Assembly: GCA_004299845.1 (NCBI GenBank)
Contig: CP036201.1
Span: 2,356,001 to 2,420,000, forward strand
DNA: 64,000 bases
Reading direction: 5' to 3'
Source of the DNA: Verrucomicrobia bacterium S94
GTDB lineage: Bacteria; Verrucomicrobiota; Kiritimatiellia; Kiritimatiellales; Pontiellaceae
In this document: positions 1 to 64,000 of the stretch, in pieces
How positions within the stretch are numbered: the stretch's first letter is position 1
How the letters are laid out: every line of letters begins with the position of its first letter
Position numbers and translations under genes: made by a program
Notes under the pieces: model-generated
What the model was told of the DNA's origin: nothing
What the model saw: the letters and a program-made list of their open reading frames with translations, nothing else
The model's database searches: none

Positions 1-304
1 TCATCACAAAGCCTTCAACCGCCGGAGCGGCGGCTTTGACTTCCGGCATTTCATTCAGCACATCCAGCACCGGCTGCGCATAAAATGCGGAATTTCCGCG
101 GGTTGAAATCTGAATATGCGAGTCCAGTTTGATCATGTGCTCTTTATGCACATCGTCAAAACCCGTCATCACCGAAAGCACCACAATCAGAATCGCAACG
201 CCCAGCATAATACCGCACATCGTCAGAATCGTGATGAACGATACCATCGAGCGCTTCGGCTTCAGGTATTTAACGGCCAGAAAGAGTGAAATCGGAAGTT
301 TCAT
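1..304 (-). CDS. LolC/LolE-type lipoprotein-releasing permease, N-terminal part
   Basis: The first 101 codons are visible; the gene runs off the left edge. It starts at the ATG ending at 304, 19 bp after the stop of threonine synthase. Residues about 1-20 carry the family signature (FLAVKYLKPKR followed by the FITILTMCGIMLGVA segment), then a membrane helix at about 22-46 and the IVVLSVMTGFD stretch that opens the periplasmic domain. Permeases of this family extract lipoproteins from the inner membrane with the LolD ATPase and hand them to LolA. A MacB/FtsX-type permease of another function cannot be excluded without the rest of the protein. Co-transcription with thrC is likely from the spacing. 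Confidence 0.8.
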   Translation of the reverse strand, partial: MKLPISLFLAVKYLKPKRSMVSFITILTMCGIMLGVAILIVVLSVMTGFDDVHKEHMIKLDSHIQISTRGNSAFYAQPVLDVLNEMPEVKAAAPAVEGFVM

Positions 305-323
305 TCAACAGGTGTAGCACACG

Positions 324-1702
324 TTAAATATGTTCAACCACATATTGTTTCACCAGATCAACGTCGTTGGCGATGGATTCACAGCGGGTTTCTACATTTT
401 CCAGCGCGTCGAGCGCCGGATGATGCACCGCTTCGCCGGTGGCATCAATAATCGCCTGCGTGAATTTAGCCGGATGCGCCGTCGCAAGGCAGATTGTCGG
501 AACTTCCGGAGACCGGAACATTTCAGCAACGTAAACGCCGACCGCCGTATGCGGATCGAGCACATACCCGTATTGTTCTTTGTACCGTTTGATGGTTTCG
601 AGCGTGGATGCCGTATCTCCACGACCGGCCGCAAAAAGGTCGTCCACTACACCGTTATCATTCAGAGCCACCTTCAGAGCACCTTTATCCTTGAAATCGT
701 TCATCAGACCAGTGAGCTTCACCGCATCCTTACCCACTTTGAAATAGAGATAGCGCTCAAAATTGGACGCCACCTGAATATCCATCGAGGGACTGATGGT
801 CGGAACCGCCTGCGCCTTACTGTATTCGCCCGTATTAAAGAAACGGGTCAGAATATCATTTTCGTTGGTCGCCAAAATCAACCGACTGACAGGCAGCCCC
901 ATCTGCTGCGCGAGGTAGCCCGCCAGAATATCGCCGAAGTTGCCGGTCGGAACCGAAAACTGAACCGAAGACGCACCCGTCTTTTCCATCGTCCGGAACG
1001 CCGAATAAAAGTAATAAACGGTCTGCGCCAGCACACGTGCCCAGTTGACCGAGTTCACTGAGCCGAGCGAATGCTCTGTTTTAAACGCCACATCACCGAA
1101 CGTGGTTTTCATGATATTCTGGCAGTCATCAAACGAACCGTCGACCGCCAGATTAAATACATTGGCATCCAGCACACTGGTCATCTGCTTTTCCTGCAGC
1201 GGACTGGTCCGCCCTTCCGGATGCATAATGAAAATATTGATATTCGGCTTACCGCGAACCCCATGAATTGCCGCACTGCCGGTATCACCCGACGTCGCAC
1301 CCAGAATATTCAGCTCCCCCCCCGATTCTTCAGAATATAGGCAAAAAGGTTCCCCAGAAACTGCAGCGCCACGTCTTTAAACGCCAGCGTCGGCCCATGA
1401 AAAAGCTCCAGAATCCGGAATTCACCCACTTCAACCGACGGACAGACCTCGGAATGTTCAAAGGTGGAATAGGAATCGTCAATCAGCTTTTTCAGGTCCG
1501 CATCCGGAATATCCGAGGCAAAAAGGCGGATCACCTCAAACGCAAGATCGGTATAGGAAAGGTTCGACCACGCCTCCAGTTCATTTTTAACATTCGGAAG
1601 CTTTTCCGGCAGCAGCAGTCCGCCGTCGGGAGCCAGTCCGGTCATCACGGCATCCTGAAATTCAATGGGCTCCATCTGCCCGCGTGTACTGATATATTTC
1701 AT
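324..1702 (-). CDS. thrC: Threonine synthase, interrupted by a one-base frameshift
   Basis: Makes L-threonine and phosphate from O-phospho-L-homoserine with pyridoxal phosphate. The N-terminal part (1310-1702) begins MKYISTRGQM after a GAGGA ribosome site and holds the PLP-lysine motif GPTLAFKDVALQFLGN. The C-terminal part (324 to about 1310) resumes with ELNILGATSGDTGSAA and HPEGRTSPLQEKQMTS. The frames change at a run of eight G on the coding strand (C at 1316-1323). Nine G would give one 459-residue enzyme of normal family length. The open frame upstream of 1702 is not supported by homology or a ribosome site. The gene is probably intact in the organism. Confidence 0.9.
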
Positions 1703-2037
1703 ATGACATTCCTCAAAAAATGGTTGACGCAGGATCATTAATGACTTCCCGGAATGATGAAAGCCAAATTTACCCCGCAGCTCTTCCAAAAACAATGAGC
1801 CGGAAAACTCCGACCTTACATGATCCCTTATTTTTTTACTGCGGATACTCTCCAAGACTCCGGCTTTGAGCAGAATTGACCCCCTTTCGGTCGTTTTCTT
1901 TCTTTCTACAGGACCGGCGACCGATTCCGCCTTTCAAAAAGGTCCTGTACCAACTTTAACGACTAATTCGTCAAAATCTGTTTTACCGCCGCGGTTGTGC
2001 GCGTTAGCGTCTGATTCATTCAACGAGGATGTTTTTT
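1703..2037. other. Intergenic region between thrC and cysE
   Basis: About 335 bp between divergently transcribed genes; no coding sequence is convincing. It must hold the promoters of both. The most conspicuous structure is a perfect 9-bp inverted repeat (TACAGGACC at 1907-1915, GGTCCTGTA at 1941-1949) with a 25-nt loop, which could be a regulator site or an RNA hairpin in the cysE leader. Confidence 0.5.
1907..1949. repeat. 9-bp inverted repeat upstream of cysE
   Basis: TACAGGACC and GGTCCTGTA are exact reverse complements 25 nt apart, about 90 bp before the cysE start. There is no T-tract after it on the plus strand, so it is not a typical terminator. Confidence 0.4.
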
Positions 2038-2979
2038 ATGAATACGATTCAGCAGATTGAGAAAACCGCACAGCAGTTGCTGCCTCTCTATGCCCATCAG
2101 GATGCGGATCTTCCCGACCGACCGCTCTGGGCTCATCCGGAAATTGATCAGGTAATCGAGGCCCTGCGCATCCTTTCAGATGTTCTCTTTCCCGGCCGTC
2201 ACATTCCTGAACCGGCGGATTTCAAGAATTTTTTTATTAAACAGCTGAAAAACACAGCGGAACTCCTGCAACAGGAGATTGAGAAAGCGCTGCCGTTCCG
2301 CTGGATCGGCGCCGCCTATCTTCACGACCACAAAACGCCGGAGGAAAACCTCTATATTACCTCCAATTCCATCGTGAACGAATTTCTCGCCAAAATCCCC
2401 CACATTCGGGAAATGCTGGTGGAAGATGTCAAAGCAGCCTACAACGGCGATCCCGCCGCCCTGAGCTATGCTGAGGTCAAGCTGGCCTACCCCGGTCTGG
2501 TGGCCATTACTTCCCACCGTATCGCCCACGAACTCTACAACCTCGATGTACCGATCATCCCCCGGATTATGAGCGAATATACCCACTCGCTCACCGGGAT
2601 CGACATCCACCCCGGTGCCACCATCGGCAAAGGCTTCTTTATCGACCACGGCACCGGCGTCGTTATCGGCGAAACCTGCCATATCGGTAACAACGTCAAG
2701 CTCTACCAGGGCGTCACCCTCGGTGCGAAAAGTTTCCCGCTCGACGAACACGGCCGCCCGATCAAGCACATCCAGCGCCACCCGACCGTCGAAGACAACG
2801 TCATTGTCTATGCCAACAGCACCATTCTGGGCGGCGACACCGTCATCGGTGCCGGCACCACCGTCGCCGGCAACGTTTTCCTGATGGAAAGCACCCCACC
2901 GCGCAGTCTCGTAACCCGCTCGGAAAACGGCGTAAACATCCGCACCCGCGAAGTGCACGGCCACGGATTGGGAATTTGA
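2038..2979 (+). CDS. cysE: Serine O-acetyltransferase
   Basis: Transfers acetyl from acetyl-CoA to L-serine, the first step of cysteine synthesis. The 313-residue protein has an alpha-helical N-terminal SATase domain (to about residue 180) and a left-handed beta-helix of hexapeptide repeats including IDIHPGATIGKGFFIDHGTG and VVIGETCHIGNNVKLYQGVT, the usual catalytic His/acetyl-CoA region. The long N-terminus is like the plant/EpsC-type enzymes. The ATG at 2038 was chosen because ACGAGG sits nine bases before it; the in-frame ATG at 2029 directly abuts that site. No cysK is adjacent. It precedes rpmI-rplT, where infC is usually found. Confidence 0.93.
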   Translation: MNTIQQIEKTAQQLLPLYAHQDADLPDRPLWAHPEIDQVIEALRILSDVLFPGRHIPEPADFKNFFIKQLKNTAELLQQEIEKALPFRWIGAAYLHDHKTPEENLYITSNSIVNEFLAKIPHIREMLVEDVKAAYNGDPAALSYAEVKLAYPGLVAITSHRIAHELYNLDVPIIPRIMSEYTHSLTGIDIHPGATIGKGFFIDHGTGVVIGETCHIGNNVKLYQGVTLGAKSFPLDEHGRPIKHIQRHPTVEDNVIVYANSTILGGDTVIGAGTTVAGNVFLMESTPPRSLVTRSENGVNIRTREVHGHGLGI

Positions 2980-3071
2980 AGGGGAACGGGAAAAAGCCCC
3001 GATGGTCTGCATCTTTAAATTCCCGGCTTTTAAGGTTTTCGACAGACCGCCTTTTTTCCGCGAAAAAAGGA

Positions 3072-3100
3072 TAGACTTGCTCAGGTCCTTTCCCTATACA
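3072..3100 (+). promoter_or_regulatory. Sigma-70-like promoter for rpmI-rplT
   Basis: TAGACT at 3072-3077 and TATACA at 3095-3100 are separated by 17 bp, a reasonable vegetative promoter 66 bp before rpmI. The remaining leader could carry L20 autoregulation as known in other bacteria, but I do not see a clear pseudoknot by eye. Confidence 0.45.
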
Positions 3101-3166
3101 TAACCCTCTTTTGCGCGATTCCCCGATCTCGCATAGACCTGAATTTAACGAAATGGTGGTATTATT

Positions 3167-3355
3167 ATGCCGAAAATGAAAACAAAAAAATGTGCAGCCA
3201 AACGGTTTAGCAAAACCGGTAGCGGCAAACTGAAGCGCAATCACATGGGCGGAAGCCATATTCTGTCGAACAAGAACCGTAAACGCAAGCGGAAGATGCG
3301 CAGCCAGGACATCGTCCACTCGGCCGATATGAAGCGCATTACTCCGTACATCTAA
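3167..3355 (+). CDS. rpmI: 50S ribosomal protein L35 (bL35)
   Basis: The 62-residue basic protein begins [20 protein letters not shown] and ends DMKRITPYI, the family's N-terminal signature and terminal motif. It binds 23S rRNA in the large subunit. It lies 19 bp before rplT and the two are surely co-transcribed. In most bacteria infC precedes it; here cysE does, and infC is not in the window. Confidence 0.96.
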
Positions 3356-3374
3356 TTGCCGAGGAGATTAAACC

Positions 3375-3731
3375 ATGCCAAGAGCAACCAATGGACCGGC
3401 GTCACGCGCCAGAAGAAACAACCGCCTGAAACTTGCTAAAGGTTTCCGCGGTGCCCGTAGCAAACTGTTCCGTCAGGCTACCGAAGCCGTCGATCGCGCA
3501 CAGGCTATGGCTTACGTTCACCGTAAGCACAAAAAACGCAGCTTCCGCCGCCTGTGGATCGTCCGCGTTAACGCAGCCTGCCGCATGAACGGTATTTCCT
3601 ACAGCCGTTTCATCGACGGATGCAACAAAGCCGGAATTACCATCAACCGCAAAATGCTGTCCGAAATCGCCATCCACGATGCCGAAGGATTCAGCAAAAT
3701 TGTGGAAGCGGCCAAAGCCAAAGTTGCATAA
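3375..3731 (+). CDS. rplT: 50S ribosomal protein L20 (bL20)
   Basis: 118 residues, the normal length. The N-terminal extension rich in Arg and Lys ([20 protein letters not shown]) and the central [15 protein letters not shown] block are diagnostic. L20 is an early assembly protein of the large subunit and often represses its own operon by binding the leader RNA. A GAGGAG ribosome site precedes the start. A strong hairpin terminator follows, so the rpmI-rplT unit ends here. Confidence 0.97.
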
Positions 3732-3753
3732 CGCAGCGCAGGCCTGATTGCAC

Positions 3754-3784
3754 AAGAGCTCCGGAATTCCGGGGCTCTTTTTTT
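3754..3784 (+). terminator. Rho-independent terminator after rplT
   Basis: AAGAGCTCCGGAA pairs with TTCCGGGGCTCTT with one wobble and runs into seven T. It closes rpmI-rplT. Confidence 0.85.
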
Positions 3785-3823
3785 GTGCTCCCTCCTTTTA
3801 TTCCTCATCCCCCTTCACTATCG

Positions 3824-3842
3824 TTTTCCAATCATTGGAAAA
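3824..3842. repeat. TCCAATCATTGGA palindrome in the trpD leader
   Basis: The 9-bp arms TTTTCCAAT and ATTGGAAAA flank a central C, ending 13 bp before the trpD start codon and just before its ribosome site. The core 13-mer recurs at 23345 and 34661 in the same orientation. It could be an operator or a leader hairpin. Confidence 0.5.
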
Positions 3843-3855
3843 TCAGGGAGTACAA

Positions 3856-4866
3856 ATGATCAAAGAAGCCATTTCAAAACTCGTCAGCCACGAAACCCTT
3901 TCCCGCGCGGAAGCTGCCGCCACCATGACCGATATTATGTCGGGCAAGGCCTCCGAAGCCCAGATCGGTGCCTTCATCATGGGCGTACGCCAGACCGGCG
4001 AGACTCCGGAAATTATTGCCGGCTGTGCCGAGGTCATGCGCGCCAACGTCACCAAAATAAAGTGCAAAGATCCCAATGCCGTTGATATCGTCGGCACCGG
4101 AGGCGACGGAGCCCACACCTTCAACATCTCCACCACCGCCACATTCGTCATCGCCGGCGCAGGCGTTACCGTGGCCAAACACGGGTCCTACGGCGTATCC
4201 AGCAAATCCGGCGCCGCCAATGTACTCGACGCGCTCGGCGTGAATATTCAGTACAGTCCGGAACGCGCAGAAGAATGCCTGAACAAACTCGGCGTCGCTT
4301 TCCTTTTTGCCCCCGCCCTTCACCCCGCCATGAAACATGTGGTCGGCCCGCGCCGTGAACTGGGCATCTGGAGCATTTTCAACATTCTCGGCCCGCTCTG
4401 CAATCCGGCCGGCGTCAAAAACGGCGTCATGGGAGTCTTTAAACCCGAGCTCGTGCCGATCATTTCCGATGCCTGCGCCCAGCTCGATATGAACTACCAG
4501 TTTATCGTCCACGGCAACGACGGCCTCGACGAATTCACCACAACGACAACCACGCTTGTCACGGAAATCCGTCGTGGAAAAGTGGAAACCTATGAACTCC
4601 AGCCTTCCGGCCTCGGTTTCAAAACCGCAAAACCGGAAGATCTCATTGGCGGAAACCCGGCGGAAAATGCCGAAATTACACGGAATATTCTTCAAGGCGA
4701 AAAAGGTCCGAAGCGCGATATTGTTCTACTCAACGCCGCCTTCGCAATCATGAGCGGCGGAAAAGCGGATACCCCTGCGAATGCAATCCGCCTCGCGAAA
4801 GAATCCATCGATTCCGGAGCCGCCCTTGCAAAACTCAATGCCCTGGCGGAAATGTCTCAGAACTGA
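3856..4866 (+). CDS. trpD: Anthranilate phosphoribosyltransferase
   Basis: Joins anthranilate to phosphoribosyl pyrophosphate in tryptophan synthesis. The 336-residue protein has the helical N-terminal domain, then the glycine-rich PRPP loop DIVGTGGDGAHTFNISTT (about residues 77-94), KHGSYGVSSKSGAADV-like segment (here ending GAANVLDALG), the anthranilate region RRELGIWSIFNILGPLCNPA, and GLDEFT. The start at 3856 follows CAGGGAG; the upstream extension of the frame crosses the rplT terminator and is rejected. No other trp genes are adjacent, so the pathway is scattered. Confidence 0.95.
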   Translation: MIKEAISKLVSHETLSRAEAAATMTDIMSGKASEAQIGAFIMGVRQTGETPEIIAGCAEVMRANVTKIKCKDPNAVDIVGTGGDGAHTFNISTTATFVIAGAGVTVAKHGSYGVSSKSGAANVLDALGVNIQYSPERAEECLNKLGVAFLFAPALHPAMKHVVGPRRELGIWSIFNILGPLCNPAGVKNGVMGVFKPELVPIISDACAQLDMNYQFIVHGNDGLDEFTTTTTTLVTEIRRGKVETYELQPSGLGFKTAKPEDLIGGNPAENAEITRNILQGEKGPKRDIVLLNAAFAIMSGGKADTPANAIRLAKESIDSGAALAKLNALAEMSQN

Positions 4867-4985
4867 AACTCCGGTTTCCTTCAAAATAAACATGCACAAT
4901 GTGAAAGGCACCTCCCGCGAGGTACCGAATAAAAAGATCCGCCTTTCTTCTTTCAGCGGCCCTTGCTCTTCCTACCCCTGAAGAA

Positions 4986-5175
4986 GAGAATGCCCCTCCA
5001 CGAAATTCGGAACCCAGAATCAATCCGGTCAGCAGATGGATCCGGACCGGATTATGGATCAGGGCTTCATCCGCGTGCTGACCCGCAACAATCCGGCCTG
5101 CTATTTCATGCATCGCGGCCGGCTGCCGGGTTTTGAATACGAAATGGTTCGGCGGTCCGACAACTCACGACATCA
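4986..5175 (+). pseudogene. Remnant resembling the N-terminus of an MltF-type lytic transglycosylase
   Basis: In one plus-strand frame with no proper start, the segment FIRVLTRNNPACYFMHRG followed by GFEYEMV strongly resembles the start of the solute-binding domain of MltF-like membrane-bound transglycosylases (RVLTRNNP...GFEYEL). A stop follows at about 5173, and the remaining several hundred residues, including the catalytic domain, are missing. It is read as a decayed fragment. Assignment rests on motif resemblance only. Confidence 0.45.
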
Positions 5176-5228
5176 ATAAAGACGGCTATATATCATCCGA
5201 CGAAGCTCCGATGGAGCAGAGATCTTAG
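5164..5228 (+). pseudogene. Fragment encoding an EF-hand-like loop
   Basis: A different frame from the preceding remnant encodes DINKDGYISSDEAP, which fits the calcium-binding EF-hand loop (D-x-N-x-D-G-x-I-x-x-x-E), then a stop at 5226-5228. No start codon or ribosome site is present. It is probably the tail of a lost EF-hand protein, though chance resemblance is possible. Confidence 0.3.
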
Positions 5229-5269
5229 TCGGAAACCATTCCGGGTGACCCTGATCATATTCAGCACCT

Positions 5270-6337
5270 TTACCGTGAGTCGGACTCATCACCGGAGCGT
5301 CTCTGTTCAATTTCAGCGGTTTCCGAAACCACACGCGGCGTTTCAAAAAAATGCCTGTAAAGATACTCTTTGACCGGTTCCAGGCCCTCACCAAGTTCAG
5401 CCGAAATTTCAAAAACAGATTCAGTGGTCCGCTGTTTGAATTCTCTGAGATTCTCCTCGGCACCCGGGGTGTCCATTTTATTGGCAATCACGAGATAGGG
5501 CGTACAGGACAGCTCTTCCATATGCAGCCGCAACTCTTCTTTCAGATGCAGAAAATCATCGGTCGGATTACGGTCGTCCGTGCCGGCCATATCGAGCACA
5601 AAAAGAATGAAGCGCGAGCGCTCAATATGACGTAAAAACTGGTGCCCGAGACCGACCCCCTCGTGAGCCCCATCGATCAGCCCCGGAATATCGGCAAATT
5701 TAAGGCGGCTGAAATTGGGATATTCCAGCGTACCGACAATCGGATTAATCGTCGTAAATGGATACGGCGCAATTTTCGGATGCGCATTGGTCAGGCGGCT
5801 CAGCAACGTCGACTTTCCGGCATTCGGATAACCCACCAGGCCGACATCGGCCATGAGTTTAAGCTCCAGCCAGAATGTTTTTTCTTCACCTTTAGTGCCT
5901 TCAGTATACTGCCGAGGTGTCTGATTCGTAGAACTTTTAAAGCGGACGTTGCCAAGCCCGCCATGCCCACCTTTACAGATCACCAGCTCTTCACCGTCTT
6001 TGGTCAGCTCGCCGACAAATTCACCGGTATCCGCATCGGTAACCACCGTACCCGGGGCCACTTTAACAATACAATCTTCAGAATTTGCACCGTGCTTCTG
6101 CTGTCCGGCACCACTCCCGGCATGCCTTGCTTTTACATGCGGCTGATAGTAAATCGGGAGCAGTGAATCCTCATTCACATCGCACCGCAGAATCACCGAA
6201 CCGCCATGGCCGCCGTCACCGCCGTCAGGGCCGCCTTTCGGAATTCCCTTTTCACGCCGGAATGAAATACTGCCATTGCCGCCGTTACCGGCCCGGGCAT
6301 AGAGTTTTACGCGGTCTTTAAATACAACGTGTTTCAT
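5270..6337 (-). CDS. obgE: Obg-family GTPase (ribosome assembly)
   Basis: 355 residues. Order: glycine-rich Obg fold (residues 1-158, with RAGNGGNGSISFRREK and GGPDGGDGGHGG), then the GTPase domain with P-loop GYPNAGKSTLL, PFTTINP switch I, DIPGLIDGAHEG, NKMD and a C-terminal ISAELGEG. It acts in late assembly of the large subunit. It lies downstream of rplU-rpmA as in many bacteria, but a terminator after rpmA and a 190-bp gap suggest its own promoter. The ribosome site is weak (CTACTTCCTT before ATG). It lacks the long C-terminal extension of some homologues. Confidence 0.95.
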   Translation of the reverse strand: MKHVVFKDRVKLYARAGNGGNGSISFRREKGIPKGGPDGGDGGHGGSVILRCDVNEDSLLPIYYQPHVKARHAGSGAGQQKHGANSEDCIVKVAPGTVVTDADTGEFVGELTKDGEELVICKGGHGGLGNVRFKSSTNQTPRQYTEGTKGEEKTFWLELKLMADVGLVGYPNAGKSTLLSRLTNAHPKIAPYPFTTINPIVGTLEYPNFSRLKFADIPGLIDGAHEGVGLGHQFLRHIERSRFILFVLDMAGTDDRNPTDDFLHLKEELRLHMEELSCTPYLVIANKMDTPGAEENLREFKQRTTESVFEISAELGEGLEPVKEYLYRHFFETPRVVSETAEIEQRRSGDESDSR

Positions 6338-6476
6338 AAGGAAGTAGTTTTACGTTTTATGTGACAAAGAGTTAAGAACCAAGTTTCAGCTTTCGGAAAA
6401 TGTTTTACCGGCGCTTCTTTGTCTTGAAATGCAATACCTGAAATCAGCGTTTATTCATACAGCCGTTTACTGCATA

Positions 6477-6500
6477 AAAAAAGGCGGGCTTAACCCGCCT
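6477..6500 (-). terminator. Terminator after rpmA
   Basis: Read on the minus strand, AGGCGGG and CCCGCCT form a 7-bp GC stem with a five-base loop, followed by at least six T (6477-6482). It lies 24 bp after the rpmA stop. Confidence 0.85.
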
Positions 6501-6523
6501 CTAAACTGTCGTGCTTAAAAAAT

Positions 6524-6778
6524 TCAAGCCGTGACTTCTTCGCGAATATGAATCTTGCGCTGACGCTTGTTGAATTCAACAACGCCGTCTTTCAATGCAA
6601 AGAGTGTGTAGTCCTTACCGCAACCGACGTTTACGCCGGGATGAAAACGGGTACCAAGCTGACGAACCAGAATAGTTCCCGCTGTTACTTTTTCACCGCC
6701 GAAACGTTTAACACCGCGACGCTGTGCATTCGAATCGCGACCGTTGCTGGATGAACCCTGTCCTTTTTTATGAGCCAT
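6524..6778 (-). CDS. rpmA: 50S ribosomal protein L27 (bL27)
   Basis: 84 residues beginning [20 protein letters not shown], the flexible N-terminal arm that reaches the peptidyl transferase centre, followed by the [22 protein letters not shown] core. No Firmicutes-type cleavable prepeptide is present. It starts 18 bp after rplU and precedes a terminator, forming the standard rplU-rpmA pair. Confidence 0.96.
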
Positions 6779-6796
6779 GACAAACCTTCCTACAAC

Positions 6797-7111
6797 TTAT
6801 GCGTTGATAGCTTCCACTTTAATTTTGGTCAGTTCCTGACGGTGACCGATTTTACGACGATATCCTTTACGGCGCTTCTTCTTGAAAGAATAAATCTTAT
6901 CGCCGCGCAGATTTTCAACAACCGATGCCGTCACTTTGACACCGTCAACAACCGGAGTTCCGATAGAAAGCTCGGAACCGTTGGATACGGCCAGAGCATC
7001 GAACTCAACGCTTGCGCCGGCTTCTTCAGCAAGCAGTTCAACTTCAAGGACATCGCCCTGCTGAACACGATACTGCTTACCGCCGGTTTCAATTACTGCA
7101 TATGCTTCCAT
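6797..7111 (-). CDS. rplU: 50S ribosomal protein L21 (bL21)
   Basis: 104 residues (MEAYAVIETGGKQYRVQ...), with the family's KIKRRKGYRRKIGHRQ-like RNA-binding segment near the C-terminus. The start at 7111 is chosen because GAGG lies six bases upstream; an in-frame ATG at 7123 would place that site inside the gene. It is the first gene of rplU-rpmA. Confidence 0.95.
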   Translation of the reverse strand: MEAYAVIETGGKQYRVQQGDVLEVELLAEEAGASVEFDALAVSNGSELSIGTPVVDGVKVTASVVENLRGDKIYSFKKKRRKGYRRKIGHRQELTKIKVEAINA

Positions 7112-7125
7112 AAATAACCTCAATA

Positions 7126-7137
7126 CCCTTGCAAGGG
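7126..7137. promoter_or_regulatory. Palindrome in the rplU leader
   Basis: CCCTTGCAAGGG is a perfect 12-bp palindrome directly before the GAGG ribosome site of rplU. It may be a translational control hairpin or a protein site. Function is inferred only from its position. Confidence 0.35.
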
Positions 7138-7165
7138 CGTTCTTTCCAAAAAATCAAGGGGCGGA

Positions 7166-7194
7166 AACTACGGAATCACCCCGCAACTGTCAAC
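7166..7194 (-). promoter_or_regulatory. Promoter for rplU-rpmA
   Basis: Read on the minus strand, TTGACA (7189-7194) and TAGTTT (7166-7171) are 17 bp apart. The -35 box is perfect, the -10 box weak. Confidence 0.45.
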
Positions 7195-7434
7195 CCCAAA
7201 CAAACGCGAATTCTTTGCGTTTTTTCAAGCGAGGCCGTTCTCCGGCAACCGCCCCGCAAAATCGGACATTCCGGAGTTCTCCACACTCCGAAAAACAAAC
7301 AGATAAAGTAAGCTCTGATTCCACTCCGGTCAAGTACCGGATACCTGCCCGTCAGGCACAATCACATTTCCGGCTCAGACTGGTATGACACATGCTTAAT
7401 TTTCTCATCAAAAAAATAAAAGGGTTGTATTTCT

Positions 7435-8199
7435 ATGAAAAAGGCATTTCCTCTCATCGGATGCGCTGTATTGCTGCTTGCCGGCTGTAGCGTTAAAGTT
7501 GCGTCATCACTCGAAAAAACCCTCAACGAAGCCGTCATAGATCACCGCGGCGATGCAGTGGACAGCGATTACGTACTCAATACGGACTTTCTGTTGCTCT
7601 ACTTTTCCGGTCACTGGTGCGGCCCCTGTCGCAGCTTCACGCCCGAACTGGTGAAATATTATAATGACAAACAGGGCGGTCACCTTTTTCAGGTGCTGTT
7701 CGTCAGTTCCGACCACTCCGACTCGGAAATGAATCATTACATGGAATCTGCCGAAATGCCCTGGCCGGCCGTGATCTATCATTCCGAAGCCCGAAAAATA
7801 CTCAAACGCCAATACGCCGGCTCCGGCATCCCGCAGCTCGTCCTGCTCGATAAAAACGGCCACATCCTTGCCGACAGCTTTAAAGGCAAAAAATATCTCG
7901 GCCCCCGCCACGTACTCAACGTACTCGATGAGCGGCTCGAAAAACGCCTCAAAAAACGCGAAGTCGATCCCGTCGGCCTTTCCGAAATCACCGGAAAAGA
8001 TCTCCCCACCCCGAACCGGCTTGCCAGGAAATATCGCGTCGACGGCTTTGGAAAAAGCAAAAATGAAAATGTGGCCTTTATCAACGGCGATATTGTCATG
8101 GCCGGGCAGGAACTTGAGGATGGCGTTGTTGTTGAAGCCATTACCGACAGCTATGTAGAGATTTCATACGAAAAGAATAGATATAAGCTTTTCCCGTAA
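7435..8199 (+). CDS. Thioredoxin-like lipoprotein with a C-terminal SH3/GspB-like module
   Basis: 254 residues. A lipoprotein signal ends at LLAGC (Cys18). A thioredoxin-like domain of the nucleoredoxin/tryparedoxin type follows (about 25-150), with the redox motif WCGPC at 61-65 and a GIPQLVLLD segment holding the cis-proline. After a Lys/Glu-rich linker comes a 60-residue C-terminal module (about 195-254: RLARKYRVDGFG, AFINGDIVMAGQEL, YKLFP) that resembles the C-terminal module of the next gene. It is probably an envelope-anchored thiol reductase or oxidase; the partner is unknown. It sits 7 bp before the next gene in an apparent operon. Confidence 0.8.
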   Translation: MKKAFPLIGCAVLLLAGCSVKVASSLEKTLNEAVIDHRGDAVDSDYVLNTDFLLLYFSGHWCGPCRSFTPELVKYYNDKQGGHLFQVLFVSSDHSDSEMNHYMESAEMPWPAVIYHSEARKILKRQYAGSGIPQLVLLDKNGHILADSFKGKKYLGPRHVLNVLDERLEKRLKKREVDPVGLSEITGKDLPTPNRLARKYRVDGFGKSKNENVAFINGDIVMAGQELEDGVVVEAITDSYVEISYEKNRYKLFP

Positions 8200-8206
8200 T
8201 GAAAAT

Positions 8207-8707
8207 ATGAGTATTTCTTTCTGCATGTCAGATCGAATACTATTAATCATTATGGCTGTGTGCCTGCTTATCGGCGGGTACAAGCTCGTTTCCAGATCCC
8301 CCAGCGAAACCAAAGAGACCGCCCCCAAGACGGCTTCTCCTGCAGTTGATTCCGCTAAAACCGACTCCGGAAGCGCCACGCCGCAGCCCCACATCGCACC
8401 GCCCCCTCCCCTTGAGAAGGCATCCTCCGTCATAACTCCGGCACCGGCCGTCAACATCCCGAAACCGGCCACCGGAAAAAACGCCGCACCCGAAACCCCA
8501 CCGAAAATAAGCACAAAAGAACTTCGCAAACGCTATCATGTCGAAGGCATAGCACAAGGCAGTTCCGGGACCATGGTCATGATTAATCAGACCCCTCTGA
8601 AAGAAGGGGACACCCTTGGCGAACTCAAAATTGAGAAAATCGGACAAAACCACATCGACGTCATCTTTCAGGGGCAAAGCTATCATCTACGCGCCGAAGT
8701 ATTCTGA
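8207..8707 (+). CDS. Membrane-anchored protein with a GspB-like C-terminal domain
   Basis: 166 residues: one N-terminal membrane segment (about 9-25), a Pro/Ala/Thr-rich stretch (30-100) and a compact C-terminal domain (105-166) with LRKRYHVEGIAQGSS, MVMINQTPLKEGDTLGELK and HIDVIFQGQSYHL. The INxxPLxEGDxL...I pattern matches the periplasmic domain of type II secretion accessory protein GspB/PilP-like proteins. No secretion genes are nearby. The start at 8207 lies 7 bp after the previous stop; a second ATG at 8225 would also keep the membrane segment. Function is unknown, but the shared module suggests it acts with its neighbour. Confidence 0.65.
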   Translation: MSISFCMSDRILLIIMAVCLLIGGYKLVSRSPSETKETAPKTASPAVDSAKTDSGSATPQPHIAPPPPLEKASSVITPAPAVNIPKPATGKNAAPETPPKISTKELRKRYHVEGIAQGSSGTMVMINQTPLKEGDTLGELKIEKIGQNHIDVIFQGQSYHLRAEVF

Positions 8708-8732
8708 TCGAAAAAAATTTAAATAAACCGGA

Positions 8733-8761
8733 TTGACTCTGCCCGCCGGCACACGTATAAA
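8733..8761 (+). promoter_or_regulatory. Promoter of the tRNA-Ala gene
   Basis: TTGACT (8733-8738) and TATAAA (8756-8761) with an exact 17-bp spacer, 14 bp before the mature tRNA. Confidence 0.75.
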
Positions 8762-8774
8762 ACCCGTCTTTTCC

Positions 8775-8850
<76 letters not shown>

Positions 8851-8853
8851 CTT

Positions 8854-8887
8854 CAAAAGGACCTGCAGAAATGCAGGTCCTTTTTTT
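8854..8887 (+). terminator. Terminator after tRNA-Ala
   Basis: AAAGGACCTGCA and TGCAGGTCCTTT form a 12-bp stem with a four-base loop, followed by a run of seven T. Confidence 0.9.
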
Positions 8888-8991
8888 GACACTCATCTAT
8901 TCCGCCAATTCACTTACATCGCGTTTTAAGGCAGCTTTATACCCTGCACGAGAGGCAGGAGCGCGTTCTTTTTCCTTCAAGTCCAGACCTC

Positions 8992-9026
8992 AAAAAAGCC
9001 CCCGCCAAAATGACGAGGGCTTTTCT
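8992..9026. terminator. Probable terminator of the DUF1080 gene
   Basis: AAAGCCC and GGGCTTT form a 7-bp stem around a 15-nt loop with A-rich and T-rich flanks on either side, 26 bp after the minus-strand stop at 9052. It could work in both directions. Confidence 0.6.
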
Positions 9027-9051
9027 ATTTCCCACATTCTGCGCGCCTGAA

Positions 9052-9918
9052 TCAGTCTTCGAGAGGCCGAATCCAGATATTACGAAAGCGAACCGGATTC
9101 CCATGATCCTGCAGCTTCAACGGAAGAGCATCGGCATGAGCGGAATAAGGCCAGGCGGCGTGAGGCCCGCGCCAGCCGGTCCCCCCGGACAGAAAGATAT
9201 GATCCTGCACTAGTACACCGTTATGCAATACGGTAAACGTGGCCTTGCGCTTCACACTCCCGTCCTTATTAAACAGTGGACGATGGAAAATAATATCATA
9301 AGTCTGCCACTCACCAGGCGGCAGACAGGCATTCACCAGCGGTTTTTTCCGGCCGTACAGCGCGGCAGCCTGCCCATCGGGATAGGTTTTATTATTGTAA
9401 CTATCCAGCACCTGCACTTCATACGTTCCCATCAGAAACACCCCACTGTTTCCCCGCCTCTGCCCATCACCTTTAACCGTCACAGGTGCGGCCCATTCCA
9501 CATGCAGCTGACAGGAACCGAAACTTTGCCGGGTCTGGATATACCCGGCCTTTTTCACGGATTCCAATGCACCGTCCACAAGTTTCCATCGGGTTGGATT
9601 GCCTTTGCCATCGGTCCAGTTTTTCAGCGAAGCCTCCGTACCGTCAAACAGTACAATCGCATCAGAAGGTGCTGTACCCACCCGGTCACCGCAACTCGGA
9701 GTTCCCGGAGTAACGATCGGCGGCTGAGGCTGAATACGCTCATCTGTTTCATGCACCAGAATACCGTCTATTGTCATGAAATGAACGTCTTTACCTTTCG
9801 CATCCTTCTCAACCCAGGTCCTGATTTCCGGTTCATGCAGCGGCATGCCCGGCTCGGCCGGAACCCAAAACCCGCAAACCGCTGAAGCAAATAATACCAT
9901 TAATATTTTTTTCATCAT
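9052..9918 (-). CDS. Secreted DUF1080 protein (3-keto-disaccharide hydrolase-like)
   Basis: 288 residues with a signal peptide (MMKKILMVLFASAVCGFWVPA). The LamG-like jelly-roll DUF1080 domain fills about 85-288: ALFDGT-like opening (here IVLFDGTEASLKNW), WKLVDGALESVKKAGYIQT, then GNSGVFLMGTYEVQVLDSYNN, PPGEWQTYDIIFHRP and IRFRNIWIRPL-like end (VRFRNIWIRPLED). Members of this family, frequent in PVC and Bacteroidetes bacteria, hydrolyse 3-keto-glycosides during polysaccharide breakdown. It appears to be a single-gene unit. The substrate cannot be told from sequence. Confidence 0.88.
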   Translation of the reverse strand: MMKKILMVLFASAVCGFWVPAEPGMPLHEPEIRTWVEKDAKGKDVHFMTIDGILVHETDERIQPQPPIVTPGTPSCGDRVGTAPSDAIVLFDGTEASLKNWTDGKGNPTRWKLVDGALESVKKAGYIQTRQSFGSCQLHVEWAAPVTVKGDGQRRGNSGVFLMGTYEVQVLDSYNNKTYPDGQAAALYGRKKPLVNACLPPGEWQTYDIIFHRPLFNKDGSVKRKATFTVLHNGVLVQDHIFLSGGTGWRGPHAAWPYSAHADALPLKLQDHGNPVRFRNIWIRPLED

Positions 9919-10110
9919 TTCTCCTGTATCCCCGGTTTAAAACAAACGGAAGCATACGGTTTACTCCACCTCCGCCAAAAGTAACAACAGAATAATGAAC
10001 GGGAACCGGAAGATACATCTGACACCGGGCCCGGCTCTCCCCTCAGCTCCACTTCATAAACCCCGATTTCTTTTTTGCGATGCTCCGGCCCAGCGCGTTA
10101 GATTGCCCTT

Positions 10111-10656
10111 ATGGACCATCTGACACCAGAACATCGCTCATGGAACATGAGCCGGATCAGGGGAAGAGGCACCAAACCTGAACGGCAGGTCCGCTCCTTG
10201 CTGCATCAGGCCGGCTACCGGTTTACAGTAAACGGACCAAAAAACAGAAAACTGCCCGGAAAACCAGATATTGTTCTCCCGAAATATAAAACGGTCATTT
10301 TCGTCCATGGCTGCTTCTGGCACCGCCACGGCTGCAGAAAATCCACCATGCCGAAAACCCGCACCGCCTGGTGGCAGGCCAAATTCAACCGGAACGTTTC
10401 CAATGATCGGAAAAATCAGGCCCGGCTTACCGAACTAGGCTGGAATGTAATCGTTATCTGGGAATGCGAACTGAAAGAAGCCGAAGCAGTCAGCATCCAG
10501 CTGCTGGCCGAACTTTCCAGAGCCGCCACCCAAGCCATCCGCTACCCGACTGCCGAAGAGGAAAAATTATGGAAAGCGGCGGAACCCCCGGCTGCATATT
10601 CCGCACCGACCTCCGAACAGCATCAGAGTGCCCGACCCACCAAACCGCACCACTAA
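10111..10656 (+). CDS. vsr: Very-short-patch-repair endonuclease (Vsr)
   Basis: Vsr nicks 5' of T in T:G mismatches left by deamination of 5-methylcytosine. The 181-residue protein has the N-terminal SRIRGRGTKPE motif, KPDIVLPKYKTVIFVHGCFWHRH with the catalytic Asp and zinc-binding His/Cys residues, then RTAWWQAKFNRNV and ELGWNVIVIWECEL. The last 40 residues exceed the usual family length of 135-155 and are Ala/Pro-rich. A cytosine methyltransferase normally sits beside vsr; none is found in this window, so it is an orphan here. Confidence 0.93.
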   Translation: MDHLTPEHRSWNMSRIRGRGTKPERQVRSLLHQAGYRFTVNGPKNRKLPGKPDIVLPKYKTVIFVHGCFWHRHGCRKSTMPKTRTAWWQAKFNRNVSNDRKNQARLTELGWNVIVIWECELKEAEAVSIQLLAELSRAATQAIRYPTAEEEKLWKAAEPPAAYSAPTSEQHQSARPTKPHH

Positions 10657-11094
10657 GCGAGCGTGATATCGACAGCAGTCGGATTTCGAAAATTATCACT
10701 GACCGAACAGCGATCCTCCACCGACTTCAGCCATTGTGTTTCATACCATTTACTAAAACATTCCGGTCTTAACGACAGCGTTATTCCGCGCAGAGGCGCA
10801 GAGAGCGCGGAGCCGTTTATGACTGAATTTCTCTGCGTCCTCGGCGCCTCTGCGCGGGATCAAATTTATACCGGATAGTTTTAACGTTTGGTATCAGTTG
10901 CTTCATCCGCCGGAGTGTCCGGCGAAATTTTTACACCGATCAGTTGATACCCTGCACGCTCTTCGTTACTCATCCCCGGGACTCGGAAACTGAAAAGCAA
11001 CACCGGGCCCGGACGACACCGATGCAGACAGAACCAAAAGTTCTGCGTTAGAACAGACTTCTACCTGTCCGATTCACATGCCGTTTTTAAAAAT
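10657..11094. other. Gene-poor region with a long imperfect hairpin and an ORF remnant
   Basis: About 440 bp with no convincing gene. It holds the repeat at 10787-10856. On the minus strand from about 11040 to 10881 an open frame without a proper upstream start reads protein-like (PGPVLLFSFRVPGMSNEE, then AGYQLIGVKISPDTP), ending at the stop at 10881; its only ATG (10973) gives 30 residues without a ribosome site. It may be the tail of a lost gene. Confidence 0.4.
10787..10856. repeat. Inverted repeat of the CGCAGAGGCGC type
   Basis: CGCGCAGAGGCGC (10787-10799) and GCGCCTCTGCGCG (10844-10856) are exact 13-bp reverse complements. The inner flanks (CAGAGAGCGCGGAG and CTCTGCGTCCTCGG) extend the pairing imperfectly. 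Elements rich in CGCAGAGG/CCTCTGCG are known as dispersed intergenic palindromic sequences in many bacteria. This is probably one such element. Confidence 0.65.
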
Positions 11095-11268
11095 CTAAAG
11101 AGCCGCCGGCCGCAGACGTGCAATCAGCTTTTCAGGCGGCTCATTTTCCTGATGTGCCATGGAAATGGTTTCGAGTTCGCCGATTTCCGATGCGGAACCG
11201 CAGTTTTTCTCAAGGGCGCTGTCGACGGCATTCAGATATTCAACAAAATGCATTTTTGACCAGTTCAT
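11095..11268 (-). CDS. Small hypothetical protein (57 residues)
   Basis: Begins MNWSKMHFVEYLNAVDSALE and ends LIARLRPAAL. An AAAGG ribosome site sits five to six bases before the ATG. The protein is acidic in the middle and probably helical, with no membrane segment and one cysteine. It resembles no family I can name. It lies downstream of, and on the same strand as, the SpoU methyltransferase with a 92-bp gap. Confidence 0.55.
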   Translation of the reverse strand: MNWSKMHFVEYLNAVDSALEKNCGSASEIGELETISMAHQENEPPEKLIARLRPAAL

Positions 11269-11360
11269 AAAACCTTTCTTCCGATTCTGTTTATTCAGTA
11301 TTCCTGCGTTTTCTCCGGAATCCCGCTGATTCCATCATAAAGCCGCTCATTACACCCCGT

Positions 11361-11861
11361 TCAGCCGTCCGGAAACTGACGGCAGTATTCATACATCGCC
11401 ATAGAAGTGGCAGTGGCCACATTATGCGAAAAAGGCATCCCCCAAACCGGAATTTCAACAACCGCGTCAAGCAGCGCCAGACAATCCGTCGAAAGACCTT
11501 CGCGCTCGGCCCCGACAACAAGTGCGGTTTTTACCGGAAAGACATAATGGGCAAGCGGCGTGGAATTGGTAGTCTGTTCCAATCCGACCAGCGTATAGCC
11601 TTCCTGCTTCAATTTTCGAAGAACCGGCGGCAGACTGCTTTTCACCGTAAGACTGACCTGCCCGGCACCGTCGCGGGCAATACGGTCGACAAGCCGCACA
11701 TTTCCGGTCGCCAGAACTTCCCGGACACCGCAGCAACCTGCAGTGCGTATGATAGTGGACAGGTTGACATGACTGCGCAATGGACTGCAGGCAATCAGCA
11801 ACTGACGTTTTGCCGTAAGCTTTTGCGGCGGTTTATGGCGGATATGCTCGAATTCGATCAT
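11361..11861 (-). CDS. SpoU/TrmH-family RNA methyltransferase
   Basis: 166 residues covering a single SPOUT domain. Motif 1 is NLSTIIRTAGCCGV; motif 2 is ALVVGAEREGLS; motif 3 is VEIPVWGMPFSHNVATATSMAMYEY, the S-adenosylmethionine knot. These enzymes 2'-O-methylate tRNA or rRNA ribose. The N-terminal substrate-binding domain of TrmB/RlmB types is missing, so the target is unclear; TrmL- or TrmH-like activity is possible. In motif 3, His replaces the more usual Leu before Asn-Val. Confidence 0.85.
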   Translation of the reverse strand: MIEFEHIRHKPPQKLTAKRQLLIACSPLRSHVNLSTIIRTAGCCGVREVLATGNVRLVDRIARDGAGQVSLTVKSSLPPVLRKLKQEGYTLVGLEQTTNSTPLAHYVFPVKTALVVGAEREGLSTDCLALLDAVVEIPVWGMPFSHNVATATSMAMYEYCRQFPDG

Positions 11862-12164
11862 TATTCAGCCCTTGTGGCGAATCCCTGACGCCTGCGGCAC
11901 CTTTATTCCGCAGGAAAACAGATGCAACGGCTCAGGCGTTGATTTGATTCCAGGCCGGAACCGGGCCGGTACAACGCACCGAACGCCTTCTCTGCTACGC
12001 ACCGTGCCTGCCTCCGATAGATGCCGGGAACCTACGCTAACCCTTCGGATACCGCAAGAAAAAGCTTTTTGCCACATGCCCATCGAAACTCTTTACAGCC
12101 ACTTTCTCCGCCGAGAGTACACCCTCCGGGCGAACGTTGTGCTGTGCTGTCGAAGCCCGAATGA
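11862..12164. other. Intergenic region upstream of the SpoU gene
   Basis: About 300 bp with no convincing gene. The inverted repeat CCTGCGG/CCGCAGG (11891-11897 and 11908-11914) lies about 30 bp upstream of the SpoU start and could form a small hairpin in its leader. Confidence 0.4.
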
Positions 12165-12392
12165 TCAACAGACGGGATCACCCCATTCGTGCATACGGCG
12201 GGCATAGCATTTCCGATGAGTATCCAGAAACGTTCTGATCTCCTGATCATCCATCTCATCAATAGCCTGGTTGGCTTCCACTTCCGGTTTACCCCGGAGC
12301 TGCCGCAGCGGACAGTTCCGAGCCGCTGCTTTATGAGGACATTCCATAACCAGCCCTTTAATCCATATTCTATTATTCAGTTTCTGATTCAT
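12165..12392 (-). CDS. Small cysteine-containing hypothetical protein
   Basis: 75 residues. Four cysteines (MECPHK, RNCPLR, HRKCYAR and the C-terminal Cys) and two nearby histidines could bind a metal, but no standard zinc-ribbon spacing is met. The centre is acidic (ANQAIDEMDDQEI). Two starts have ribosome sites: 12392 (GGAGA) and 12347 (AAAGGG, six bases before ATG). I recognise no family. Confidence 0.55.
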   Translation of the reverse strand: MNQKLNNRIWIKGLVMECPHKAAARNCPLRQLRGKPEVEANQAIDEMDDQEIRTFLDTHRKCYARRMHEWGDPVC

Positions 12393-12532
12393 AGTTTCTC
12401 TCCGCTCTCACCACGAGGATACACCCGATTCCAAAACTGGCGACAAGAAAACAACACTAGCGCTTCTTTGTATTTCATCTTCCTAATCAACAGCATGTAC
12501 AAACGGGCCCCATCCGGAGCCGTAATGCAAAA

Positions 12533-12554
12533 AGGCCGGGAGATCTCCCGGCCT
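12533..12554 (-). terminator. Terminator after the STAS gene
   Basis: A perfect 22-bp palindrome with GGCCGGGAGA arms, followed on the minus strand by five T. It lies 30 bp after the stop at 12585. Confidence 0.88.
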
Positions 12555-12584
12555 GACGCTGAATCAGATAACAACAAAATTGAA

Positions 12585-12926
12585 TCAGTAGCTGTTTATC
12601 GCGATCTCAAGATTGTCAAAGATTTCAAAATGGCGGTGAGCGCGGATGATTTCAAACACCCGCTTGGGCCCGGTCTGCAAACAGGAAATTTTGATGTCAC
12701 CACCTAAATCCCGAATCTTACTGGCGAGTGAAAGCAGTGCTCCGATACCGGAGCTGTCGATCATATCGACATCAGACATATCGATGACATAATTCTGAAC
12801 CTTAGAGGCGGGCGAGATGAGCGTGGCCAGCTCGCGGCGGAAATCATCGACAGTGGATGCTGAAAGCTCATCGGGAATTTTAACCACTCCCACAACCATT
12901 CTTCCGTTTGACTGTACGTCTACCAT
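12585..12926 (-). CDS. STAS-domain anti-sigma factor antagonist
   Basis: 113 residues, a complete SpoIIAA-like STAS domain. The conserved DMIDSSGIGALLSLASKI (about residues 54-71) includes the serine that partner kinases phosphorylate. Such proteins release a sigma factor or response pathway when dephosphorylated. No anti-sigma kinase or phosphatase is adjacent, so the partner is encoded elsewhere. A GGGAGA ribosome site precedes the start. It is a single-gene unit closed by a terminator. Confidence 0.88.
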   Translation of the reverse strand: MVDVQSNGRMVVGVVKIPDELSASTVDDFRRELATLISPASKVQNYVIDMSDVDMIDSSGIGALLSLASKIRDLGGDIKISCLQTGPKRVFEIIRAHRHFEIFDNLEIAINSY

Positions 12927-13050
12927 TTATTTTCTCCCGTAATATAAAAATCAAGGAGCAGAATGTGCATCACAAACTGCATTCCTACAGCTATAGTGGC
13001 AGAATCACGCATTGAGCACATGTATTTTTTGCGGATATGATTTAAAATCG

Positions 13051-13080
13051 AAAAGCCCGGTCGGAAAACCGGGACTTTTC
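13051..13080 (-). terminator. Terminator after the small membrane protein gene
   Basis: AAAAGCCCGGT and ACCGGGACTTTT pair with one bulged base around a short loop, followed by T-rich sequence on the minus strand. Confidence 0.7.
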
Positions 13081-13086
13081 TCTAAT

Positions 13087-13233
13087 TTATTTTTGTTTCG
13101 GCCCCTTTGAGAGCCGCCGGTTGTGAAACCAGCGGAAAACAATCGCTCCGCCCAGGAAAACCAGCCCAACAATCAGCATGGGAATCACATCGCCGGGCGG
13201 CGGTTCACAATAAGGTATGGCAGTTTCTTCCAT
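13087..13233 (-). CDS. Small single-pass membrane protein (48 residues)
   Basis: Begins MEETAIPYCEPPPGDVIP, then a clear membrane helix (MLIVGLVFLGGAIVF, about 19-33) and a basic tail RWFHNRRLSKGPKQK, which fits an N-out/C-in topology. The ribosome site is weak. A terminator starts 7 bp after the stop and the slyD-like gene lies 65 bp upstream on the same strand, which together support a real gene. Function unknown. Confidence 0.55.
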   Translation of the reverse strand: MEETAIPYCEPPPGDVIPMLIVGLVFLGGAIVFRWFHNRRLSKGPKQK

Positions 13234-13297
13234 GGAATCTCTGAACGGACGTTATCCCAGGTACCCACAGGCAACATGAACCTCAGCTCTCCATCGT

Positions 13298-13720
13298 TCA
13301 ATCAACAGAAACCAGTTCAAGCTCAAAATTGAGTGCCTGACCGGCAAGCTGATGATTGGCATCGATTACGATATGAGCATCTTCAACAGCGGTAACCGTG
13401 ACAGGCACGGGCTGCCCCTGCGGGCCCTGCATCTGAAGCATCATGCCGACTTCCGGTTTAAGGTCCTCCGGAAGCTGGGATTTATCGAAATTCATCACAA
13501 GATCTTCACGACGTTCACCATAGGCCTCTTCAGCAGGAATATTGATGGTCTTTTTTTCACCGACCGTCATATCGGCCACGCCTTTTTCAAAACCGGGAAT
13601 AACCATACCGGCACCCATTTCAAATTCCAGCGGCTCACGACCTGCAGAGGAATCGAACTGCGTTCCGTCGTCGAGCGTTCCGGTGTAGTGGATTTTTACT
13701 TTCTGTCCGTTTTCAATCAT
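13298..13720 (-). CDS. FKBP-type peptidyl-prolyl isomerase (SlyD-like)
   Basis: 140 residues. FKBP halves KVKIHYTGTLDDGTQFDSS and GFEKGVADMTVGEKKTI flank an IF-type insert (residues about 65-125: EEAYGERREDLV, QVPVTVTAV-like, NHQLAGQALNFELELV), the SlyD chaperone arrangement. It catalyses proline isomerisation and assists folding. The His/Cys-rich metal-binding tail of E. coli SlyD is absent. Confidence 0.92.
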   Translation of the reverse strand: MIENGQKVKIHYTGTLDDGTQFDSSAGREPLEFEMGAGMVIPGFEKGVADMTVGEKKTINIPAEEAYGERREDLVMNFDKSQLPEDLKPEVGMMLQMQGPQGQPVPVTVTAVEDAHIVIDANHQLAGQALNFELELVSVD

Positions 13721-13919
13721 TGAACGGTCCTTTCATATTTTATTTTCCGGATACTGACTTTCGATTTCATGAACTCATGCGGCGCAGCCCGGTCGGAAAA
13801 ACTGTCGCAGGCGCAAAAACGGCAACCCGCATTCATCAATCAAAAATCTATGATTCAGGCACCCTACAGGCATTAGGCCGAATATCAACCTTATTAAGGG
13901 AAACACGACCGTATTCCGG

Positions 13920-15047
13920 CTAAAATTTCCGATGGCGACGCATCCCTTTTTTCTTCCCCGGGACTTTTCCGGGCGGAGCCTCCATAGGCCGGAATTCTTT
14001 TTTGCCGCAGCGCTTCCCGATATGAGAAACCGCGAGCCGGGCCGTAGAAAAAGCCGCCTGCAGATTGTAGCCGCCGGTGGGACCGTCCACATCCATCACT
14101 TCGCCGGCAAAGTAAAGGCCGGAACAGATCCTGGATTCCAGAGTCCGGGAGTTGAGATCACGCAGATCAACTCCGCCGACGGTGATCATCGCCTCCTTAA
14201 TAGGCCGGGTCCTGAGCGGACGGATTTCTTCGATGGTTCCATCGGGCAGGTTGACCTTCAAAATACAGTCTTTGAGGTTTTTCCGGGCAATAATGCGCGA
14301 CGCATCGGTGAGCGCTGTACCGCCGACGCCCCATTTTTCGATTTCAAATACTCCGCGCGTTGTACCATGCAGAAGGCCGCTGCTCAGCACATCGACAGTA
14401 ACGTTTTCAACCATCTGCCCCACCCGCCCTTTTATCTCCGGCGGCGCAACTTCGAAACCGACGAGTCCCGGTCGGTAGGGCACTATTTTATGCCCCAACC
14501 TTCCGGCCCATTGCTGACCATCACCGACGGAGCCGGTTTTGGGATAACTGATGCCTCCCGTGGCAATAAGAACATATTTTGATTCGACCACAAAGTTATC
14601 GGTGATGACACGAAAGCCGGCATCCGTTTTTTCAAGATTCCGAACCGTTGAGGAACAGGAAAGTGATATATTGCGCTCACGCAGCTGGTCGGTGAAAAAG
14701 TTGAGTACATCCATGGCGCGTTCGGAGCGGGGATAAACTTTATTTCCGGATTTAACAGCAGTTTTAAGTCCATTGGCCGAAAACCAACGCTGAAGCATTG
14801 AGGGCGTAAACGCCTCAATAGCGGGCCGAAGAAAAGGCCCCACGGGATCGCCGAACATCTGCAGCATGCGGTCCGCCGAAATATTGGTCGTCAGGTTGCA
14901 ACGCGAATTGCCGCACATCAACAGCTTGCGACCGGGTTTACCTTTCCGCTCGAGCACCAGAGCCCGCAGCCCGAGCTCCCCGGCCGCACTTCCCGCCATA
15001 AGACCGGCTGCCCCTCCGCCAATAATGATGAGATCTGTTTTACACAT
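13920..15047 (-). CDS. BaiN/RdsA-family NAD(P)/FAD-dependent oxidoreductase
   Basis: 375 residues, HI0933-like flavoprotein. The N-terminal FAD site is LIIIGGGAAGLMAGSAA, followed by ERKGKPGRKLLMCGNSRCN, a family signature. Later landmarks are LIATGGISYPKTGSVGDGQQWA, the GGVDLRDLNSRTLES region and FAGEVMDVDGPTGGYNLQAAFSTA at the C-terminus. Substrate is not predictable; relatives reduce bile acid intermediates or are uncharacterised. Monocistronic. The last 15 residues are strongly basic. Confidence 0.9.
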   Translation of the reverse strand: MCKTDLIIIGGGAAGLMAGSAAGELGLRALVLERKGKPGRKLLMCGNSRCNLTTNISADRMLQMFGDPVGPFLRPAIEAFTPSMLQRWFSANGLKTAVKSGNKVYPRSERAMDVLNFFTDQLRERNISLSCSSTVRNLEKTDAGFRVITDNFVVESKYVLIATGGISYPKTGSVGDGQQWAGRLGHKIVPYRPGLVGFEVAPPEIKGRVGQMVENVTVDVLSSGLLHGTTRGVFEIEKWGVGGTALTDASRIIARKNLKDCILKVNLPDGTIEEIRPLRTRPIKEAMITVGGVDLRDLNSRTLESRICSGLYFAGEVMDVDGPTGGYNLQAAFSTARLAVSHIGKRCGKKEFRPMEAPPGKVPGKKKGMRRHRKF

Positions 15048-15097
15048 AGACAGCGATCTTTGCAGAATCTATAGTCTCATCCAATAAAGGAGATACC

Positions 15098-15673
15098 ATG
15101 AATCGCACCGTTTTTTTCCTCTTCACCCTTTCTGCAGCGGTTATGCTGACCGGATGCTCCAGCCTGAAAGTGCACTCCAGGCAGGCGGTCGACTTTGACT
15201 TCGGCAGTGTGAAAACCTATAAATGGGTATCCGCCCCCCAAAACATCCTCAACGAAGATGATACCTATCTCCATGAAAACGTACAGATAGCCCTGAACAA
15301 CCAGCTCATGCAGCGCGGATGGACCCCGGTTCCGGAATCCGATGACGCTAACGTTCAGATTGTCTACTATATCAAACTCATGGAGCATCAGGAATATGCA
15401 GGTACTCCAACACAGGAGGAATCGCGCGTAACCGGCGGATTTACCTATAACGCCGACAAGGGCAGCTGGGGATATAGCGATCAGCCATCCGATCTCAATA
15501 TCTACAACATTGAAATCGGTACGCTCACCCTTCTGATTTACAGCGCGCAATCCGGCGAAAAAATCTGGGACGGCACACTGGAAACCCGTATTGATCGTTC
15601 CTCCCCCGTTGAAAAGCAACAGCGGCTGCTGAACCAGATCGCGTTCCGGATCATTGACGAAATCCCTGAATAG
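15098..15673 (+). CDS. DUF4136 lipoprotein
   Basis: 191 residues. Signal peptide and lipobox LTGC (Cys about 20), then a DUF4136 domain: VDFDFGSVKTYKWVSAP, alternating strands through IEIGTLTLLIYSAQSGEKIWDGT, and the closing RLLNQIAFRIIDEIPE. The family is secreted or outer-membrane associated, with unknown function. An AAAGGAG ribosome site precedes the ATG. It is divergent from the BaiN-type gene. Confidence 0.88.
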   Translation: MNRTVFFLFTLSAAVMLTGCSSLKVHSRQAVDFDFGSVKTYKWVSAPQNILNEDDTYLHENVQIALNNQLMQRGWTPVPESDDANVQIVYYIKLMEHQEYAGTPTQEESRVTGGFTYNADKGSWGYSDQPSDLNIYNIEIGTLTLLIYSAQSGEKIWDGTLETRIDRSSPVEKQQRLLNQIAFRIIDEIPE

Positions 15674-15706
15674 ACCTTCAGCGGCTATTCGCAGAATCTC
15701 TATCAT

Positions 15707-15717
15707 ACCTTCGAAGA
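15707..15717. promoter_or_regulatory. Upstream copy of the ACCTTCGAAG site
   Basis: ACCTTCGAAGA, near-identical to the palindrome 62 bp downstream. The pair brackets the promoter region of the winged-helix regulator and may be its operators. Confidence 0.5.
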
Positions 15718-15768
15718 TCTGAAAGTAATTCAGCTGTTATTCACTTAAATTTTAAACTTAACTTTTAC

Positions 15769-15780
15769 ACCTTCGAAGGT
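15769..15780. promoter_or_regulatory. ACCTTCGAAGGT palindrome before the winged-helix gene
   Basis: Perfect 12-bp palindrome ending 13 bp before the ATG of the regulator. Together with the site at 15707 it suggests autoregulation. Confidence 0.55.
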
Positions 15781-15793
15781 TTAAATAAAAACA

Positions 15794-16345
15794 ATGGATT
15801 TAAAACCCACATTATGGCGCACCTGTCGCGTTCTGGCCTCAACACCTCGGCTGCAACTGATAAGAGCACTGCTGGAGAAGGGCACCGCGTCGGTATCAAC
15901 CCTTTCCGCTCGCGCCGGCCTCTCTCCATCCAAAGGGAGCATCCATCTCCGCGCTCTGAATTCCAGGGGTTTGATATCTGCAACTCCAAAAGGCCGTTTT
16001 GTCTTCTACACTCCGGTGCCTAACCCTTCTGTCGCAGGAGCTGCACAGATCCTGACCGCTTTAAAAGTTGCCATTTCCGCTGACATGAATGATGACGAAA
16101 TCATCCATTACACCACCGCCTTCACTCATCAGCGTCGCATTGTCATGGTCAAAGCGCTTGAAGAACGAGGCTGTGAACCTGTCGAATTATCTTCTTTAAC
16201 CCGGATTCCACTGCCCGCCCTGCTTCGGCACGCAGAAAAATTACGTGCCCGTGATATGATCTCAGACCGTAAACATACCCTGAAACTCAGGATTCCGCAG
16301 AATCTCTTCGGACACGCCATGCTCGAATCCGCATTAAAAAGTTAA
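15794..16345 (+). CDS. Duplicated winged-helix (ArsR-like) transcription regulator
   Basis: 183 residues. The N-terminal half (about 9-72) is a winged helix with RTCRVLASTPRLQLIRALLE, the recognition-helix region LSARAGLSPSKGSIHLRALNSRGLI and the wing RFVFYTP. The C-terminal half (about 105-170) repeats the fold (HQRRIVMVKALEERG, LTRIPLPALLRHAEKLRARDMI). No metal-binding cysteines of classical ArsR are seen. It is followed after 3 bp by mtfA, so the two are translationally coupled. Two ACCTTCGAAG sites lie upstream. It has no clear ribosome site; the leader is A-rich. Confidence 0.78.
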   Translation: MDLKPTLWRTCRVLASTPRLQLIRALLEKGTASVSTLSARAGLSPSKGSIHLRALNSRGLISATPKGRFVFYTPVPNPSVAGAAQILTALKVAISADMNDDEIIHYTTAFTHQRRIVMVKALEERGCEPVELSSLTRIPLPALLRHAEKLRARDMISDRKHTLKLRIPQNLFGHAMLESALKS

Positions 16346-16348
16346 ATT

Positions 16349-17155
16349 ATGATACCAACGGTTTTCATCCTGACGTTTCTATTCATTCCCCTAGCACTCT
16401 ATAGCAGATCATGGATGAAAAAACACAAGTTCAACCGTATACTCTCCACACCGCCACCGGACCACTGGCGTCCGCTCCTGAAGAAAACACTGCCCATAGT
16501 CTCTTGCCTGGACCAGAAACGCTGGCAGGAACTCGCTGGGAAAATGCAGGTTTTTATCGCCACAAAACAATTTGAAGGCTGCGGCGGCCTGCAAGTCACC
16601 GAAGAAATGAAAATTGCCGTTTCTGCACAGGCCTGCATGCTGCTTCTTGGCCGAACGATCGGCATTTATCCCCGACTGAAAACCGTCCTGTTATATCCCC
16701 ACACCTACACTGACGGTGAAACAGCCCGGCTCGGGGAATCATGGTCATCGGGCGTCGTGGTGCTTTCCTGGGACAGCGTTCAGGGCGGAGCCCGAAATTT
16801 CCGGGACGGCCACAACGTAACCTTCCACGAATTTGCACACCAGCTGGATCAGGAATCAGGGAATGCTGACGGCGCTCCGATTCTGGGCAGCAACGCCTAC
16901 CAGACCTGGGCGCGCGTTTTCAGTATGGAATTCAACGATCTGGTAAAAAAAACGGAAAAAGGCCGAAAGGATGTCATGGATGAGTATGGCGCAACCAATC
17001 CGGCGGAATTCTTCGCCGTTGCCACCGAAACCTTTTTTGAAAAACCGCTGCAGATGAAAAATAAACATCCCGAACTTTTCGAAAAACTTCTCGGATATTA
17101 CAAAGTGGATCCGACGGAATGGATAGAGCCCTCAAAAAAGTTCTCCCAAATTTGA
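16349..17155 (+). CDS. mtfA: MtfA-like zinc peptidase (M90 family)
   Basis: 268 residues. An N-terminal membrane segment (1-19) precedes the peptidase domain. The metal motif is HEFAHQLDQ at about 160-168, with the third ligand in NPAEFFAVATETFFEKP. In E. coli MtfA is a peptidase that binds and inactivates the Mlc repressor of glucose uptake. Here the gene is coupled (3-bp gap) to a winged-helix regulator, which could be a comparable target. The membrane anchor is shared with many homologues. Confidence 0.9.
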   Translation: MIPTVFILTFLFIPLALYSRSWMKKHKFNRILSTPPPDHWRPLLKKTLPIVSCLDQKRWQELAGKMQVFIATKQFEGCGGLQVTEEMKIAVSAQACMLLLGRTIGIYPRLKTVLLYPHTYTDGETARLGESWSSGVVVLSWDSVQGGARNFRDGHNVTFHEFAHQLDQESGNADGAPILGSNAYQTWARVFSMEFNDLVKKTEKGRKDVMDEYGATNPAEFFAVATETFFEKPLQMKNKHPELFEKLLGYYKVDPTEWIEPSKKFSQI

Positions 17156-17595
17156 AGGCACTCTGCTCGCTTTCTTTGTACCGGAATGGCGCATGTTCTG
17201 ACCGGGAAACATACAACCGGCATTGCGCTTTTTCCGGCCGTAACATTTCTTCCGATAGCCGGCATGCAGCCGGCCAATGTACCGAACCGAATCGTCATCT
17301 ATAGCGGCCTATTTCTGCCGGTTGCTGCAACGCCCGCATCCTATCGGAAACTTCGATGTTCTTTATGGAGGCAACTCGTATAAGAATGCCGGCGAACCGG
17401 ATAGCCGGAAAAAAACGATCACGCCTGGTAAAAATGAATATCTGATGCTGGGCGATAACTCCGCACCAAACAGAAGTTTCGACAGTCGCTTCTTCGGTGC
17501 CGTCAACCGAAGCAACATCCTTGGAAAAGTTAAAACCATCTACTGGCCGTTCAACCGCATCGGAGCTGTGGACTGAAAAAATTCAGCTGTTCAGT
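17156..17595. other. Gene-free stretch holding a signal peptidase remnant
   Basis: About 440 bp between mtfA and the convergent NmrA-like gene. The only recognisable content is the degraded signal peptidase I gene described separately. Confidence 0.5.
17186..17576 (+). pseudogene. Degraded signal peptidase I gene
   Basis: The second part (about 17370-17576) encodes GKNEYLMLGDNSAPNRSFDSRFFGAVNRSNILGKV, which matches box E (GDN..S.DSR..G.V...I.GK) of signal peptidase I. An earlier frame (from 17186) carries FLPIAGMQPANVPNRIVI, reminiscent of the catalytic Ser-Met-x-Pro box but with Gly in place of the serine. The frames do not join and the catalytic lysine box is missing. It is read as a pseudogene. 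Confidence 0.65.
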
Positions 17596-19095
17596 TCATT
17601 CCCCACTTCGTTTTTCAATCTGCCTGATCAGATCATCGAAAATAAAGTGATGAAACGGCAGAAAAATATACCAGTACGTGCGGCCCCATAGACCTTTGGT
17701 TTTATAGTAGGCATTCACAGACAACCGGTTTTTATCACCGGAGATTGGATCAACCCGAAACTCGAGCCAGGCATAGCCCGGCATCTTCATTTCCGCCCGC
17801 AAAAGCAGCTGACGGTTGTAATGAATTTTTTCCACACGCCAGAAATCAACCACGTCATTCACACGAAGTCCCGATGCACTGCGTCGGCCGCGGGTGGTCC
17901 CCACCCCGCGCAGGAGGCGGTCTATCCCGCCCCGAATCCGCCAGAGAAATGTACTGTGAAACCAGCCGTTGTTTCCGCCGATGTGTGTAATGGAGTGAAA
18001 CAGGGCCTGTGCGCTTTTGCTCGAGACCAGGGAATAGGAACTTGTATAGGTCGGCGGCCCGTTTATTTCGCTGAGTTTAATAGCAAGTTCGTAGTCCGGC
18101 GGATAACTGTCGGACCAGCGGGTCGAGACCGTATCCTGCTCCTCACGCGAAAGAGCCAATACAAAAGCCTCTTTGCAGGTTATGCGCCTGAACGGAATCA
18201 ACTCCCACATATCATGTTCTTCGCACACCACATCATGCGTCACACTCTCCATCAGGCACCAGGTAATGGCCGCAGGAATCGGTGTAAGCAACGAGGTGAT
18301 ATAGGAATAAAATCCGATACTGGAGACAGGAGAAGGAATAAACCACCGTTTTTTACCGAGCACCTCAGCATGCGTCTGAAGTATCTGCTCATAGGTCAGC
18401 ACATCCGGCCCGCCGATATCATACACCCGGCCCGCAGACTGCGGAAGCTCAAGCACTCCGACGAGAATCTTCAACACATCGCGCAGCCCGATGGGCTGGC
18501 ATTTGGTTTTCGCCCAGGCCGGAACCAGAAAAAGCGGAATCTTGCGGACAAGATGATTGATCATTTCATACGACGCACTTCCCGAACCGATAATCACGGC
18601 AGCCCGCAGCACCGTAACCGGCACATTTCCTTTAAAAAATTCTCCAGCCACCTGTGAACGGCTGGCCAGATGGGACGACAGATTTTTCTGAGTGTCACCC
18701 AGACCTCCAAGATAGATAATCCGTTTCACCCCCTGCGCTTCGGCAGCAATACGGAAATTATGCGCGGCCCGTGTGTCAGCATCCGCAAATTTACGCGGCC
18801 CCACCAGCATGGAATGAATGAGGTAGTAGGCGACATCAACATCTTTAAGCGCTTCGGTCAGCTCCTCCTCGACGAGCGCATCAGCCACAACCACTTCGGC
18901 TTTCGGCCAGCGCTCCATATGTTCAGGCGACTCCGCCCGCACCATCACCCGCACCCTGTAACCTCGAACAATCAGCTCCGGCACAAGACGGCCGCCTATA
19001 TAGCCGGTCGCCCCGGCCACCAGCACCGTGCCCATATTTTTATCAAAGGACGTTGGCAGATCTCTGCAAATCAGTTCTTCCTGTTTTATCACCAT
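17596..19095 (-). CDS. NmrA-like NAD(P)-binding protein with DUF2867 domain
   Basis: 499 residues. A Rossmann domain opens with VLVAGATGYIGGRLVPELI (about 24-42), then KRIIYLGGLGD and the LRAAVIIGSGSASYEMINHLV segment of atypical short-chain dehydrogenases. The C-terminal third is DUF2867 (about 330-495), with RLLRGVGTTRGRR, DVVDFWRVE and LEFRVDP. Proteins of this build are probable reductases of unknown substrate. The frame has an earlier ATG at 19095 and a later one at 19035 (MGTVLVAGATG); neither has a strong ribosome site, so the first 20 residues are uncertain. Confidence 0.82.
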   Translation of the reverse strand: MVIKQEELICRDLPTSFDKNMGTVLVAGATGYIGGRLVPELIVRGYRVRVMVRAESPEHMERWPKAEVVVADALVEEELTEALKDVDVAYYLIHSMLVGPRKFADADTRAAHNFRIAAEAQGVKRIIYLGGLGDTQKNLSSHLASRSQVAGEFFKGNVPVTVLRAAVIIGSGSASYEMINHLVRKIPLFLVPAWAKTKCQPIGLRDVLKILVGVLELPQSAGRVYDIGGPDVLTYEQILQTHAEVLGKKRWFIPSPVSSIGFYSYITSLLTPIPAAITWCLMESVTHDVVCEEHDMWELIPFRRITCKEAFVLALSREEQDTVSTRWSDSYPPDYELAIKLSEINGPPTYTSSYSLVSSKSAQALFHSITHIGGNNGWFHSTFLWRIRGGIDRLLRGVGTTRGRRSASGLRVNDVVDFWRVEKIHYNRQLLLRAEMKMPGYAWLEFRVDPISGDKNRLSVNAYYKTKGLWGRTYWYIFLPFHHFIFDDLIRQIEKRSGE

Positions 19096-19244
19096 CTTAT
19101 ACCGCCATGTTATCGATATATTAGAAGAAGCCCCCCGAAATTCAAACCTGCAAACCCTTATATTTATGAGTACTTTAATGGCATTTTAAATATTCAAAAG
19201 TAGCTAGACACCACCGACCCCGTTTGCCAGCTTGGCAACACCGT

Positions 19245-19720
19245 ATGAATGACGAACAGCTAAACGAACTGATTGAGGAAAGTATTGCGCTCGAGCTTAA
19301 TGCCGCGGCACTTTACAAAATCTTTTCGGAAGCAATACCCGCCGATGCCGCTTTCTGGTGGCAGCTGCACCTTGAAGAAAAAAGCCATGCCATCCTCATT
19401 CGTGCAGCGCGTGATTCGTTTCTCAAAAGCGGTCTGTTTCCCCAGAACCTGATCGCCGGGTCTACCGAAGAACTGAAAACCTCGAATCGCAAACTCCAGG
19501 AAAGCATCATTGGTTTCAGCACCGCCCCCCCACCAGAGAAAGCGCCGTTTATGCAGCACTGTCTCTCGAATCGGAAATCGGCGAACTGCATTACAGCCGG
19601 TTTATGCAAAAAGATGCTGAGAATTCAATTGAAACGGTTTTCCAAAAACTTAATCGTGATGACGTCGAACACGAAAGACGTATCCGCGAACGCTTCGAAA
19701 CGATCTGTTGCGAAGCCTGA
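19245..19720 (+). CDS. Ferritin-like/rubrerythrin-type protein, interrupted by a frameshift
   Basis: The first part is a helical ferritin-like segment (MNDEQLNELIEESIALELNA, then LHLEEKSHAILIRAARDSF) with conserved Glu and His ligands. The frame then leaves the conserved path at a run of seven C (19525-19531). One more C restores a second helical half (LESEIGELHYSRFMQK...) with further Glu/His ligands and a stop at 19718, giving 158 residues, appropriate for the family. Without it a spurious basic tail runs to 19769. Likely role: di-iron binding in oxidative stress or iron handling. Confidence 0.65.
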
Positions 19721-19735
19721 CCGGCCCGTAACCCC

Positions 19736-20650
19736 ATGCTCAGTTCCAGAACCATTCAGTATAACCTGATGGCGGTATTTGCCTGTCTGCTCTGGTCATC
19801 CGCCTTCGTCGCGGGTAAACAGGCCCTTGAATATCAGGCCCCGCTGAATCTTGCCGGGAGCCGTTTTCTACTGGCCGGTCTACTCCAGATTCCGTTCTGT
19901 GGAAGTGTGACCGCGCCTTTTCTGATGCTGCGCAGGGAATTTATTACGGTGCTTCTCGTCAGCCTCTTCCACACCGTCTACCTCTACTCCACCTTTTTCA
20001 TCGGCCTGGCCTGGGTGCGCGGAGCGGAAGGGGCCATGGTCATCGGCGCCGGGCCGCTGGCCTCGGCGCTCGTGGCCCATGTAATGATGCACGATGACCG
20101 AATTCAGAAGCGTACGCTTTTCAGCATTCTGCTCGGCATGGCCGGAATTGCATTTGTAACCCTGTCCTCCAGTCCCTGGAATCCTGAAGGTTTCAAAGAG
20201 TTCTGCGGTCTTCTGCTGCTGCTCAGCGGCGCATTTGTATCGGCAGTCGGTAATGTAGTTGTAGCCAAACGTAAAGGCAGACTCCATCCGGTTGCTCTTA
20301 ACAGTGCCCAGATGCTGCTTGGCGGAATCATACTGCTTCTGTTAGCCCTCCCCTTCAACGGACCGCCCGAAACGCATCTGCCGATCAGCTACTACAGCAA
20401 CCTGCTCTGGCTTGCAACGATCTCAGCCACGGCATTCGCCATCTGGTTTTTCCTGCTGAGCCGCATCAAGGTATCCCGGCTCAATCTCTGGAAATTTCTT
20501 ATTCCATTCAGCGGATCAATTATAGCCTGGCTGTTTATTCCCGGTGAACACCCGACCCTGCCGAGCCTCATCGGCATGCTGCTTATCGTGACCGGTATCA
20601 TTATCGGCCAGACCGGCAGCAACCGATCCACGGCAGAAGCAAAACCGTGA
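19736..20650 (+). CDS. EamA-type (DMT superfamily) transporter
   Basis: 304 residues, predicted ten membrane helices arranged as two EamA repeats (about 9-140 and 150-292). Opening helix MAVFACLLWSSAFVAGK carries the typical small-residue pattern and the second repeat ends with SLIGMLLIVTGIII. Family members export amino acids or other metabolites. Substrate unknown. It begins 15 bp after the ferritin-like gene and converges with tsaB (one-base gap). Confidence 0.87.
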   Translation: MLSSRTIQYNLMAVFACLLWSSAFVAGKQALEYQAPLNLAGSRFLLAGLLQIPFCGSVTAPFLMLRREFITVLLVSLFHTVYLYSTFFIGLAWVRGAEGAMVIGAGPLASALVAHVMMHDDRIQKRTLFSILLGMAGIAFVTLSSSPWNPEGFKEFCGLLLLLSGAFVSAVGNVVVAKRKGRLHPVALNSAQMLLGGIILLLLALPFNGPPETHLPISYYSNLLWLATISATAFAIWFFLLSRIKVSRLNLWKFLIPFSGSIIAWLFIPGEHPTLPSLIGMLLIVTGIIIGQTGSNRSTAEAKP

Positions 20651-20651
20651 T

Positions 20652-21284
20652 TTACTCCGGAAAACGCGGAGCAATAAAAACGGGCGGATGCATATAGAGC
20701 GGCTCGAACGTCTCCGGTTCGGTACCCTTCATAAAACGGTCATATACCAGCCGCCCCAGCATCCCGGCCGTTGGATAGCAAGGTTCTTCCAATCCGCGGA
20801 ACCCGGCAAGCAGCTCCGCAAGCCGATCCTGATCGGGGCTGACCACCAGCGCATCGGGCGGCACAAAACCGGCCAGCTCGCCGCGCTCCATCAACCGGAA
20901 CTCGTTCTCAAGCTCAACCCCGCTGAACAGACCGGCCCAGACCTTATTCCGACGGGCATCACCGACAACCACCGTCTTCTCCGCACCACATTGCGCCGCC
21001 AATGCTGCACCGCTGTTCAGTGCATACACCTTTTTTTTCAGCGGTGCCGCCAGCGCATTCACCACCGTGAACCCGATGCGCATACCGGAGAACGCGCCCG
21101 GGCCGCGCCCAACGACAAAAAGATCAACGGCATCCCAGTCCGTTCCGAGCTCCGCCATCGCATCGAACAGCTGCTGCCGGTTCTTGAAATTTTCCTCCCA
21201 GCACTTTTCGGCAATCACTTCATTTTTTTCCAGGACCGCAATGCTTCCGAATTTTGAACTCAACTCTATGGCAAAAATTTTCAT
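20652..21284 (-). CDS. tsaB: tRNA threonylcarbamoyl adenosine modification protein TsaB
   Basis: 210 residues of the ASKHA fold: FAIELSSKFGSIAVL for the first strand pair, VGRGPGAFSGMRIGFTVVNALA for the conserved core, and a C-terminal YMHPP. TsaB is the scaffold partner of TsaD and TsaE for t6A37 synthesis in ANN-decoding tRNAs. Its ATG overlaps the tsaE stop by four bases, so they are translationally coupled. tsaD and tsaC are not in the window. Confidence 0.93.
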   Translation of the reverse strand: MKIFAIELSSKFGSIAVLEKNEVIAEKCWEENFKNRQQLFDAMAELGTDWDAVDLFVVGRGPGAFSGMRIGFTVVNALAAPLKKKVYALNSGAALAAQCGAEKTVVVGDARRNKVWAGLFSGVELENEFRLMERGELAGFVPPDALVVSPDQDRLAELLAGFRGLEEPCYPTAGMLGRLVYDRFMKGTEPETFEPLYMHPPVFIAPRFPE

Positions 21285-21712
21285 GCGTCTTCACCTTCAC
21301 GGTAGATACGAAACGTACGTGTTCCCGTCTTTTCGTCGGCCCGGATTTCAATATGCAGCAGATTATCCGGCAGAATACCCTCCGCCCGTTCCGCCCACTC
21401 AATGGCCGTTATTCCATGGTCATCAAAGTATTCCTCCAGACCAATACCCAGCGCCTCTTCCGGCCCCGACAGCCGGTACAGATCGATATGATGCAACGGC
21501 AAACGGCCCTCGTATTCCCCGATCAGCGTATAGGTCGGGCTTGTGATCGGCTCGTCAATCCCCAGTGCCGCGGCAAAACCCTGGATAAAACAGGTTTTCC
21601 CCGCACCCAGATCTCCATGAAGAGCCATCACAGTTCCCGTTTCCAGCTCCCCGGCCAGTTCGGCCGCCAGTTCCCACGTCTCTTCCGGACTGTTGGTCTC
21701 TACGGTTCGCAC
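21281..21712 (-). CDS. tsaE: tRNA threonylcarbamoyladenosine biosynthesis ATPase TsaE
   Basis: 143 residues. P-loop GDLGAGKT is followed by SPTYTLIGEY, HIDLYRL and IEWAER, the family hallmarks. TsaE hydrolyses ATP to reset the TsaBD complex. The start chosen is a GTG at 21712, which overlaps the end of gmhB by 13 bp and has GGAG upstream; the longer frame back to 21817 would run through the gmhB coding sequence. Confidence 0.92.
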   Translation of the reverse strand: MRTVETNSPEETWELAAELAGELETGTVMALHGDLGAGKTCFIQGFAAALGIDEPITSPTYTLIGEYEGRLPLHHIDLYRLSGPEEALGIGLEEYFDDHGITAIEWAERAEGILPDNLLHIEIRADEKTGTRTFRIYREGEDA

Positions 21713-22239
21713 GGTTCCAGCTCCTTTTCCAGCAAGGCCGCCACGTCCTCCATCGTTTCCACATGAAAGTCGGCTTTGGTTTCCAAATCCATCGGGCACA
21801 CCCGGACCGTTCTGCATCCGGCCGCCTGCCCGGCTTCAACATCCTTTTCGCTGTCGCCGATCATCCATGATCCCGCCAGCTGCAGATCATATTTTTCCAC
21901 CGCCTGCAAAATCATACCCGGCTTCGGCTTCCGGCAGTCGCATCCCGCATCCGCAAAATGGACACACTGGAAAACATCCAGCACATCCACCCCTGCAGCA
22001 CGCAGTTCCGCCCGCATATTTTCATGGATCTCCGCAAGTTCCGCCTCCGAATAAAGTCCTTTGGCCACGCCCTGCTGATTCGTCACAATCACTGACGGAA
22101 ATCCCTTGGCACTCACCGTTTTCAATGCCTCCACAAATCCCGGTTGCAGATGAAAATCCTCCCAGCGCTCGACATACCCCGACCCCGGCGATTCATTCAC
22201 AATGCCATCCCGATCAAAAAATATACATGGTCTGCTCAT
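21700..22239 (-). CDS. gmhB: D-glycero-D-manno-heptose 1,7-bisphosphate 7-phosphatase
   Basis: 179-residue HAD phosphatase. FFDRDGIVN holds the nucleophile and general acid Asp, IVTNQQGVAKG motif II, and CVHFADAGCDCRKPKPGM the zinc-binding loop and motif III, then WMIGDSEKDVEAG. It dephosphorylates heptose bisphosphate during lipopolysaccharide core synthesis, supporting an outer membrane. The ATG at 22239 opens right at the catalytic motif; the upstream extension of the frame is unlikely. First gene of gmhB-tsaE-tsaB. Confidence 0.92.
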   Translation of the reverse strand: MSRPCIFFDRDGIVNESPGSGYVERWEDFHLQPGFVEALKTVSAKGFPSVIVTNQQGVAKGLYSEAELAEIHENMRAELRAAGVDVLDVFQCVHFADAGCDCRKPKPGMILQAVEKYDLQLAGSWMIGDSEKDVEAGQAAGCRTVRVCPMDLETKADFHVETMEDVAALLEKELEPCEP

Positions 22240-22337
22240 AAGACGGCGCAATCTACAATCCCCTTCCAGCCATTGGAAGCCCGTTCCAGCCCTTTTTACT
22301 GCCATTTTCCCAAAACCGTAACCCCACGAACGCTTCC

Positions 22338-22433
22338 GGAAAAAAATGTCGAAATCAGTATATCTCCCCTTAAAAACAGCAGATTACAGTGCTCTTTTCT
22401 GCCCACGCGCCCCCGTCTTCGACATTTTTTTCC
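22338..22433. repeat. Perfect 16-bp inverted repeat upstream of the nifV-like gene
   Basis: GGAAAAAAATGTCGAA (22338-22353) and its exact reverse complement (22418-22433), separated by 64 bp. Located 110-200 bp before the start codon, where enhancer sites for sigma-54 activators often lie. Confidence 0.6.
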
Positions 22434-22513
22434 ATATCAATCCGGAAACCGCCCCAAAAGAAATCAGACCTTTAACATTGCACCTCAAACACTTACATCA
22501 ACAAACACACCAC

Positions 22514-22529
22514 TGGCACAGCTGATGCA
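22514..22529 (+). promoter_or_regulatory. Sigma-54-like -24/-12 promoter
   Basis: TGGCAC-N5-ATGCA matches the consensus TGGCAC-N5-TTGCA at all but one base, with correct GG-GC spacing. It lies 13 bp before the chosen ATG, so transcription would start almost at the start codon; this close spacing lowers confidence. Confidence 0.4.
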
Positions 22530-22541
22530 ATATTGCCGAAC

Positions 22542-23642
22542 ATGAAAAAGAACTACCTCATTGATACCACACTGCGCGACGGAGAACAGATGCCCGGAGC
22601 CGTTTTCACCCGTCAGGAAAAGCTGGAAATCGCCCAGGCACTTGCTGACACCGGTGTAGGCGAAATCGAAGCCGGAATTCCAATAATGGGCCCGACGGAA
22701 CAGGAAGATATCCGCGCCATTGCTGAACTCCACCTTCCCTGCCGGATTACCGGCTGGTGCCGTGCCGCGACGGCCGATCTCGAAGCCGCCGCTGCTGCAG
22801 GACTTGATGCGGTCCACCTCTCCTTCCCCATTTCACGGCACCACTTTCAGGCACTGGAAAAATCGGAAGGGTGGGTATTCGAAACCCTCGCAAAAGTTCT
22901 ACCTGCCGCTCTGGCCCGCTTTTCCTATGTATCTGTCGGCGCCCAGGATTCCGCACGGGCCGACCGTGCCACGCTGCTGGCCTTTGCACGCCGCGTGCAG
23001 GAACTCGGAGCCGACCGCCTGCGCATTGCCGACACCGTAGGCATACAGAATCCTTTCCAGACCAAAGACCTTTTCGCGGAATTGCAGCGTGCGGTTCCCG
23101 GACTGGAGCTGGCCTTTCACGCTCACAACGATCTGGGTATGGCCACGGCGAATACACTCGCAGCATTCGCAGGTGGAGCCGACTGCGCCGATGTAACCGT
23201 TACCGGCATGGGCGAACGTGCCGGCAATGCGGCACTCGAACAGGTGGCCATGGCCGTACCCGACCTGGGCATCCAGACCACCCGGTTGTCGGCACTCTGC
23301 AACCGGGTGCTCCAGGCTACAGCTCAGGAACCGCCGGCCTGTTCTCCAATCATTGGAAAAAATGTCTTCAGCCACGAATCAGGCATTCATGTGCATGCCG
23401 TGCTGAAACATCGGGAAGCCTATGAACCCTTCTCGGCCTCGGATGTCGGACGTATCGATTCCACACGTGTGGTTTTGGGCATACATTCCGGCGAAGCAGC
23501 CGTACGGCATGCGCTTGGAGTACTGGGTATCGACCCGCGCAACGAACCGCTCGGATGGTTACTGAAACGTGTGCGTAGCGAAGCCCAGAAAACCAAAAAA
23601 CCGGTTCCGATTGGCCGCCTGCGCTCTCTCTTCTATGAATGA
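22542..23642 (+). CDS. nifV: Homocitrate synthase-like (NifV-type) acyltransferase
   Basis: 366 residues, DRE-TIM metallolyase. [12 protein letters not shown] at the start, [35 protein letters not shown] and [14 protein letters not shown] line the active site. The compact length without the leucine-sensing C-terminal domain of LeuA fits NifV, which condenses acetyl-CoA with 2-oxoglutarate for nitrogenase FeMo-cofactor. An isopropylmalate or citramalate synthase is a possible alternative. Two NifA-like activators follow on the same strand. No ribosome site is seen. Confidence 0.78.
23345..23357. repeat. TCCAATCATTGGA palindrome, inside the nifV-like gene
   Basis: Identical 13-mer to those at 3827 and 34661. 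It encodes a conserved Pro-Ile-Ile-Gly stretch, so coding constraint partly explains it. Confidence 0.35.
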
Positions 23643-23754
23643 GCAGAGTCCCCTACGTTTTGGTACGGTTAATGCATTACTACGACTTAAATTGTATTCT
23701 AAACGACCGTTTAAAACATTTATGTATTAATGATCCGGAAATGACACATAACAA

Positions 23755-25350
23755 ATGCCAAAATGTAAGTTTGACAATCCCTCCATCTGTGACGAACGTC
23801 ACATCAAGGAACTTGAAACTCTCGCTGAAATTGCCCGCACCCTCTCTTCGAAATCTCAGCAGGAAGAGGTTCTCTACGAAGTAATCGACGTTCTGGAAAA
23901 AAGCCGCAGTGTGCAGCGCGGCACCATTATGCTGCTGACTGCGGACGGACGAGAACTGCGTGTGGAAGCGGTTAAAGACCAGAAAGTGCAGCATGCCGAG
24001 GATGCGGCTTATCGCCGCGGAGAAGGTATTACCGGGCTGGTGCTCGACACCGGCGAGCCGAAAGTTGTGCCGCTGGTTTCGGAAGAACCGCGTTTCAAAG
24101 GGCGTTTGCACAACCGTGAAAATGAGCCGCTGAGCTTCATCTGTGTGCCGATCAAGGTGGAGCAAGCCACAGTGGGCACCCTCTCTGTCGATTGCGACGC
24201 CCAGGCCGAACCCGCTCTTTATGAACTGATGCGTTTTCTCTCCATTGTGGCAACCATGGTGGCGAACGATGTCATGGCCCGCCGAACCGCCCGCATGGAA
24301 CGCGAAGCACTCGAATCTGAAAACCTTCGTTTGCGTTCGGCCATGCGTGAAAAATTTCAACCGCAGAATATGATCGGCAACTCCGGAGAGATGCAGGAGG
24401 TTTACACCCGCATTCACCAGGTGGCACCGACCGATACGACGGTTTTAATCCGCGGTGAATCGGGAACCGGCAAAGAACTGGTGGCATCGGCCATTCATTA
24501 CAGCAGTCCGCGCGCGGACAAACCCTTCGTCAAAGTGAACTGTGCAGCGCTGAACGAAAATCTTCTGGAGTCGGAACTGTTCGGCCATGAAAAAGGCGCA
24601 TTCACCGGTGCGTTGCAGATGCGTATCGGCCGGGTACAGGAAGCGGAAGGCGGCACCTTGTTTCTGGACGAAATCGGCGATTTTTCTCCAACCACACAGG
24701 TAAAACTGCTACGTGTGCTGCAGGAGCGAACCTATGAACGGGTCGGTAGCAATGAACAACGAAAAGCCAATGTCCGCATCATTGCAGCCACCAATGCCGA
24801 CCTCGAGGAAAAGATCAGCAACAACTCCTTTCGTCAGGATCTGTTCTACCGCATCAATGTTTTCCCGATCTACCTGCCCGCACTGCGCACACGAAAAGAC
24901 GACATCCTGCAGCTGACCAACTTTTTCATGCATAAATATTCCGCACAAATGGATGTGGAAATCCGGCGCATCAGCACACCGGCCATCAATATGCTGATGG
25001 CCTACCACTGGCCGGGAAATGTGCGCGAACTGGAAAATACTATTGAGTATGCCGTCCTGATGGGAAAAGCGGACGGGGTGATCCACGGACATGACCTTCC
25101 GCCGACCCTGCAGACACCGGTGGCGATTGCCGCCACCGGCAGTAATCACCATACCCTCAAAGCGCGTGTGGCCATGCTGGAGCGCGACCTGATTGTTGAT
25201 TCACTGAAGCGCCACAAAGGAACCATCAGCGCAGCCGCCCGGGAACTGGGCATTACCGAGCGCATGGTCCGCTACAAAATTCAGAAACTTGATATCGATT
25301 ACGAAACACTCTTCAAAAAACGAAGAAGAAAAAGGACCCCACGACAATGA
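23755..25350 (+). CDS. NifA-like sigma-54-dependent activator 1
   Basis: 531 residues. A GAF sensor domain (about 20-175), then the AAA+ domain with Walker A GESGTGKE (about 233), the sigma-54 loop GAFTGA (about 280), [10 protein letters not shown] Walker B and [11 protein letters not shown], and a C-terminal Fis-type helix-turn-helix ([18 protein letters not shown]-type, about 480-515). This order matches NifA. The N-terminus carries two cysteines (C4, C12) that could bind a metal, but there is no Cys-x4-Cys linker of the oxygen-sensitive NifA class. The tail is strongly basic. It follows nifV-like by 112 bp and overlaps the GNAT gene by four bases. Confidence 0.88.
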
Positions 25351-25787
25351 AAATACGCACGGCAACAGAGGACGATATCCCCGTCATGGCAGAACTGCTC
25401 CATGAGCTTTTTGCAATTGAAGTGGATTTTACGCCTGATTTTGCCGTGCAGTCTGAAGGTCTCCGCCTGTTGCTGAACCGCCCTGATGCTGAAATTTTTC
25501 TGGCCGAAATCGACGGGAAGGTGGTCGGGATGTGCTCCATTCAAATCCATGTCTCCACCGCGAAAGGCCGCGAGGTGGGCGTTGTGGAGGATGTTGTGAT
25601 TGATCTCGACTACCGCAATCGCGGCATTGGAGCCGCTCTGCTGCGCAGGCTGGAAGAATGGTCCGTACAGCACGGCCTCGCCCGCCTGCAGCTGCTTGCA
25701 GACCGCGATAATAATCCCGCCCTCGGTTTTTACCGGCGCCAGGGCTGGCGTTCCACCAATCTTATCAGCTGGATGAAGCAGCTTTAA
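25347..25787 (+). CDS. GNAT-family N-acetyltransferase
   Basis: 146 residues. The acetyl-CoA loop motif is [18 protein letters not shown] (about 92-109), preceded by the VEDVVID strand and followed by [14 protein letters not shown]. Substrate unknown. The ATGA overlap with the activator gene implies translational coupling, so it may modify something in the same response. Confidence 0.85.
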
Positions 25788-25964
25788 ACCCTGCAAAACA
25801 TCCGGATCCTCCGCACCCATGCCCTTTTTCAGCCGCCGTTATTCCGCCGGAATAAAACCCGTAGTATTTTTTACGAGATTTTAAGCCTCCGTAGACTTGC
25901 GCTTACGCCACAGCTTTTTTATGCTGTGCGGGTTAGGTGAAGAGTAGAAGTGAGGAATAATAAC

Positions 25965-26333
25965 GTGGCTACGATATCTGATAAGGACTGGAACGCACTC
26001 AAAAAAAAGCTAACGGACGATGGGCGCATTGAAAAATTTGTGCTTGGAGAACCGGAACAGGAATATGTTACTTCAAGAGGAATGGAGATTCTACGGTTGC
26101 ACGCAACGGACTTTGTGAACAAACGCCTTGCCCCCGCCAATCCGAAAAACGACGGACGTCAGACCCCGACCAAAGGCCACCCGGTCTTTATTGCCCAGCA
26201 CGCCTGCGGCTGTAATGACCGCGATGCAGTTGCAGAATTTTTCGGTTATGAAAAAGGACGCGAGCTCACCCCGAATGAAGTGGATATCATTGTGGATGTC
26301 ATTCTGAAGTGGATTGAGGAGCATCTCGATTAG
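25965..26333 (+). CDS. DUF4186 family protein
   Basis: 122 residues. The pattern LAPANPKNDGRQTPTKGHPVFIAQHACGC and the ending ELTPNEVDIIVDVILKWIE match DUF4186, a family of unknown function with conserved His and Cys that may bind metal. A GTG at 25965 is taken as start because GAGG lies nine bases upstream; the alternative GTG at 25950 would bury that site. It is closed by a terminator. Confidence 0.72.
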   Translation: MATISDKDWNALKKKLTDDGRIEKFVLGEPEQEYVTSRGMEILRLHATDFVNKRLAPANPKNDGRQTPTKGHPVFIAQHACGCNDRDAVAEFFGYEKGRELTPNEVDIIVDVILKWIEEHLD

Positions 26334-26360
26334 AATTCCGCGCTCTTCCGACATCTGGAA

Positions 26361-26390
26361 AATCCACCCACGGTGGATTTTTTCTTTTTT
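26361..26390 (+). terminator. Terminator after the DUF4186 gene
   Basis: AATCCACC and GGTGGATT form an 8-bp stem around CAC, followed by T-rich sequence (TTTTTCTTTTTT). Confidence 0.85.
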
Positions 26391-26423
26391 AGAACGGTGA
26401 CATTGCATACTCTCAGGCGTTTT

Positions 26424-27707
26424 ATGGAACCGACTATTCTCAAAAGAGCTGATCATAAGGTCAGCCGGAAAAATATCAGCTCAGCAGCTGTGAAAGTACT
26501 CTACCGTCTTAAAGACGAAGGGTATACGGCATACCTTGCCGGCGGCGGGGTACGCGATCTGCTGCTGGACCGTAATCCCAAGGATTTTGATGTGGCGACG
26601 AATGCCACTCCCGAACAGATCCGTAAAATGTTCCGGAACTGCCGACTGGTTGGCCGGCGGTTCCGGCTTGCACACATTCTATTCCGCGGCGAAATTATCG
26701 AAACCTCCACATTCCGTGCGCCGGTTCCGGATGACCCCGATGAAACCATCCATTGCGAGAACGCACTGCGGATCGAAGAAAGCGGCATGGTACTTCGCGA
26801 CAATATCTGGGGAACGCCCGAAGAAGATGCCATGCGCCGCGATTTCACCATCAACGCTCTCTTCTACAATATTGCCGATTTTTCAGTGATCGACTATGCC
26901 GGAGGTCTGAAAGATCTCGAACAGCGAATTATCCGGGTGATCGGCGAACCCGACAAACGCTTCGCAGAAGATCCGGTCCGCATGATCCGTGCCGCGCGTT
27001 TTGCCGGCTCGCTGGGTTTTGACATTGAAAAAAATGCATTGGAATCGATCTGCCGCAATAAAGACCTCCTGAAACATGCAGCACCGTCGCGCATGTATGA
27101 AGAGGTTCAGAAACTCTTTTTCTGCGGTCATGCCAAAGCCGTATTTCAATGGCTGGAAAAAACCGATCTGCTCCACCCCATGTTCCATGATTTTTCGCAT
27201 TGGATCGATGAGGATAAAGATCGGCTCAACTGGATTTACCAGACTCTGGAACAAATGGACCGCTGGCGCCAGGCGGGGCTTCGGGTTCACCCGGCCCTGC
27301 TGTTTGCCCTGATTTTCGGAGAATACCACGAATTTCTCGTCCAGCGGCTGGTTGAGCGCGGAATGAGTCCGCACGAAGCCGCTCGGAATGCGGTTCACAG
27401 CCACCTTAAAGACATATGTCAAAACGTACGGGTTCCGAAAACTGTTATCTATCAGGTCTGCGATATCATGAGCAACCAGGCCCGTTTTCACCGGACTAAA
27501 GGACGGAAGCCCCAGCGTTTCATACAGTCGAAAGGCTTTCTCGATGCCTTTCTTTATTTTAAATTTTCCTCCAAAGTACATCTGCGCGATGAAAAACTGC
27601 TCGATTTCTGGACTGAGCTGCGAAAAAACGTACCGCAGAATACTCAATCCAGAAAAAGTAAAGACTCCAAAAATCAGCAGGACAAACCCGAAATACCAAT
27701 CGAGTAG
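26424..27707 (+). CDS. pcnB: Poly(A) polymerase / tRNA nucleotidyltransferase-type enzyme (PcnB)
   Basis: 427 residues. The class II nucleotidyltransferase head has AYLAGGGVRDLLL and the catalytic DFDVAT (about 54-59), then RNCRLVGRRFRLAHI, the AMRRDFTINALFYN motif and the RFAEDPVRMIRAARFAG neck. The C-terminal body ends with the RNA-binding type GRKPQRFIQSKGFLDAFLYF. This build matches poly(A) polymerase I, which adds 3' tails that promote RNA decay. A CCA-adding enzyme cannot be fully excluded. The ATG at 26424 lies after the preceding terminator. Confidence 0.9.
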   Translation: MEPTILKRADHKVSRKNISSAAVKVLYRLKDEGYTAYLAGGGVRDLLLDRNPKDFDVATNATPEQIRKMFRNCRLVGRRFRLAHILFRGEIIETSTFRAPVPDDPDETIHCENALRIEESGMVLRDNIWGTPEEDAMRRDFTINALFYNIADFSVIDYAGGLKDLEQRIIRVIGEPDKRFAEDPVRMIRAARFAGSLGFDIEKNALESICRNKDLLKHAAPSRMYEEVQKLFFCGHAKAVFQWLEKTDLLHPMFHDFSHWIDEDKDRLNWIYQTLEQMDRWRQAGLRVHPALLFALIFGEYHEFLVQRLVERGMSPHEAARNAVHSHLKDICQNVRVPKTVIYQVCDIMSNQARFHRTKGRKPQRFIQSKGFLDAFLYFKFSSKVHLRDEKLLDFWTELRKNVPQNTQSRKSKDSKNQQDKPEIPIE

Positions 27708-27811
27708 GATAATTAATCTCAAAACACACTTGTGTACACCCCAGACATTCAGATACATTTTTGTATTACGGTTTGGCTGAAAAAGAAGCCACCTGAACAA
27801 GGATGCAAAAA

Positions 27812-29344
27812 ATGAATCAGAGCGAAAAAGAACTGAAAGTTCTATACAAAATCTCCCAGACCATTTCCTCGCGTCAACACAATGTTTCCCAGTTGCTGAA
27901 TGAAGTACTTGGGATTATGGAAACCGATATGGGTGTTTTGCGCGGAACCCTTACATTGAGCAAGCCCGGAACGGACATTCTGAACATTGAGGCCTCCAGC
28001 GGCTTGTCGGACAGCGAGATGCGCCGCGGCCAGTATAAACTCGGCGAAGGGGTTACCGGCCATGTGGCCCAGACCGGACGGCCAGAAATAGTGCCGGACA
28101 TCAGTAAATCAGAAGATTTTCTGAACCGTACAAAAGCACGGGACCATGAAAAAACGGCTTTCCTTTGCGTACCGATTATTCACCATAAGGAAGTCATCGG
28201 CACGATGAGTATTGATGTGCCGACAGCTGCCGAAGAAGAGCTGAAAGGCTACTCTCTCTTTCTTGAACATGTTGCTCAGATTCTGGCTTCCGCCGTATCA
28301 ACCATCCGTGAAGAAATTGAAGAACGTAATGCGCTCGCATCGGAAAACGAAATGCTGCGCCGCCAACTCGGAGACCGCTACAGCATCGACAACATGGTAG
28401 GCAACTGCAATTCCATGCGGATGATCTACGAACAGATCGTTCAGGTTGCCGACAGTGCCGCAACGGTTCTGGTGCGCGGAGAATCCGGTACCGGCAAAGA
28501 GCTGATTGCCCGCGCCATTCACTTCAACAGTCCGCGAAAAAACAATGCATTCGTAAGCGTCAACTGCGCCGCACTGCCGGAAAATCTGATTGAGTCGGAA
28601 CTGTTCGGTCATGAAAAAGGAGCATTTACAGGCGCGCAGCAACAGCGTAAAGGCCGCTTCGAGCTCGCCAATGGCGGCACCATATTTCTCGATGAAATAG
28701 GCGATATTTCTCCATCAGTACAGGTTCGACTCCTTCGGGTGCTGCAGGAGAAAACATTCGAACGTGTCGGCGGGAATGAAACCATCACGGTAAACGTTCG
28801 GATCATTGCAGCAACCAGCCGTAACCTCGAAGAAGGGATGGCCAAAAATACATTCCGGGAAGACCTGTACTACCGCCTCAACGTTTTTCCGATTCTGCTG
28901 CCGCCGTTACGGGAGCGCAAATCGGATATCATGCTGCTTGCCGATCACTTTCTCCAGAAATACGGCGAAATGTACGGCAAGGACATGAAGCGCATCTCCA
29001 CCTCGGCCATCAATATGATGATGGCCTATCACTGGCCGGGTAACGTGCGTGAACTGGAAAACTGCATTGAACGCGCGGTTCTGACTTCATCCGACGGCGT
29101 AATCCACGGATTCAACATGCCGCCCTCGCTACAGACCAGCGATGAAACACACACCCACCTGCTGCCGGAAAACGGAGCCAACCTGAAACAGATGGTTGAA
29201 GCCTATGAACGCGAAATCCTGATTGATGCCCTCAAAAAACACCGGGGAAATGCCGCCGCCGTTGCCCGCTACCTCCAGACCACACAGCGCATTATCAATT
29301 ACAGGATAAAAAACCTCGGCATTGATCCGAAAAATTATAAATAA
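27812..29344 (+). CDS. NifA-like sigma-54-dependent activator 2
   Basis: 510 residues, a paralogue of the protein at 23755 with the same order: GAF domain (about 12-165), AAA+ domain with Walker A GESGTGKE (about 223), GAFTGA (about 269), [10 protein letters not shown] and the [11 protein letters not shown] arginine-finger region, and a Fis-type helix-turn-helix ([21 protein letters not shown], last 40 residues). The start is placed at 27812 because AAGGA lies eight bases before it; the in-frame ATG at 27803 sits on that site. A CX7C-like N-terminus is absent here. It is separated from activator 1 by a GNAT, DUF4186 and pcnB. Confidence 0.88.
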
Positions 29345-29405
29345 CAGGACACATTTTTTGTCCGTCACAAACGCGCCGCCGCCCCGGGCCGAAAACAGGA
29401 ATCAT

Positions 29406-30269
29406 ATGGATATTGACCAACTTATTGAATCGCTGGAATTCCGTTTTAAGGCTTCAGGCGTCGACAACGCCAGACGTGTGACCGAAGAGCTGCTGGCTTC
29501 CGTCTTCCAATGCAAACCACTGGAAATTTATACCGGCGCAGCCGCCGGCGTTGTAACCCCTACACAACAGTTTGAAGTAATCCGGAAAGTCGAGCCTCTG
29601 GCAAAACGTATCGAAAACGGCGAACCCCTGCAGTATGTGATTGGCTCGACCGAATTCTGGGGACTGGAAATCCAATGCGACTCACGCGCCCTTATCCCCC
29701 GCCCGGAGACGGAACTGCTGGTGGAGGAAGTGCTGGGCTGCCGCATCATGACAGACAAGCGGCCGGCCACAGTGGTTGATGTGGGAACCGGAACAGGCTG
29801 CATCGCCATCACGCTTGCCAAACAACGCCCCGATGCCGCTTTCAAAGCCGTCGATCTCTCCGCCGATGCCCTGGAACTTGCCCAGAAAAATGCAGCCGTC
29901 CACAATATAAATAATATTTTGTGGATGCAGAACAACCTCCTGGATCGTTTTGCACCAGCCAGTGCAGATGTGATTGTCGCCAACCTACCTTATATTTCCT
30001 CCCGAGACTGGAGGAGCCTGTCGAAAGCAGTCCGCGAATATGAACCGAAAATAGCCCTGGATGCCGGAGCAAGCGGAATGGAACTGATTGAAGATCTCGC
30101 ACTTCAGGCACGCAGTGTACTCGTTCCGGACGGCATGCTGTTTCTCGAATTCGGCTACGATCAGGGCAAGGCGGTGTTCGATTGCCTCGATCACCTCGGT
30201 TATGTGAACATACAGATCAAACATGACCTTGCGGGCCTCGACCGCATTGCAGTAGCCACTAATCCCTGA
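29406..30269 (+). CDS. prmC: Peptide chain release factor glutamine methyltransferase (PrmC)
   Basis: 287 residues. A helical N-terminal domain, then the S-adenosylmethionine fold with VVDVGTGTGCIAITLAK (about 117-134) and the target-glutamine motif NLPY at 193-196 (usual NPPY). It methylates the GGQ glutamine of RF1/RF2. The ATG at 29406 follows CAGGA; an earlier in-frame opening at 29322 overlaps activator 2 and is rejected. Its stop overlaps the SprT-like start (TGATG). Confidence 0.9.
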   Translation: MDIDQLIESLEFRFKASGVDNARRVTEELLASVFQCKPLEIYTGAAAGVVTPTQQFEVIRKVEPLAKRIENGEPLQYVIGSTEFWGLEIQCDSRALIPRPETELLVEEVLGCRIMTDKRPATVVDVGTGTGCIAITLAKQRPDAAFKAVDLSADALELAQKNAAVHNINNILWMQNNLLDRFAPASADVIVANLPYISSRDWRSLSKAVREYEPKIALDAGASGMELIEDLALQARSVLVPDGMLFLEFGYDQGKAVFDCLDHLGYVNIQIKHDLAGLDRIAVATNP

Positions 30270-30895
30270 TGCTCTCACCGACAGACCGACAGCGCGCACG
30301 CTTTCAAACCGGGGATACGGTCTCTTTCAGATATCGACGGAGAAACATGAAAGGCACCGTATTGCTCCTGAATCCTGTCACGGCGGTGGTTCAGACTGAA
30401 TCCGGGCGTTTCCGCATTCCATATGAAAGGCTTATTTCCGAATCAGGTATGTCCGACGAACGGATTCGGCATCTCGAATGTATACAGACCACAGCCGAAG
30501 CTCTGATGAAACAGCACGGCCTAAACGCATGGCGCTTTGAATTTGACCGTTGCACCCGGCGGGCCGGATGCTGCAATTACCGCAAGAAACTCATTACTCT
30601 GGCATTCGACCTTGCAGCAAACGGCACTCCGGAAGAGGTTAAAGACACCATCCTGCACGAAATCGCTCACGCCCTGGTTGGCCGGGAACACAACCACGAT
30701 GCAGTCTGGAAAGCAAAAGCAATTGAAATCGGCGGCTCTGGCCGGCGGACCCACCAGTTGCAGTTCTCGACACCGCGCTGGTCGGTTACCTGTGAAAACC
30801 GCTGCTGGACCTATACAGCCCAGCAGCGGAATTCAAAACTGATCTGCAGAAAATGCGGTGCAAGGCTGGTCTACACGCCATACACCGCACCCTGA
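30269..30895 (+). CDS. SprT-like metalloprotease-fold protein
   Basis: 208 residues. HEIAHALVGREHNH (about 130-143) is the SprT zinc motif HExxH with a further His. The C-terminus has a zinc ribbon: CENRCWTY and CRKCGARL. The N-terminal SH3-like segment (FQTGDTVSFRYRRRNMKG) is an addition. SprT/Spartan relatives act on DNA-protein cross-links in eukaryotes; bacterial members are uncharacterised. One-base overlap with prmC; converges on the HEAT-repeat gene with a one-base gap. Confidence 0.8.
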   Translation: MLSPTDRQRARFQTGDTVSFRYRRRNMKGTVLLLNPVTAVVQTESGRFRIPYERLISESGMSDERIRHLECIQTTAEALMKQHGLNAWRFEFDRCTRRAGCCNYRKKLITLAFDLAANGTPEEVKDTILHEIAHALVGREHNHDAVWKAKAIEIGGSGRRTHQLQFSTPRWSVTCENRCWTYTAQQRNSKLICRKCGARLVYTPYTAP

Positions 30896-30896
30896 C

Positions 30897-32681
30897 TTAT
30901 TTGATTTTGTTCAGCGTCGCCTGAAGCGCCTCTTTCTCTTCCTGACGGCGGCAAACTTCAATAGCTTTTTCAATTCCGGCTTTATGTCTCGGAAGCTGCC
31001 ACGAACTGACCGATGCATAGATTCTGGATACGCCACGCATCAGAATCACATGGTCCGTCAAAGAGATGGATTCGTCGGAAGCCAATTTGAGCATGGTATC
31101 AATACCATTCAGCTCCTTCCATCCGCCCAGTGCCTTAACCGCGGTTTTCTGCAGAGCCTCATCCGAGGAACGGCAGGCCTCCACCAGCGGCTGAAGTGCG
31201 GCTTTACTTCCACTCTGAGCCAGAGCCTTCAGAATATTAGACTGGCTGCGCGAACTGACACCATTCATCTTGGAGACCAGCATGTTTACCAATCCGTTCT
31301 GGTCGGGCGACGTACGCATAATCTTTACGATCCCATTGAGCAGATCACGAGAAACCGGTGCCTTTTCCTTGGAAACCATCAGATCAACCATGGGTTCAAC
31401 AGTGGAATCATCACCGATACTCGCAATCGATTTAGCTGCGGTAGAAGCAACGCCGCGATCATCTTCAGCCGCATATTTGAAGAACGTAGGAATCAGATCC
31501 ACACGGCCGCGATTAGCCAAAGCCTCAATCGCTGTCTGACGGCTTTTCGAATCGCCGGAAGCCGCAAGCTTTTCGAGCTGACCATCTACACCGTCCACAT
31601 TCAGCCGGCCCAACGAACGACGGGCCTCTTTACTGCCGAGAGCAACCAGCGCAGGTACCGAATCCGCCGTACCGATCGCCGCCAGCGCATTCGCTGCCGT
31701 CACCTGAACAAACCAGTCGCTCGACTTCAGCAAGGGTTCAACCACCCCCGCATACTTCCGGTTACCGCTTGCCTCAAGCGCAGCAACAGCCTTCAGCTGG
31801 TTATAGGGAGGAAGACCCGGCAGAGCATCCGCAACCACATCCAATACGATCGGATTCAGCCCCTGCTTTGCAGCTTCGATCACCCCAGCCTGCTGAGCCG
31901 TATCACCGGAAGCCATAGCTGCCGCGGCTCTGGAGCTCTCACCCGAAAGAATGAGCCCTGCCGTAGCCGCTGCCCGCAACTGATCCGGTTCGCCTTCAGC
32001 GAGAAATGCCGCATAGACTTCCGGGCGTTCTGTAGAAAGAAGTGCCGCATCAACCTGGGTCTTACGGAATCCCTTTTCCAGCGATCGCCGTTCCAGCAAG
32101 GCCTTAACGCCAACCTCTTCATTCAGCATTCCCAGCGCTTTAACCGCAGCAATGAAAACAACTTCATCCTTGCTTCCCAATGCGCCGGTAATGAGGCGGG
32201 ATGCCCCGGCCTGCCCCCGTTCACCCAACGCATAGATCAGTCCGGCGGTAGTTTTCGGGGAACCCATTTTACGGTTCTTAAGCTGTGCGCCCAGTGCCTG
32301 CGCAGCTTCTTTCGAGGGGTTTACAACAAGCGCACGTCGCGCATCATCACGAATATGCGGATTTTCATGACTCATCAGTTTCACCAGCGTGGGAACCGAT
32401 TCAGCACCGCCAATACGCTCCAGATTATTGAGCACAGGCTGAATGACTTCAACCACCGGATAATTGCCTTCGAGAATGGTGCACATCTCTTTGCAAATCG
32501 CCTCGCGGGCTCCTTCAGGAGCATCCGGTGCACCGGCCTTCGAACAGGCCGCCAGCAAATCCAGCCGCGCCTGTGTCTGAACCTTGAAGTCCTCAGATTT
32601 CAGATTCGGGATAAGCTCTTTAACCGCCGCCTGCGAAACCGCGGCCATGAGCATAAATGTCAGTAGTGATTTTTTAAACAT
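30897..32681 (-). CDS. Exported HEAT-repeat protein
   Basis: 594 residues with a signal peptide (MFKKSLLTFMLMAAVSQAA). The rest is a chain of HEAT-like helical pairs, for example ESVPTLVKLMSHENPHIRDDARRAL, TADSVPALVALGS and QTAIEALANRGRVDL, typical of PBS-lyase/HEAT solenoids. Such proteins act as scaffolds; no catalytic motif is visible. AAAGG lies seven bases before the start. It is 15 bp downstream of the Gfo/Idh/MocA gene, so the pair is probably one operon. Confidence 0.8.
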   Translation of the reverse strand: MFKKSLLTFMLMAAVSQAAVKELIPNLKSEDFKVQTQARLDLLAACSKAGAPDAPEGAREAICKEMCTILEGNYPVVEVIQPVLNNLERIGGAESVPTLVKLMSHENPHIRDDARRALVVNPSKEAAQALGAQLKNRKMGSPKTTAGLIYALGERGQAGASRLITGALGSKDEVVFIAAVKALGMLNEEVGVKALLERRSLEKGFRKTQVDAALLSTERPEVYAAFLAEGEPDQLRAAATAGLILSGESSRAAAAMASGDTAQQAGVIEAAKQGLNPIVLDVVADALPGLPPYNQLKAVAALEASGNRKYAGVVEPLLKSSDWFVQVTAANALAAIGTADSVPALVALGSKEARRSLGRLNVDGVDGQLEKLAASGDSKSRQTAIEALANRGRVDLIPTFFKYAAEDDRGVASTAAKSIASIGDDSTVEPMVDLMVSKEKAPVSRDLLNGIVKIMRTSPDQNGLVNMLVSKMNGVSSRSQSNILKALAQSGSKAALQPLVEACRSSDEALQKTAVKALGGWKELNGIDTMLKLASDESISLTDHVILMRGVSRIYASVSSWQLPRHKAGIEKAIEVCRRQEEKEALQATLNKIK

Positions 32682-32696
32682 GGTCAGCCTTTCGCT

Positions 32697-33983
32697 TTAC
32701 AGGGTGTAGGGTGCACGACGCGGACGATCCAGCCATTTTGAGGCCTCAGCATCGCCGATAATCTCTTCCGTTTCCGGATTCCATTTAATCGTACGGTTCA
32801 ACCGCTCCGAAATCGCACTCAGATGGCAGATCGTGGCCGTACGGTGACCGACCTCCACATTAGCGATGGTACTTTTACGCGTTTTGATCGCATTCAGGAA
32901 ATTCTCCCGATGCCCTTCATACGCACCCAGATGGGCATCCTGCGGTTTCAGCGGAATATTTTTGATATCCCCCGGATCCGACTTCAGATCACCGCCGCGC
33001 CCGACACCAATGGCGCCCTTGTCACCGTAAAACTCAATCATCGAGCCGAATTTCTGATTCGGGAAATCGCGATAAACAATAGGCCCGTCCTTGTATTTAT
33101 AACCCTGGCACCCGGAATCATCGTATCCTTGCGGGAAGAAAAACTCAGGTCCGGAATGATCCATACCGAGCGCCCACTGAATAATATCATAATGATGTGC
33201 TCCCCAGTCGCCGTTTTTACGGGCACCGTATTCCCAATAGGAACGCCATCCGCCGCTGTAATTCCCCTCAACACGCTTTCTGTTATAAGGATACCACGGG
33301 GTCGGCCCCAGCCAGCGATCATAATCAAATCCGTCCGGAATCGGTTCTTCCGGCAGCACCACACCGTCCGGGAAACGGTTCAAACGAGCGTAGACCGTAT
33401 GAACTTTGCCGATATAACCGTTACGGACCAGCTCCACCGCTTTACCGAATGAGTATTCCGAACGCTGCTGACTGCCTACCTGTAACACAGCACCGTAGCG
33501 CTTTACCGCGTCGGCCAGAATACGCCCTTCCCGAATGGTAAGACTCATCGGTTTTTCCACATACACATCTTTACCGGAACGAACCGCATCCAGCGAAATC
33601 GGAACATGCCAGTGATCCGGCGTCGTTACATAAACAGCATCGATATCATCCCGTTCCATGATCTTTTCATGCTCGTTGTAACACTCGCAGTCTTTGTTTC
33701 CGTATTTATCGTTCACCCGGTCACGTGCGGTCTCACGCTTCTTGCGGTCAACATCGCACACCGCCAGAACCTGACAATCCTTGCGATCCAGAATGCCTCT
33801 GAAATGCCCCTGCACAATGAGGCCGAAACCAACAAAACCGAACGCGAGACGGTTGCTCGGAGCAGTGAAACCTGAAAAACCCATGGCACTCGACGGGATC
33901 ACCGTCGGGGCGGCTACAGCCGCCGCGCCCATGGCAGAAGTGCGTAAAAAGTTTTTACGCGACATAGTCGTCTTCATACTCAT
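32697..33983 (-). CDS. TAT-exported Gfo/Idh/MocA-family oxidoreductase
   Basis: 428 residues. A TAT-like signal (SRKNFLRTSAMGAAAVAAP; a Lys replaces the second Arg) precedes a Rossmann domain (FGFVGFGLIVQGH) and the catalytic EKPMSLTIREG motif. Long secreted forms of this family act on sugar derivatives in carbohydrate degraders. Several ATGs cluster at the start; 33983 is chosen because AAAGGG lies seven bases upstream. First gene of a pair with the HEAT protein. Confidence 0.88.
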   Translation of the reverse strand: MSMKTTMSRKNFLRTSAMGAAAVAAPTVIPSSAMGFSGFTAPSNRLAFGFVGFGLIVQGHFRGILDRKDCQVLAVCDVDRKKRETARDRVNDKYGNKDCECYNEHEKIMERDDIDAVYVTTPDHWHVPISLDAVRSGKDVYVEKPMSLTIREGRILADAVKRYGAVLQVGSQQRSEYSFGKAVELVRNGYIGKVHTVYARLNRFPDGVVLPEEPIPDGFDYDRWLGPTPWYPYNRKRVEGNYSGGWRSYWEYGARKNGDWGAHHYDIIQWALGMDHSGPEFFFPQGYDDSGCQGYKYKDGPIVYRDFPNQKFGSMIEFYGDKGAIGVGRGGDLKSDPGDIKNIPLKPQDAHLGAYEGHRENFLNAIKTRKSTIANVEVGHRTATICHLSAISERLNRTIKWNPETEEIIGDAEASKWLDRPRRAPYTL

Positions 33984-34066
33984 CATCATACCCTTTCTTG
34001 AAAACTCGATTTTTCGAGGTTTTCAGTTCTACGCAAATAACGCCCTTAAATCTTGTATTTAATACT

Positions 34067-35176
34067 CTAAGACTTGGACGAAATCCGCATCAGATTCCGG
34101 ACAAGAAACCGAAGATCCTCCGGAGCATGTTCGATACAGGCCGCCATCGAAGAGTGGCCCGCCGAGATACTGAATGCATAGTCAAACACCTCAAGAAAAA
34201 GATCCATGTCACCGGAAAGCGCACCGGAAATCAGCATACTTTTCGCCCCCCGCTCCCGGGCCATACCCGCAATCACCGGACACAGCTTTCCCGAAAGCGA
34301 CTGCCCATCCGTCCGCCCTTCTCCGGTAATCAGAAGATCAGCCCCCGCCAAAGCGTCCGACAGTCCCACGGTTTCTGCAATCAGATGCGCTCCGGAAACA
34401 ATTTCGGCTCCACAGAATACCCGCAGACCATAGCCCAGACCGCCAGCCGCACCATCGCCCGGCGCCTCCGCAACGCCCACAATATTCCTTAGGTTCGCCA
34501 GCCCCTCATCCAGTTGCTTCACCATGGAGGGAGAAGCCCCCTTCTGCGGTCCGAATATTGCCGCTGCGCCATCAGCTCCCGTCAACGGATTCGTCACATC
34601 ACAGGCCACACGAATTCTTGTATGTTCCAATCCCGGAAGAATATTCCGTTTATCTACAGATCCAATCATTGGAAGAATTTTTCCACCCCGTTCGAGAATG
34701 ACTTCTCCCTCCGCCGTCCGGAACTGAAAACCCAGAGCCTGAGCCATTCCGGCACCTCCATCCACCGTTGCACTCCCGCCAATCCCCATCACAATGGAAT
34801 CATGACCCTCAGCAATCAGATGCCGCAGCAGCTCACCCGTTCCGTACGTAGTCGCCTCCATCGGATCCAACCTCCCCTCCGGAACAAGCTCAATGCCCGA
34901 AGCCGCCGCCATCTCCATGACCGCAGTACCATCCGGGAGAATTCCATAGCGGGCCTCTATCCGATCACCCAGCGGCCCCGAAACCTCCAACACCCGAAAA
35001 CAGCCGCCCGTCGCCTCAACCACGGCATCAACCGTCCCCTCACCTCCATCAGCCATCGGCAATGTGATCACTTCAGCAACCGGCATTTCTGTCAGAATAG
35101 CCTGCTTTACAATCTCACAGACCCGGGCACTGCGCATATTGCCCTTAAATGAATCAGGTGCGACCACAATTTTCAT
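34067..35176 (-). CDS. Glycerate kinase
   Basis: 369 residues of the GlxK/GckA class I type: KIVVAPDSFKGNMRSARVCE at the start, PMADGGEGTVDA, GIGGSATVDGGAGMAQALG and GADLLITGEGRTDGQSLSGK. It phosphorylates D-glycerate. Its ATG overlaps the stop of the LacI-type regulator by four bases, so both form one operon and the regulator probably responds to a related metabolite. Confidence 0.93.
   Translation of the reverse strand: MKIVVAPDSFKGNMRSARVCEIVKQAILTEMPVAEVITLPMADGGEGTVDAVVEATGGCFRVLEVSGPLGDRIEARYGILPDGTAVMEMAAASGIELVPEGRLDPMEATTYGTGELLRHLIAEGHDSIVMGIGGSATVDGGAGMAQALGFQFRTAEGEVILERGGKILPMIGSVDKRNILPGLEHTRIRVACDVTNPLTGADGAAAIFGPQKGASPSMVKQLDEGLANLRNIVGVAEAPGDGAAGGLGYGLRVFCGAEIVSGAHLIAETVGLSDALAGADLLITGEGRTDGQSLSGKLCPVIAGMARERGAKSMLISGALSGDMDLFLEVFDYAFSISAGHSSMAACIEHAPEDLRFLVRNLMRISSKS
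34661..34673. repeat. TCCAATCATTGGA palindrome, inside the glycerate kinase gene
   Basis: Third exact copy of the 13-mer. In the kinase frame it encodes Pro-Met-Ile-Gly. Confidence 0.35.
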
Positions 35177-36117
35177 GATGAACTCCGTACAATCAGATTG
35201 CCTTTAATGAATTTACGCTGAGGTTCACTCTTCTTCACCACCGCATTGAAAGCCTGCCGGACCATCTCGCTGATCGGCTGATGATACGTTGTGAGCGGCG
35301 GAATAAACTGAGCCGCCGCAGGAATATCATCGAACCCGGTCACCGGCATCCTCCGGCCCGAATCATACAGTGCTCGCAACGCCCCCATCGCCACCGGATC
35401 ATTCGCACAGATCAGTGCCGCCGTATCGTCTCCCAGCGATTTCACCGACTGCTCACCCGCCTCAAACCCATCCATCGTCCAAATATGACGTTTCAGAGAA
35501 AAGTCCAGCTCCGCTGCCACTTTTTCAAACGCCTGAAACCGCACGAAATGACCATACAGATTAGCCCCGATAAAAAACCCGCGCGTCCACCCTCTGAAAA
35601 TCAGATGCTCCAGCAGCTGACGCGCCGCATCCTCTTCATCCACCGAAATACATGTGCCCGGCTCCTCCCCCGAACGATGACCAATCCGGACAACCGGCAT
35701 TCCACTAAATGCATTCAACCATTCCGACCGCTCCGACGAACCCAGCACAATAAGGCCGTCAATCGCATGCTTGTGAAGCGGAGCCAAATCCGAGGGATCC
35801 GGATGACGCCCTTTGAACCCCGCAATTACCAAAGAATAATCCTGCTCATGTGCGCAATCCTGCAGTTTTTCAATAATCGGTCCGAAAAAAGGATCCCGGA
35901 AATCATAAACCACCACACCAATCGTACGCGACCCCTTCCCCTTCAACGTCAACGCCGCAGCACTCGGCACATAGCCCATCTCCTCCGCCGCCCGCATCAC
36001 TTTTTCAATGGTTGCAGCTGCAATTCCGACTTCGCGGGCCTTTCCCGACAACACGCGCGAAACCAGCGCAATCGATACTCCAACCCGTTCAGCAATCTGT
36101 TTCTGACTCACCGCCAT
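35173..36117 (-). CDS. LacI-family transcription regulator
   Basis: 314 residues. The helix-turn-helix at the N-terminus (VSQKQIAERVGVSIALVSRVLSG) is followed by a hinge and a periplasmic-binding-like sensor domain (GVVVYDFRDPFFGPIIEKL, IDGLIVLG, LICANDPVAMGALRAL, VTGFDDIPAA). Ligand unknown; glycerate or a precursor sugar acid is suggested by coupling to glycerate kinase. Two matching palindromes 100-180 bp upstream look like its operators. Confidence 0.9.
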   Translation of the reverse strand: MAVSQKQIAERVGVSIALVSRVLSGKAREVGIAAATIEKVMRAAEEMGYVPSAAALTLKGKGSRTIGVVVYDFRDPFFGPIIEKLQDCAHEQDYSLVIAGFKGRHPDPSDLAPLHKHAIDGLIVLGSSERSEWLNAFSGMPVVRIGHRSGEEPGTCISVDEEDAARQLLEHLIFRGWTRGFFIGANLYGHFVRFQAFEKVAAELDFSLKRHIWTMDGFEAGEQSVKSLGDDTAALICANDPVAMGALRALYDSGRRMPVTGFDDIPAAAQFIPPLTTYHQPISEMVRQAFNAVVKKSEPQRKFIKGNLIVRSSS

Positions 36118-36216
36118 TTGTGCACCTCAAATATTTGAGATTCTGGTTCCCGGAAAAAATAAAGCAAGACTATTGCCCCAAACCCTATCCTCACCGCAGA
36201 ATCGCAATCCCTTATT

Positions 36217-36240
36217 TTTCATACATTCGAATGTATGAAA
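36217..36240. promoter_or_regulatory. LacI-type operator candidate 1
   Basis: A perfect 24-bp palindrome with arms TTTCATACATTC and GAATGTATGAAA, centred on CG, the symmetry typical of LacI operators. About 100 bp before the LacI-type gene. Confidence 0.6.
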
Positions 36241-36276
36241 TTAATTTCAATACGGAATAGATTAATTTTTTAAATC

Positions 36277-36296
36277 TCACACATTCTAATGTGTGA
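36277..36296. promoter_or_regulatory. LacI-type operator candidate 2
   Basis: Arms TCACACATT and AATGTGTGA around CT. It shares the YACATTC/AATGTRTGA pattern of the site at 36217, 60 bp away, which would suit two-site repression. Confidence 0.55.
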
Positions 36297-36403
36297 AATA
36301 TTAACGCATTTCCATTCCACAGGATTTCGCCCATCCCCCTAAGAGGTCACCGCATGACGCTTTTCAAGCTACGAAAAACCATCTATGGTTTATGTTTTGA
36401 CTC

Positions 36404-37249
36404 ATGATGAAACGATTCCATTTTCTGGCCTGTATGTTCGCCCTTTGCGCGGGGTGCAGCCGGCAGCCCCCTGCCGGGCTCAACAGCGTGCCCAAACGTA
36501 TTATCTCGCTTGCGCCGGACATCACCGAATCACTCTACCTTCTTGGACTCGGCGACCGCATCGTCGGAGCAACCACCTACTGTCTCTGGCCGGAAGAGGC
36601 AAAACAAATCCCCCGGGTCGGCGGATTCGGCCAGTACAATTTCGAGGCGATTGTATCGCTCCGTCCTGACCTTGTGATCCTGCACCACAATTATGAATCC
36701 GAGAAAAACCGGCTCACGGACCTCGGAATCCCTTATCTCGAAACCGGCACGGAACATATGGCTGACATCATCCGTTCTATTCAGACTATAGGCGATGCCT
36801 GTGGAGTAGCAGCGGCTGCCGAAGCGTTGACCGCACAGATCCGCGAACAGATTGCCGGCATCCGGAAACCGAATAATGCACCGCGCGTGCTGATTACCTT
36901 CGGCGGGGATCCGACCCAGATTGAACAGATCTTTGCATTCGGTGCCGACTGTCTGCATCACGAACTGCTCGAACTCGCCGGCGGTATCAATGTCATTTCA
37001 AACAAGCTGGCCTTTTCAACGCTTTCTAAAGAAGCGGTAATACGGCTCAATCCGGATATCATCATTCAAATGGCTCCGGGAACCGAAGCGCCGGAAAACC
37101 CACCGGAAACATGGAAAGATTATGCCGGCATCTCCGCCGTCCGCCATAACCGTATTTATGTTCTCACCGGAGATTACACCTGCATCCCGGGGCCGCGCTT
37201 CACCCGGATTCTCTCCGATTTTAAGGATATTCTGACAAATAATGAATAA
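36404..37249 (+). CDS. btuF: Cobalamin-type ABC transporter substrate-binding lipoprotein
   Basis: 281 residues. Lipobox CAGC (Cys about 18), then the BtuF-like fold: RIISLAPDITESLYLLGLGDRIVG, RVGGFGQYNFEAIVSLRPDLVIL and a C-terminal RIYVLTGDYTCIPGPR. It captures vitamin B12 or a corrinoid in the periplasm; iron-siderophore binding is the alternative. Coupled by an 8-bp overlap to the ATPase gene. No B12 riboswitch is evident in the 280-bp leader. Confidence 0.87.
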   Translation: MMKRFHFLACMFALCAGCSRQPPAGLNSVPKRIISLAPDITESLYLLGLGDRIVGATTYCLWPEEAKQIPRVGGFGQYNFEAIVSLRPDLVILHHNYESEKNRLTDLGIPYLETGTEHMADIIRSIQTIGDACGVAAAAEALTAQIREQIAGIRKPNNAPRVLITFGGDPTQIEQIFAFGADCLHHELLELAGGINVISNKLAFSTLSKEAVIRLNPDIIIQMAPGTEAPENPPETWKDYAGISAVRHNRIYVLTGDYTCIPGPRFTRILSDFKDILTNNE

Positions 37250-38027
37250 AATCCTTCAGATACAGGACCTTTCCGTAGAGCTCTCGGGGAACAGCATACT
37301 GAAACACATCTCCTTCGATGCAGCCGAAGGTGAATACGTTTCCATTATAGGCCCCAACGGAGCCGGAAAAACCACTCTGATCAAATGCCTGGCCGGAATT
37401 TACAAAGACTGGAAAGGCTCAATTTCCATTGGCGGACAGGACACAAAAAACCTGACTCATCGCGACATTGCGAAACTGCAGAGTTATGTCCCGCAAGCTG
37501 AAGGACGTATGAATCCGCTTACCGTCGAGGAACTGGTGGCCACCGGCCGCTATCCGCATATCTCCGCATTCACCACCATGACCAAGGATGATTTTTCTGC
37601 GATCGACAATGCGTTGGAACGCACCGGCATCCAGGCTTTCCGCAAGCGAAGACTGAATTCGCTCAGTGGTGGAGAACGGCAGATGGCCTTTATTGCGGCG
37701 GCATTGGCTCAAGACACAAAAATCCTTCTACTTGATGAACCGTCGACCTTTCTCGACTACAAACATCAGGCCGATGTCTCCACCATCCTGAAGACAGCCT
37801 GTCAGGATCATGGCCGGACCATTATCGCGGTTCACCACGACATTAATATGGCCGCAGCCTGCAGCAGCAAGGTGATTGCCCTCAGAGAGGGAGCCATTGT
37901 TTTTATGGGCACCGCAAAGGAAGCAACCGATACAGAGACGCTTCAGAAAATCTACAATACCTCGTTTATCAGTGCCCCCTCCCCCGCACACCCCCTCCCC
38001 CTGATCATCACCGGAGGCAAGGCATGA
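37242..38027 (+). CDS. btuD: ABC transporter ATP-binding protein (BtuD-like)
   Basis: 261 residues. Walker A GPNGAGKTTLIKCLAG, Q-loop YVPQAEGRM, ABC signature LNSLSGGERQMA, Walker B ILLLDEPSTFLD and the His-switch VHHDINMA. It powers the FecCD-type permease that follows. The last residues are Pro-rich (PSPAHPLP). Overlaps btuC by four bases. Confidence 0.92.
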   Translation: MNKILQIQDLSVELSGNSILKHISFDAAEGEYVSIIGPNGAGKTTLIKCLAGIYKDWKGSISIGGQDTKNLTHRDIAKLQSYVPQAEGRMNPLTVEELVATGRYPHISAFTTMTKDDFSAIDNALERTGIQAFRKRRLNSLSGGERQMAFIAAALAQDTKILLLDEPSTFLDYKHQADVSTILKTACQDHGRTIIAVHHDINMAAACSSKVIALREGAIVFMGTAKEATDTETLQKIYNTSFISAPSPAHPLPLIITGGKA

Positions 38028-39007
38028 AGCCGTTGATAAAACTGCTGCTGCTGACGCTCATTACACTGGGTATTCTTGTGCTTTCACCGTTGCAGGGCAT
38101 GGAGTTTATCCCGATCAATGCCAGCGGACAGGAACGGGAAATTCTGATGAACATTCGGCTGCCGCGTGTACTCTGCGCATTCAGCACAGGGGCTATGCTT
38201 GCACTCAGCGGCATGGCCTTTCAGGCCCTCTTCCGCAATCCGCTGGCCACGCCGTTCACACTCGGAGTCTCCAGCGGCGCCGCACTGGGGGCCGCCGTTT
38301 TCATCCGACTCGGCTTCGCGTTCTCCCTTCTCGGAATCTCCGCCGTATCTCTGGCAGCCTTCATCGGTGCGCTGCTGTCCATTCTGCTGGTTTACGGCCT
38401 GACCCGGCTTAAAGGCGGTTTCTCTACGCCGACGCTGCTGCTTTCCGGTATTGCCATCAGTTTTTTCTTTTCCAGTCTGATCCTGTTCATCCAATACCTC
38501 AGCGGACTCAGCCACTCTTTCCGCATTGTGCACTGGATGATGGGAACCCTTTCAACCGCCGGCTATAGCCAGCTCATCAATCTCCTGCCGTTTCTTTTCA
38601 GCGGCGGCGTAATTCTGACACTGCTCACGCGGGAGATGAACTTGTTCATGGTCGGCGAAGATATCGCCATCAGCCGCGGCGTAAATACCGGTCTGGTAAA
38701 AAAACTGATCTTTCTCGCGGCATCGCTCATGGTCGGCGGCGTGGTGGCCGTCTGCGGGCCGATCGGATTTGTCGGGATGATGTCCCCGCACATCTGCCGT
38801 TTAATCTTCGGTGCCGACCACCGCATCCTCACTCCCGCCGTTTTTCTGTTCGGCGGCCTGTTTCTGGTCCTGTGCGATACCGCCACCCGCATGCTGTCCG
38901 GTCTGACATCCGGTGCGGAGCTGCCCGTCGGCGTACTCACCGCCCTGCTCGGCGGCCCCTTTTTCATTATTCTGCTGCTCAACCGGAAAAGTGGACTGGA
39001 CCTATGA
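38024..39007 (+). CDS. btuC: FecCD-type ABC transporter permease (BtuC-like)
   Basis: 327 residues, about ten membrane helices. The family signature includes RLPRVLCAFSTGAMLALSGMAFQALFRNPLATPFTLGVSSGAALGA, and GPIGFVGMMSPHICRLIFGADHR forms the ATPase coupling loop. In complex with the preceding ATPase it imports cobalamin or another large chelate. The stop overlaps cobQ by four bases. Confidence 0.92.
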   Translation: MKPLIKLLLLTLITLGILVLSPLQGMEFIPINASGQEREILMNIRLPRVLCAFSTGAMLALSGMAFQALFRNPLATPFTLGVSSGAALGAAVFIRLGFAFSLLGISAVSLAAFIGALLSILLVYGLTRLKGGFSTPTLLLSGIAISFFFSSLILFIQYLSGLSHSFRIVHWMMGTLSTAGYSQLINLLPFLFSGGVILTLLTREMNLFMVGEDIAISRGVNTGLVKKLIFLAASLMVGGVVAVCGPIGFVGMMSPHICRLIFGADHRILTPAVFLFGGLFLVLCDTATRMLSGLTSGAELPVGVLTALLGGPFFIILLLNRKSGLDL

Positions 39008-40482
39008 GTACCATCGCCATTTTCGGTACCGGCTCCGACGTAGGGAAAAGCATTGTCGTCACCGCACTTGGCCGCATTTTCAGAAACCGCGGCTGTTCCG
39101 TTGCCCCCTACAAAGCACAGAACATGTCGAACAACTCCTACGTCACCCTCGAAGGCGGCGAAATGGGCCGCGCTCAGGTGGTGCAGGCCGAAGCCTGCGG
39201 AATCGAACCCCATACCGACATGAACCCCGTCCTGCTCAAACCCTGCTCCGATACCGGCGCACAGGTTGTCCTTCAGGGCAAAGCCGTTGGAAGCGCTTTG
39301 GCGGCCGACTATTTCAAGGACACTTCAAAAATCCGTATACCCGCATTCCAATCTCTGGAAAAGCTGAAAAATGCCTATGAACTGGTGCTCATTGAAGGAG
39401 CCGGATCGTGCGCAGAAGTCAATCTGCGCCCACGCGATTTCGTAAACTTTGAAACCGCCCACGTCGCTGACGCTCCGGTATTTCTCGTGGCCGACATTGA
39501 TCGCGGCGGCGTCTTCGCCCAGATCATCGGTTCACTCGCCGTGATGCCGCCCGAAGACCGGAAACGGGTCGCCGGTTTTATCATCAATAAATTCCGAGGC
39601 GATACCGCGCTGTTCGATGACGGCATCCGCTATCTGGAAAAACAGACCGGACTGCCCGTGCTCGGACTGATCCCTTATTTCCGGCATATTGAAATCGACT
39701 CCGAAGACGGCCTTCCACTGGAAACCGTGGTTGATCCCCCCAACGGCCCCGTCGCCGGAAAAATCAATATAGCCTGCATCCAACTCCCGCATATTTCAAA
39801 TTTCACCGACTTCAATCCGCTTATCCGCAACGACGCCATCCGCTTCCACTACCTCTCCCGGCCCCGGAATCTCGACGGCTACGACGCGCTGATTCTGCCC
39901 GGAACCAAGAACGTCCGTTTCGATCTTCAATGGCTTTACAGCGAAGAATGGGGAAAACCGATCCGTAATTTTGAAGGAACCGTTCTCGGCATCTGCGGCG
40001 GCTTTCAGATGCTCGGCCGCACCATCGCCGACCCGCATGGCGTCGAAGGGAAGCCCGGAACCTCCGGAGGCTTCGGACTGCTCGATATTGAGACCATACT
40101 GGAAAAAGAAAAACAGCTGTTCCGTACCCGGGGGAAACTGGCCGACGGAACTGCAATAGACGGGTATGAAATTCACATGGGACAGACTTCCCTGGGCAAC
40201 ACCGAACCGTTTATCCATATTGAAAGCCGTAATCGAAAACAGGCCGGCGGAACCGACGGCGCGGTATCCAATGACGGAAAAATCATGGGTTCCTATTTCC
40301 ATGGTCTTTTCGACCATCCCGAATTCCGCAACTGGTTTCTGCAAAAACTCGAACCTGATTACTGTCCCGAAGAGATCCAGACCGCCGCCGCATTCAAGCA
40401 GCAGCAATATGATCTGCTGGCAGCGCATTTTGAAAAATATCTGAATATGGAAAAGCTGATTGATATCGCCTTTTCACGCTGA
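39004..40482 (+). CDS. cobQ: Adenosylcobyric acid synthase (CobQ/CbiP)
   Basis: 492 residues. The N-terminal synthetase domain starts FGTGSDVGKSIVV (P-loop-like) and has KAQNMSNNSYVT; the C-terminal class I glutaminase domain has the cysteine nucleophile in GICGGFQMLG (about 330-340) and a C-terminal GSYFHGLFDHP for the catalytic His. It amidates the corrin ring at four positions with glutamine. Its place in the btu operon supports corrinoid transport. The rest of the cobalamin pathway is not in the window. Confidence 0.94.
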   Translation: MSTIAIFGTGSDVGKSIVVTALGRIFRNRGCSVAPYKAQNMSNNSYVTLEGGEMGRAQVVQAEACGIEPHTDMNPVLLKPCSDTGAQVVLQGKAVGSALAADYFKDTSKIRIPAFQSLEKLKNAYELVLIEGAGSCAEVNLRPRDFVNFETAHVADAPVFLVADIDRGGVFAQIIGSLAVMPPEDRKRVAGFIINKFRGDTALFDDGIRYLEKQTGLPVLGLIPYFRHIEIDSEDGLPLETVVDPPNGPVAGKINIACIQLPHISNFTDFNPLIRNDAIRFHYLSRPRNLDGYDALILPGTKNVRFDLQWLYSEEWGKPIRNFEGTVLGICGGFQMLGRTIADPHGVEGKPGTSGGFGLLDIETILEKEKQLFRTRGKLADGTAIDGYEIHMGQTSLGNTEPFIHIESRNRKQAGGTDGAVSNDGKIMGSYFHGLFDHPEFRNWFLQKLEPDYCPEEIQTAAAFKQQQYDLLAAHFEKYLNMEKLIDIAFSR

Positions 40483-40499
40483 ACTGTTACCGTATTCCC

Positions 40500-41291
40500 A
40501 TGAATCTGATCGACGAAAAAGAGCAGGCACTGCTCAATGAATTAAAATCCTACGGTTCCATCGCCGTCGCCTATTCGGGCGGCGTGGATTCCACCTATCT
40601 GGCCGATGTGGCCCACGAAGCGCTTGGCCGGAATGCGATGATGGTCATTGCCGATTCGCCATCGATTCCACGGAAAGAACTGCAGGAAGCCATCCAGATT
40701 GCCACGGATCGCGGATGGAACCTTCGCGTAATCAAAACAGAAGAGCATCTCAAGGATGACTATCTGGCCAACAAAGGCGACCGCTGCTTCCACTGCAAAA
40801 ACGAACTCTTTACCAAAATGGAAATGATTCTTTCCGAGTTCGGCGATATTGTACTGGCTCACGGTGCGATCGAAGATGACAAAGGCGATGTCCGCCCCGG
40901 CACACAGGCAGCCGCCAATCATTGTGTCATTGCCCCGCTCCAGAATGCCGGACTTTATAAAAAAGAGATTCGTATTCTCAGTGAACGACGTGGACTGCCT
41001 ACCGCCGGAAAAGCCTCCTTCGCCTGCCTTGGCTCCCGCTTCCCGACCGGAACGCGTATTGAACTCGAAGCCATGACCCAAGTCGAAAAAGCGGAAGCCA
41101 TCCTGCGCGCCCGCGGCTATTCACAATATCGGATACGTCATCACGACGATCTATGCCGGATTGAAATTGATCCGGCCGATTTTGACAAAATTATGAATGA
41201 ACGCATCGAACTTGTGGATGCCATTAAAAAAACCGGCTACCGCTTTGTCACGCTCGACCTCAGCGGTTACACCATGGGATCAAGTGCCTGA
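40500..41291 (+). CDS. larE: ATP-dependent sacrificial sulfur transferase LarE
   Basis: 263 residues, PP-loop enzyme: AVAYSGGVDSTYLADVA at about 22-38, NKGDRCFHCKNELF and ASFACLGSRFPTGTRI, whose cysteine supplies sulfur in the family. LarE makes the nickel-pincer nucleotide cofactor of lactate racemase and related enzymes. larA, larB and larC are not here, so the client enzyme is unknown. It lies 17 bp after cobQ and may be transcribed with it. An alternative is a generic PP-loop sulfur transferase. Confidence 0.87.
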   Translation: MNLIDEKEQALLNELKSYGSIAVAYSGGVDSTYLADVAHEALGRNAMMVIADSPSIPRKELQEAIQIATDRGWNLRVIKTEEHLKDDYLANKGDRCFHCKNELFTKMEMILSEFGDIVLAHGAIEDDKGDVRPGTQAAANHCVIAPLQNAGLYKKEIRILSERRGLPTAGKASFACLGSRFPTGTRIELEAMTQVEKAEAILRARGYSQYRIRHHDDLCRIEIDPADFDKIMNERIELVDAIKKTGYRFVTLDLSGYTMGSSA

Positions 41292-41389
41292 AAATACCGG
41301 CGGGAATGACTGAAAGGCCGCCAATCAGTTACGGAAAAGTAAAAATCGCTACAATCCCGCCTTACCCTGAAACTGAAAACGGAATTGGT

Positions 41390-41410
41390 TAAAAAAAAAC
41401 GGATCGTTTT
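41390..41410 (-). terminator. Terminator overlapping the stop of the zinc-ribbon gene
   Basis: On the minus strand AAAACG and CGTTTT form a short stem around ATC, followed by eight or nine T. It overlaps the stop codon at 41409. Confidence 0.5.
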
Positions 41411-42020
41411 AAGGCGCACACCAGCGAATGGAGTAGCGGCGGCGTTTCCACAGCCGGGGACGACGGACCGACCGCACTTTCCGGTTTTTAAGCGGAATAT
41501 CCGCCGCATCATCTTCCGGAATATGACCGCTGAGCAGAGCCACAACCTGTTCCTGTACGGACTCCAGTTCATCAAGTTTCAGTTCCGGATCGAGCACCAT
41601 GAAACTTTCATTGGTCTTTTTGTGCTCATAAATACGCAGCCGCTGCCCGTCCTCGCCTTTGCGAACATCGCGTTCCACAAGAATTTTCTTTCGTTCGAGC
41701 ATCACGGTAAGAATGAAAATTGCGGCCAGATCCTCCTCATTCTCCTTCGCCATAAGACGACGCAGAAGGGATTCCGCATTTTCTTTTTTGACCGCCTCCT
41801 CTTCCGGTGGCGGCGGGACAATAAACGTGGTTTTCCAGGAACTCAGGCCGGGATCCTTTTTATCCCAGCAAGCGCTGCAAAGATCCTGACGGACATACTG
41901 GCCTTCATCGAAAATAAGTTTGGAGAAAAGCTGTTCTTTATCTTCAAATTCCCGCCCGCAAACCGCACAGTTTTTCGCACATTTCTGCACGCGCCAGTTT
42001 TCCACATTATTACGTCCCAT
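41409..42020 (-). CDS. Hypothetical protein with an N-terminal zinc ribbon
   Basis: 203 residues. Cysteines at about 14, 18, 21, 48 and 51 (KNCAVCGREF and LCSACWDKK) look like a treble-clef or ribbon zinc site. The middle is charged and helical (EEEAVKKENAESLLRRLMA), and the C-terminus is basic. Function unknown. It lies 12 bp after pgsA on the same strand, so probably the last gene of ftsK-rodZ-pgsA. Confidence 0.72.
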   Translation of the reverse strand: MGRNNVENWRVQKCAKNCAVCGREFEDKEQLFSKLIFDEGQYVRQDLCSACWDKKDPGLSSWKTTFIVPPPPEEEAVKKENAESLLRRLMAKENEEDLAAIFILTVMLERKKILVERDVRKGEDGQRLRIYEHKKTNESFMVLDPELKLDELESVQEQVVALLSGHIPEDDAADIPLKNRKVRSVRRPRLWKRRRYSIRWCAP

Positions 42021-42032
42021 GGCAGATCATCC

Positions 42033-42611
42033 TCAGCCTTCCTTCTCCCAGATCGTATGCCGCTGCTGCCAGAAATAAACCACGCCCGACCAGGCTGTAA
42101 TTACAGCAGCCCCCATACCGAGCCACCAGGCAAAAACTGTTCCCGGCATTGGGAGCCAGGGTGACTCCCAGATCAGACCGAAAAAGTAGAGACTGATCGC
42201 CACCATCTGGACGGTGGTTTTGATTTTCCCCCACGGCCCCGCCGGCATCACAATCCCCTTTTCAATCATCAGCAGCCGAAGACCGGTCACCATAAATTCG
42301 CGGGCGATGATCAGCACCACCATCCAGGCCGCAATACTGCCCAGTTCAACAAATCCGATAAATGCGGCAGAAACCAGCACCTTATCGGCCAGCGGATCCA
42401 TCAGCTTACCGAAAGATGTCACCCCGAAAAAGTTCCGGGCCAGATAGCCATCAAGCGCATCGGTCACACTCGCCAGAATAAAAATGGCCAGCGCGGCGAT
42501 ATATGCGATCGTCTGATTGGCAGCATGTTCAAACTCAATGCTCAGACAGACCATCATTACGGCAGTCATCCAGAAGCGGCTTACAGTCAGATGGTTCGGG
42601 AGGCTTTTCAT
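42033..42611 (-). CDS. pgsA: CDP-diacylglycerol-glycerol-3-phosphate 3-phosphatidyltransferase
   Basis: 192 residues, several membrane helices. The CDP-alcohol phosphotransferase motif DALDGYLARNFFGVTSFGKLMDPLADK has the D-G-x2-A-R-x8-G-x3-D-x3-D pattern. It makes phosphatidylglycerophosphate, the precursor of phosphatidylglycerol and cardiolipin. The start has TAACTATG preceding and follows the RodZ-like gene by 54 bp. Confidence 0.93.
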   Translation of the reverse strand: MKSLPNHLTVSRFWMTAVMMVCLSIEFEHAANQTIAYIAALAIFILASVTDALDGYLARNFFGVTSFGKLMDPLADKVLVSAAFIGFVELGSIAAWMVVLIIAREFMVTGLRLLMIEKGIVMPAGPWGKIKTTVQMVAISLYFFGLIWESPWLPMPGTVFAWWLGMGAAVITAWSGVVYFWQQRHTIWEKEG

Positions 42612-42665
42612 AGTTATCCTGAATTTATGGATTTCCGGATCGTCGTTACATCCAATTCCGTACGA

Positions 42666-43306
42666 TTATTTAGTATCCGTTTCAACCACACCAGGTTTGG
42701 CCAGAAAAGCATCAGGCACCCCGTCCGTAATCAGTTCATGCTCTATCGAAACGGCACCGCCCGCAGCCGTAGGTTCGGCAGTTTCCTCGTCGGAACACTG
42801 CGAGACAGAAAGCACAATAATTCCAACCAGCAACAGGCCACCGATAACGGAGCCGATCAGCTTCAACGGAATCCCGTTTCCTGAAAGATTGGTTATCGCG
42901 GCATTCACTTCGCCGAATACCGCACGGGCCCCTCCGCCGGATCTCGAAAGCGAAGGTGACGTTGCTTCCTGCATCCCCCGCCTTCCCCCGGAACTCGGTC
43001 CGCTTTAGCCAGATTCTTACGGGCTTCGTCGGTCAGCTTCAACTTGGTTTTCGGGGCATGCTGTTTAATGTATTCTTCCACCAGAGGCGCAGCATCAAGC
43101 CCCAGATACTGGGCATACATCCGAATAAAACTTTTTGCATAAACCGGGGCCGACAACGCACCGAAATCATCATGCTCCATCGCCTCGATGAATTTCGACA
43201 GGATCTTAGTGGCCTGTCCGGCCTCAGAGACCGTGACGCCCTTGGCCTGGCGGGCGGCTTCCAGCCGCTGCCCGATGGTTCCTATATTAAGACTCGCTTG
43301 TTCCAT
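42666..43306 (-). CDS. RodZ-like helix-turn-helix membrane protein, interrupted by a frameshift
   Basis: Part 1 (43306 to about 42985) is an N-terminal helix-turn-helix of the RodZ/HTH_25 type: IGQRLEAARQAKGVTVSEAGQATKI and YAKSFIRMYAQYLGLDA. Part 2 (about 42980 to 42666) has a membrane helix (LIGSVIGGLLLVGIIVLSV) and short periplasmic tail. The parts are in different frames, separated at two G5 runs (42976-42980 and 42986-42990). One more G in either gives a single 213-residue protein. RodZ links MreB to the membrane in rod shape. The gene starts inside the end of ftsK (20-bp overlap). Confidence 0.7.
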
Positions 43307-45704
43307 CGTCTTCTATTGCTCCTGTGTTCCGGGGAATTTCCCCGTCTAAATCAATCAGAATTTCGCGCGGCCCGGCGCCGTCCGGCGGTCCGATAATCCC
43401 GCGCTCTTCAAGTTGGTCCATCACCCGCGCAGCGCGGGTGTAACCGATGCGCAGCCGGCGCTGCAGCGAAGAGGTCGAGGCCCGTTTCGTCTGGCGGATC
43501 ACCTCCAGCGCCTGTTCGATAATCTCTTCGTCCCCGCCATCATCCATTTCCGGCAGATCCGTGGTCGGCTTTTCAATTTTTTCATGAATTTCCGTAATAA
43601 ACTCCGGCTGACTCTGCTCCTTCCAGAAATTCGTTACATTATCAATTTCAGCATCGCTGGTAAATGCGCCCTGCGAACGGATCAGCTTATCGGATCCCGG
43701 CGGCAATACGAGCATATCGCCTTTGCCCAACAAAGAGTCGGCCCCCATACGGTCAAGAATCGTGCGGCTATCGACCTTCTGCGAAACCTTAAAGGCAATG
43801 CGCACCGGAAAATTGGCTTTAATCGTCCCCGTAATGACTTTCACATCCGGCCGCTGCGTTGCCAGAATCATATGAATACCCGCCGCACGGGACTTCGCAG
43901 CCAGGCGGGCAATACCCGCCTCAATTTCAGCCTGCGCCACCGCCATCAGGTCAGCAAGCTCGTCGATCACAATCACAATATAGGGCAGTTTATCCGGAAG
44001 ATCCGCCTTCTTTTTATCCGGATCGGTCACAACTTCCTCACCGAAAAGCTCTTCCTGTTTGGCCACCGTGCGTGCATTAAATCCCGGCAGATCACGTACT
44101 CCGGCCTGACGGAACCATTTAAAACGCCGTTCCATTTCATCAATCGCCCATTTAAGCCCCAGGGCCACTTTTTTAGCATTCGTAATCACCGGAACCACCA
44201 GGTGCGGCAGGTTGTTGTACTGATGAAACTCCACGGTTTTCGGGTCAACCAGAATCATCCGCAGATCATCCGGCGAATGCTTCATAAGCAGACCGGTAAG
44301 AATGGAATTCATACAGACCGATTTACCGGCCCCCGTCGCACCGGCAATCAGCAGATGCGGCATTTTCGCGAGATCGAACACCATCGTTTCGCCACTGACA
44401 TCTTTTCCCAGCACCAGCGGCAGAGCACTCTTCCCGTTCTGAAACTCAGCGCTCTCGATCATGTCGCGGAAAAATACCGATGCCCGGGCCGTATTCGGAA
44501 CCTCGACGCCGCACACTCCTTTTCCAGGAATTGGAGCCTGAATACGAATGCTCTCCGCATGCATTTTCAGAGCAATATTATCGGCCAGATTTTTGATGCG
44601 TTCGACACGCACACCCGGTGCCGGCAGAATTTCATAGCAGGTAACCACCGGACCTTGCTGCACGCCGGTCACTTTGGCCTCCACACCGAATTCCTCAAGC
44701 GTGTTCTGCAGCACCTGTGCCGTGTCGGCAACTTCAGAAGCCGACATCCCTTTAGCCTGCGGAACGGCAGGATCGAGTAGACTCAAAGGAGGCAGTTTAT
44801 AATTGTGCGTATCAGCTTCGAGAGTGCTGGAAAACGCACGATCTTCAGCAGCCTTCTCTTTTCCAGCCCTGGATTTCGCTTTCGGTTTCGGTGCTGAAGT
44901 TTTTTCCTCCTCAACCTTTGCAACACGTTTCTGATGTTCCTCTACCAAAGCCCGGATATCGATATCCGATTCAGCAGACGCTTTAGCGGCCGGTTCTGCG
45001 GCCACAGGCTCGGGCCGGGGTTTGCGCGGTTTACGGACCCGTTTCGGTTTCGCTTCCGGCTTCGGCGAAGCTTTAGGTTTCACCCCTTTTGCAGGTTTCT
45101 TCTCAAAGACCTCTTCTTCGCTCGGTTTTTCAAGCTTCAGAGTCTGGATTTTCTCCCAGATCAGTTTGCACAGTTCGACAATCTGAAGGTCAAACATGCG
45201 GACAACGGCAATGAACCCAAGCACAAAAAATACGATACCTGCTCCGACATAACCGATCCAGAATCCTACCGAACGCTGCGCCAGCACTTCACCCATCAGG
45301 CCGCCCGGCGTTCCGATGTTATGCGCTTCAACCCAGTCCATCCAGAACTGTTCATTCATATCGGCCAGACCGGCCAGACAGAACAATGCCAGAATAAACC
45401 AAAGCAGTTTCGGAAAAATTTTCCGAGCCGACCACAATAACGCAGAAATACCGACCCAGATGATGCCAAAAGGAATAAACAGACCGGCCACCCCAAAATA
45501 CATGAATGAAAAAAACGCCGCTTTTGCACCGAAAATGCCGATCAGGTTATTGCTCCAGTTCGGATTATTCGTAAACTTTGCAATCTGGTCGGGTTTATAG
45601 GTCAGAATACCTAAAAGAATCATCAGACCGATCAGTGCAATCAGCACCCCGGAAATCTCACGCCAGACGGAACGCGTCGGCTCTTCTGTCTTTGTCTTTG
45701 CCAT
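43287..45704 (-). CDS. ftsK: DNA translocase FtsK/SpoIIIE
   Basis: 805 residues. Four membrane helices (about 20-180), a Pro/Lys-rich linker (200-300), then the motor: GATGAGKSVCMNSILTGLL Walker A, IVIVIDELADLMAVA Walker B, and RPDVKVITGTIKANFPVRIAFKV. The C-terminal gamma winged helix (RLRIGYTRAARVMDQLEERGIIG) binds KOPS-like DNA signals. It clears chromosomes at division. The ATG at 45704 is preferred over 45734 because the family starts near MAKTKTEE. It overlaps the RodZ-like gene. Confidence 0.93.
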   Translation of the reverse strand: MAKTKTEEPTRSVWREISGVLIALIGLMILLGILTYKPDQIAKFTNNPNWSNNLIGIFGAKAAFFSFMYFGVAGLFIPFGIIWVGISALLWSARKIFPKLLWFILALFCLAGLADMNEQFWMDWVEAHNIGTPGGLMGEVLAQRSVGFWIGYVGAGIVFFVLGFIAVVRMFDLQIVELCKLIWEKIQTLKLEKPSEEEVFEKKPAKGVKPKASPKPEAKPKRVRKPRKPRPEPVAAEPAAKASAESDIDIRALVEEHQKRVAKVEEEKTSAPKPKAKSRAGKEKAAEDRAFSSTLEADTHNYKLPPLSLLDPAVPQAKGMSASEVADTAQVLQNTLEEFGVEAKVTGVQQGPVVTCYEILPAPGVRVERIKNLADNIALKMHAESIRIQAPIPGKGVCGVEVPNTARASVFFRDMIESAEFQNGKSALPLVLGKDVSGETMVFDLAKMPHLLIAGATGAGKSVCMNSILTGLLMKHSPDDLRMILVDPKTVEFHQYNNLPHLVVPVITNAKKVALGLKWAIDEMERRFKWFRQAGVRDLPGFNARTVAKQEELFGEEVVTDPDKKKADLPDKLPYIVIVIDELADLMAVAQAEIEAGIARLAAKSRAAGIHMILATQRPDVKVITGTIKANFPVRIAFKVSQKVDSRTILDRMGADSLLGKGDMLVLPPGSDKLIRSQGAFTSDAEIDNVTNFWKEQSQPEFITEIHEKIEKPTTDLPEMDDGGDEEIIEQALEVIRQTKRASTSSLQRRLRIGYTRAARVMDQLEERGIIGPPDGAGPREILIDLDGEIPRNTGAIEDDGTSES

Positions 45705-45908
45705 TGCCGGAATATAGAGAAGCGCCCTGCTCAAATCAAAACTAAGAAATACCTAATTAAAATCCTGCCGTACAACGGCAACGAACCTACCCTGCAACTC
45801 CAACTGTGCATTGAAGGAAACTGCTGGAAAAAGCTCAATTCTCCTTTCCGGAAAATTGATGAATCAGACTCCCGGACCGCACACAACTATGATCGGAGGA
45901 ACCATGAT

Positions 45909-46526
45909 TCAACGAGTAAACAGCTGAGTCCGGTAATACGCCAGCTCAGCGATAGAAGCTTTGATGTCAAACAATGCATCGTGCGCGTTGGCGGCATCAA
46001 TTCCCGCTTCCGGGAAATACCGACTCAGCAGCTCCACATTGTCCTTATCGAATGCTGCCTGCCCTTTGAGGTCCATCCACTGTATTTTAATGGTCGAGAC
46101 GTCCAGAAGACGGTAATGAAGCCGGCTTCCGAACATGGGAAGAAATCGCCGCATCAGCACCCAGTCGTTGTGCACGCTGTTGCCGGCAAGCACCGGCCGG
46201 TCAGAAATGGCATCAAAAGGGGTTCCGGCATATTCGTCCAGCATTTCCGCAATCCGGCGATCCGCCTCTGCAACGGTCACCGCCTCTTCCGACCGGCACC
46301 GGGCCAGCAGCTCCGAAAGATGTTCCTCCACCCACTCACTGACCTGCTCCTCCGCATCAAGCCGGATGCAAAGGTTGAGATCGGCCGATTGAGGATGCAG
46401 ACGGTTCAACTCGGTATCGGTAATAATCGCAGCAACCTGTAAAAGCCGTGCGTTTTCCAGATCGAGCGAAGTAAATTCGGCATCGAACCAGACATAGGCG
46501 GATGTTTTTTTAATCGTTTCACTCAT
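45909..46526 (-). CDS. orn: Oligoribonuclease-like DEDDh exonuclease
   Basis: 205 residues. Three exonuclease motifs: WFDAEFTSLDLE, GNSVHNDWVLMRRFLP and HDALFDIKASIAELAYY (DEDDh class). Oligoribonuclease degrades 2-5 nt RNAs left by RNA decay and pGpG. Glu-Phe-Thr-Ser replaces the common Glu-Met-Thr-Gly, so the match is not perfect; a different small-RNA exonuclease is possible. Monocistronic. Region 45735-45908 holds no other gene. Confidence 0.85.
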   Translation of the reverse strand: MSETIKKTSAYVWFDAEFTSLDLENARLLQVAAIITDTELNRLHPQSADLNLCIRLDAEEQVSEWVEEHLSELLARCRSEEAVTVAEADRRIAEMLDEYAGTPFDAISDRPVLAGNSVHNDWVLMRRFLPMFGSRLHYRLLDVSTIKIQWMDLKGQAAFDKDNVELLSRYFPEAGIDAANAHDALFDIKASIAELAYYRTQLFTR

Positions 46527-46564
46527 AAAAAACAGTGAAGCACAGATTTACTACGATGAACACT

Positions 46565-46597
46565 GATAAAAAGAAAAGGACGGCCGAAGCCGCCCTT
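46565..46597 (-). terminator. Terminator after ackA
   Basis: On the minus strand AAGGGCGGC and GCCGTCCTT form a 9-bp stem capped by a UUCG tetraloop, followed by T-rich sequence. Confidence 0.88.
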
Positions 46598-46618
46598 CAC
46601 CAAACAGAAAACTGCGAA

Positions 46619-47814
46619 TCACTTAATCAGGTTATAGGTATCCAGCGCAATCACGAGCTCTTCATTCGTATGGATTTTCAGTGCAGTGACTTTTGAACTT
46701 TCCGTCGTCAGCACCGTTTCGTTCGCATTGTTTTTAGCGGTATCCACTTCCACCCCGATAAAACTGAAATTCTCCAGAATCTTTTCGCGCAGCATCGCAT
46801 TGTTTTCACCGACACCAGCGGTAAAGACAATACAGTCCACTCCGTTCATCGCCGCCGCATAGGACCCGATATATTTCTGAATACTATAGCAGAACATTTC
46901 TATAGCCAGCATGCAGTCGGCATCGCCCTCCTCCGCACCCTGAACATTATCGCGCATATCGCTCCGACCGGAAATAGCCAGCAGACCGCCCTGTTTGTTC
47001 ATCATAGTACTGACCTGTGCCGGCGACAGTTCCTGCGATTCCATAATATGCAGCGGCACATACGGATCCAGCGTGCCGGAACGTGTACCCATAATGATAC
47101 CGTCAAGCGGAGTGAACCCCATAGAGGTATCCACAGAAACCCCGTCCATAAAGGCCGCCAGCGACCCGCCGTTCCCCAGATGACAAGTAATGATCTTCAA
47201 TTCTTTCAGATCTCTGCCCAGCACCTCCGCCGCCTTCTGAGCCACATAACCGTGAGACGTTCCATGAAATCCGTATTTGCGGATTTTATATTCCTTATAC
47301 TGCGCACGCGGCAATGCATACATGTAGGCCTTTTTCGGCATCGACTGATGAACGGCGGTATCGAATACTGCAACCTGAGGCATATCCGGCAGCAGCGATG
47401 CCATAGCCTTGATCCCCATCAGATTCGGCGGATTGTGCAGGGGTGCCAGCATGGAGTTGCGCTCAATGGCTTTGATCACATCCCGATCAACGACCACAGA
47501 ACCGGTAAAATCCTCTCCCCGTGCACCACGCGATGACCTACACCACCAAGCTCTTCGAGACCGGACAGTACACCGACTTCGGCATCAGTCAGTTTTTTCA
47601 GAATGGCATCAATGGCCACTTTATGGTCAGCCAGATCAATAAAGAATTTTTCCTTCGGTTCATCCCCTTTTGCATAGGACAGAGTTGATCCATCAATGCC
47701 GATACGGTCCGCCTGCCCCTCACACAACGCCCGGAACTGCTCATCGGAATCACGGGCGTCATAAAGTTTGAATTTAATGGAAGAGGAACCGGAATTGATT
47801 ACCAGAATTTTCAT
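46619..47814 (-). CDS. ackA: Acetate kinase, interrupted by a one-base frameshift
   Basis: Starts MKILVINSGSSSIKFKLYD at 47814 and continues to GGVGHRVVHGE, where the frame is lost at the G run C 47517-47520; it resumes as VVVDRDVIKAIERNSMLAPLHNPPN to the end LVIALDTYNLIK. Adding one G gives GHRVVHGGEDFTGSVVVDRD, the true family sequence, and a 398-residue enzyme. Later motifs are FHGTSHGYVA, GNGGSLAAF and FTAGVGENNA. It makes ATP from acetyl phosphate; pta precedes it. Confidence 0.92.
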
Positions 47815-47833
47815 TAGTTTAATCCCCGTAAAA

Positions 47834-48835
47834 TTATTCGCCCGCCTGCAGAACGGTAATTGCCGCAACGCCCACAATATCCTCAACAGAGCAACCGCGG
47901 GAGAGATCATTCACCGGCTTATTAAGCCCCTGCAGCAACGGCCCAAACGCCTCCGCACCGGCCATACGCTCAACAATCTTATATGCAATATTTCCTGCAT
48001 TCAGATCCGGGAAAATAAGCACGCGCGCTTCTCCGCCAAGCGGACTTTCCGGAGCTTTCTTCGCCGCCACGGCAGGAACAATGGCCGCATCAAGCTGCAG
48101 TTCACCATCGATGACAATGCCTTTATCCGGACATTCATCCTGCACACGCTGCTTAGCCAGCTTCGTTGCCTCCTGCACTTTTTCAACCAGCGGACTTTTT
48201 GCCGACCCGTACGTGGAATAGGAAAGCATTGCCGTCATCGGCGGGATACCAAACTGAATCGCAGAATTTGCGCTCTGCACAGCAATCTGCGAAAGCTGAT
48301 CCGCATCGGGATCTTCCACCAGTCCGCAATCGGAAAATACATATGGCACCCCGTTCACACACTCAAGGAAGAAACTGGAAACTGTGCCGCCCTTTTTAGC
48401 GGCTTTAATGACCTGTAGGGCAGGACGTACCGTATCGGCCGTCGAATGTGCCGCACCTGAAACCATGCCGTCTGCATCGCCCGCCTGCATAATCATCGTA
48501 CCGAAATAAGAAACCTGTTTTACGGTTTCAAGCGCCTGCTCCGGCGTAATCCCCTTTGCCTTGCGCATTTCGTAAAAAGCATCCGCATATTCCTGTAACC
48601 GATCCGAAGTTTCGGGATCAATGACCGTGATGCCATCGAGTTTCCACCCTCTGGAAGCAAAACGTTCCTGAATGTCAGAAACTTTTCCGAGCAGAGTAAC
48701 CGAAGCGATACCCTCCTGACTGATAATATGAGCCGCCTCACAGACTCGTTCATCGCCACCCTCAGGCAACACTATATTTTTATTCTTAAGTTTTGCAGCA
48801 TCAATAATTTGCTGAATAAATGCGCTTCTGGCCAT
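47834..48835 (-). CDS. pta: Phosphate acetyltransferase
   Basis: 333 residues of the short catalytic type. It opens FIQQIIDAAKLKNKNIVLPEGGDERVCEAA and has the GAAHSTADTVRPALQVIKA core, MLSYSTYGSAKS and FPDLNAGNIAYKIVERMAGAEAFGP. It converts acetyl-CoA to acetyl phosphate, then ackA (20-bp gap) forms acetate and ATP. The pair is an operon of mixed-acid or acetogenic energy metabolism, compatible with a fermentative life. Confidence 0.94.
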   Translation of the reverse strand: MARSAFIQQIIDAAKLKNKNIVLPEGGDERVCEAAHIISQEGIASVTLLGKVSDIQERFASRGWKLDGITVIDPETSDRLQEYADAFYEMRKAKGITPEQALETVKQVSYFGTMIMQAGDADGMVSGAAHSTADTVRPALQVIKAAKKGGTVSSFFLECVNGVPYVFSDCGLVEDPDADQLSQIAVQSANSAIQFGIPPMTAMLSYSTYGSAKSPLVEKVQEATKLAKQRVQDECPDKGIVIDGELQLDAAIVPAVAAKKAPESPLGGEARVLIFPDLNAGNIAYKIVERMAGAEAFGPLLQGLNKPVNDLSRGCSVEDIVGVAAITVLQAGE

Positions 48836-49071
48836 TATATCTATTCCCCATGTGGTTTAGTTTATGCATCCCCGAATTTTGCAAAAATATCCGCAAAACT
48901 ATCACTTCGGTTTTTTCAAGCAATTCAATTTTACAGATTTCGAAGCTATATCCGGTTTTAAGCCTCCTTAAAAAACTAAAAAAATATCATTTCAACCGAT
49001 AAACGAAAAAATATGTTATCCGGAAGATCAAAAATTATCTGTATTCCACCCACCACAGTTTTTCTGAATAC

Positions 49072-49109
49072 AAAAAAAACCCCGCTGCTGAAAAGCAACG
49101 AGGTTCTTC
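49072..49109 (-). terminator. Terminator of the ribosomal operon
   Basis: On the minus strand CCTCGTTGCT pairs with AGCAGCGGGG (two wobbles), then eight T. It follows rplQ by about 20 bp. Confidence 0.85.
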
Positions 49110-49129
49110 AGATTCGCTTCTATCTCATT

Positions 49130-49552
49130 TTATTCTGCAGCAGCCACTTCTTCTTCCGCAACCGGTACTTCCTCAACCGCCGGAGCAGCCGTTGCAATCG
49201 AATCGACCCATTCGATCAGTACCATTTCAGAACTGTCGGAAATACGACGTCCCAGCTTAATAATACGCGTATAGCCACCGTTACGGTTTTCGAAGGTCGG
49301 CGCAACTGAATCGAAGAGCTCTTTAACCGCTCCTTCATTTTTCAGAACTGAAATCGCCTGACGGCGTGCCGCAAGCGTGCCCTTCTTACCGAGCGTAACC
49401 ATTTTTTCTGCCAGGCTACGCGCAGCTTTCGCTTTCGGTGCCGTGGTCTTGATGCGTTTATTATCGATGAGCGCGCAGACCAGGTTTGCGAGCAGCTCAT
49501 TACGATGCGCGCTGGTGCGTCCCAGTTTTACTGTTTTTTTACGATGTCTCAT
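49130..49552 (-). CDS. rplQ: 50S ribosomal protein L17 (bL17)
   Basis: 140 residues: KLGRTSAHRNELLANLVCALI and RIIKLGRRISDSSEMVLIEWV. A short acidic Ala/Glu/Val tail (about 20 residues) extends the usual end. It is the last gene of the S10-spc-alpha operon and is followed by a terminator. It binds the exit-tunnel region of 23S rRNA. Confidence 0.96.
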   Translation of the reverse strand: MRHRKKTVKLGRTSAHRNELLANLVCALIDNKRIKTTAPKAKAARSLAEKMVTLGKKGTLAARRQAISVLKNEGAVKELFDSVAPTFENRNGGYTRIIKLGRRISDSSEMVLIEWVDSIATAAPAVEEVPVAEEEVAAAE

Positions 49553-49579
49553 TGTTCCAACCTCTGGATAGTTTAAAAA

Positions 49580-50584
49580 TTAGTCTTCAGAGTACACACC
49601 CTTAAGCAGGTCTGCATCGAAGGTCATTCCCAGCGACAGCCCCATCTCCTGGATCTTCGCCTTGATTTCATTCAGCGATTTCTTACCGAAGTTTCTGTAT
49701 TTCAGCATCTCTGCTTCCGTCTTCTGCGCAAGTTCGCCAACCGTGGTGATGTTAGCGTTATTCAGGCAGTTGGCCGCACGTACACTGAGTTCAATTTCAT
49801 TGACGCTGATATTCAGTTTCTTACGGAGTTCTTCCTTCTCCATATCGATCTGTTTTTCGCTTTCCTCAAACTCAATCAGGTCTTTGTCGTACGAAACAAA
49901 GACATCGAGATGATGTCGCAGAATCGCGGCAGACATGGTCAACGCATCATCCGGTGTAACCCTTCCGTCGGTCCAGATTTCAATCACAAGTTTATCGTAG
50001 TCGGTACGACGGCCAACACGGGTATTTTCCGTTTCATACTTTACGCGACGAACCGGCGAAAACAGACAATCGATCGGAATCACGCCGATTTCCTGATTTT
50101 CTTTTTTATTCAATTCAGCCGGGCAGTAGCCACGTCCGATCCGAACTTCCATCTCAGCTTCGAACACGCCGTCTTCCTGAAGCGTGCAGATCACAAAATC
50201 GGGATTGAGCACTTCAATCGTTTCCGGGGTCTGGATATCACCGGCCTTAACCTCACCGGGGCCTTCCACCTTGACTTTAACGATCTGCGTGTCTCTGGAA
50301 TAACTCTTAAAAAGCAACTGTTTGATGTTCAGCACAATGTCGGTCACATCTTCTGTTACGCCTTCAAGACTGCAGAATTCGTGCGGTGCACCTTTGATTT
50401 TAACCGATGAAACCGCCGCACCTTCCAATGAAGACAGCAGTACACGGCGCAACGAGTTACCCATAGTACGGCCATAGCCGCCTTCAAACGGTTCCGCGTA
50501 GAACTTACCGTAGTTTTCTGTGGAAACAGCGTCGTCTTTGACAACCTGTTTCGGCATTTCGAATCGACCGAGACGAGTAGGCAT
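49580..50584 (-). CDS. rpoA: RNA polymerase alpha subunit
   Basis: 334 residues. The N-terminal domain (GGYGRTMGNSLRRVLLSSLEGAAV) assembles the core; a linker leads to the C-terminal domain (SVRAANCLNNANITTVGELAQKTEAEMLKYRNFGKKSLNEI) that contacts UP elements and activators. The start at 50584 follows GGGAGA by nine bases. Normally rpsD precedes rpoA; here rpsK does, with a 117-bp gap that could hold an extra promoter. Confidence 0.96.
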   Translation of the reverse strand: MPTRLGRFEMPKQVVKDDAVSTENYGKFYAEPFEGGYGRTMGNSLRRVLLSSLEGAAVSSVKIKGAPHEFCSLEGVTEDVTDIVLNIKQLLFKSYSRDTQIVKVKVEGPGEVKAGDIQTPETIEVLNPDFVICTLQEDGVFEAEMEVRIGRGYCPAELNKKENQEIGVIPIDCLFSPVRRVKYETENTRVGRRTDYDKLVIEIWTDGRVTPDDALTMSAAILRHHLDVFVSYDKDLIEFEESEKQIDMEKEELRKKLNISVNEIELSVRAANCLNNANITTVGELAQKTEAEMLKYRNFGKKSLNEIKAKIQEMGLSLGMTFDADLLKGVYSED

Positions 50585-50701
50585 AATGTTTAATCTCCCA
50601 GATCCGGGCATTAACCGGACCGTATGGTGTTAAGTATTACTTTGAGTTACAAAAACAATGCTCCCGAAAAAAACGGAAGCATTACACAACAAATTTCCTG
50701 C

Positions 50702-51229
50702 TTAAACGCGACGGCGTTTCGGAGGACGGCAACCATTGTGCGGAATGGCGGTCGTATCTTTAATACAGGTTACAGAAAGACCGGCCGACGCAAGCGCACG
50801 AACGGCTGATTCGCGTCCTGCTCCCGGACCCTGCACACGCACTTCAACTTCAGACATACCGTGGCTAATCGCTGTACGGGCGGCATCCTGTGCAACAGTT
50901 GTTGCCGCAAAAGCAGTGGATTTCCGCGAACCTTTGAAGTTGCACCGGCCGGCACTCGACCAGGAAATCACGTTACCGCGCATATCCGTAATGGAAACAA
51001 TAGTGTTATTGAATGTAGTTTTCACAAACGCGATACCGACCGGAACATTCTTTGATCCTTTTTTACGCTTGATCGGCTCAATGACTTCATCGGCCAGCAG
51101 ATCTGCTGCAGTCGGCAGGCGGGATTTCTTTTCCTCAGCCTGCTCTTTAGCCGGTGCTGCCGGTTTTTCGTCTGCAACCGGTGCAGATGCAACCACTTCT
51201 TTTACTTCTTCAACTTTTTCTTCTGCCAT
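50702..51229 (-). CDS. rpsK: 30S ribosomal protein S11 (uS11) with N-terminal extension
   Basis: 175 residues against the usual 125-130. The core (from about 55: [19 protein letters not shown] to CRPPKRRRV) is complete. The first 50 residues are Glu/Ala/Lys-rich ([25 protein letters not shown]), an unusual acidic extension of unknown function. It stabilises the platform of the small subunit. Confidence 0.95.
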
Positions 51230-51254
51230 GGGAATATTCCTTCTTTACGCCGCG

Positions 51255-51656
51255 TTATTTAGCAGCTTTAGCGGCGGAACGGGCTTCCTTACCACGAACA
51301 ACACCAACGGTACGCTTCGCACCTTTACGGGTACGGGCATTGGTTTTCGTACGCTGTCCACGAACCGGCAACCCGGCACGATGACGCCGACCGCGATATG
51401 AACCTACAGAAATCAGACGGCGGATATTCGCCGAAACCTCACGACGAAGGTCACCTTCAATGCGATAATCGCTCTGAAGAACAGCAACAAGGCGCTGAAT
51501 ATCCTCATCCTTCAGATCATCTGCTTTCATATTGCGGTCCAGCTTGGCCTTTTCGCAGATTTCAACTGCAGTGGTCGGGCCAATGCCGTAAATATAACGA
51601 AGCGAGTATTCCAGCTTCTTCTTACCGGGGATGTCTATACCGAGTACACGTGGCAT
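51255..51656 (-). CDS. rpsM: 30S ribosomal protein S13 (uS13)
   Basis: 133 residues with RVLGIDIPGKKKLEYSLRYIYGIG at the start and the basic RGRRHRAGLPVRGQRTKTNARTRKG C-terminus that reaches the tRNA sites. It follows rpmJ by 19 bp in the alpha-operon arrangement. Confidence 0.96.
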   Translation of the reverse strand: MPRVLGIDIPGKKKLEYSLRYIYGIGPTTAVEICEKAKLDRNMKADDLKDEDIQRLVAVLQSDYRIEGDLRREVSANIRRLISVGSYRGRRHRAGLPVRGQRTKTNARTRKGAKRTVGVVRGKEARSAAKAAK

Positions 51657-51675
51657 GTCTTAAACTCCTGATTCC

Positions 51676-51789
51676 TTATCCTTGGCGCTGTTTGTGGCGC
51701 GGGTTCGTGCAAATGATGCGAACGACGCCCTTGCGGCGGATCACTTTACACTGTTCACACATTCTTTTTACTGAAGCTCGTACTTTCAT
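51676..51789 (-). CDS. rpmJ: 50S ribosomal protein L36 (bL36)
   Basis: 37 residues: [20 protein letters not shown] then [17 protein letters not shown]. The zinc ligands C11, C14, C27 and H32 are intact, the zinc form of L36. An AGGAG ribosome site precedes it. Its first 35 bases overlap the end of infA in another frame. Confidence 0.95.
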
Positions 51790-52009
51790 TATTCTGCTCC
51801 TGGTCAATTATAAGACGCCCCTTGCTCATATCATAGGGCGACATCTCAACCATCACTTTGGCACCGACTTGCGGATGCTTTTTTTTAAAATCGTCCCGTC
51901 TCAAAAACGCAACAAAACGATGTCCATTAATTAGTTCTGCGTCAAAAGCGTGTTTGTCTATCACAGAGACCACACACGCCTCAAGTAAAATTGTCTCTTT
52001 TTTATCCAT
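51755..52009 (-). CDS. infA: Translation initiation factor IF-1
   Basis: 84 residues. The OB fold covers [19 protein letters not shown] and [15 protein letters not shown]; the usual factor is about 72 residues, and the extra tail ([14 protein letters not shown]) overlaps rpmJ. The start is the ATG at 52009, which shares one base with the stop of map (TGATG). IF-1 blocks the A site during initiation. The tail could reflect the overlap more than function. Confidence 0.92.
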
Positions 52010-52767
52010 CACGAATCCAAATCAGGAATCGTCAGAATCTCCGCTTTTTCTTTGCCGATAGCTACCGTGTGCTCAAAGTGAGCCGATGGTTTCCGGTCTT
52101 TTGTCACAACAGTCCATCCATCGTCCAATGTCTGAGTATGATGAACCCCCAGGTTAATCATCGGTTCAATAGCAAAAGTCATACCGGCCTTCAGCACGGG
52201 ACCTCTTCCGGGAGGGCCATAATTCGGAATCTGAGGATCTTCGTGCATTTCCCGACCGATTCCATGACCAACAAAATCCCGAACAACGGAAAAACCGGCA
52301 TTTTCCGCCACAACCTGGCATGCATTGGAAATATCGCCGAGGCGATTCCCCTCCACGGCTTTAGCAATCGATGCATCAAGGCATTCCTTCGTAACATCCA
52401 GCAATCGCTGTACTTCAGGATCAATCTCGCCGGCCGGTACCGTAATCGCGGTATCGCCCACAAAGCCGCCATAGACGAGTCCGAAATCAATACTTACGAT
52501 ATCGCCGTCGCGAATAACCCTTTTTCCCGGCACTCCATGCACAACCTCTTCATTTACCGAAGAACAGATGCGCCCCGAAAAACCATGATACCCGTAAAAA
52601 GCACATCGACCCTTCTCTTCCCGGGCAAGTTCAGCAGCATAATCATCGAGTTCTCCGGTCGTAACGCCCGGTGCTACTCTGGCAGCAACCTTATGCAGAA
52701 TCGTTGCGGTTTTTTTTGCCGCAATCCGCATCGCCGCCAACTCGCTCTGATTTTTAATTTTAATCAT
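52009..52767 (-). CDS. map: Methionine aminopeptidase (type I)
   Basis: 252 residues. Metal ligands sit in DIVSIDFGLVYGG, DFVGHGIGREMHEDPQIP and the C-terminal FAIEPMI and HFEHTVAI. It removes the initiator methionine. Its ATG overlaps adk (four bases); infA starts within its stop. The secY-adk-map-infA order is common. Confidence 0.95.
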   Translation of the reverse strand: MIKIKNQSELAAMRIAAKKTATILHKVAARVAPGVTTGELDDYAAELAREEKGRCAFYGYHGFSGRICSSVNEEVVHGVPGKRVIRDGDIVSIDFGLVYGGFVGDTAITVPAGEIDPEVQRLLDVTKECLDASIAKAVEGNRLGDISNACQVVAENAGFSVVRDFVGHGIGREMHEDPQIPNYGPPGRGPVLKAGMTFAIEPMINLGVHHTQTLDDGWTVVTKDRKPSAHFEHTVAIGKEKAEILTIPDLDS

Positions 52768-53417
52768 GTAGCTTCACCTACGAGCCGGTTTTTCACTTCG
52801 TTACGAACCGCCTCTATGCTCTGGTTGGCATCCACGTCCTGCACGAGCCCCATTGCTTCATAATAATTGATTAGCGGAGCGGTCTGCTCTTCATAAACTT
52901 TCAAACGCTCCCGCACAGTTTCCTCCCGGTCATCCGGACGCTGTATCAGTTCGCAGCCCTCGACATCGCACTGATCTCCCCGGGAAGGCGGATTAAACTC
53001 AATATGATATACCGAACCGCATTTAGCACAGGTACGCCGCCCCGACAAACGTCGCACAATAACATCATCCGGACAGTTGAGAAGGATTACACGCTCAAGC
53101 GTTCCCCCAACCTCTTCGAGCAACGAATCCAGACTCCGAGCCTGCGTCAATGTGCGCGGAAAACCGTCAAAGAGAAATTTCTGAGAAGAATCAGCCTCCT
53201 CTAACAGACTGCGGATCATCCCGACGACAACCTCATCAGAAACGAAACGCCCCTGTGCCATGACCTTTTCCGCCTCGATACCGAGAGCGGTCTTCCGGGC
53301 AATCTGCTCACGAAGAAGCTGTCCTGTTGAAATGTGTTTGTACCCCTGGCCTACAAGAACTTCTGCTACAGTTCCTTTTCCCGCCCCCGGCGGCCCTAGT
53401 AATATCAGTGCATTCAT
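52764..53417 (-). CDS. adk: Adenylate kinase
   Basis: 217 residues. GPPGAGKGT P-loop, FLFDGFPRTLTQA, and a LID domain with four cysteines (RTCAKCGSVYHIE and GDQCDVEGC) that binds zinc. Interconverts AMP, ADP and ATP. Four-base overlaps with secY and map show translational coupling. Confidence 0.96.
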   Translation of the reverse strand: MNALILLGPPGAGKGTVAEVLVGQGYKHISTGQLLREQIARKTALGIEAEKVMAQGRFVSDEVVVGMIRSLLEEADSSQKFLFDGFPRTLTQARSLDSLLEEVGGTLERVILLNCPDDVIVRRLSGRRTCAKCGSVYHIEFNPPSRGDQCDVEGCELIQRPDDREETVRERLKVYEEQTAPLINYYEAMGLVQDVDANQSIEAVRNEVKNRLVGEAT

Positions 53418-54757
53418 CGTCCGCTGCGCATTTTACCTTTTTTAAGGAAACCATCGTAATGACGCATCAGCAGATGCGATTCAATCTGGCGCATCGTATC
53501 GAGCATAACCCCGACAATAATCAGCAGACTGGTTCCGCCGAAAAACGATGCAACAATCCAGGGCACCTTGAAGGACGACGTAAGAATACTCGGAAGAATT
53601 GAAACGACGGTCAGGAATATTGCACCCGCCAGCGTCAGACGCGTCATCGTACGGTCAAGATATTCAGCCGTCGGCGTTCCTGGACGAATACCCGGAATGT
53701 AACCGCCGCGTTTTTTCAGATCATCGGCAATCTGTACCGGATTGAACTGCGTCGCGACCCAGAAATAGGAGAAAAACAGAATCATCAGCCCGAATACGAT
53801 CATGTAGCTCGCAGAGGTCATCGTAAAACTGGACGCAAATTTCTTTGCCCAGTCATAGGGCAGATAACCCGCAACCGAGGGAAAGATCTGAAGAATAGCT
53901 GAAGCGAAGATGATCGGCATTACCCCGGAATAGTTTACACGTAACGGCAGATGCGACGTACCACCATTCATCATTTTCCGTCCAACCATACGCTTGGCAA
54001 ACTGCACAGGCACTTTCTGCTGCGCCTGCGTAACAGCAACCACACCGAGAATAACTGCAAAAATCAGAATAATCATCAGCGCAACGTGGAAAAAACCGAT
54101 TTCCGCCACCCCGTCAACAGGAGACAGCTTATCAATCAGCGTTTTCACAGCCATGGGCAACGAACTGATAATATTCACTGTGATGATAATTGAAATACCG
54201 TTACCGATACCCCGATCGGTCATCTGTTCCCCGATCCACATCAGGAGTAGCGAACCGGTTACCAGACTCAGCGCCGTCAAAAGGATAAATCCCAACCCCG
54301 GAATACGTACCACCTCAGCCGGCAGGCCGAAATAGCCGCCGGACTGAAGGGCAACACCCATTGCAATACCCTGAACAGCACAGATTACAACCGTCAGATA
54401 GCGCGTATACTGCGTGATTTTCTGGCGGCCTACATCGCCTTCCCTTGCCAGCTTTTCAAGATGCGGAATCACCGCAGTCATCAGCTGGATGATGATTGAC
54501 GCGCTGATGTAGGGCATAATTCCCAGCGTACCAATCGAACATTGCAGGAGCGCGCCCCCGCTGAACAGGTTCATGATTCCGAACAAACCACCTTCTGCGC
54601 CTCCCTGCGCTTCGATAAACTGACGGATCGCCAGGGCATCGACACCCGGGAGCGGAACGGCTGCGAGCAGCCGGCAAATAAAGATGAGTCCCAGCGTAAA
54701 CAGAATACGCTGCCTGAGCTCAGGAATCTTGAATGTGTTAGCAAACGCGGAAAGCAT
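53414..54757 (-). CDS. secY: Protein translocase subunit SecY
   Basis: 447 residues, ten membrane helices: opening FKIPELRQRILFTLGLIFICRL, plug/helix 2 segment with GIMPYISASIIIQLM, cytosolic loop 4/5 and GIRPGTPTAEYL. Forms the export channel with SecE and SecG. It is coupled to adk and lies after rplO (21-bp gap). Confidence 0.97.
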   Translation of the reverse strand: MLSAFANTFKIPELRQRILFTLGLIFICRLLAAVPLPGVDALAIRQFIEAQGGAEGGLFGIMNLFSGGALLQCSIGTLGIMPYISASIIIQLMTAVIPHLEKLAREGDVGRQKITQYTRYLTVVICAVQGIAMGVALQSGGYFGLPAEVVRIPGLGFILLTALSLVTGSLLLMWIGEQMTDRGIGNGISIIITVNIISSLPMAVKTLIDKLSPVDGVAEIGFFHVALMIILIFAVILGVVAVTQAQQKVPVQFAKRMVGRKMMNGGTSHLPLRVNYSGVMPIIFASAILQIFPSVAGYLPYDWAKKFASSFTMTSASYMIVFGLMILFFSYFWVATQFNPVQIADDLKKRGGYIPGIRPGTPTAEYLDRTMTRLTLAGAIFLTVVSILPSILTSSFKVPWIVASFFGGTSLLIIVGVMLDTMRQIESHLLMRHYDGFLKKGKMRSGR

Positions 54758-54778
54758 GGCAATGAGGCCTTTCTTTAA

Positions 54779-55219
54779 TTAGACAACTTCGCAGCTTCCA
54801 CCGGCGGCTTCGATCTTTTCCTTAGCCGAGGCGGAGAAAGCATTAACTTTAACAGTCAGTTTCTTTTCTACGTTTCCGTTGCCCAGAATCTTCACACCAT
54901 CAAAGCGACCGTTAACCAGACCACGCTCCTGAAGAAGCGCGATGGTAACTTCCGTTCCGTCTTCAAATGCATTGAGCGCATCCAGATTGACCGGAAGAAT
55001 CACCTTGCGATTGATGTTATTGAATCCGCGGATAGGAAGCTTGCGGTAATAGGGCATCTGGCCGCCTTCAAACAGCGGCTTATGCGTTGCGCCCGCACGG
55101 GACATCTGCCCCTTATGGCCGCGACCCGCCGTTTTACCTTTGCCCGAAGCACGTCCGCGTCCTACGCGGATCTTCCGATGTTTGGAACCTTCTGCAGGTT
55201 TCAGTGAATGTAAATCCAT
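54779..55219 (-). CDS. rplO: 50S ribosomal protein L15 (uL15)
   Basis: 146 residues: [26 protein letters not shown] then the folded domain ending [20 protein letters not shown]. In most operons L30 (rpmD) lies between S5 and L15; here only a 20-bp gap is present, so rpmD is absent. Confidence 0.96.
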
Positions 55220-55239
55220 GACTTAATCCCCTACCTTTA

Positions 55240-55791
55240 TCAGCCTTTGCGGATGGCGAGAGCTTCCTGCTTGGAGCGCAGAGAGTCCAGTGCCTTCAGC
55301 GTGGCTTTAGTTACATTGAGGTGGTTGTTCGAACCGAGCGATTTGGCCAGTACATCACGAACTCCGGCGAGTTCAAGTACCGCACGGCAAGGTCCGCCTG
55401 CGATAATACCGGTACCTTCGGAAGCCGGGCGGATCAGAACCTGAGCACCACTGTACTTTCCGAGCGCATCATGCGGCAGCGTGGTGCCGCGCATGGTTAC
55501 GGTCTGAAGGTTGCGCTTTGCAGCGTCACCCGCTTTACGAATAGCTTCAGCCACCTCTGCGGCTTTACCAAGACCATAGCCGACACGACCTTTCCGGTCA
55601 CCTACTACAACCAGAGCCCCGAAGCTGAAGCGACGACCACCTTTTACAACTTTGGAGTTGCGGCTGATGTGTACTACTCGTTCTTCGAATTCCGGTTTTT
55701 CGCGGACTTCCTGCTTATCGTCGCGTTTTCCGCGGCGGCCACGGCCGCCGCCGTCACGACGGCCTCTACGTTCATTACGTTCTTCTGCCAT
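55240..55791 (-). CDS. rpsE: 30S ribosomal protein S5 (uS5)
   Basis: 183 residues. An Arg/Gly/Asp-rich N-terminus (about 1-35: [19 protein letters not shown]) precedes the double-stranded RNA-binding fold ([26 protein letters not shown]). It is a fidelity protein. The N-terminal extension is longer and more basic than usual. Confidence 0.96.
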
Positions 55792-55801
55792 TGGGAATCT
55801 C

Positions 55802-56137
55802 CTAGAATTTCAGGCCGGCTTCGCGAGCGCTGTCTGCCAACGTTTTAAGATTACTGCCGAAAGCGAATCCGCCACGGTCGAATACAACAGCCTCAATGCC
55901 TTTGCCTTTGGCCGCCTCAGCCGCTTTTGCGCCCAGCGCTTTGGCCGCTTCAGCGTTTTTACCGTTGATGGATACACCGGCCAGAGTCAGACGTGCATCA
56001 TCATCGATGAACTGAATTTCCATCCGCTTATTCGAGCGATAGAAAGCCATGCGCGGACGATCCGCCGTACCAGCAACTTTATTGCGTACACGGAAATGAC
56101 GACGTTTTCTGAAATCTTTTTTTGTTTTAATAGCCAT
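55802..56137 (-). CDS. rplR: 50S ribosomal protein L18 (uL18)
   Basis: 111 residues, slightly short: [22 protein letters not shown], then [20 protein letters not shown]-like helix and [10 protein letters not shown]. Binds 5S rRNA. The ATG overlaps the stop of rplF (TAATG). Confidence 0.96.
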
Positions 56138-56679
56138 TATGCAACCGCCTTACCTTCTTTACGGCGAACCTGCTCATCCGAGTAGCGAACACCCTTGCCC
56201 TTATACGGCTCAACCGGTGAATAGTCGCGGATGCGTGCAGCAACCTGACCTACCAGCTGCTTATCAATACCTTCCACCGAGAGCCCGGTTCCCTGACCGT
56301 TGACTTCCACTTTGACTCCTTCCGGAATCGTGAAGTCAATGTCATGAGAATAGCCCAGTGAAAGTACGATCTGATTGGCTCCTTTCATGACGACCTTGTA
56401 ACCGACACCGTCAATAAGAAGTTCCTTTTTATAGCCCTGGCTGACGCCGATGATCATGTTATTGATCAGACTGCGGACCGTTCCGTACATCGCCTTACCG
56501 AACTTGGAATCGTCGGTGCGCGAAACGACAACACTATTGTCTTCAACCTTGATCGCGACACAGGATGGAGCCGTGTAGGACGTTTCGCCCTTTGCTCCTT
56601 TAACCGATACGGTCTGGCCGCTGACTTCGACGGTCACTCCGTCGGGAATGGATACGGGTTGTTTACCTATACGTGACAT
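56137..56679 (-). CDS. rplF: 50S ribosomal protein L6 (uL6)
   Basis: 180 residues, two L6 repeats: MSRIGKQPVSIPDGVTVEV at the start and EPYKGKGVRYSDEQVRRKEGKAV at the end. It lies by the factor-binding site of the large subunit. Twelve bp separate it from rpsH. Confidence 0.97.
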   Translation of the reverse strand: MSRIGKQPVSIPDGVTVEVSGQTVSVKGAKGETSYTAPSCVAIKVEDNSVVVSRTDDSKFGKAMYGTVRSLINNMIIGVSQGYKKELLIDGVGYKVVMKGANQIVLSLGYSHDIDFTIPEGVKVEVNGQGTGLSVEGIDKQLVGQVAARIRDYSPVEPYKGKGVRYSDEQVRRKEGKAVA

Positions 56680-56691
56680 AATAAAATCTCC

Positions 56692-57090
56692 CTACCAGAC
56701 GTAGCAGAGGACTTCGCCCCCGATTTTCTTTTCTCGCGCATCGGTGTCGGTCATGACACCGGACGAAGTGCTGAGAATCGCAATACCGATTCCGCCCAGA
56801 ACACGCGGAACCTCTTCAGCACCGACATACTTGCGGCAGCTCGGCTTACTGATACGGCGAAGCCCCTGAATAACCGGCTCGCGCTCGATCGTGTATTTCA
56901 GGAAAACATTGAGAACCGGTTTCCCGTTTTCGTTTTCCATTGTGTAATCCTTGATGAACCCTTCGGCTTTCAGGATTCGTGCAATCTCGCTTTTCATTTT
57001 GGAATGCGGCATTGCAACCTGCATTTTTTCAGCCATGTTCGCGTTGCGAATACGGGTCAACATATCGGCGATTGGATCTGTAAGTACCAT
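56692..57090 (-). CDS. rpsH: 30S ribosomal protein S8 (uS8)
   Basis: 132 residues: DPIADMLTRIRNANMAEK at the start, GIAILSTSSGVMTDTDAREKKIGGEVLCYVW at the end. Central to 30S assembly and to translational feedback in E. coli spc. S14 (rpsN), which usually precedes it, is absent; rplE is 14 bp upstream. Confidence 0.97.
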   Translation of the reverse strand: MVLTDPIADMLTRIRNANMAEKMQVAMPHSKMKSEIARILKAEGFIKDYTMENENGKPVLNVFLKYTIEREPVIQGLRRISKPSCRKYVGAEEVPRVLGGIGIAILSTSSGVMTDTDAREKKIGGEVLCYVW

Positions 57091-57104
57091 TATTCTAACC
57101 TCTC

Positions 57105-57653
57105 TTATTCGTTGCCCGTTTTGAACGGCATACCCATCAGGGACAACAGCTCTTTGGCTTCGCTGTCTTCTGTAGCGGAAGTCACGAAGGTGATGTCCAT
57201 ACCATGCGTGTGCTTGACTTTATCCGGATCGATTTCCGGAAATACAGTCTGCTCCTGGAGTCCCATGGAATAGTTGCCGGATCCATCAAAGGAATTAGCC
57301 GGAATACCACGGAAGTCGCGGATACGCGGAAGCGCAACATTAACGAGACGATCCATAAATTCATACATCCGATCACCACGCAGGGTCACCCGTGCGCCGA
57401 TCGGCATTCCTTCACGCAGCTTGAAGTTTGAAACGGACTTCTTGGCCTTGGTGATAACGGCCTTCTGACCCGTGATCTTACCGAGATCATCGGCAAGAGC
57501 GGTCAGCGTATCGCGATCATAATTCAGCGATACACAGAGGTTCAGTACAATCTTCTTAAGTGCGGGAACCTGCATTTTGCTAGTGTAGCCCTGCGTTTCC
57601 ATTAACTTAGGTGCTACCGCATCTTGATATTTAGTTTTCAGTGTTGGGGTCAT
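57105..57653 (-). CDS. rplE: 50S ribosomal protein L5 (uL5)
   Basis: 182 residues: VPALKKIVLNLCV near the N-terminus, KITGQKAVITKAKKSVSNFKLREGMPIGARVTLRG and GIQEQTVFPEIDPDK-like (GLQEQTVFPEIDPDKV). Binds 5S rRNA and the P-site tRNA. A hairpin (57677-57693) lies between rplX and this gene. Confidence 0.97.
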   Translation of the reverse strand: MTPTLKTKYQDAVAPKLMETQGYTSKMQVPALKKIVLNLCVSLNYDRDTLTALADDLGKITGQKAVITKAKKSVSNFKLREGMPIGARVTLRGDRMYEFMDRLVNVALPRIRDFRGIPANSFDGSGNYSMGLQEQTVFPEIDPDKVKHTHGMDITFVTSATEDSEAKELLSLMGMPFKTGNE

Positions 57654-57676
57654 TTCACCCTTCCTCCAAAATTACG

Positions 57677-57693
57677 GTTCCAATGCTTGGAAC
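57677..57693. repeat. GTTCCAA-TGC-TTGGAAC hairpin between rplX and rplE
   Basis: Seven-base perfect arms with a three-base loop in the intercistronic gap. It resembles the TCCAATCATTGGA elements elsewhere but with a different centre. Confidence 0.45.
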
Positions 57694-57696
57694 GAG

Positions 57697-57924
57697 TTAA
57701 GCGGAAACCTTCACGTTGGAAATCGCGATCGGGGCTTCCCGTTCGACAATCCCGCCCTGCGGGTTTTCCTCGCTCTGCCGCATAGCTTTCTTTACAAGGT
57801 TAACTCCCTCAACGAGAACACGACCGGATTCCGGCGAGACCTCCAGGACTTTACCTTCCTTACCCTTATCATCTCCAGCGATCACTTTTACGGTGTCGCC
57901 TTTTTTGATTTTGGCTTTGCTCAT
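57697..57924 (-). CDS. rplX: 50S ribosomal protein L24 (uL24)
   Basis: 75 residues, short form: [29 protein letters not shown] is the KOW motif, then [26 protein letters not shown]. It initiates large-subunit assembly. Confidence 0.95.
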
Positions 57925-57943
57925 TTTAAACTCCTCCCGGCGG

Positions 57944-58309
57944 TTAAAGTACTTCCGGAGCTAGCGATACAACTTTCATGAAATCGTTGTCGCGAAGCTC
58001 ACGGGCCACCGGTCCGAAGATACGGGTGCCGCGCGGGTTTTTGTTATCATCAATAATCACAGCCGCATTTCCATCAAAACGAAGACAGGAACCGTCCGGA
58101 CGACGGATCGTGCTTTTTGTACGCACAACCACTGCTTTACAGAGGTCTCCCTTCTTCATGTTACCATTCGGCAGCGCTTCTTTAACACTAACGCGGATCA
58201 CATCACCCACACGGGCGACTTTACTTTTTGTACCAAGAACACGGATGCACATTACAGAACGCGCACCGGAGTTATCGGCAACTGTTAAACGTGTATTCTC
58301 TTGAATCAT
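57944..58309 (-). CDS. rplN: 50S ribosomal protein L14 (uL14)
   Basis: 121 residues: [37 protein letters not shown] and [25 protein letters not shown]. Contributes to the subunit interface. Confidence 0.97.
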
Positions 58310-58323
58310 CGTTCGGCCCTACC

Positions 58324-58590
58324 TCATTTAGCGGCTACGGAAACAACTTCCACCAGACGCCAGCGCTTCAACTTGCTCAGCGGACGGGTTTCCATCACAC
58401 GCACTACATCGCCGACACCGGCTTTATTTTCTTCATCGTGTACGTGAACCTTCTTAGACACCCGGATTTCCTTTTCGTAAAGCGGGTGGCGGACACGGCG
58501 TTCAATCAGAACAACAACGGTCTTGTCGCCGGACTTGCTGACAACGCGACCTTCGCGTTTTTTACGCAGATTTCTTTCTTTGCTTTCCAT
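58324..58590 (-). CDS. rpsQ: 30S ribosomal protein S17 (uS17)
   Basis: 88 residues: [30 protein letters not shown], then [19 protein letters not shown]. An OB-fold early 16S-binding protein, ending 14 bp before rplN. Confidence 0.96.
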
Positions 58591-58595
58591 GTCCG

Positions 58596-58790
58596 TTACC
58601 CTTCAACTTTCTTCTGGTTCTGGATGGTCTTGATACGGGCAACCGTACGACGCAGCTCTTTCATGCGTGCCGGATTCTCCAGCTGACCGGAAACCTGCTG
58701 CAGTTTCAGATTAAACTGCTCCTTTTTGATTTCCTCCAGCTGAGCATCCAGCTCCGCAACCGTCATTTCTTTAATTTCGTTTACCTTCAT
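58596..58790 (-). CDS. rpmC: 50S ribosomal protein L29 (uL29)
   Basis: 64 residues, two helices: [20 protein letters not shown] and [20 protein letters not shown]. The ATG at 58790 is chosen because GGAG lies six bases upstream, whereas the in-frame ATG at 58802 has its ribosome site immediately adjacent. Lines the exit tunnel with L23. Confidence 0.94.
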
Positions 58791-58805
58791 CGTCTGCTCC
58801 ATCCT

Positions 58806-59225
58806 TTAATCGTGAGCATGCCGCTGAACAAAACGCGCACGGACCGGCAGCTTGGTGGCAGCAAGACGCAGACACTCTTTCGCCAGCGATTCCGGAACAC
58901 CGTCCAGTTCGAAAAGCATGGTTCCCGGTTTGATGACTGCAACCCACTGGTCAACGCCACCTTTACCTTTACCCATACGTACTTCCAACGGCTTTTTGGT
59001 AATTGGTTTATCAGGGAAAATGCGGATCCACAGTTTACCCTTACGTTTCATGGCACGCGTTGCGGCAACACGGCACGCTTCGATCTGCGTGGCAGTAATC
59101 CAACCGCGTTCCAGCGACTGCAGGCCATACTCGCCATATGCAAGTGCGTTACCCTTCTGCGCAAGGCCCCTACGCGAACCGCGCTGAACCTTACGATATT
59201 TAACTCTCTTTGGCATCAAAGGCAT
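58806..59225 (-). CDS. rplP: 50S ribosomal protein L16 (uL16)
   Basis: 139 residues: [44 protein letters not shown] and [23 protein letters not shown]. Required for peptidyl transferase and A-site function. Confidence 0.97.
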
Positions 59226-59236
59226 GATTCAATCTC

Positions 59237-59869
59237 CTAGGCTTTCTTTTCGGATTCCTTGCAGATCCAGACCTTGATGCCGATAATACCGGCAACTGTG
59301 TTGGCTTCTGCAACGCCGTAGTCGATGTTGGCGCGCAGGGTGTGCAGCGGAATCTTACCTTCTTTATAGCTTTCCGAACGTGCAATTTCCGCTCCGTTCA
59401 GGCGACCGGCGGCCAGGATTTTGATGCCCAGGGCACCGTTATCCATCGCCATCTGAATCGCACGTTTCATGGCACGACGATGCGAAACACGACGTTCCAG
59501 CTGCATCGCAACATTGGCGGCAACCAGTGTCGCGTCCAGATCCGGCTTCTTCACTTCTGCGATTTCCACATACACCTCTTTCTTGGTGATTTTGGAAAGC
59601 ACTTCCCGAAGTTTATCGATGTCCTCACCTTTTCGACCGATTACCAGCCCCGGACGGGCGGTTTTAATCGTTACACGAATACGGTTTGCATAACGCTCAA
59701 CGTAGATGTCGGAAACTGCCGCGTCTTTCAGCCGTTCAGAAACGAGCTTGCGGATTTCCACATCTTCTTTGAGCATGGCACCGAAATCACGCTTGTCGGC
59801 ATACCAGCGGGAACGCCAGTCTTTCGTCAGCGCGAGTCTCAGTCCGATAGGATTTACTTTCTGTCCCAA
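59237..59869 (-). CDS. rpsC: 30S ribosomal protein S3 (uS3)
   Basis: 210 residues: MGQKVNPIGLRLALTKDWRSRWYAD, KH domain TARPGLVIGRKGEDIDKLR, and the C-terminal GRLNGAEIARSESYKEGKIPLHTLRANIDYG. Forms part of the mRNA entry pore. Confidence 0.97.
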   Translation of the reverse strand: MGQKVNPIGLRLALTKDWRSRWYADKRDFGAMLKEDVEIRKLVSERLKDAAVSDIYVERYANRIRVTIKTARPGLVIGRKGEDIDKLREVLSKITKKEVYVEIAEVKKPDLDATLVAANVAMQLERRVSHRRAMKRAIQMAMDNGALGIKILAAGRLNGAEIARSESYKEGKIPLHTLRANIDYGVAEANTVAGIIGIKVWICKESEKKA

Positions 59870-59880
59870 AACAAGTCTCC

Positions 59881-60222
59881 TTATGACTTAGCGTTGTCGC
59901 TCAGAATAATGGTTACGTGGCTCGTCTTCTTCTGAATCGGACTGGCCATGCCACGTGCACGCGGACGATAACGTTTCATCATCGGTCCGCCATCCACGAT
60001 AGCGTTCTTTACATACAGGCTGTCGGCAGAAAGACCTTCGTTGTTTTCGGCATTTGCAATGGCCGATTTCAGGGTTTTTCCGATCTGAACAGCTGCCTTA
60101 CGGGCATTGAATTCTGTAATCCGCAGTGCATCGGCTACAGAGAGACCTTTAATCTCATTTGCCAGATCACGCGCCTTGGTCGGCGACATGCGGATGTATT
60201 TAGTTGTTGCTGACACTTCCAT
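59881..60222 (-). CDS. rplV: 50S ribosomal protein L22 (uL22)
   Basis: 113 residues: TKYIRMSPTKARDLANEIKG, and the RYRPRARGMASPIQKKTSHVTIIL loop that lines the exit tunnel. Unusually, 98 bp separate it from rpsS; this gap contains a strong hairpin. Confidence 0.96.
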   Translation of the reverse strand: MEVSATTKYIRMSPTKARDLANEIKGLSVADALRITEFNARKAAVQIGKTLKSAIANAENNEGLSADSLYVKNAIVDGGPMMKRYRPRARGMASPIQKKTSHVTIILSDNAKS

Positions 60223-60272
60223 GTGTTTTCAACCTCAATTTTCCACGGGGAATAAAGGGCGGAGAGTCTAGT

Positions 60273-60312
60273 GATTTTCCAAACTGAATCCAGCGGATTC
60301 GTTTGAAAAATC
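60273..60312 (-). promoter_or_regulatory. Stem-loop in the rpsS-rplV gap
   Basis: GATTTTCCAAAC, a bulged T and GAATCC (60273-60291) pair with GGATTCGTTTGAAAAATC (60295-60312) around a three-base loop, about 17 bp with one or two bulges. It lacks a T-run on the minus strand, so it is more likely a processing or control site than a terminator. Confidence 0.55.
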
Positions 60313-60320
60313 CCATCCGA

Positions 60321-60590
60321 CTATTTTTCCGTCGCCATACCGTGAGTTTTGAAAGCGCGGGTAGGTGAAAATTCACCCAGTTTGTGCCCGACCATATTCT
60401 CCGTAACAAACACCGGAACGAAAACTTTACCGTTGTGAACATTGAAAGTATGACCCACCATTTCCGGAACAATCACCGAGGCGCGCGCCCAGGTCTTGAT
60501 CGGAGTTTTACGGCCGGAATCATCCATTTTACGAACCTTCTTGATCAACTTAAGGTCAACATATGGACCTTTTTTAAGTGAACGACTCAT
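60321..60590 (-). CDS. rpsS: 30S ribosomal protein S19 (uS19)
   Basis: 89 residues: [19 protein letters not shown] and [24 protein letters not shown]. Contacts S13 in the head. The start overlaps the stop of rplB (TAATG). Confidence 0.97.
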
Positions 60591-61417
60591 TATTTCTTCC
60601 TCCGCTCAAGAATGTATTTATCGGTCTGTTTGTGCTTATTACGAGTACGTTTACCCTTAGCCAGCAGACCCCACGGGGACTTCGGATGACCACCACCGGA
60701 AGTACGGCCTTCACCACCACCCATCGGATGGTCAACCGGGTTCATCGCAACACCGCGTACAGTCGGACGAATGCCCAGCCAGCGCTTACGACCGGCTTTA
60801 CCCATCACAATGTTATCGTGTTCCACATTGCCGACACGACCGATTGTCGCATAACAATTGGTGCGGATCATGCGGATTTCACCGGACGGCATTTTCACAT
60901 TGGCCCAGTCATCCTCACGGGACATCAGCTGAGCAGACGTTCCGGCAGAACGAACCAGCTGACCGCCCTTACCGGCTACCAGCTCAATATTGTGAACCGC
61001 CATACCCACCGGAATTTTTCCCAGCGGCAGTGCGTTTCCGATTGAAGGTTCCGCATCCGGGCCGGACATCACCGTTGAACCGACTTCAAGTTTTGCCGGA
61101 GCAATGATATAACGTTTTTCGCCGTCCGCATAATGCAGCAATGCAATACGTGCAGAACGGTTCGGATCGTATTCGATTCCCGCAACTTTAGCCGGAATAC
61201 CGAACTTGTCGCGTTTGAAGTCGATTACACGATAGCGGCGTTTATGACCGCCTCCGCGGTGACGTACCGAGATACGTCCCGCACTGTTACGGCCGGCTTT
61301 CTGTTTTTTCGCTTTGATCAACGAGCGCTCCGGGCTGCTCTTTGTGACCTCGGCAAAATCCGACAACACCATGTGCCGGCGGCTCGGTGTGTACGGTTTG
61401 TGTGCTTTTAAAGGCAT
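60590..61417 (-). CDS. rplB: 50S ribosomal protein L2 (uL2)
   Basis: 275 residues: [37 protein letters not shown], then [26 protein letters not shown], which contains the histidine near the peptidyl transferase centre. Essential for subunit association. Confidence 0.97.
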
Positions 61418-61432
61418 TGCGACAAACTCCTA

Positions 61433-61717
61433 TTAGATCAGGTTAATGCTGTCGTCAGCATGCAATGTGACCACAGCACGTTTCGATGCTGCAGTCATTC
61501 CGTAGCGAGCGGTACGAAGGCGCTTCTTCTTGCCTTTTCGGCGCATCGTATTGACGGCCATAACACGGACATTGAAGAGCTCTTCAACAGCTCGTTTGAT
61601 TTCCACCTTGTTGGCGTCCATGGCAACACTGAACATATACTTGTTCTGCTCCTCCGAGAGGATCATGCCCTTTTCGCTCAACAAAACTTTTTTAATGATA
61701 TCGGCTGAATTCTTCAT
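61433..61717 (-). CDS. rplW: 50S ribosomal protein L23 (uL23)
   Basis: 94 residues: IIKKVLLSEKGMILSEEQNKYMFSVAMDANKVEIKRAVEELFNV. It binds at the exit tunnel and receives trigger factor and SRP. Sixteen bp after rplB. Confidence 0.96.
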   Translation of the reverse strand: MKNSADIIKKVLLSEKGMILSEEQNKYMFSVAMDANKVEIKRAVEELFNVRVMAVNTMRRKGKKKRLRTARYGMTAASKRAVVTLHADDSINLI

Positions 61718-61728
61718 CGATAATCTCC

Positions 61729-62352
61729 TTATCCGATACGCTCGAGGAGCGCTTCCATACCGGCTTTGGTTGCAATCACGTTCCTGTAACGGAGAATCTG
61801 GTAGATATTAACCAGCTTCGCTGTCGTTACTTCAACGTTCTGAATATTACGGGACGCCAGCAGCAGATTTTCGCTGACTTCGTCTACGATGAAGAGTGCA
61901 CCACGGTCGAGACCGAGGTTTTTCAGGACTGCAGCAAATTCTTTCGTTTTAGGTGCCGAAAGCGTCAGTTCGTCAATCACCGTGATATCACCCTGCTCCA
62001 CCTTTGCACTGAATGCGCGGGCAAAGGCCAGACGAGCCGTGCTCTTGTTGACCTTTTTCCTGTAGCTACGGGGCTTCGGACCATGCGCAACGTAACCGCC
62101 GCGCCAGACATTAGACTGCTTATAGCCGGCACGCGCGCGGCCCAGACCCTTCTGTTTCCACGGTTTTTTGCCGGAACCGTTAACTTCAGATTTGCTTTTC
62201 GTAGAGGCCGTGCCGGCACGCTGCGCTGCGTTATATGCAACGACCGATTCGTGAACGGCATGGTCACCCTTGTCGAGAACGAGGAGATCATCCGCAACGT
62301 CGAAATCGCCGACGCTTTCTCCCTTGATATTTTTAACAGGTACTTTGCTCAT
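61729..62352 (-). CDS. rplD: 50S ribosomal protein L4 (uL4)
   Basis: 207 residues: AYNAAQRAGTASTKSKSEVNGSGKKPWKQKGLGRARAG is the tunnel loop; KKVNKSTARLAFARAFSAKV follows. In E. coli L4 also represses the S10 operon, but no such leader lies in this window. Confidence 0.97.
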   Translation of the reverse strand: MSKVPVKNIKGESVGDFDVADDLLVLDKGDHAVHESVVAYNAAQRAGTASTKSKSEVNGSGKKPWKQKGLGRARAGYKQSNVWRGGYVAHGPKPRSYRKKVNKSTARLAFARAFSAKVEQGDITVIDELTLSAPKTKEFAAVLKNLGLDRGALFIVDEVSENLLLASRNIQNVEVTTAKLVNIYQILRYRNVIATKAGMEALLERIG

Positions 62353-62364
62353 GATAATCCCCGC

Positions 62365-62991
62365 TTACTTTTTCTTAAGGGCTTCTTTGATCGTAACGAT
62401 ACCGCCTTTAGCGCCCGGTACGGATCCTTTAACCAGAATCAGATTTTCTTCAGGACGAACCTGCACAACCTTCAGATTCTGCGTGGTAACGCGCTTGTCC
62501 CCCATCTGGCCAGGCATTTTCTTGCCCTTGAAAACACGCGCCGGGAATTCGCACATCCCGATCGAACCGGTACGACGGATCCAGCCGCCGCCATGCGACG
62601 CACGGCCACCACCGAAATCATAACGCTTTACAACACCCTGAAAACCGCGGCCTTTACCGGTGGCTACGATATCGACATAGTTAACTTCTTCAAATGCCGC
62701 TGCAGTAACTTCATCACCGACATTGACTTCCACTTCATCAACACGGAATTCACGAAGTACTTTTTTCGGCCCAACACCTGCTTTTTTAAGATGACCGAGC
62801 GCAGGTTTGTTCATGCGCTGTTCTTTCTGGTCGCCGAAGCCGAGCTGCACCGCTTTGTAGCCGTCTTTGTCTTCGTCCTTAAGCTGAGTCACAACACACG
62901 GACCAGCTTCAATAACGGTAACCGGCACAGCAACACCATCTTCAGTATAGATGGAGGTCATGCCCAGTTTTTTACCAATCAAACCTTTCAT
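62365..62991 (-). CDS. rplC: 50S ribosomal protein L3 (uL3)
   Basis: 208 residues: [59 protein letters not shown]. The start at 62991 follows GGAGG by eight bases; the longer frame to 63030 overlaps rpsJ and is rejected. Confidence 0.97.
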
Positions 62992-63004
62992 GATTGAAAC
63001 CTCC

Positions 63005-63313
63005 TTAGATCTTAATGGTGATATCCACACCGGCCGGCAGATTCAGCTTTTTCAGCTCATCCACGGTTTTAATGGTGGGATCAATGATATCGAGCAGACG
63101 CTTGTGCGTACGAATCTCGAACTGTTCCATCGACTTTTTATTCACGTGCGGACTTTTGTTCACGGTGAACCGTTCGATACGGGTCGGCAACGGAATCGGG
63201 CCCGCAACGCGGGCGCCGGTACGACGTGCCGTTTCGACAATTTCAGTGGCGGAAACATCGAGGACACGATGGTCAAACGACTTCAGCCGGATTCTGATTC
63301 TCTGGTTTGTCAT
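63005..63313 (-). CDS. rpsJ: 30S ribosomal protein S10 (uS10)
   Basis: 102 residues: [41 protein letters not shown]. First protein of the S10 block, 13 bp after the fusA stop. It also serves as NusE in antitermination. Confidence 0.97.
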
Positions 63314-63326
63314 TATTTTCTCTCTT

Positions 63327-64000
63327 CTAACGGTTAAGGATAGCGTCTGTCATATGCGACGGAACCGGGTCAAACGCTTGCGGTTCCATCGAATAGCTCG
63401 CTCTACCCTTTGTTAAGGAACGCAGACTGGTTGCGTATCCGAAAACTTCGGCAAGCGGAACATCCGCCTGCACGACCTGCAGATCATTTGAAGCCGTAAT
63501 TTCGCGAATTCGTCCGCGGCGGCTGTTGAGGTCACCCATAACATCGCCCAGGTGCTCCTCGGGGGACTCAATTTCCAATAGCATAATCGGTTCAAGCAGA
63601 ACCGGACCGGCATTGCGGACCGCTTCGCGTAACGCCATAACCGCTGCTGAACGGAATGCTACTTCGGTCGAATCTATATCGCGGGTCTGGCCGCCGATCA
63701 CTGTAACTTTTGTATCAATGATGGCAAAATTACCGAGAACACCGGTCAGCAGCGCATCGGCAATCCCCTCTTCAATTCCTTTGCGGAATTCATCGGGAAT
63801 AATTTTAGTGGAAACATCAAACTGAATAACATTGCCCGCTCCGCTTGTATTCGGCTCTACAGCCAGCGTCAGGGCGGCAAAATGATTTTCATCACCGATA
63901 GTGCGTTCAAAGGTAAAGGACCCTTCACCTTTTGCGGAAACCGATTCGCGGTAAGCCACCATCGGCTTACCGGCATTGGCCTGCACTTTATATTCACGCA
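63327..64000 (-). CDS. fusA: Elongation factor G, C-terminal part
   Basis: About 224 residues at the right edge, cut off upstream. It begins inside domain IV ([20 protein letters not shown]) and includes [34 protein letters not shown] and the domain [27 protein letters not shown] and [26 protein letters not shown] translocates tRNA and mRNA. Order fusA-rpsJ is typical, with tuf not placed between them here. Confidence 0.96.

Follow-up and report, generated by a model that had tools for sequence, protein, structure and literature searches.

A C-terminal module of predicted HR type shared by a thioredoxin lipoprotein and a GspB-like membrane protein in Verrucomicrobia bacterium S94

In type II secretion systems (T2SS) and type IV pili, HR ("homology region") domains act as clamps between the inner-membrane components and the secretin. 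The HR domains of OutB, GspC and PilP bind the N0 domain of the secretin, GspB doing so through its β1 edge (PMC9239104), and OutB is covalently linked to peptidoglycan (PMC12274547). We found no description of an HR domain joined to a redox enzyme in the literature searched, nor any papers on secretion in Kiritimatiellota or Pontiella.

Here, we describe two adjacent genes from a 64,000-nucleotide stretch of the genome of Verrucomicrobia bacterium S94 (contig CP036201.1, positions 2,356,001 to 2,420,000; hereafter the window, to which coordinates refer unless otherwise stated). The original prediction, made by eye, held that the last ≈60 residues of the two encoded proteins were a common module, attached to a redox domain in one and to a membrane anchor in the other, and that the redox protein would dock onto the anchor as part of a coupled envelope system.

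The gene pair and its closest described relatives

The two open reading frames (ORFs) lie on the same (+) strand at 7435–8199 and 8207–8707, with a gap of 7 bp between them. The first encodes a 254-residue protein, best called a thioredoxin-HR lipoprotein, which has a lipobox (LLLAGC; L-A-G-C at 7477–7488) ending in Cys18, a C-G-P-C redox motif at residues 62–65 (7618–7629) and an HR-type C-terminal module at residues 193–254 (8011–8196) that was delineated with cross-HMMs and an AF2 model. When the protein was aligned with ten relatives (11 rows including the window copy), Cys18 and both cysteines of the redox motif were invariant; one row (G003) had no clear lipobox, several relatives had CPPC in place of CGPC, and the module was present in nine of the ten. 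The second ORF encodes a protein of 166 residues, best called a GspB-like HR protein, in which a single predicted N-terminal transmembrane (TM) helix (residues 7–28; 8225–8290) is followed by a Pro/Ala-rich linker and an HR module at residues 103–164 (8513–8698), as delimited by VIA-align against solved HR domains. The TM segment was assigned by eye from its hydrophobicity and corresponds to an AF2 helix over the same residues (mean pLDDT ≈89 over residues 11–20). An alternative start is possible at 8225 (MSDRIL). The module thus sits on a thioredoxin lipoprotein in one case and on an N-terminal membrane anchor in the other, as had been predicted.

The AF2 model of the lipoprotein consists of a thioredoxin domain (residues ≈24–172), a linker and the C-terminal module. 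Its Pfam Thioredoxin_8 match scored 69.9 bits (cut-off 27), and in a fold search residues 24–172 matched 4fyu (Z 18), tryparedoxins (Z ≈15–16) and ResA-like proteins. The protein shares its thioredoxin fold and CGPC site with the Thioredoxin_8 and tryparedoxin-ResA-TlpA oxidoreductases, but differs from them in its C-terminal HR module; other sampled relatives in the phylum end before it.

The GspB-like HR protein resembles the T2SS scaffolding protein GspB/OutB (PF16537, 4WFW) in having an N-terminal TM segment, a Pro/Ala-rich stalk and a C-terminal HR domain, but it lacks the MSLI(Q/E)(D/E)AL N-terminus, has neither gspA nor a secretin gene beside it, and is paired with a thioredoxin gene instead. 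It scored 26.8 bits in a protein scan and 28.5 bits in a genome search against T2SSB (cut-off 28.4), and the TM copies in relatives scored 28–34 bits; against the NCBIfam GspB equivalog it reached 16.7 bits, compared to a cut-off of 100. We have not filed it as GspB despite its GspB layout, because it falls below the NCBIfam cut-off and has a different gene context. The type IV pilus lipoprotein PilP, which also carries an HR domain, is similar in layout to HR lipoproteins found in relatives (G013, G022 and G003). The window pair, in contrast, lies outside a pilMNOPQ operon, its likeness to PilP is limited to the domain, and the window lipoprotein has a whole thioredoxin domain between the lipid anchor and the HR module. 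GspC provided the best structural match for the module of the GspB-like protein (3OSS, below), which has no PDZ domain or other GspC parts.

Homology and predicted fold of the module

Blastp of one protein against the other gave a match confined to the C-termini (residues 196–252 against 106–161; 21% identity, E 6e-4). The Smith-Waterman score of the C-terminal pair was 57, which was reached by none of 20,000 shuffles (best shuffle 55), and the best other C-terminus among the window ORFs scored 38. Both modules matched T2SSB (PF16537), the thioredoxin copy with 20.8 bits, and both matched CdsD_C more weakly. The blastp and T2SSB matches, the shuffles and the lower scores of the other window C-termini show that the alignment made by eye was correct. 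A profile search had been proposed as a check on the shared module, and this gave significant matches in both directions (E 1e-9 to 1e-19): among 4,800 ORFs, an HMM of the thioredoxin C-modules alone found the separate module proteins with E 9e-15 to 2e-9, and an HMM of the separate modules alone found the thioredoxins with E 3e-19 to 3e-14. The hhalign probability between the two module families was 98.9. We conclude that the two C-termini are homologous over ≈62 residues.

A chance or convergent likeness of two short β-rich tails was considered. The two window modules are only 21% identical and their Pfam matches both fell under the cut-off in the protein scan, as such a likeness would allow, but it is contradicted by the cross-HMM matches, by the shuffles and the other window C-termini, by an identical order of predicted elements in the two modules and by a tree that supports their common origin. 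This explanation was ruled out as exceedingly improbable. Both modules are under purifying selection, with dN/dS ≈0.07 each relative to the nearest relative, G027 (dN 0.096 and dS 1.36 for the thioredoxin copy; dN 0.062 and dS 0.83 for its neighbour).

AF2 predicted residues 103–164 of the GspB-like protein as one helix and six strands with pLDDT ≈90. The top 12 rows of a Foldseek search with this model were HR domains, and when the Foldseek candidates were compared by VIA-align, the ten best PDB entries were all HR domains, with Z scores of 6.3–8.9. The best of these was the GspC HR domain 3oss_C (Z 8.9; 1.8 Å over 59 residues), and others included a chain of a type IVa pilus model, GspB (4wfw, Z 7.3), PilP entries (Z 7.1), PulC and LspC. 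Z scores of 6–9 are modest, yet unrelated folds scored 5 or lower. A profile search of solved structures placed the HR domains of GspB (E 0.10) and GspC (E 0.35) near or at the top, a result that is weak alone. The C-terminal module of the thioredoxin protein was modeled with pLDDT ≈80–93 and has a helix and strands as in its neighbour, so that structural prediction of the two C-termini, also proposed as a check, gave the same helix and β-strand order. When the complete model of the thioredoxin protein was used in a fold search, thioredoxins only and no HR match were listed; since the thioredoxin domain filled the match list, this search was uninformative on the C-terminus. The HR identity of the thioredoxin copy thus rests on homology to its neighbour and on the same predicted order of elements, rather than on a fold match of its own.

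Judging from sequence and predicted structure, the shared module is an HR domain, the β-sandwich of GspC, PilP and GspB, and its assignment to the GspB/HR kind agrees with the T2SSB matches and with the predicted structure of the GspB-like protein. An ING..G core is common to these HR modules and to T2SS GspBs. The thioredoxin modules have not retained the conserved R144–E155 pair of OutB, which is also incomplete in the true GspBs of the phylum.

Gene order, distribution and origin

The neighbours of the pair in the window are rplU-rpmA-obg, a tRNA-Ala gene and a DUF1080-like gene (protein names by eye). The locus was found to contain neither a secretin gene nor gspA nor any further secretion gene. 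Elsewhere in the window, a putative threonine synthase gene at 324–1855 (−) is divided between two reading frames around position 1310, by a frameshift or a sequence error, and an ORF at 10111–10656 (+) resembles, by eye, a very-short-patch repair (Vsr) endonuclease.

In those relatives that were examined, the locus lies divergently to rplU-rpmA-obg, and five arrangements occur across the family. The thioredoxin-HR gene is followed by the TM-HR gene in the window and in G027, G001, G009 and G025; an HR lipoprotein gene precedes the thioredoxin-HR gene in G013 and G022; and an HR lipoprotein gene precedes a thioredoxin without HR in G003 (in G018, the contig ends within the thioredoxin). The thioredoxin-HR gene stands alone at the locus in G017, G005 and G028, and an HR lipoprotein gene has no adjoining thioredoxin in G006, G007, G014 and G002, where some contigs are short. 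The HR gene found beside rplU in G008 (L079, 3122–3743) is apparently broken, with a stop codon inside the module match. The existence of both split and fused forms supports the view that thioredoxin and HR module are functionally linked. The two genes need not occur as a pair, since there are fusions without an HR neighbour and HR lipoproteins without a thioredoxin at the locus. The proposal of a coupled system is upheld in part: gene order, a probable duplication and the split form in a relative speak for it, while the pair is incomplete in several relatives.

Thioredoxins with the C-terminal module were found in ten genomes, all of the same family, when the organism's own genome and its relatives (58 genomes) were searched; named records among the matches are Pontiella sulfatireligans and the Pontiellaceae bacteria B12219, B1224 and B12227. 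A search of 193 genomes of the class with the thioredoxin-module profile (E at most 1e-4) gave matches only in the window's family and, on GspB-like proteins where inspected, in the order's second family and a further one. In a thioredoxin search of 387 genomes of the phylum, matches outside the genus stopped before the module, apart from one in G237 with two internal stop codons. None of the T2SSB/HR carriers inspected outside the family had a thioredoxin motif, and most were GspB-like, with a TM segment or no other recognised domain. Thioredoxin-HR fusions outside the family were found only in one Lentisphaeria MAG (CSMAG_279), which has two, at loci other than rplU: L107 3001–3969 (Thioredoxin_8 81.6 bits; T2SSB 31.0 bits, which exceeds the cut-off) and L094 2645–3418, a Thioredoxin_8 protein with a weaker HR/T2SSB-like C-terminus. 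The same HR-type C-terminus also occurs on a multi-TM protein encoded away from rplU in G005 (L068 7738–8427), where it adjoins YeeE-like membrane genes, and in G014 (L187 1042–1713).

A tree of 38 HR modules placed the thioredoxin-HR and TM-HR modules in one clade (96/87) and the GspBs of secretion loci in the phylum in a separate one (98/92); with only 66 columns, the deeper forks are weakly fixed. AU tests in which the thioredoxin-HR modules were placed with the lipoprotein HRs or with the Lentisphaeria HRs gave p values of 0.19–0.28, and the test of one versus several origins of the fusion gave p 0.19. Because the two modules form sister groups, apart from the T2SS GspBs of the phylum, the sequences suggest that they probably arose by duplication within the locus, with one copy added onto the thioredoxin.

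A possible common partner of the two HR proteins

The genome encodes five secretins, one of which has a GspD-type N0 domain over the cut-off. A pilus/T2SS-type cluster at L061 4283–15973 (4.066–4.078 Mb) contains genes for GspE, GspF, PilM/N/O-like proteins, a secretin and an RDPFWP-motif (RDPF-type) protein, as well as its own GspB-like gene on the opposite strand. The secretin of this operon has no cysteine (by eye) and so offers no direct thiol substrate. The genome also has a DsbA-family protein and one DsbD composed of N-terminal, TM and thioredoxin domains; VKOR was sought and not found. The DsbD gene, the only one found, lies ≈7 kb before the window (L231 7143–8750).

The known binding of HR domains to N0, the five secretins, the N0 domain and DsbD lead us to infer a common ring, probably a secretin, bound by both HR proteins. 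The paralogous modules, one at the C-terminus of a lipid-anchored thioredoxin and the other at the tip of an inner-membrane-anchored stalk, would pair through edge strands with one and the same periplasmic partner, most likely a secretin N0 ring or something similar. By analogy with GspB/OutB, the stalk protein would tether the ring to the inner membrane and the thioredoxin would be held at the mouth of the channel; there its CGPC site, with DsbD as reductant, might keep thiols of the cargo or apparatus reduced, or reshuffle them. We favour this as the best explanation, if tentatively and at somewhat less than even chances. It is consistent with the cross-HMM homology, the HR fold of the GspB-like protein, the clade that unites the two modules, the rplU-rpmA-obg synteny, the purifying selection and the Lentisphaeria fusions. 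Against it, the locus has no secretion genes, the pilus/T2SS operon has its own GspB-like and RDPF-type proteins and a cysteine-free secretin, the R144–E155 pair is not kept, the pair is incomplete in several relatives, and the thioredoxin module itself was not recovered as HR by fold search. The more specific proposal, that a thioredoxin positioned by its HR domain at the periplasmic opening of a secretin channel, beside a paralogous HR stalk, constitutes a dedicated redox checkpoint of Pontiella-type bacteria and possibly, independently, of Lentisphaeria, is rather doubtful.

The original prediction had the two HR modules bind each other, with the thioredoxin docking directly on the membrane-anchored protein. 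The modules are paralogous and their genes adjacent on the same strand, the fusion followed by the TM protein is kept in five genomes, and hetero-oligomers are common among paralogous domains of a single operon. But HR domains are known to bind the N0 domain of secretins rather than another HR domain (PMC9239104), no HR–HR complex is among the HR interactions considered, and G017, G005 and G028 have the fusion with no HR partner at the locus. Direct docking is thus unlikely, and a third, secretin-like partner common to both proteins is more likely. It is also possible, at odds well short of even, that the HR domain was co-opted as a general-purpose periplasmic spacer or adaptor unconnected to secretins, making the pair a lineage-specific envelope thiol reductase and its accessory protein. 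The position beside ribosomal-protein genes and away from secretion genes, the HR modules on the unrelated multi-TM protein and the HR lipoproteins with no thioredoxin at the locus would fit such a role; the low dN/dS of the modules points to conservation beyond the needs of a spacer, and the HR fold and the ING..G core of T2SS GspBs have been retained.

HR modules have thus spread beyond secretion operons. The combination of thioredoxin and HR domain is unusual, and may indicate that a redox enzyme is kept at a defined position in the cell envelope. Should the module have retained its hold on a secretin, thiol chemistry would take place at the gate of an outer-membrane channel.

Follow-up and report, generated by a model that had tools for sequence, protein, structure and literature searches.

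The 64,000-nucleotide window analysed here (positions 2356001-2420000 of a 4.1-Mb single-contig genome, coded G000) contains a gene for a tandem ArsR-type winged-helix protein. Most members of its family are preceded by palindromes with common arms and a variable centre, and the palindrome of the window regulator recurs at orthologous places in a second species, G002. Judged from these sequence comparisons, we consider it probable (about 0.6) that the regulator is an autoregulating, site-specific member of a tandem-ArsR family that would bind the chromosome at many sites. The locus is laid out as follows, with the operators given as predictions.

15098..15673, + strand: DUF4136 lipoprotein gene (Pfam PF13590, E 9.4e-18, assigned for the window gene only)
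15702..15723, no strand: operator 1, ATCATACCTTCGAAGATCTGAA, with one arm imperfect
15764..15785, no strand: operator 2, TTTACACCTTCGAAGGTTTAAA, 62 bp from operator 1 and just before the regulator start codon
15794..16345, + strand: tandem ArsR-type winged-helix regulator, 183 aa (ORF, HTH_5 profile, predicted structure, alignment)
Residues 45-57 of the regulator: recognition helix 1, in which K47, I50, H51 and L55 are the columns co-varying with the operator centre
16349..17155, + strand: M90 (MtfA-type) metallopeptidase, 268 aa, with a hydrophobic N-terminus (ORF, Pfam, alignment)
17277..17576, + strand: C-terminal part of a signal-peptidase-like (S26) gene (Pfam PF10502, E 5.1e-9, assigned for the window ORF only)

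The tandem ArsR regulator, its operators and its family

The earlier note on this DNA had described a double winged-helix regulator with its own operators, and both descriptions were borne out. Two stretches of the protein match the ArsR HTH_5 profile (E 3.5e-9), and its AlphaFold model (mean pLDDT 96.3) comprises two winged-helix domains, with residues 2-98 resembling CzrA (Z 12.5) and residues 94-183 resembling BigR (Z 12.2) in structure comparisons of the model. The ArsR-type model NF033788 was matched with 69.8 bits, above its cut-off of 55, so that profile, model and the structures of both halves all place the protein among the ArsR winged-helix regulators; the score against the SdpR subfamily model NF033789 was 27 bits, below the cut-off of 100. 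The fold of each half and an operator adjoining the regulator gene are features shared with ArsR/SmtB repressors such as CzrA, SmtB and BigR. In contrast to these, the regulator has two ArsR domains per chain, a private centre code and dozens of sites in the genomes counted. Metal-binding Cys/His motifs are characteristic of ArsR/SmtB metalloregulators; a reading of the alignment for metal-site residues found a single near-invariant cysteine, C11, and no Cys cluster in the regulator.

Allowing up to one mismatch, ACCTTCGAAGGT occurs twice in the window, in both cases upstream of the regulator, at a spacing of 62 bp, which exceeds the expectation from shuffled windows (mean 0.13, maximum 1), and the G002 ortholog is likewise preceded by a palindrome pair, 60 bp apart. 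The regulator, presumably as a dimer, would bind a 22-24 bp palindrome of the form TTCACACC-TTCGAA-GGTGTGAA, and since the operators end just before the start codon, its binding to the pair would most likely repress the regulator-M90 transcript. A sigma-70 promoter scan gave no match at the operators, a promoter and terminator scan of the locus gave none above chance, the Rfam scan of the window matched a tRNA only, and PADLOC returned nothing beyond weak winged-helix matches.

A regulator match (E 0.001) was found in 23 of the 43 genomes of the order, and an alignment search of the phylum (E 1e-15) found the regulator in at least 37 of 387 genomes, with up to eight candidates scored in each. 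Neighbours of the family members, named by eye, look like PgpA, AsmA-like, flavin reductase and other genes. The 126 HMM-matching ORFs were reduced to 73 rows by removing those with identical first 100 residues, an incomplete N-terminus or a short upstream sequence, and in 57 of the 73 the upstream sequence contains a palindrome that exceeds the 99% quantile of its own mononucleotide shuffles (56 of 72 without L037, a cut copy of L009). Two or more such palindromes precede 27 of the 73, and many members have their operators a short distance ahead of the start codon. The family palindrome reads TTCAYAC-N8-GTRTGAA, in an operator frame written from operators already seen; the arms, mostly TTCAYAC, are common, and the eight central bases vary among members (CTTCGAAG, ATTGCAAT, ATCGCGAT, CTCTAGAG, CTATATAG, TTTGCAAA and others). 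Paired copies are spaced 57-64 bp apart in most members of the window regulator's family, 71-83 bp in a sister family and in L024, and 31-33 bp in two PgpA-linked members.

Some members showed further peculiarities. In L090, L096 and L114 the ORF of a regulator paralog runs on in frame for about 160 residues, possibly as a natural fusion with the downstream gene; in the G033 copy this extension starts with MKIIRVISGGQTGADRAALD, and we take it to be molybdenum-carrier-like. A 423-aa ORF around the G002 paralog (L074) was read as an N-terminally extended ORF rather than as another fusion. The G023 member L071 (G023:C265) has its own palindrome upstream as well as a doubled one (22 bp spacing) over the gene end, and four such 22-bp palindrome doublets were seen in G023.

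Linkage of the regulator and the M90 peptidase

Three bases separate the regulator ORF from that of the M90 protein, which matches Pfam PF06167 (Peptidase_M90) with E 1.5e-76, in agreement with the earlier description of an MtfA-like ORF at this spacing. The HExxH residues H160, E161 and H164 are invariant in 18 aligned sequences (window included), of which 15 have, by eye, a hydrophobic N-terminus. Against the MtfA equivalog model NF011939 the protein scored 87.5 bits, well below the cut-off of 400, and its two PDB matches were Mlc titration factor A and a putative metal-dependent hydrolase. The protein (16349-17155) also weakly resembles an ATLF peptidase profile (E 2.9e-4, below the curated cut-off), which points to no more than a distant fold relation.

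An M90 match was found in 20 of the 43 genomes of the order. The regulator lies directly upstream of M90 in five of these 20 (G000, G002, G004, G025 and G001), in a linkage count that leaves out a G036 fragment, and in G003 it lies beyond the gene next to M90. No regulator was seen in the fetched stretch of 13 M90-bearing genomes (L100-L112), with the contig ending just upstream of M90 in G010 and G016. Among 47 fetched regulator contexts, 41 were without M90, and in six M90 loci from other groups the regulator was absent, by eye, among the three genes on each side; at L253, an M90 locus of another group, a short ArsR-like ORF was seen by eye 1.8 kb downstream. Other neighbours of M90 were read from 25 contexts minus L101, L107, L109 and L111, in which ORF picking gave no M90. 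A DUF4136-like gene, recognised by resemblance to the window gene, occupies the same place in G002, G004 and G001, and directly precedes M90 in G015 and G027, which have no regulator there. After M90, an ORF of 349-366 aa is found by position in G002, G003, G019, G020, G028, G015 and G010, and an S26-like ORF, assigned by resemblance, overlaps the end of M90 by 10 bases in G019, G020, G028, G015 and G010. The M90 locus appears to host the regulator only optionally, an arrangement that speaks against a dedicated anti-repressor circuit, and M90 looks like a co-transcribed neighbour in a locus often lacking the regulator rather than its off-switch.

In E. coli, MtfA acts on the repressor Mlc, and the earlier note had proposed a self-contained regulator-MtfA pair whose linkage should be conserved in other genomes. 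The double winged helix, the predicted operators and the tight coupling of the two genes stand, whereas a dedicated repressor and anti-repressor are not supported, and we rejected the pair as a default reading on the linkage across the 43 genomes and the fetched contexts. In such a circuit M90 would bind or cut the regulator and thereby relieve repression, as MtfA does with Mlc. The three-base spacing together with an intact HExxH, and adjacency in five genomes despite regulators of rather different sequence, are in its favour; nevertheless, the infrequent adjacency, the many M90-free regulator contexts and the poor score against the MtfA model make it very improbable. Both systems have a peptidase of the M90 family, but the E. 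coli partner is Mlc, and here the peptidase has a hydrophobic N-terminus and the pairing is not conserved. A second circuit can be modelled on SdpR/SdpI, in which an ArsR-type autorepressor is held at the membrane by SdpI: a membrane-anchored M90 would sequester the regulator at the membrane upon a signal. An ArsR-type, putatively autorepressing regulator does adjoin a protein with a hydrophobic N-terminus, but the unconserved linkage and the low SdpR model score leave this reading just as remote as the anti-repressor circuit.

Recognition helix 1 and the operator centre

We used a partial Mantel analysis per alignment column, relating a shared residue to a shared operator centre while controlling for whole-protein identity. 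Across 55 regulators, residues 51, 47, 55 and 50 (window numbering) were the top four of 170 columns, all within recognition helix 1, and for each of them none of 500 permutations was as high. The next column, residue 126, lies outside recognition helix 1 (r 0.15), and the best column of recognition helix 2 reached r 0.05. In a run with 65 regulators the top three columns were 51, 47 and 50; these 65 of the 73 rows were the 55 above the shuffle threshold (minus L037 and L236) and ten below it, six operator-less rows being left out, and the below-threshold L027 and L029 were included by hand on account of a palindrome pair or of a clear frame around an asymmetric centre.

Individual residues went with individual centres: TA centres were accompanied by N47 (17 of 22 cases) and Q51 (18 of 25), GC centres by V47 and Y51 (8 of 11 each), and K47 went with CTTCGAAG in all three cases, a centre that occurs with H47 and T47 too. 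The residue-centre mutual-information z values ignore relatedness. Because the co-varying columns concentrate in recognition helix 1, it is this helix that most likely reads the operator centre, as far as sequences can tell. The outer CAYAC arms are common to the family and the centre would be private to each member, and the second ArsR domain would by inference serve the shared arms or dimerisation.

Conserved sites and the proposed role of the regulator

The window regulator's code was found well beyond its own gene. The pattern ACCTTCGAAGRT has eight forward matches in G000 (reversed control 0), and the perfect 12-mer occurs six times in G000, nine times in G002 and 12 times in G023, all of which have regulators with such an operator. 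In eight tested genomes in which no such operator was found, perfect CTTCGAAG 12-mers numbered 0-1 per genome (reversed controls 0-4). A looser pattern gave 29 sites in G000, 34 in G002, 19 in G004, 49 in G003, 18 in G028 and 6 in G029, compared to 4, 3, 0, 0, 0 and 1, respectively, for the reversed pattern; in G004, G028 and G029 the sites were taken by count, and in G000, G002 and the listed part of G003 the centres were read. The 34 sites of G002 comprise 25 with ATTGCAAT, the code of a second paralog, six with CTTCGAAG, two of TTGCGCA type and one that is chance-like, and the G003 matches listed are mostly of the TTGCATAA, CTTGTGAG and CTTTAAAG types, and these centres also occur in the operators of regulators from G003. 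Among the matches listed, such codes turn up around the genome, frequently as pairs spaced by some 60 bp, and lie between convergent genes and within genes as well as at promoters. Two CTTCGAAG matches without arms, at G000 3090974 and G002 C7:41832, are probably due to chance. The armed CTTCGAAG sites of G000 lie at five places:

Place 1: the regulator's own upstream region
Place 2: two sites, spaced by 62 bp, beyond the 3' end of the znu zinc-uptake locus
Place 3: past the 3' end of ftsA-ftsZ, convergent with a metallo-hydrolase
Place 4: a single site inside an amidohydrolase gene
Place 5: a single site inside a gene without Pfam match (read from the G002 ORF)

The genes at these places were identified by Pfam as ZnuA, ABC-3, FtsZ, FtsA, Lactamase_B and Amidohydro_3. 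All five places recur at orthologous positions in G002, with 129 of 154 site bases identical compared to 667 of 1046 in the flanks. The ftsZ place has a pair in both genomes with a different copy intact, and here the alignment sets the intact G000 copy against the degenerate one in G002. Part of the site identity is built in, because the operator frame was drawn from known operators and the aligned places, for CTTCGAAG as for the second paralog, were picked for having sites in both genomes; it is the shared position combined with diverged flanks, rather than site identity, that carries weight in these alignments. Besides the regulator's own upstream region, its code is found at the same four other places in both species (3' of ftsA-ftsZ, 3' of znu, and inside two genes). 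As a separate observation, ftsZ and the amidohydrolase gene are split in G000 and whole in G002 (L127, L129, L126), a PPDK-like ORF in G000 also looks split and the S26 gene is short (window 17156-17576); several split or short genes may mean indel errors in the G000 assembly.

The second paralog showed shared places combined with a changed centre. Both G000 and G002 contain 25 of its sites, spread over 15 places, ten of the 15 being pairs in each genome, and 14 places are common to both, among them convergent, divergent and co-directional ones and one that is intragenic. The centre is GC in all 25 G002 sites and in none of the 25 G000 sites, and over the 14 places the outer palindrome was identical at 421 of 480 bases, the flanks at 1864 of 3112 and the centre dinucleotide at 0 of 48, of which four bases were not compared site against site, since L198 and L204 each include a G000 site, one of two, for which no partner was recognised in G002. 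The pairing of L203 with L176 relies on one neighbour with 52% identity. Recognition helix 1 of this paralog differs, with PVASSY in G002 and G004 and PCTSVY in G000, where a looser second-paralog pattern gave 38 matches (11 in the reversed control); the varied G000 centres would fit relaxed specificity too, and a new strict code is not required. One shared place is in the window itself, between divergent genes at 36220-36295, where palindromes with ATTCGAAT and ATTCTAAT centres lie 58 bp apart and the orthologous G002 place has two ATTGCAAT sites.

A similar picture was obtained inside dus. Matches to this gene were found in 25 genomes, and with the partial L279 and L280 and with G012 left out, ten of the 22 aligned orthologs of the order carry a palindrome site at the same codons; no such palindrome was seen in the other 12. 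The centres are ATTATAAT in G000, ATTGCAAT in G002, TTATGCAA in G003, TTCATGAA in G009, a doubled CTTCGAAG in G023, TTCCGGAA in G014, CTTGCAAG in G004, GTGCGCAA in G019, and TTGCGCAA in G020 and G021. The G003 site has a palindromy of 6/9, no better than non-sites, because its centre is asymmetric, and was counted for its arms and its regulator match. Set against the operators found for the regulators of their own genome, four dus sites are exact, two are off by one base and one by two, whereas the G019 palindrome is six bases off the one regulator code of that genome. Shuffling of genomes gave a permutation p of 0.001 for this match (eight genomes, centres typed by hand, with second-site variants for G000, G002, G014 and G019 easing the match slightly). 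The test did not include G020 and G021, for want of an intact regulator; they keep TTGCGCAA in dus although G020 holds only a broken family remnant with two stops (L296, G020:C111:77983-78288) and no regulator was found in G021.

The main rival to a multi-site chromosome-binding protein is a classical small regulon, in which an ordinary local transcription factor would repress its own operon and a few genes close to its other sites, the convergent and intragenic sites being roadblocks or by-products. Operators close before many start codons fit such a factor, as do second-paralog sites between divergent genes (L199 and L207 are promoter-compatible in this way) or before co-directional ones. 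Position-specific correlation of recognition residues with operator bases is described for the GntR family in PMC4494728, and factor-motif co-variation for the IclR and MerR families in PMC8222616 and PMC5045206. Recognition residues follow operator bases there as they do here, but the regulons are of promoter type, whereas here intragenic and convergent positions persist as the code changes. Moreover, only the regulator's own place among the five CTTCGAAG places is upstream of a clear gene start, while in G000 two lie between convergent genes beyond their 3' ends and two fall within genes, and we consider the small regulon rather unlikely. Rickettsia palindromic elements are palindromes within protein-coding genes, as are some of the sites here, and the dus and amidohydrolase sites indeed look like in-frame loop insertions. 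The palindromes might by analogy be selfish or structural repeats, or RNA hairpins, one of which the regulator inherited as its operator. However, the centres track the recognition helix of the regulators and are common to the predicted operator of a DNA-binding protein, the perfect 12-mer is nearly absent from the eight genomes described above, and a strictly fixed centre dinucleotide is not needed for a hairpin. Homology beyond the palindrome, as in Rickettsia-type repeats, was not seen in G002 either, where the spacers of ten site pairs are unrelated (mean identity 0.38, largest 0.66), and we find the repeat explanation hardly credible.

Returning to the multi-site chromosome-binding reading, the main task of the regulator would likely be architectural or spatial, because the site positions are unsuited to an ordinary promoter regulon and are conserved; it may bridge paired sites, act as a roadblock or provide a positional signal similar to RefZ or SlmA. 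RefZ of Bacillus subtilis has five palindromic motifs, which keep their positions relative to oriC throughout the genus (PMC6657595), and SlmA of E. coli has 24-52 palindromic sites (PMC4726725). Like these, the regulator is a transcription-factor-type protein with palindromes around the chromosome, dispersed in sequence at conserved and partly non-promoter positions. RefZ and SlmA belong to the TetR family, in contrast to the regulator, and the only FtsZ connection here is a pair of sites beyond ftsZ in two species, but by analogy they are the nearest working models. A bolder proposal, which we hold tentatively, is that of barcoded chromosome marking: each tandem-ArsR paralog would have a palindromic barcode at fixed landmarks (intergenic, past gene ends, inside dus), and site sets would switch barcode along with the recognition helix between species while the landmarks stay.

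Each component is already known: the ArsR fold, co-variation of protein and DNA at specific positions, and DNA-binding proteins with dispersed sites. Among the literature matches listed, from a search with subscription journals outside its coverage, there was no paper on the regulator family and none on sets of palindromes that keep their positions between species while their code changes with the protein, which weakly suggests that neither has been described. The second paralog provides a rare case in which roughly two dozen sites keep their positions in two species while their code differs along with one regulator, and it allows a direct test of how specificity can change in a protein that binds DNA at many sites. 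The family moreover offers a natural, decodable set of protein-DNA specificities, from recognition-helix residue to central base, and such a code would yield orthogonal repressor-operator pairs. It also becomes testable whether the landmarks organise chromosomes in Kiritimatiellota.
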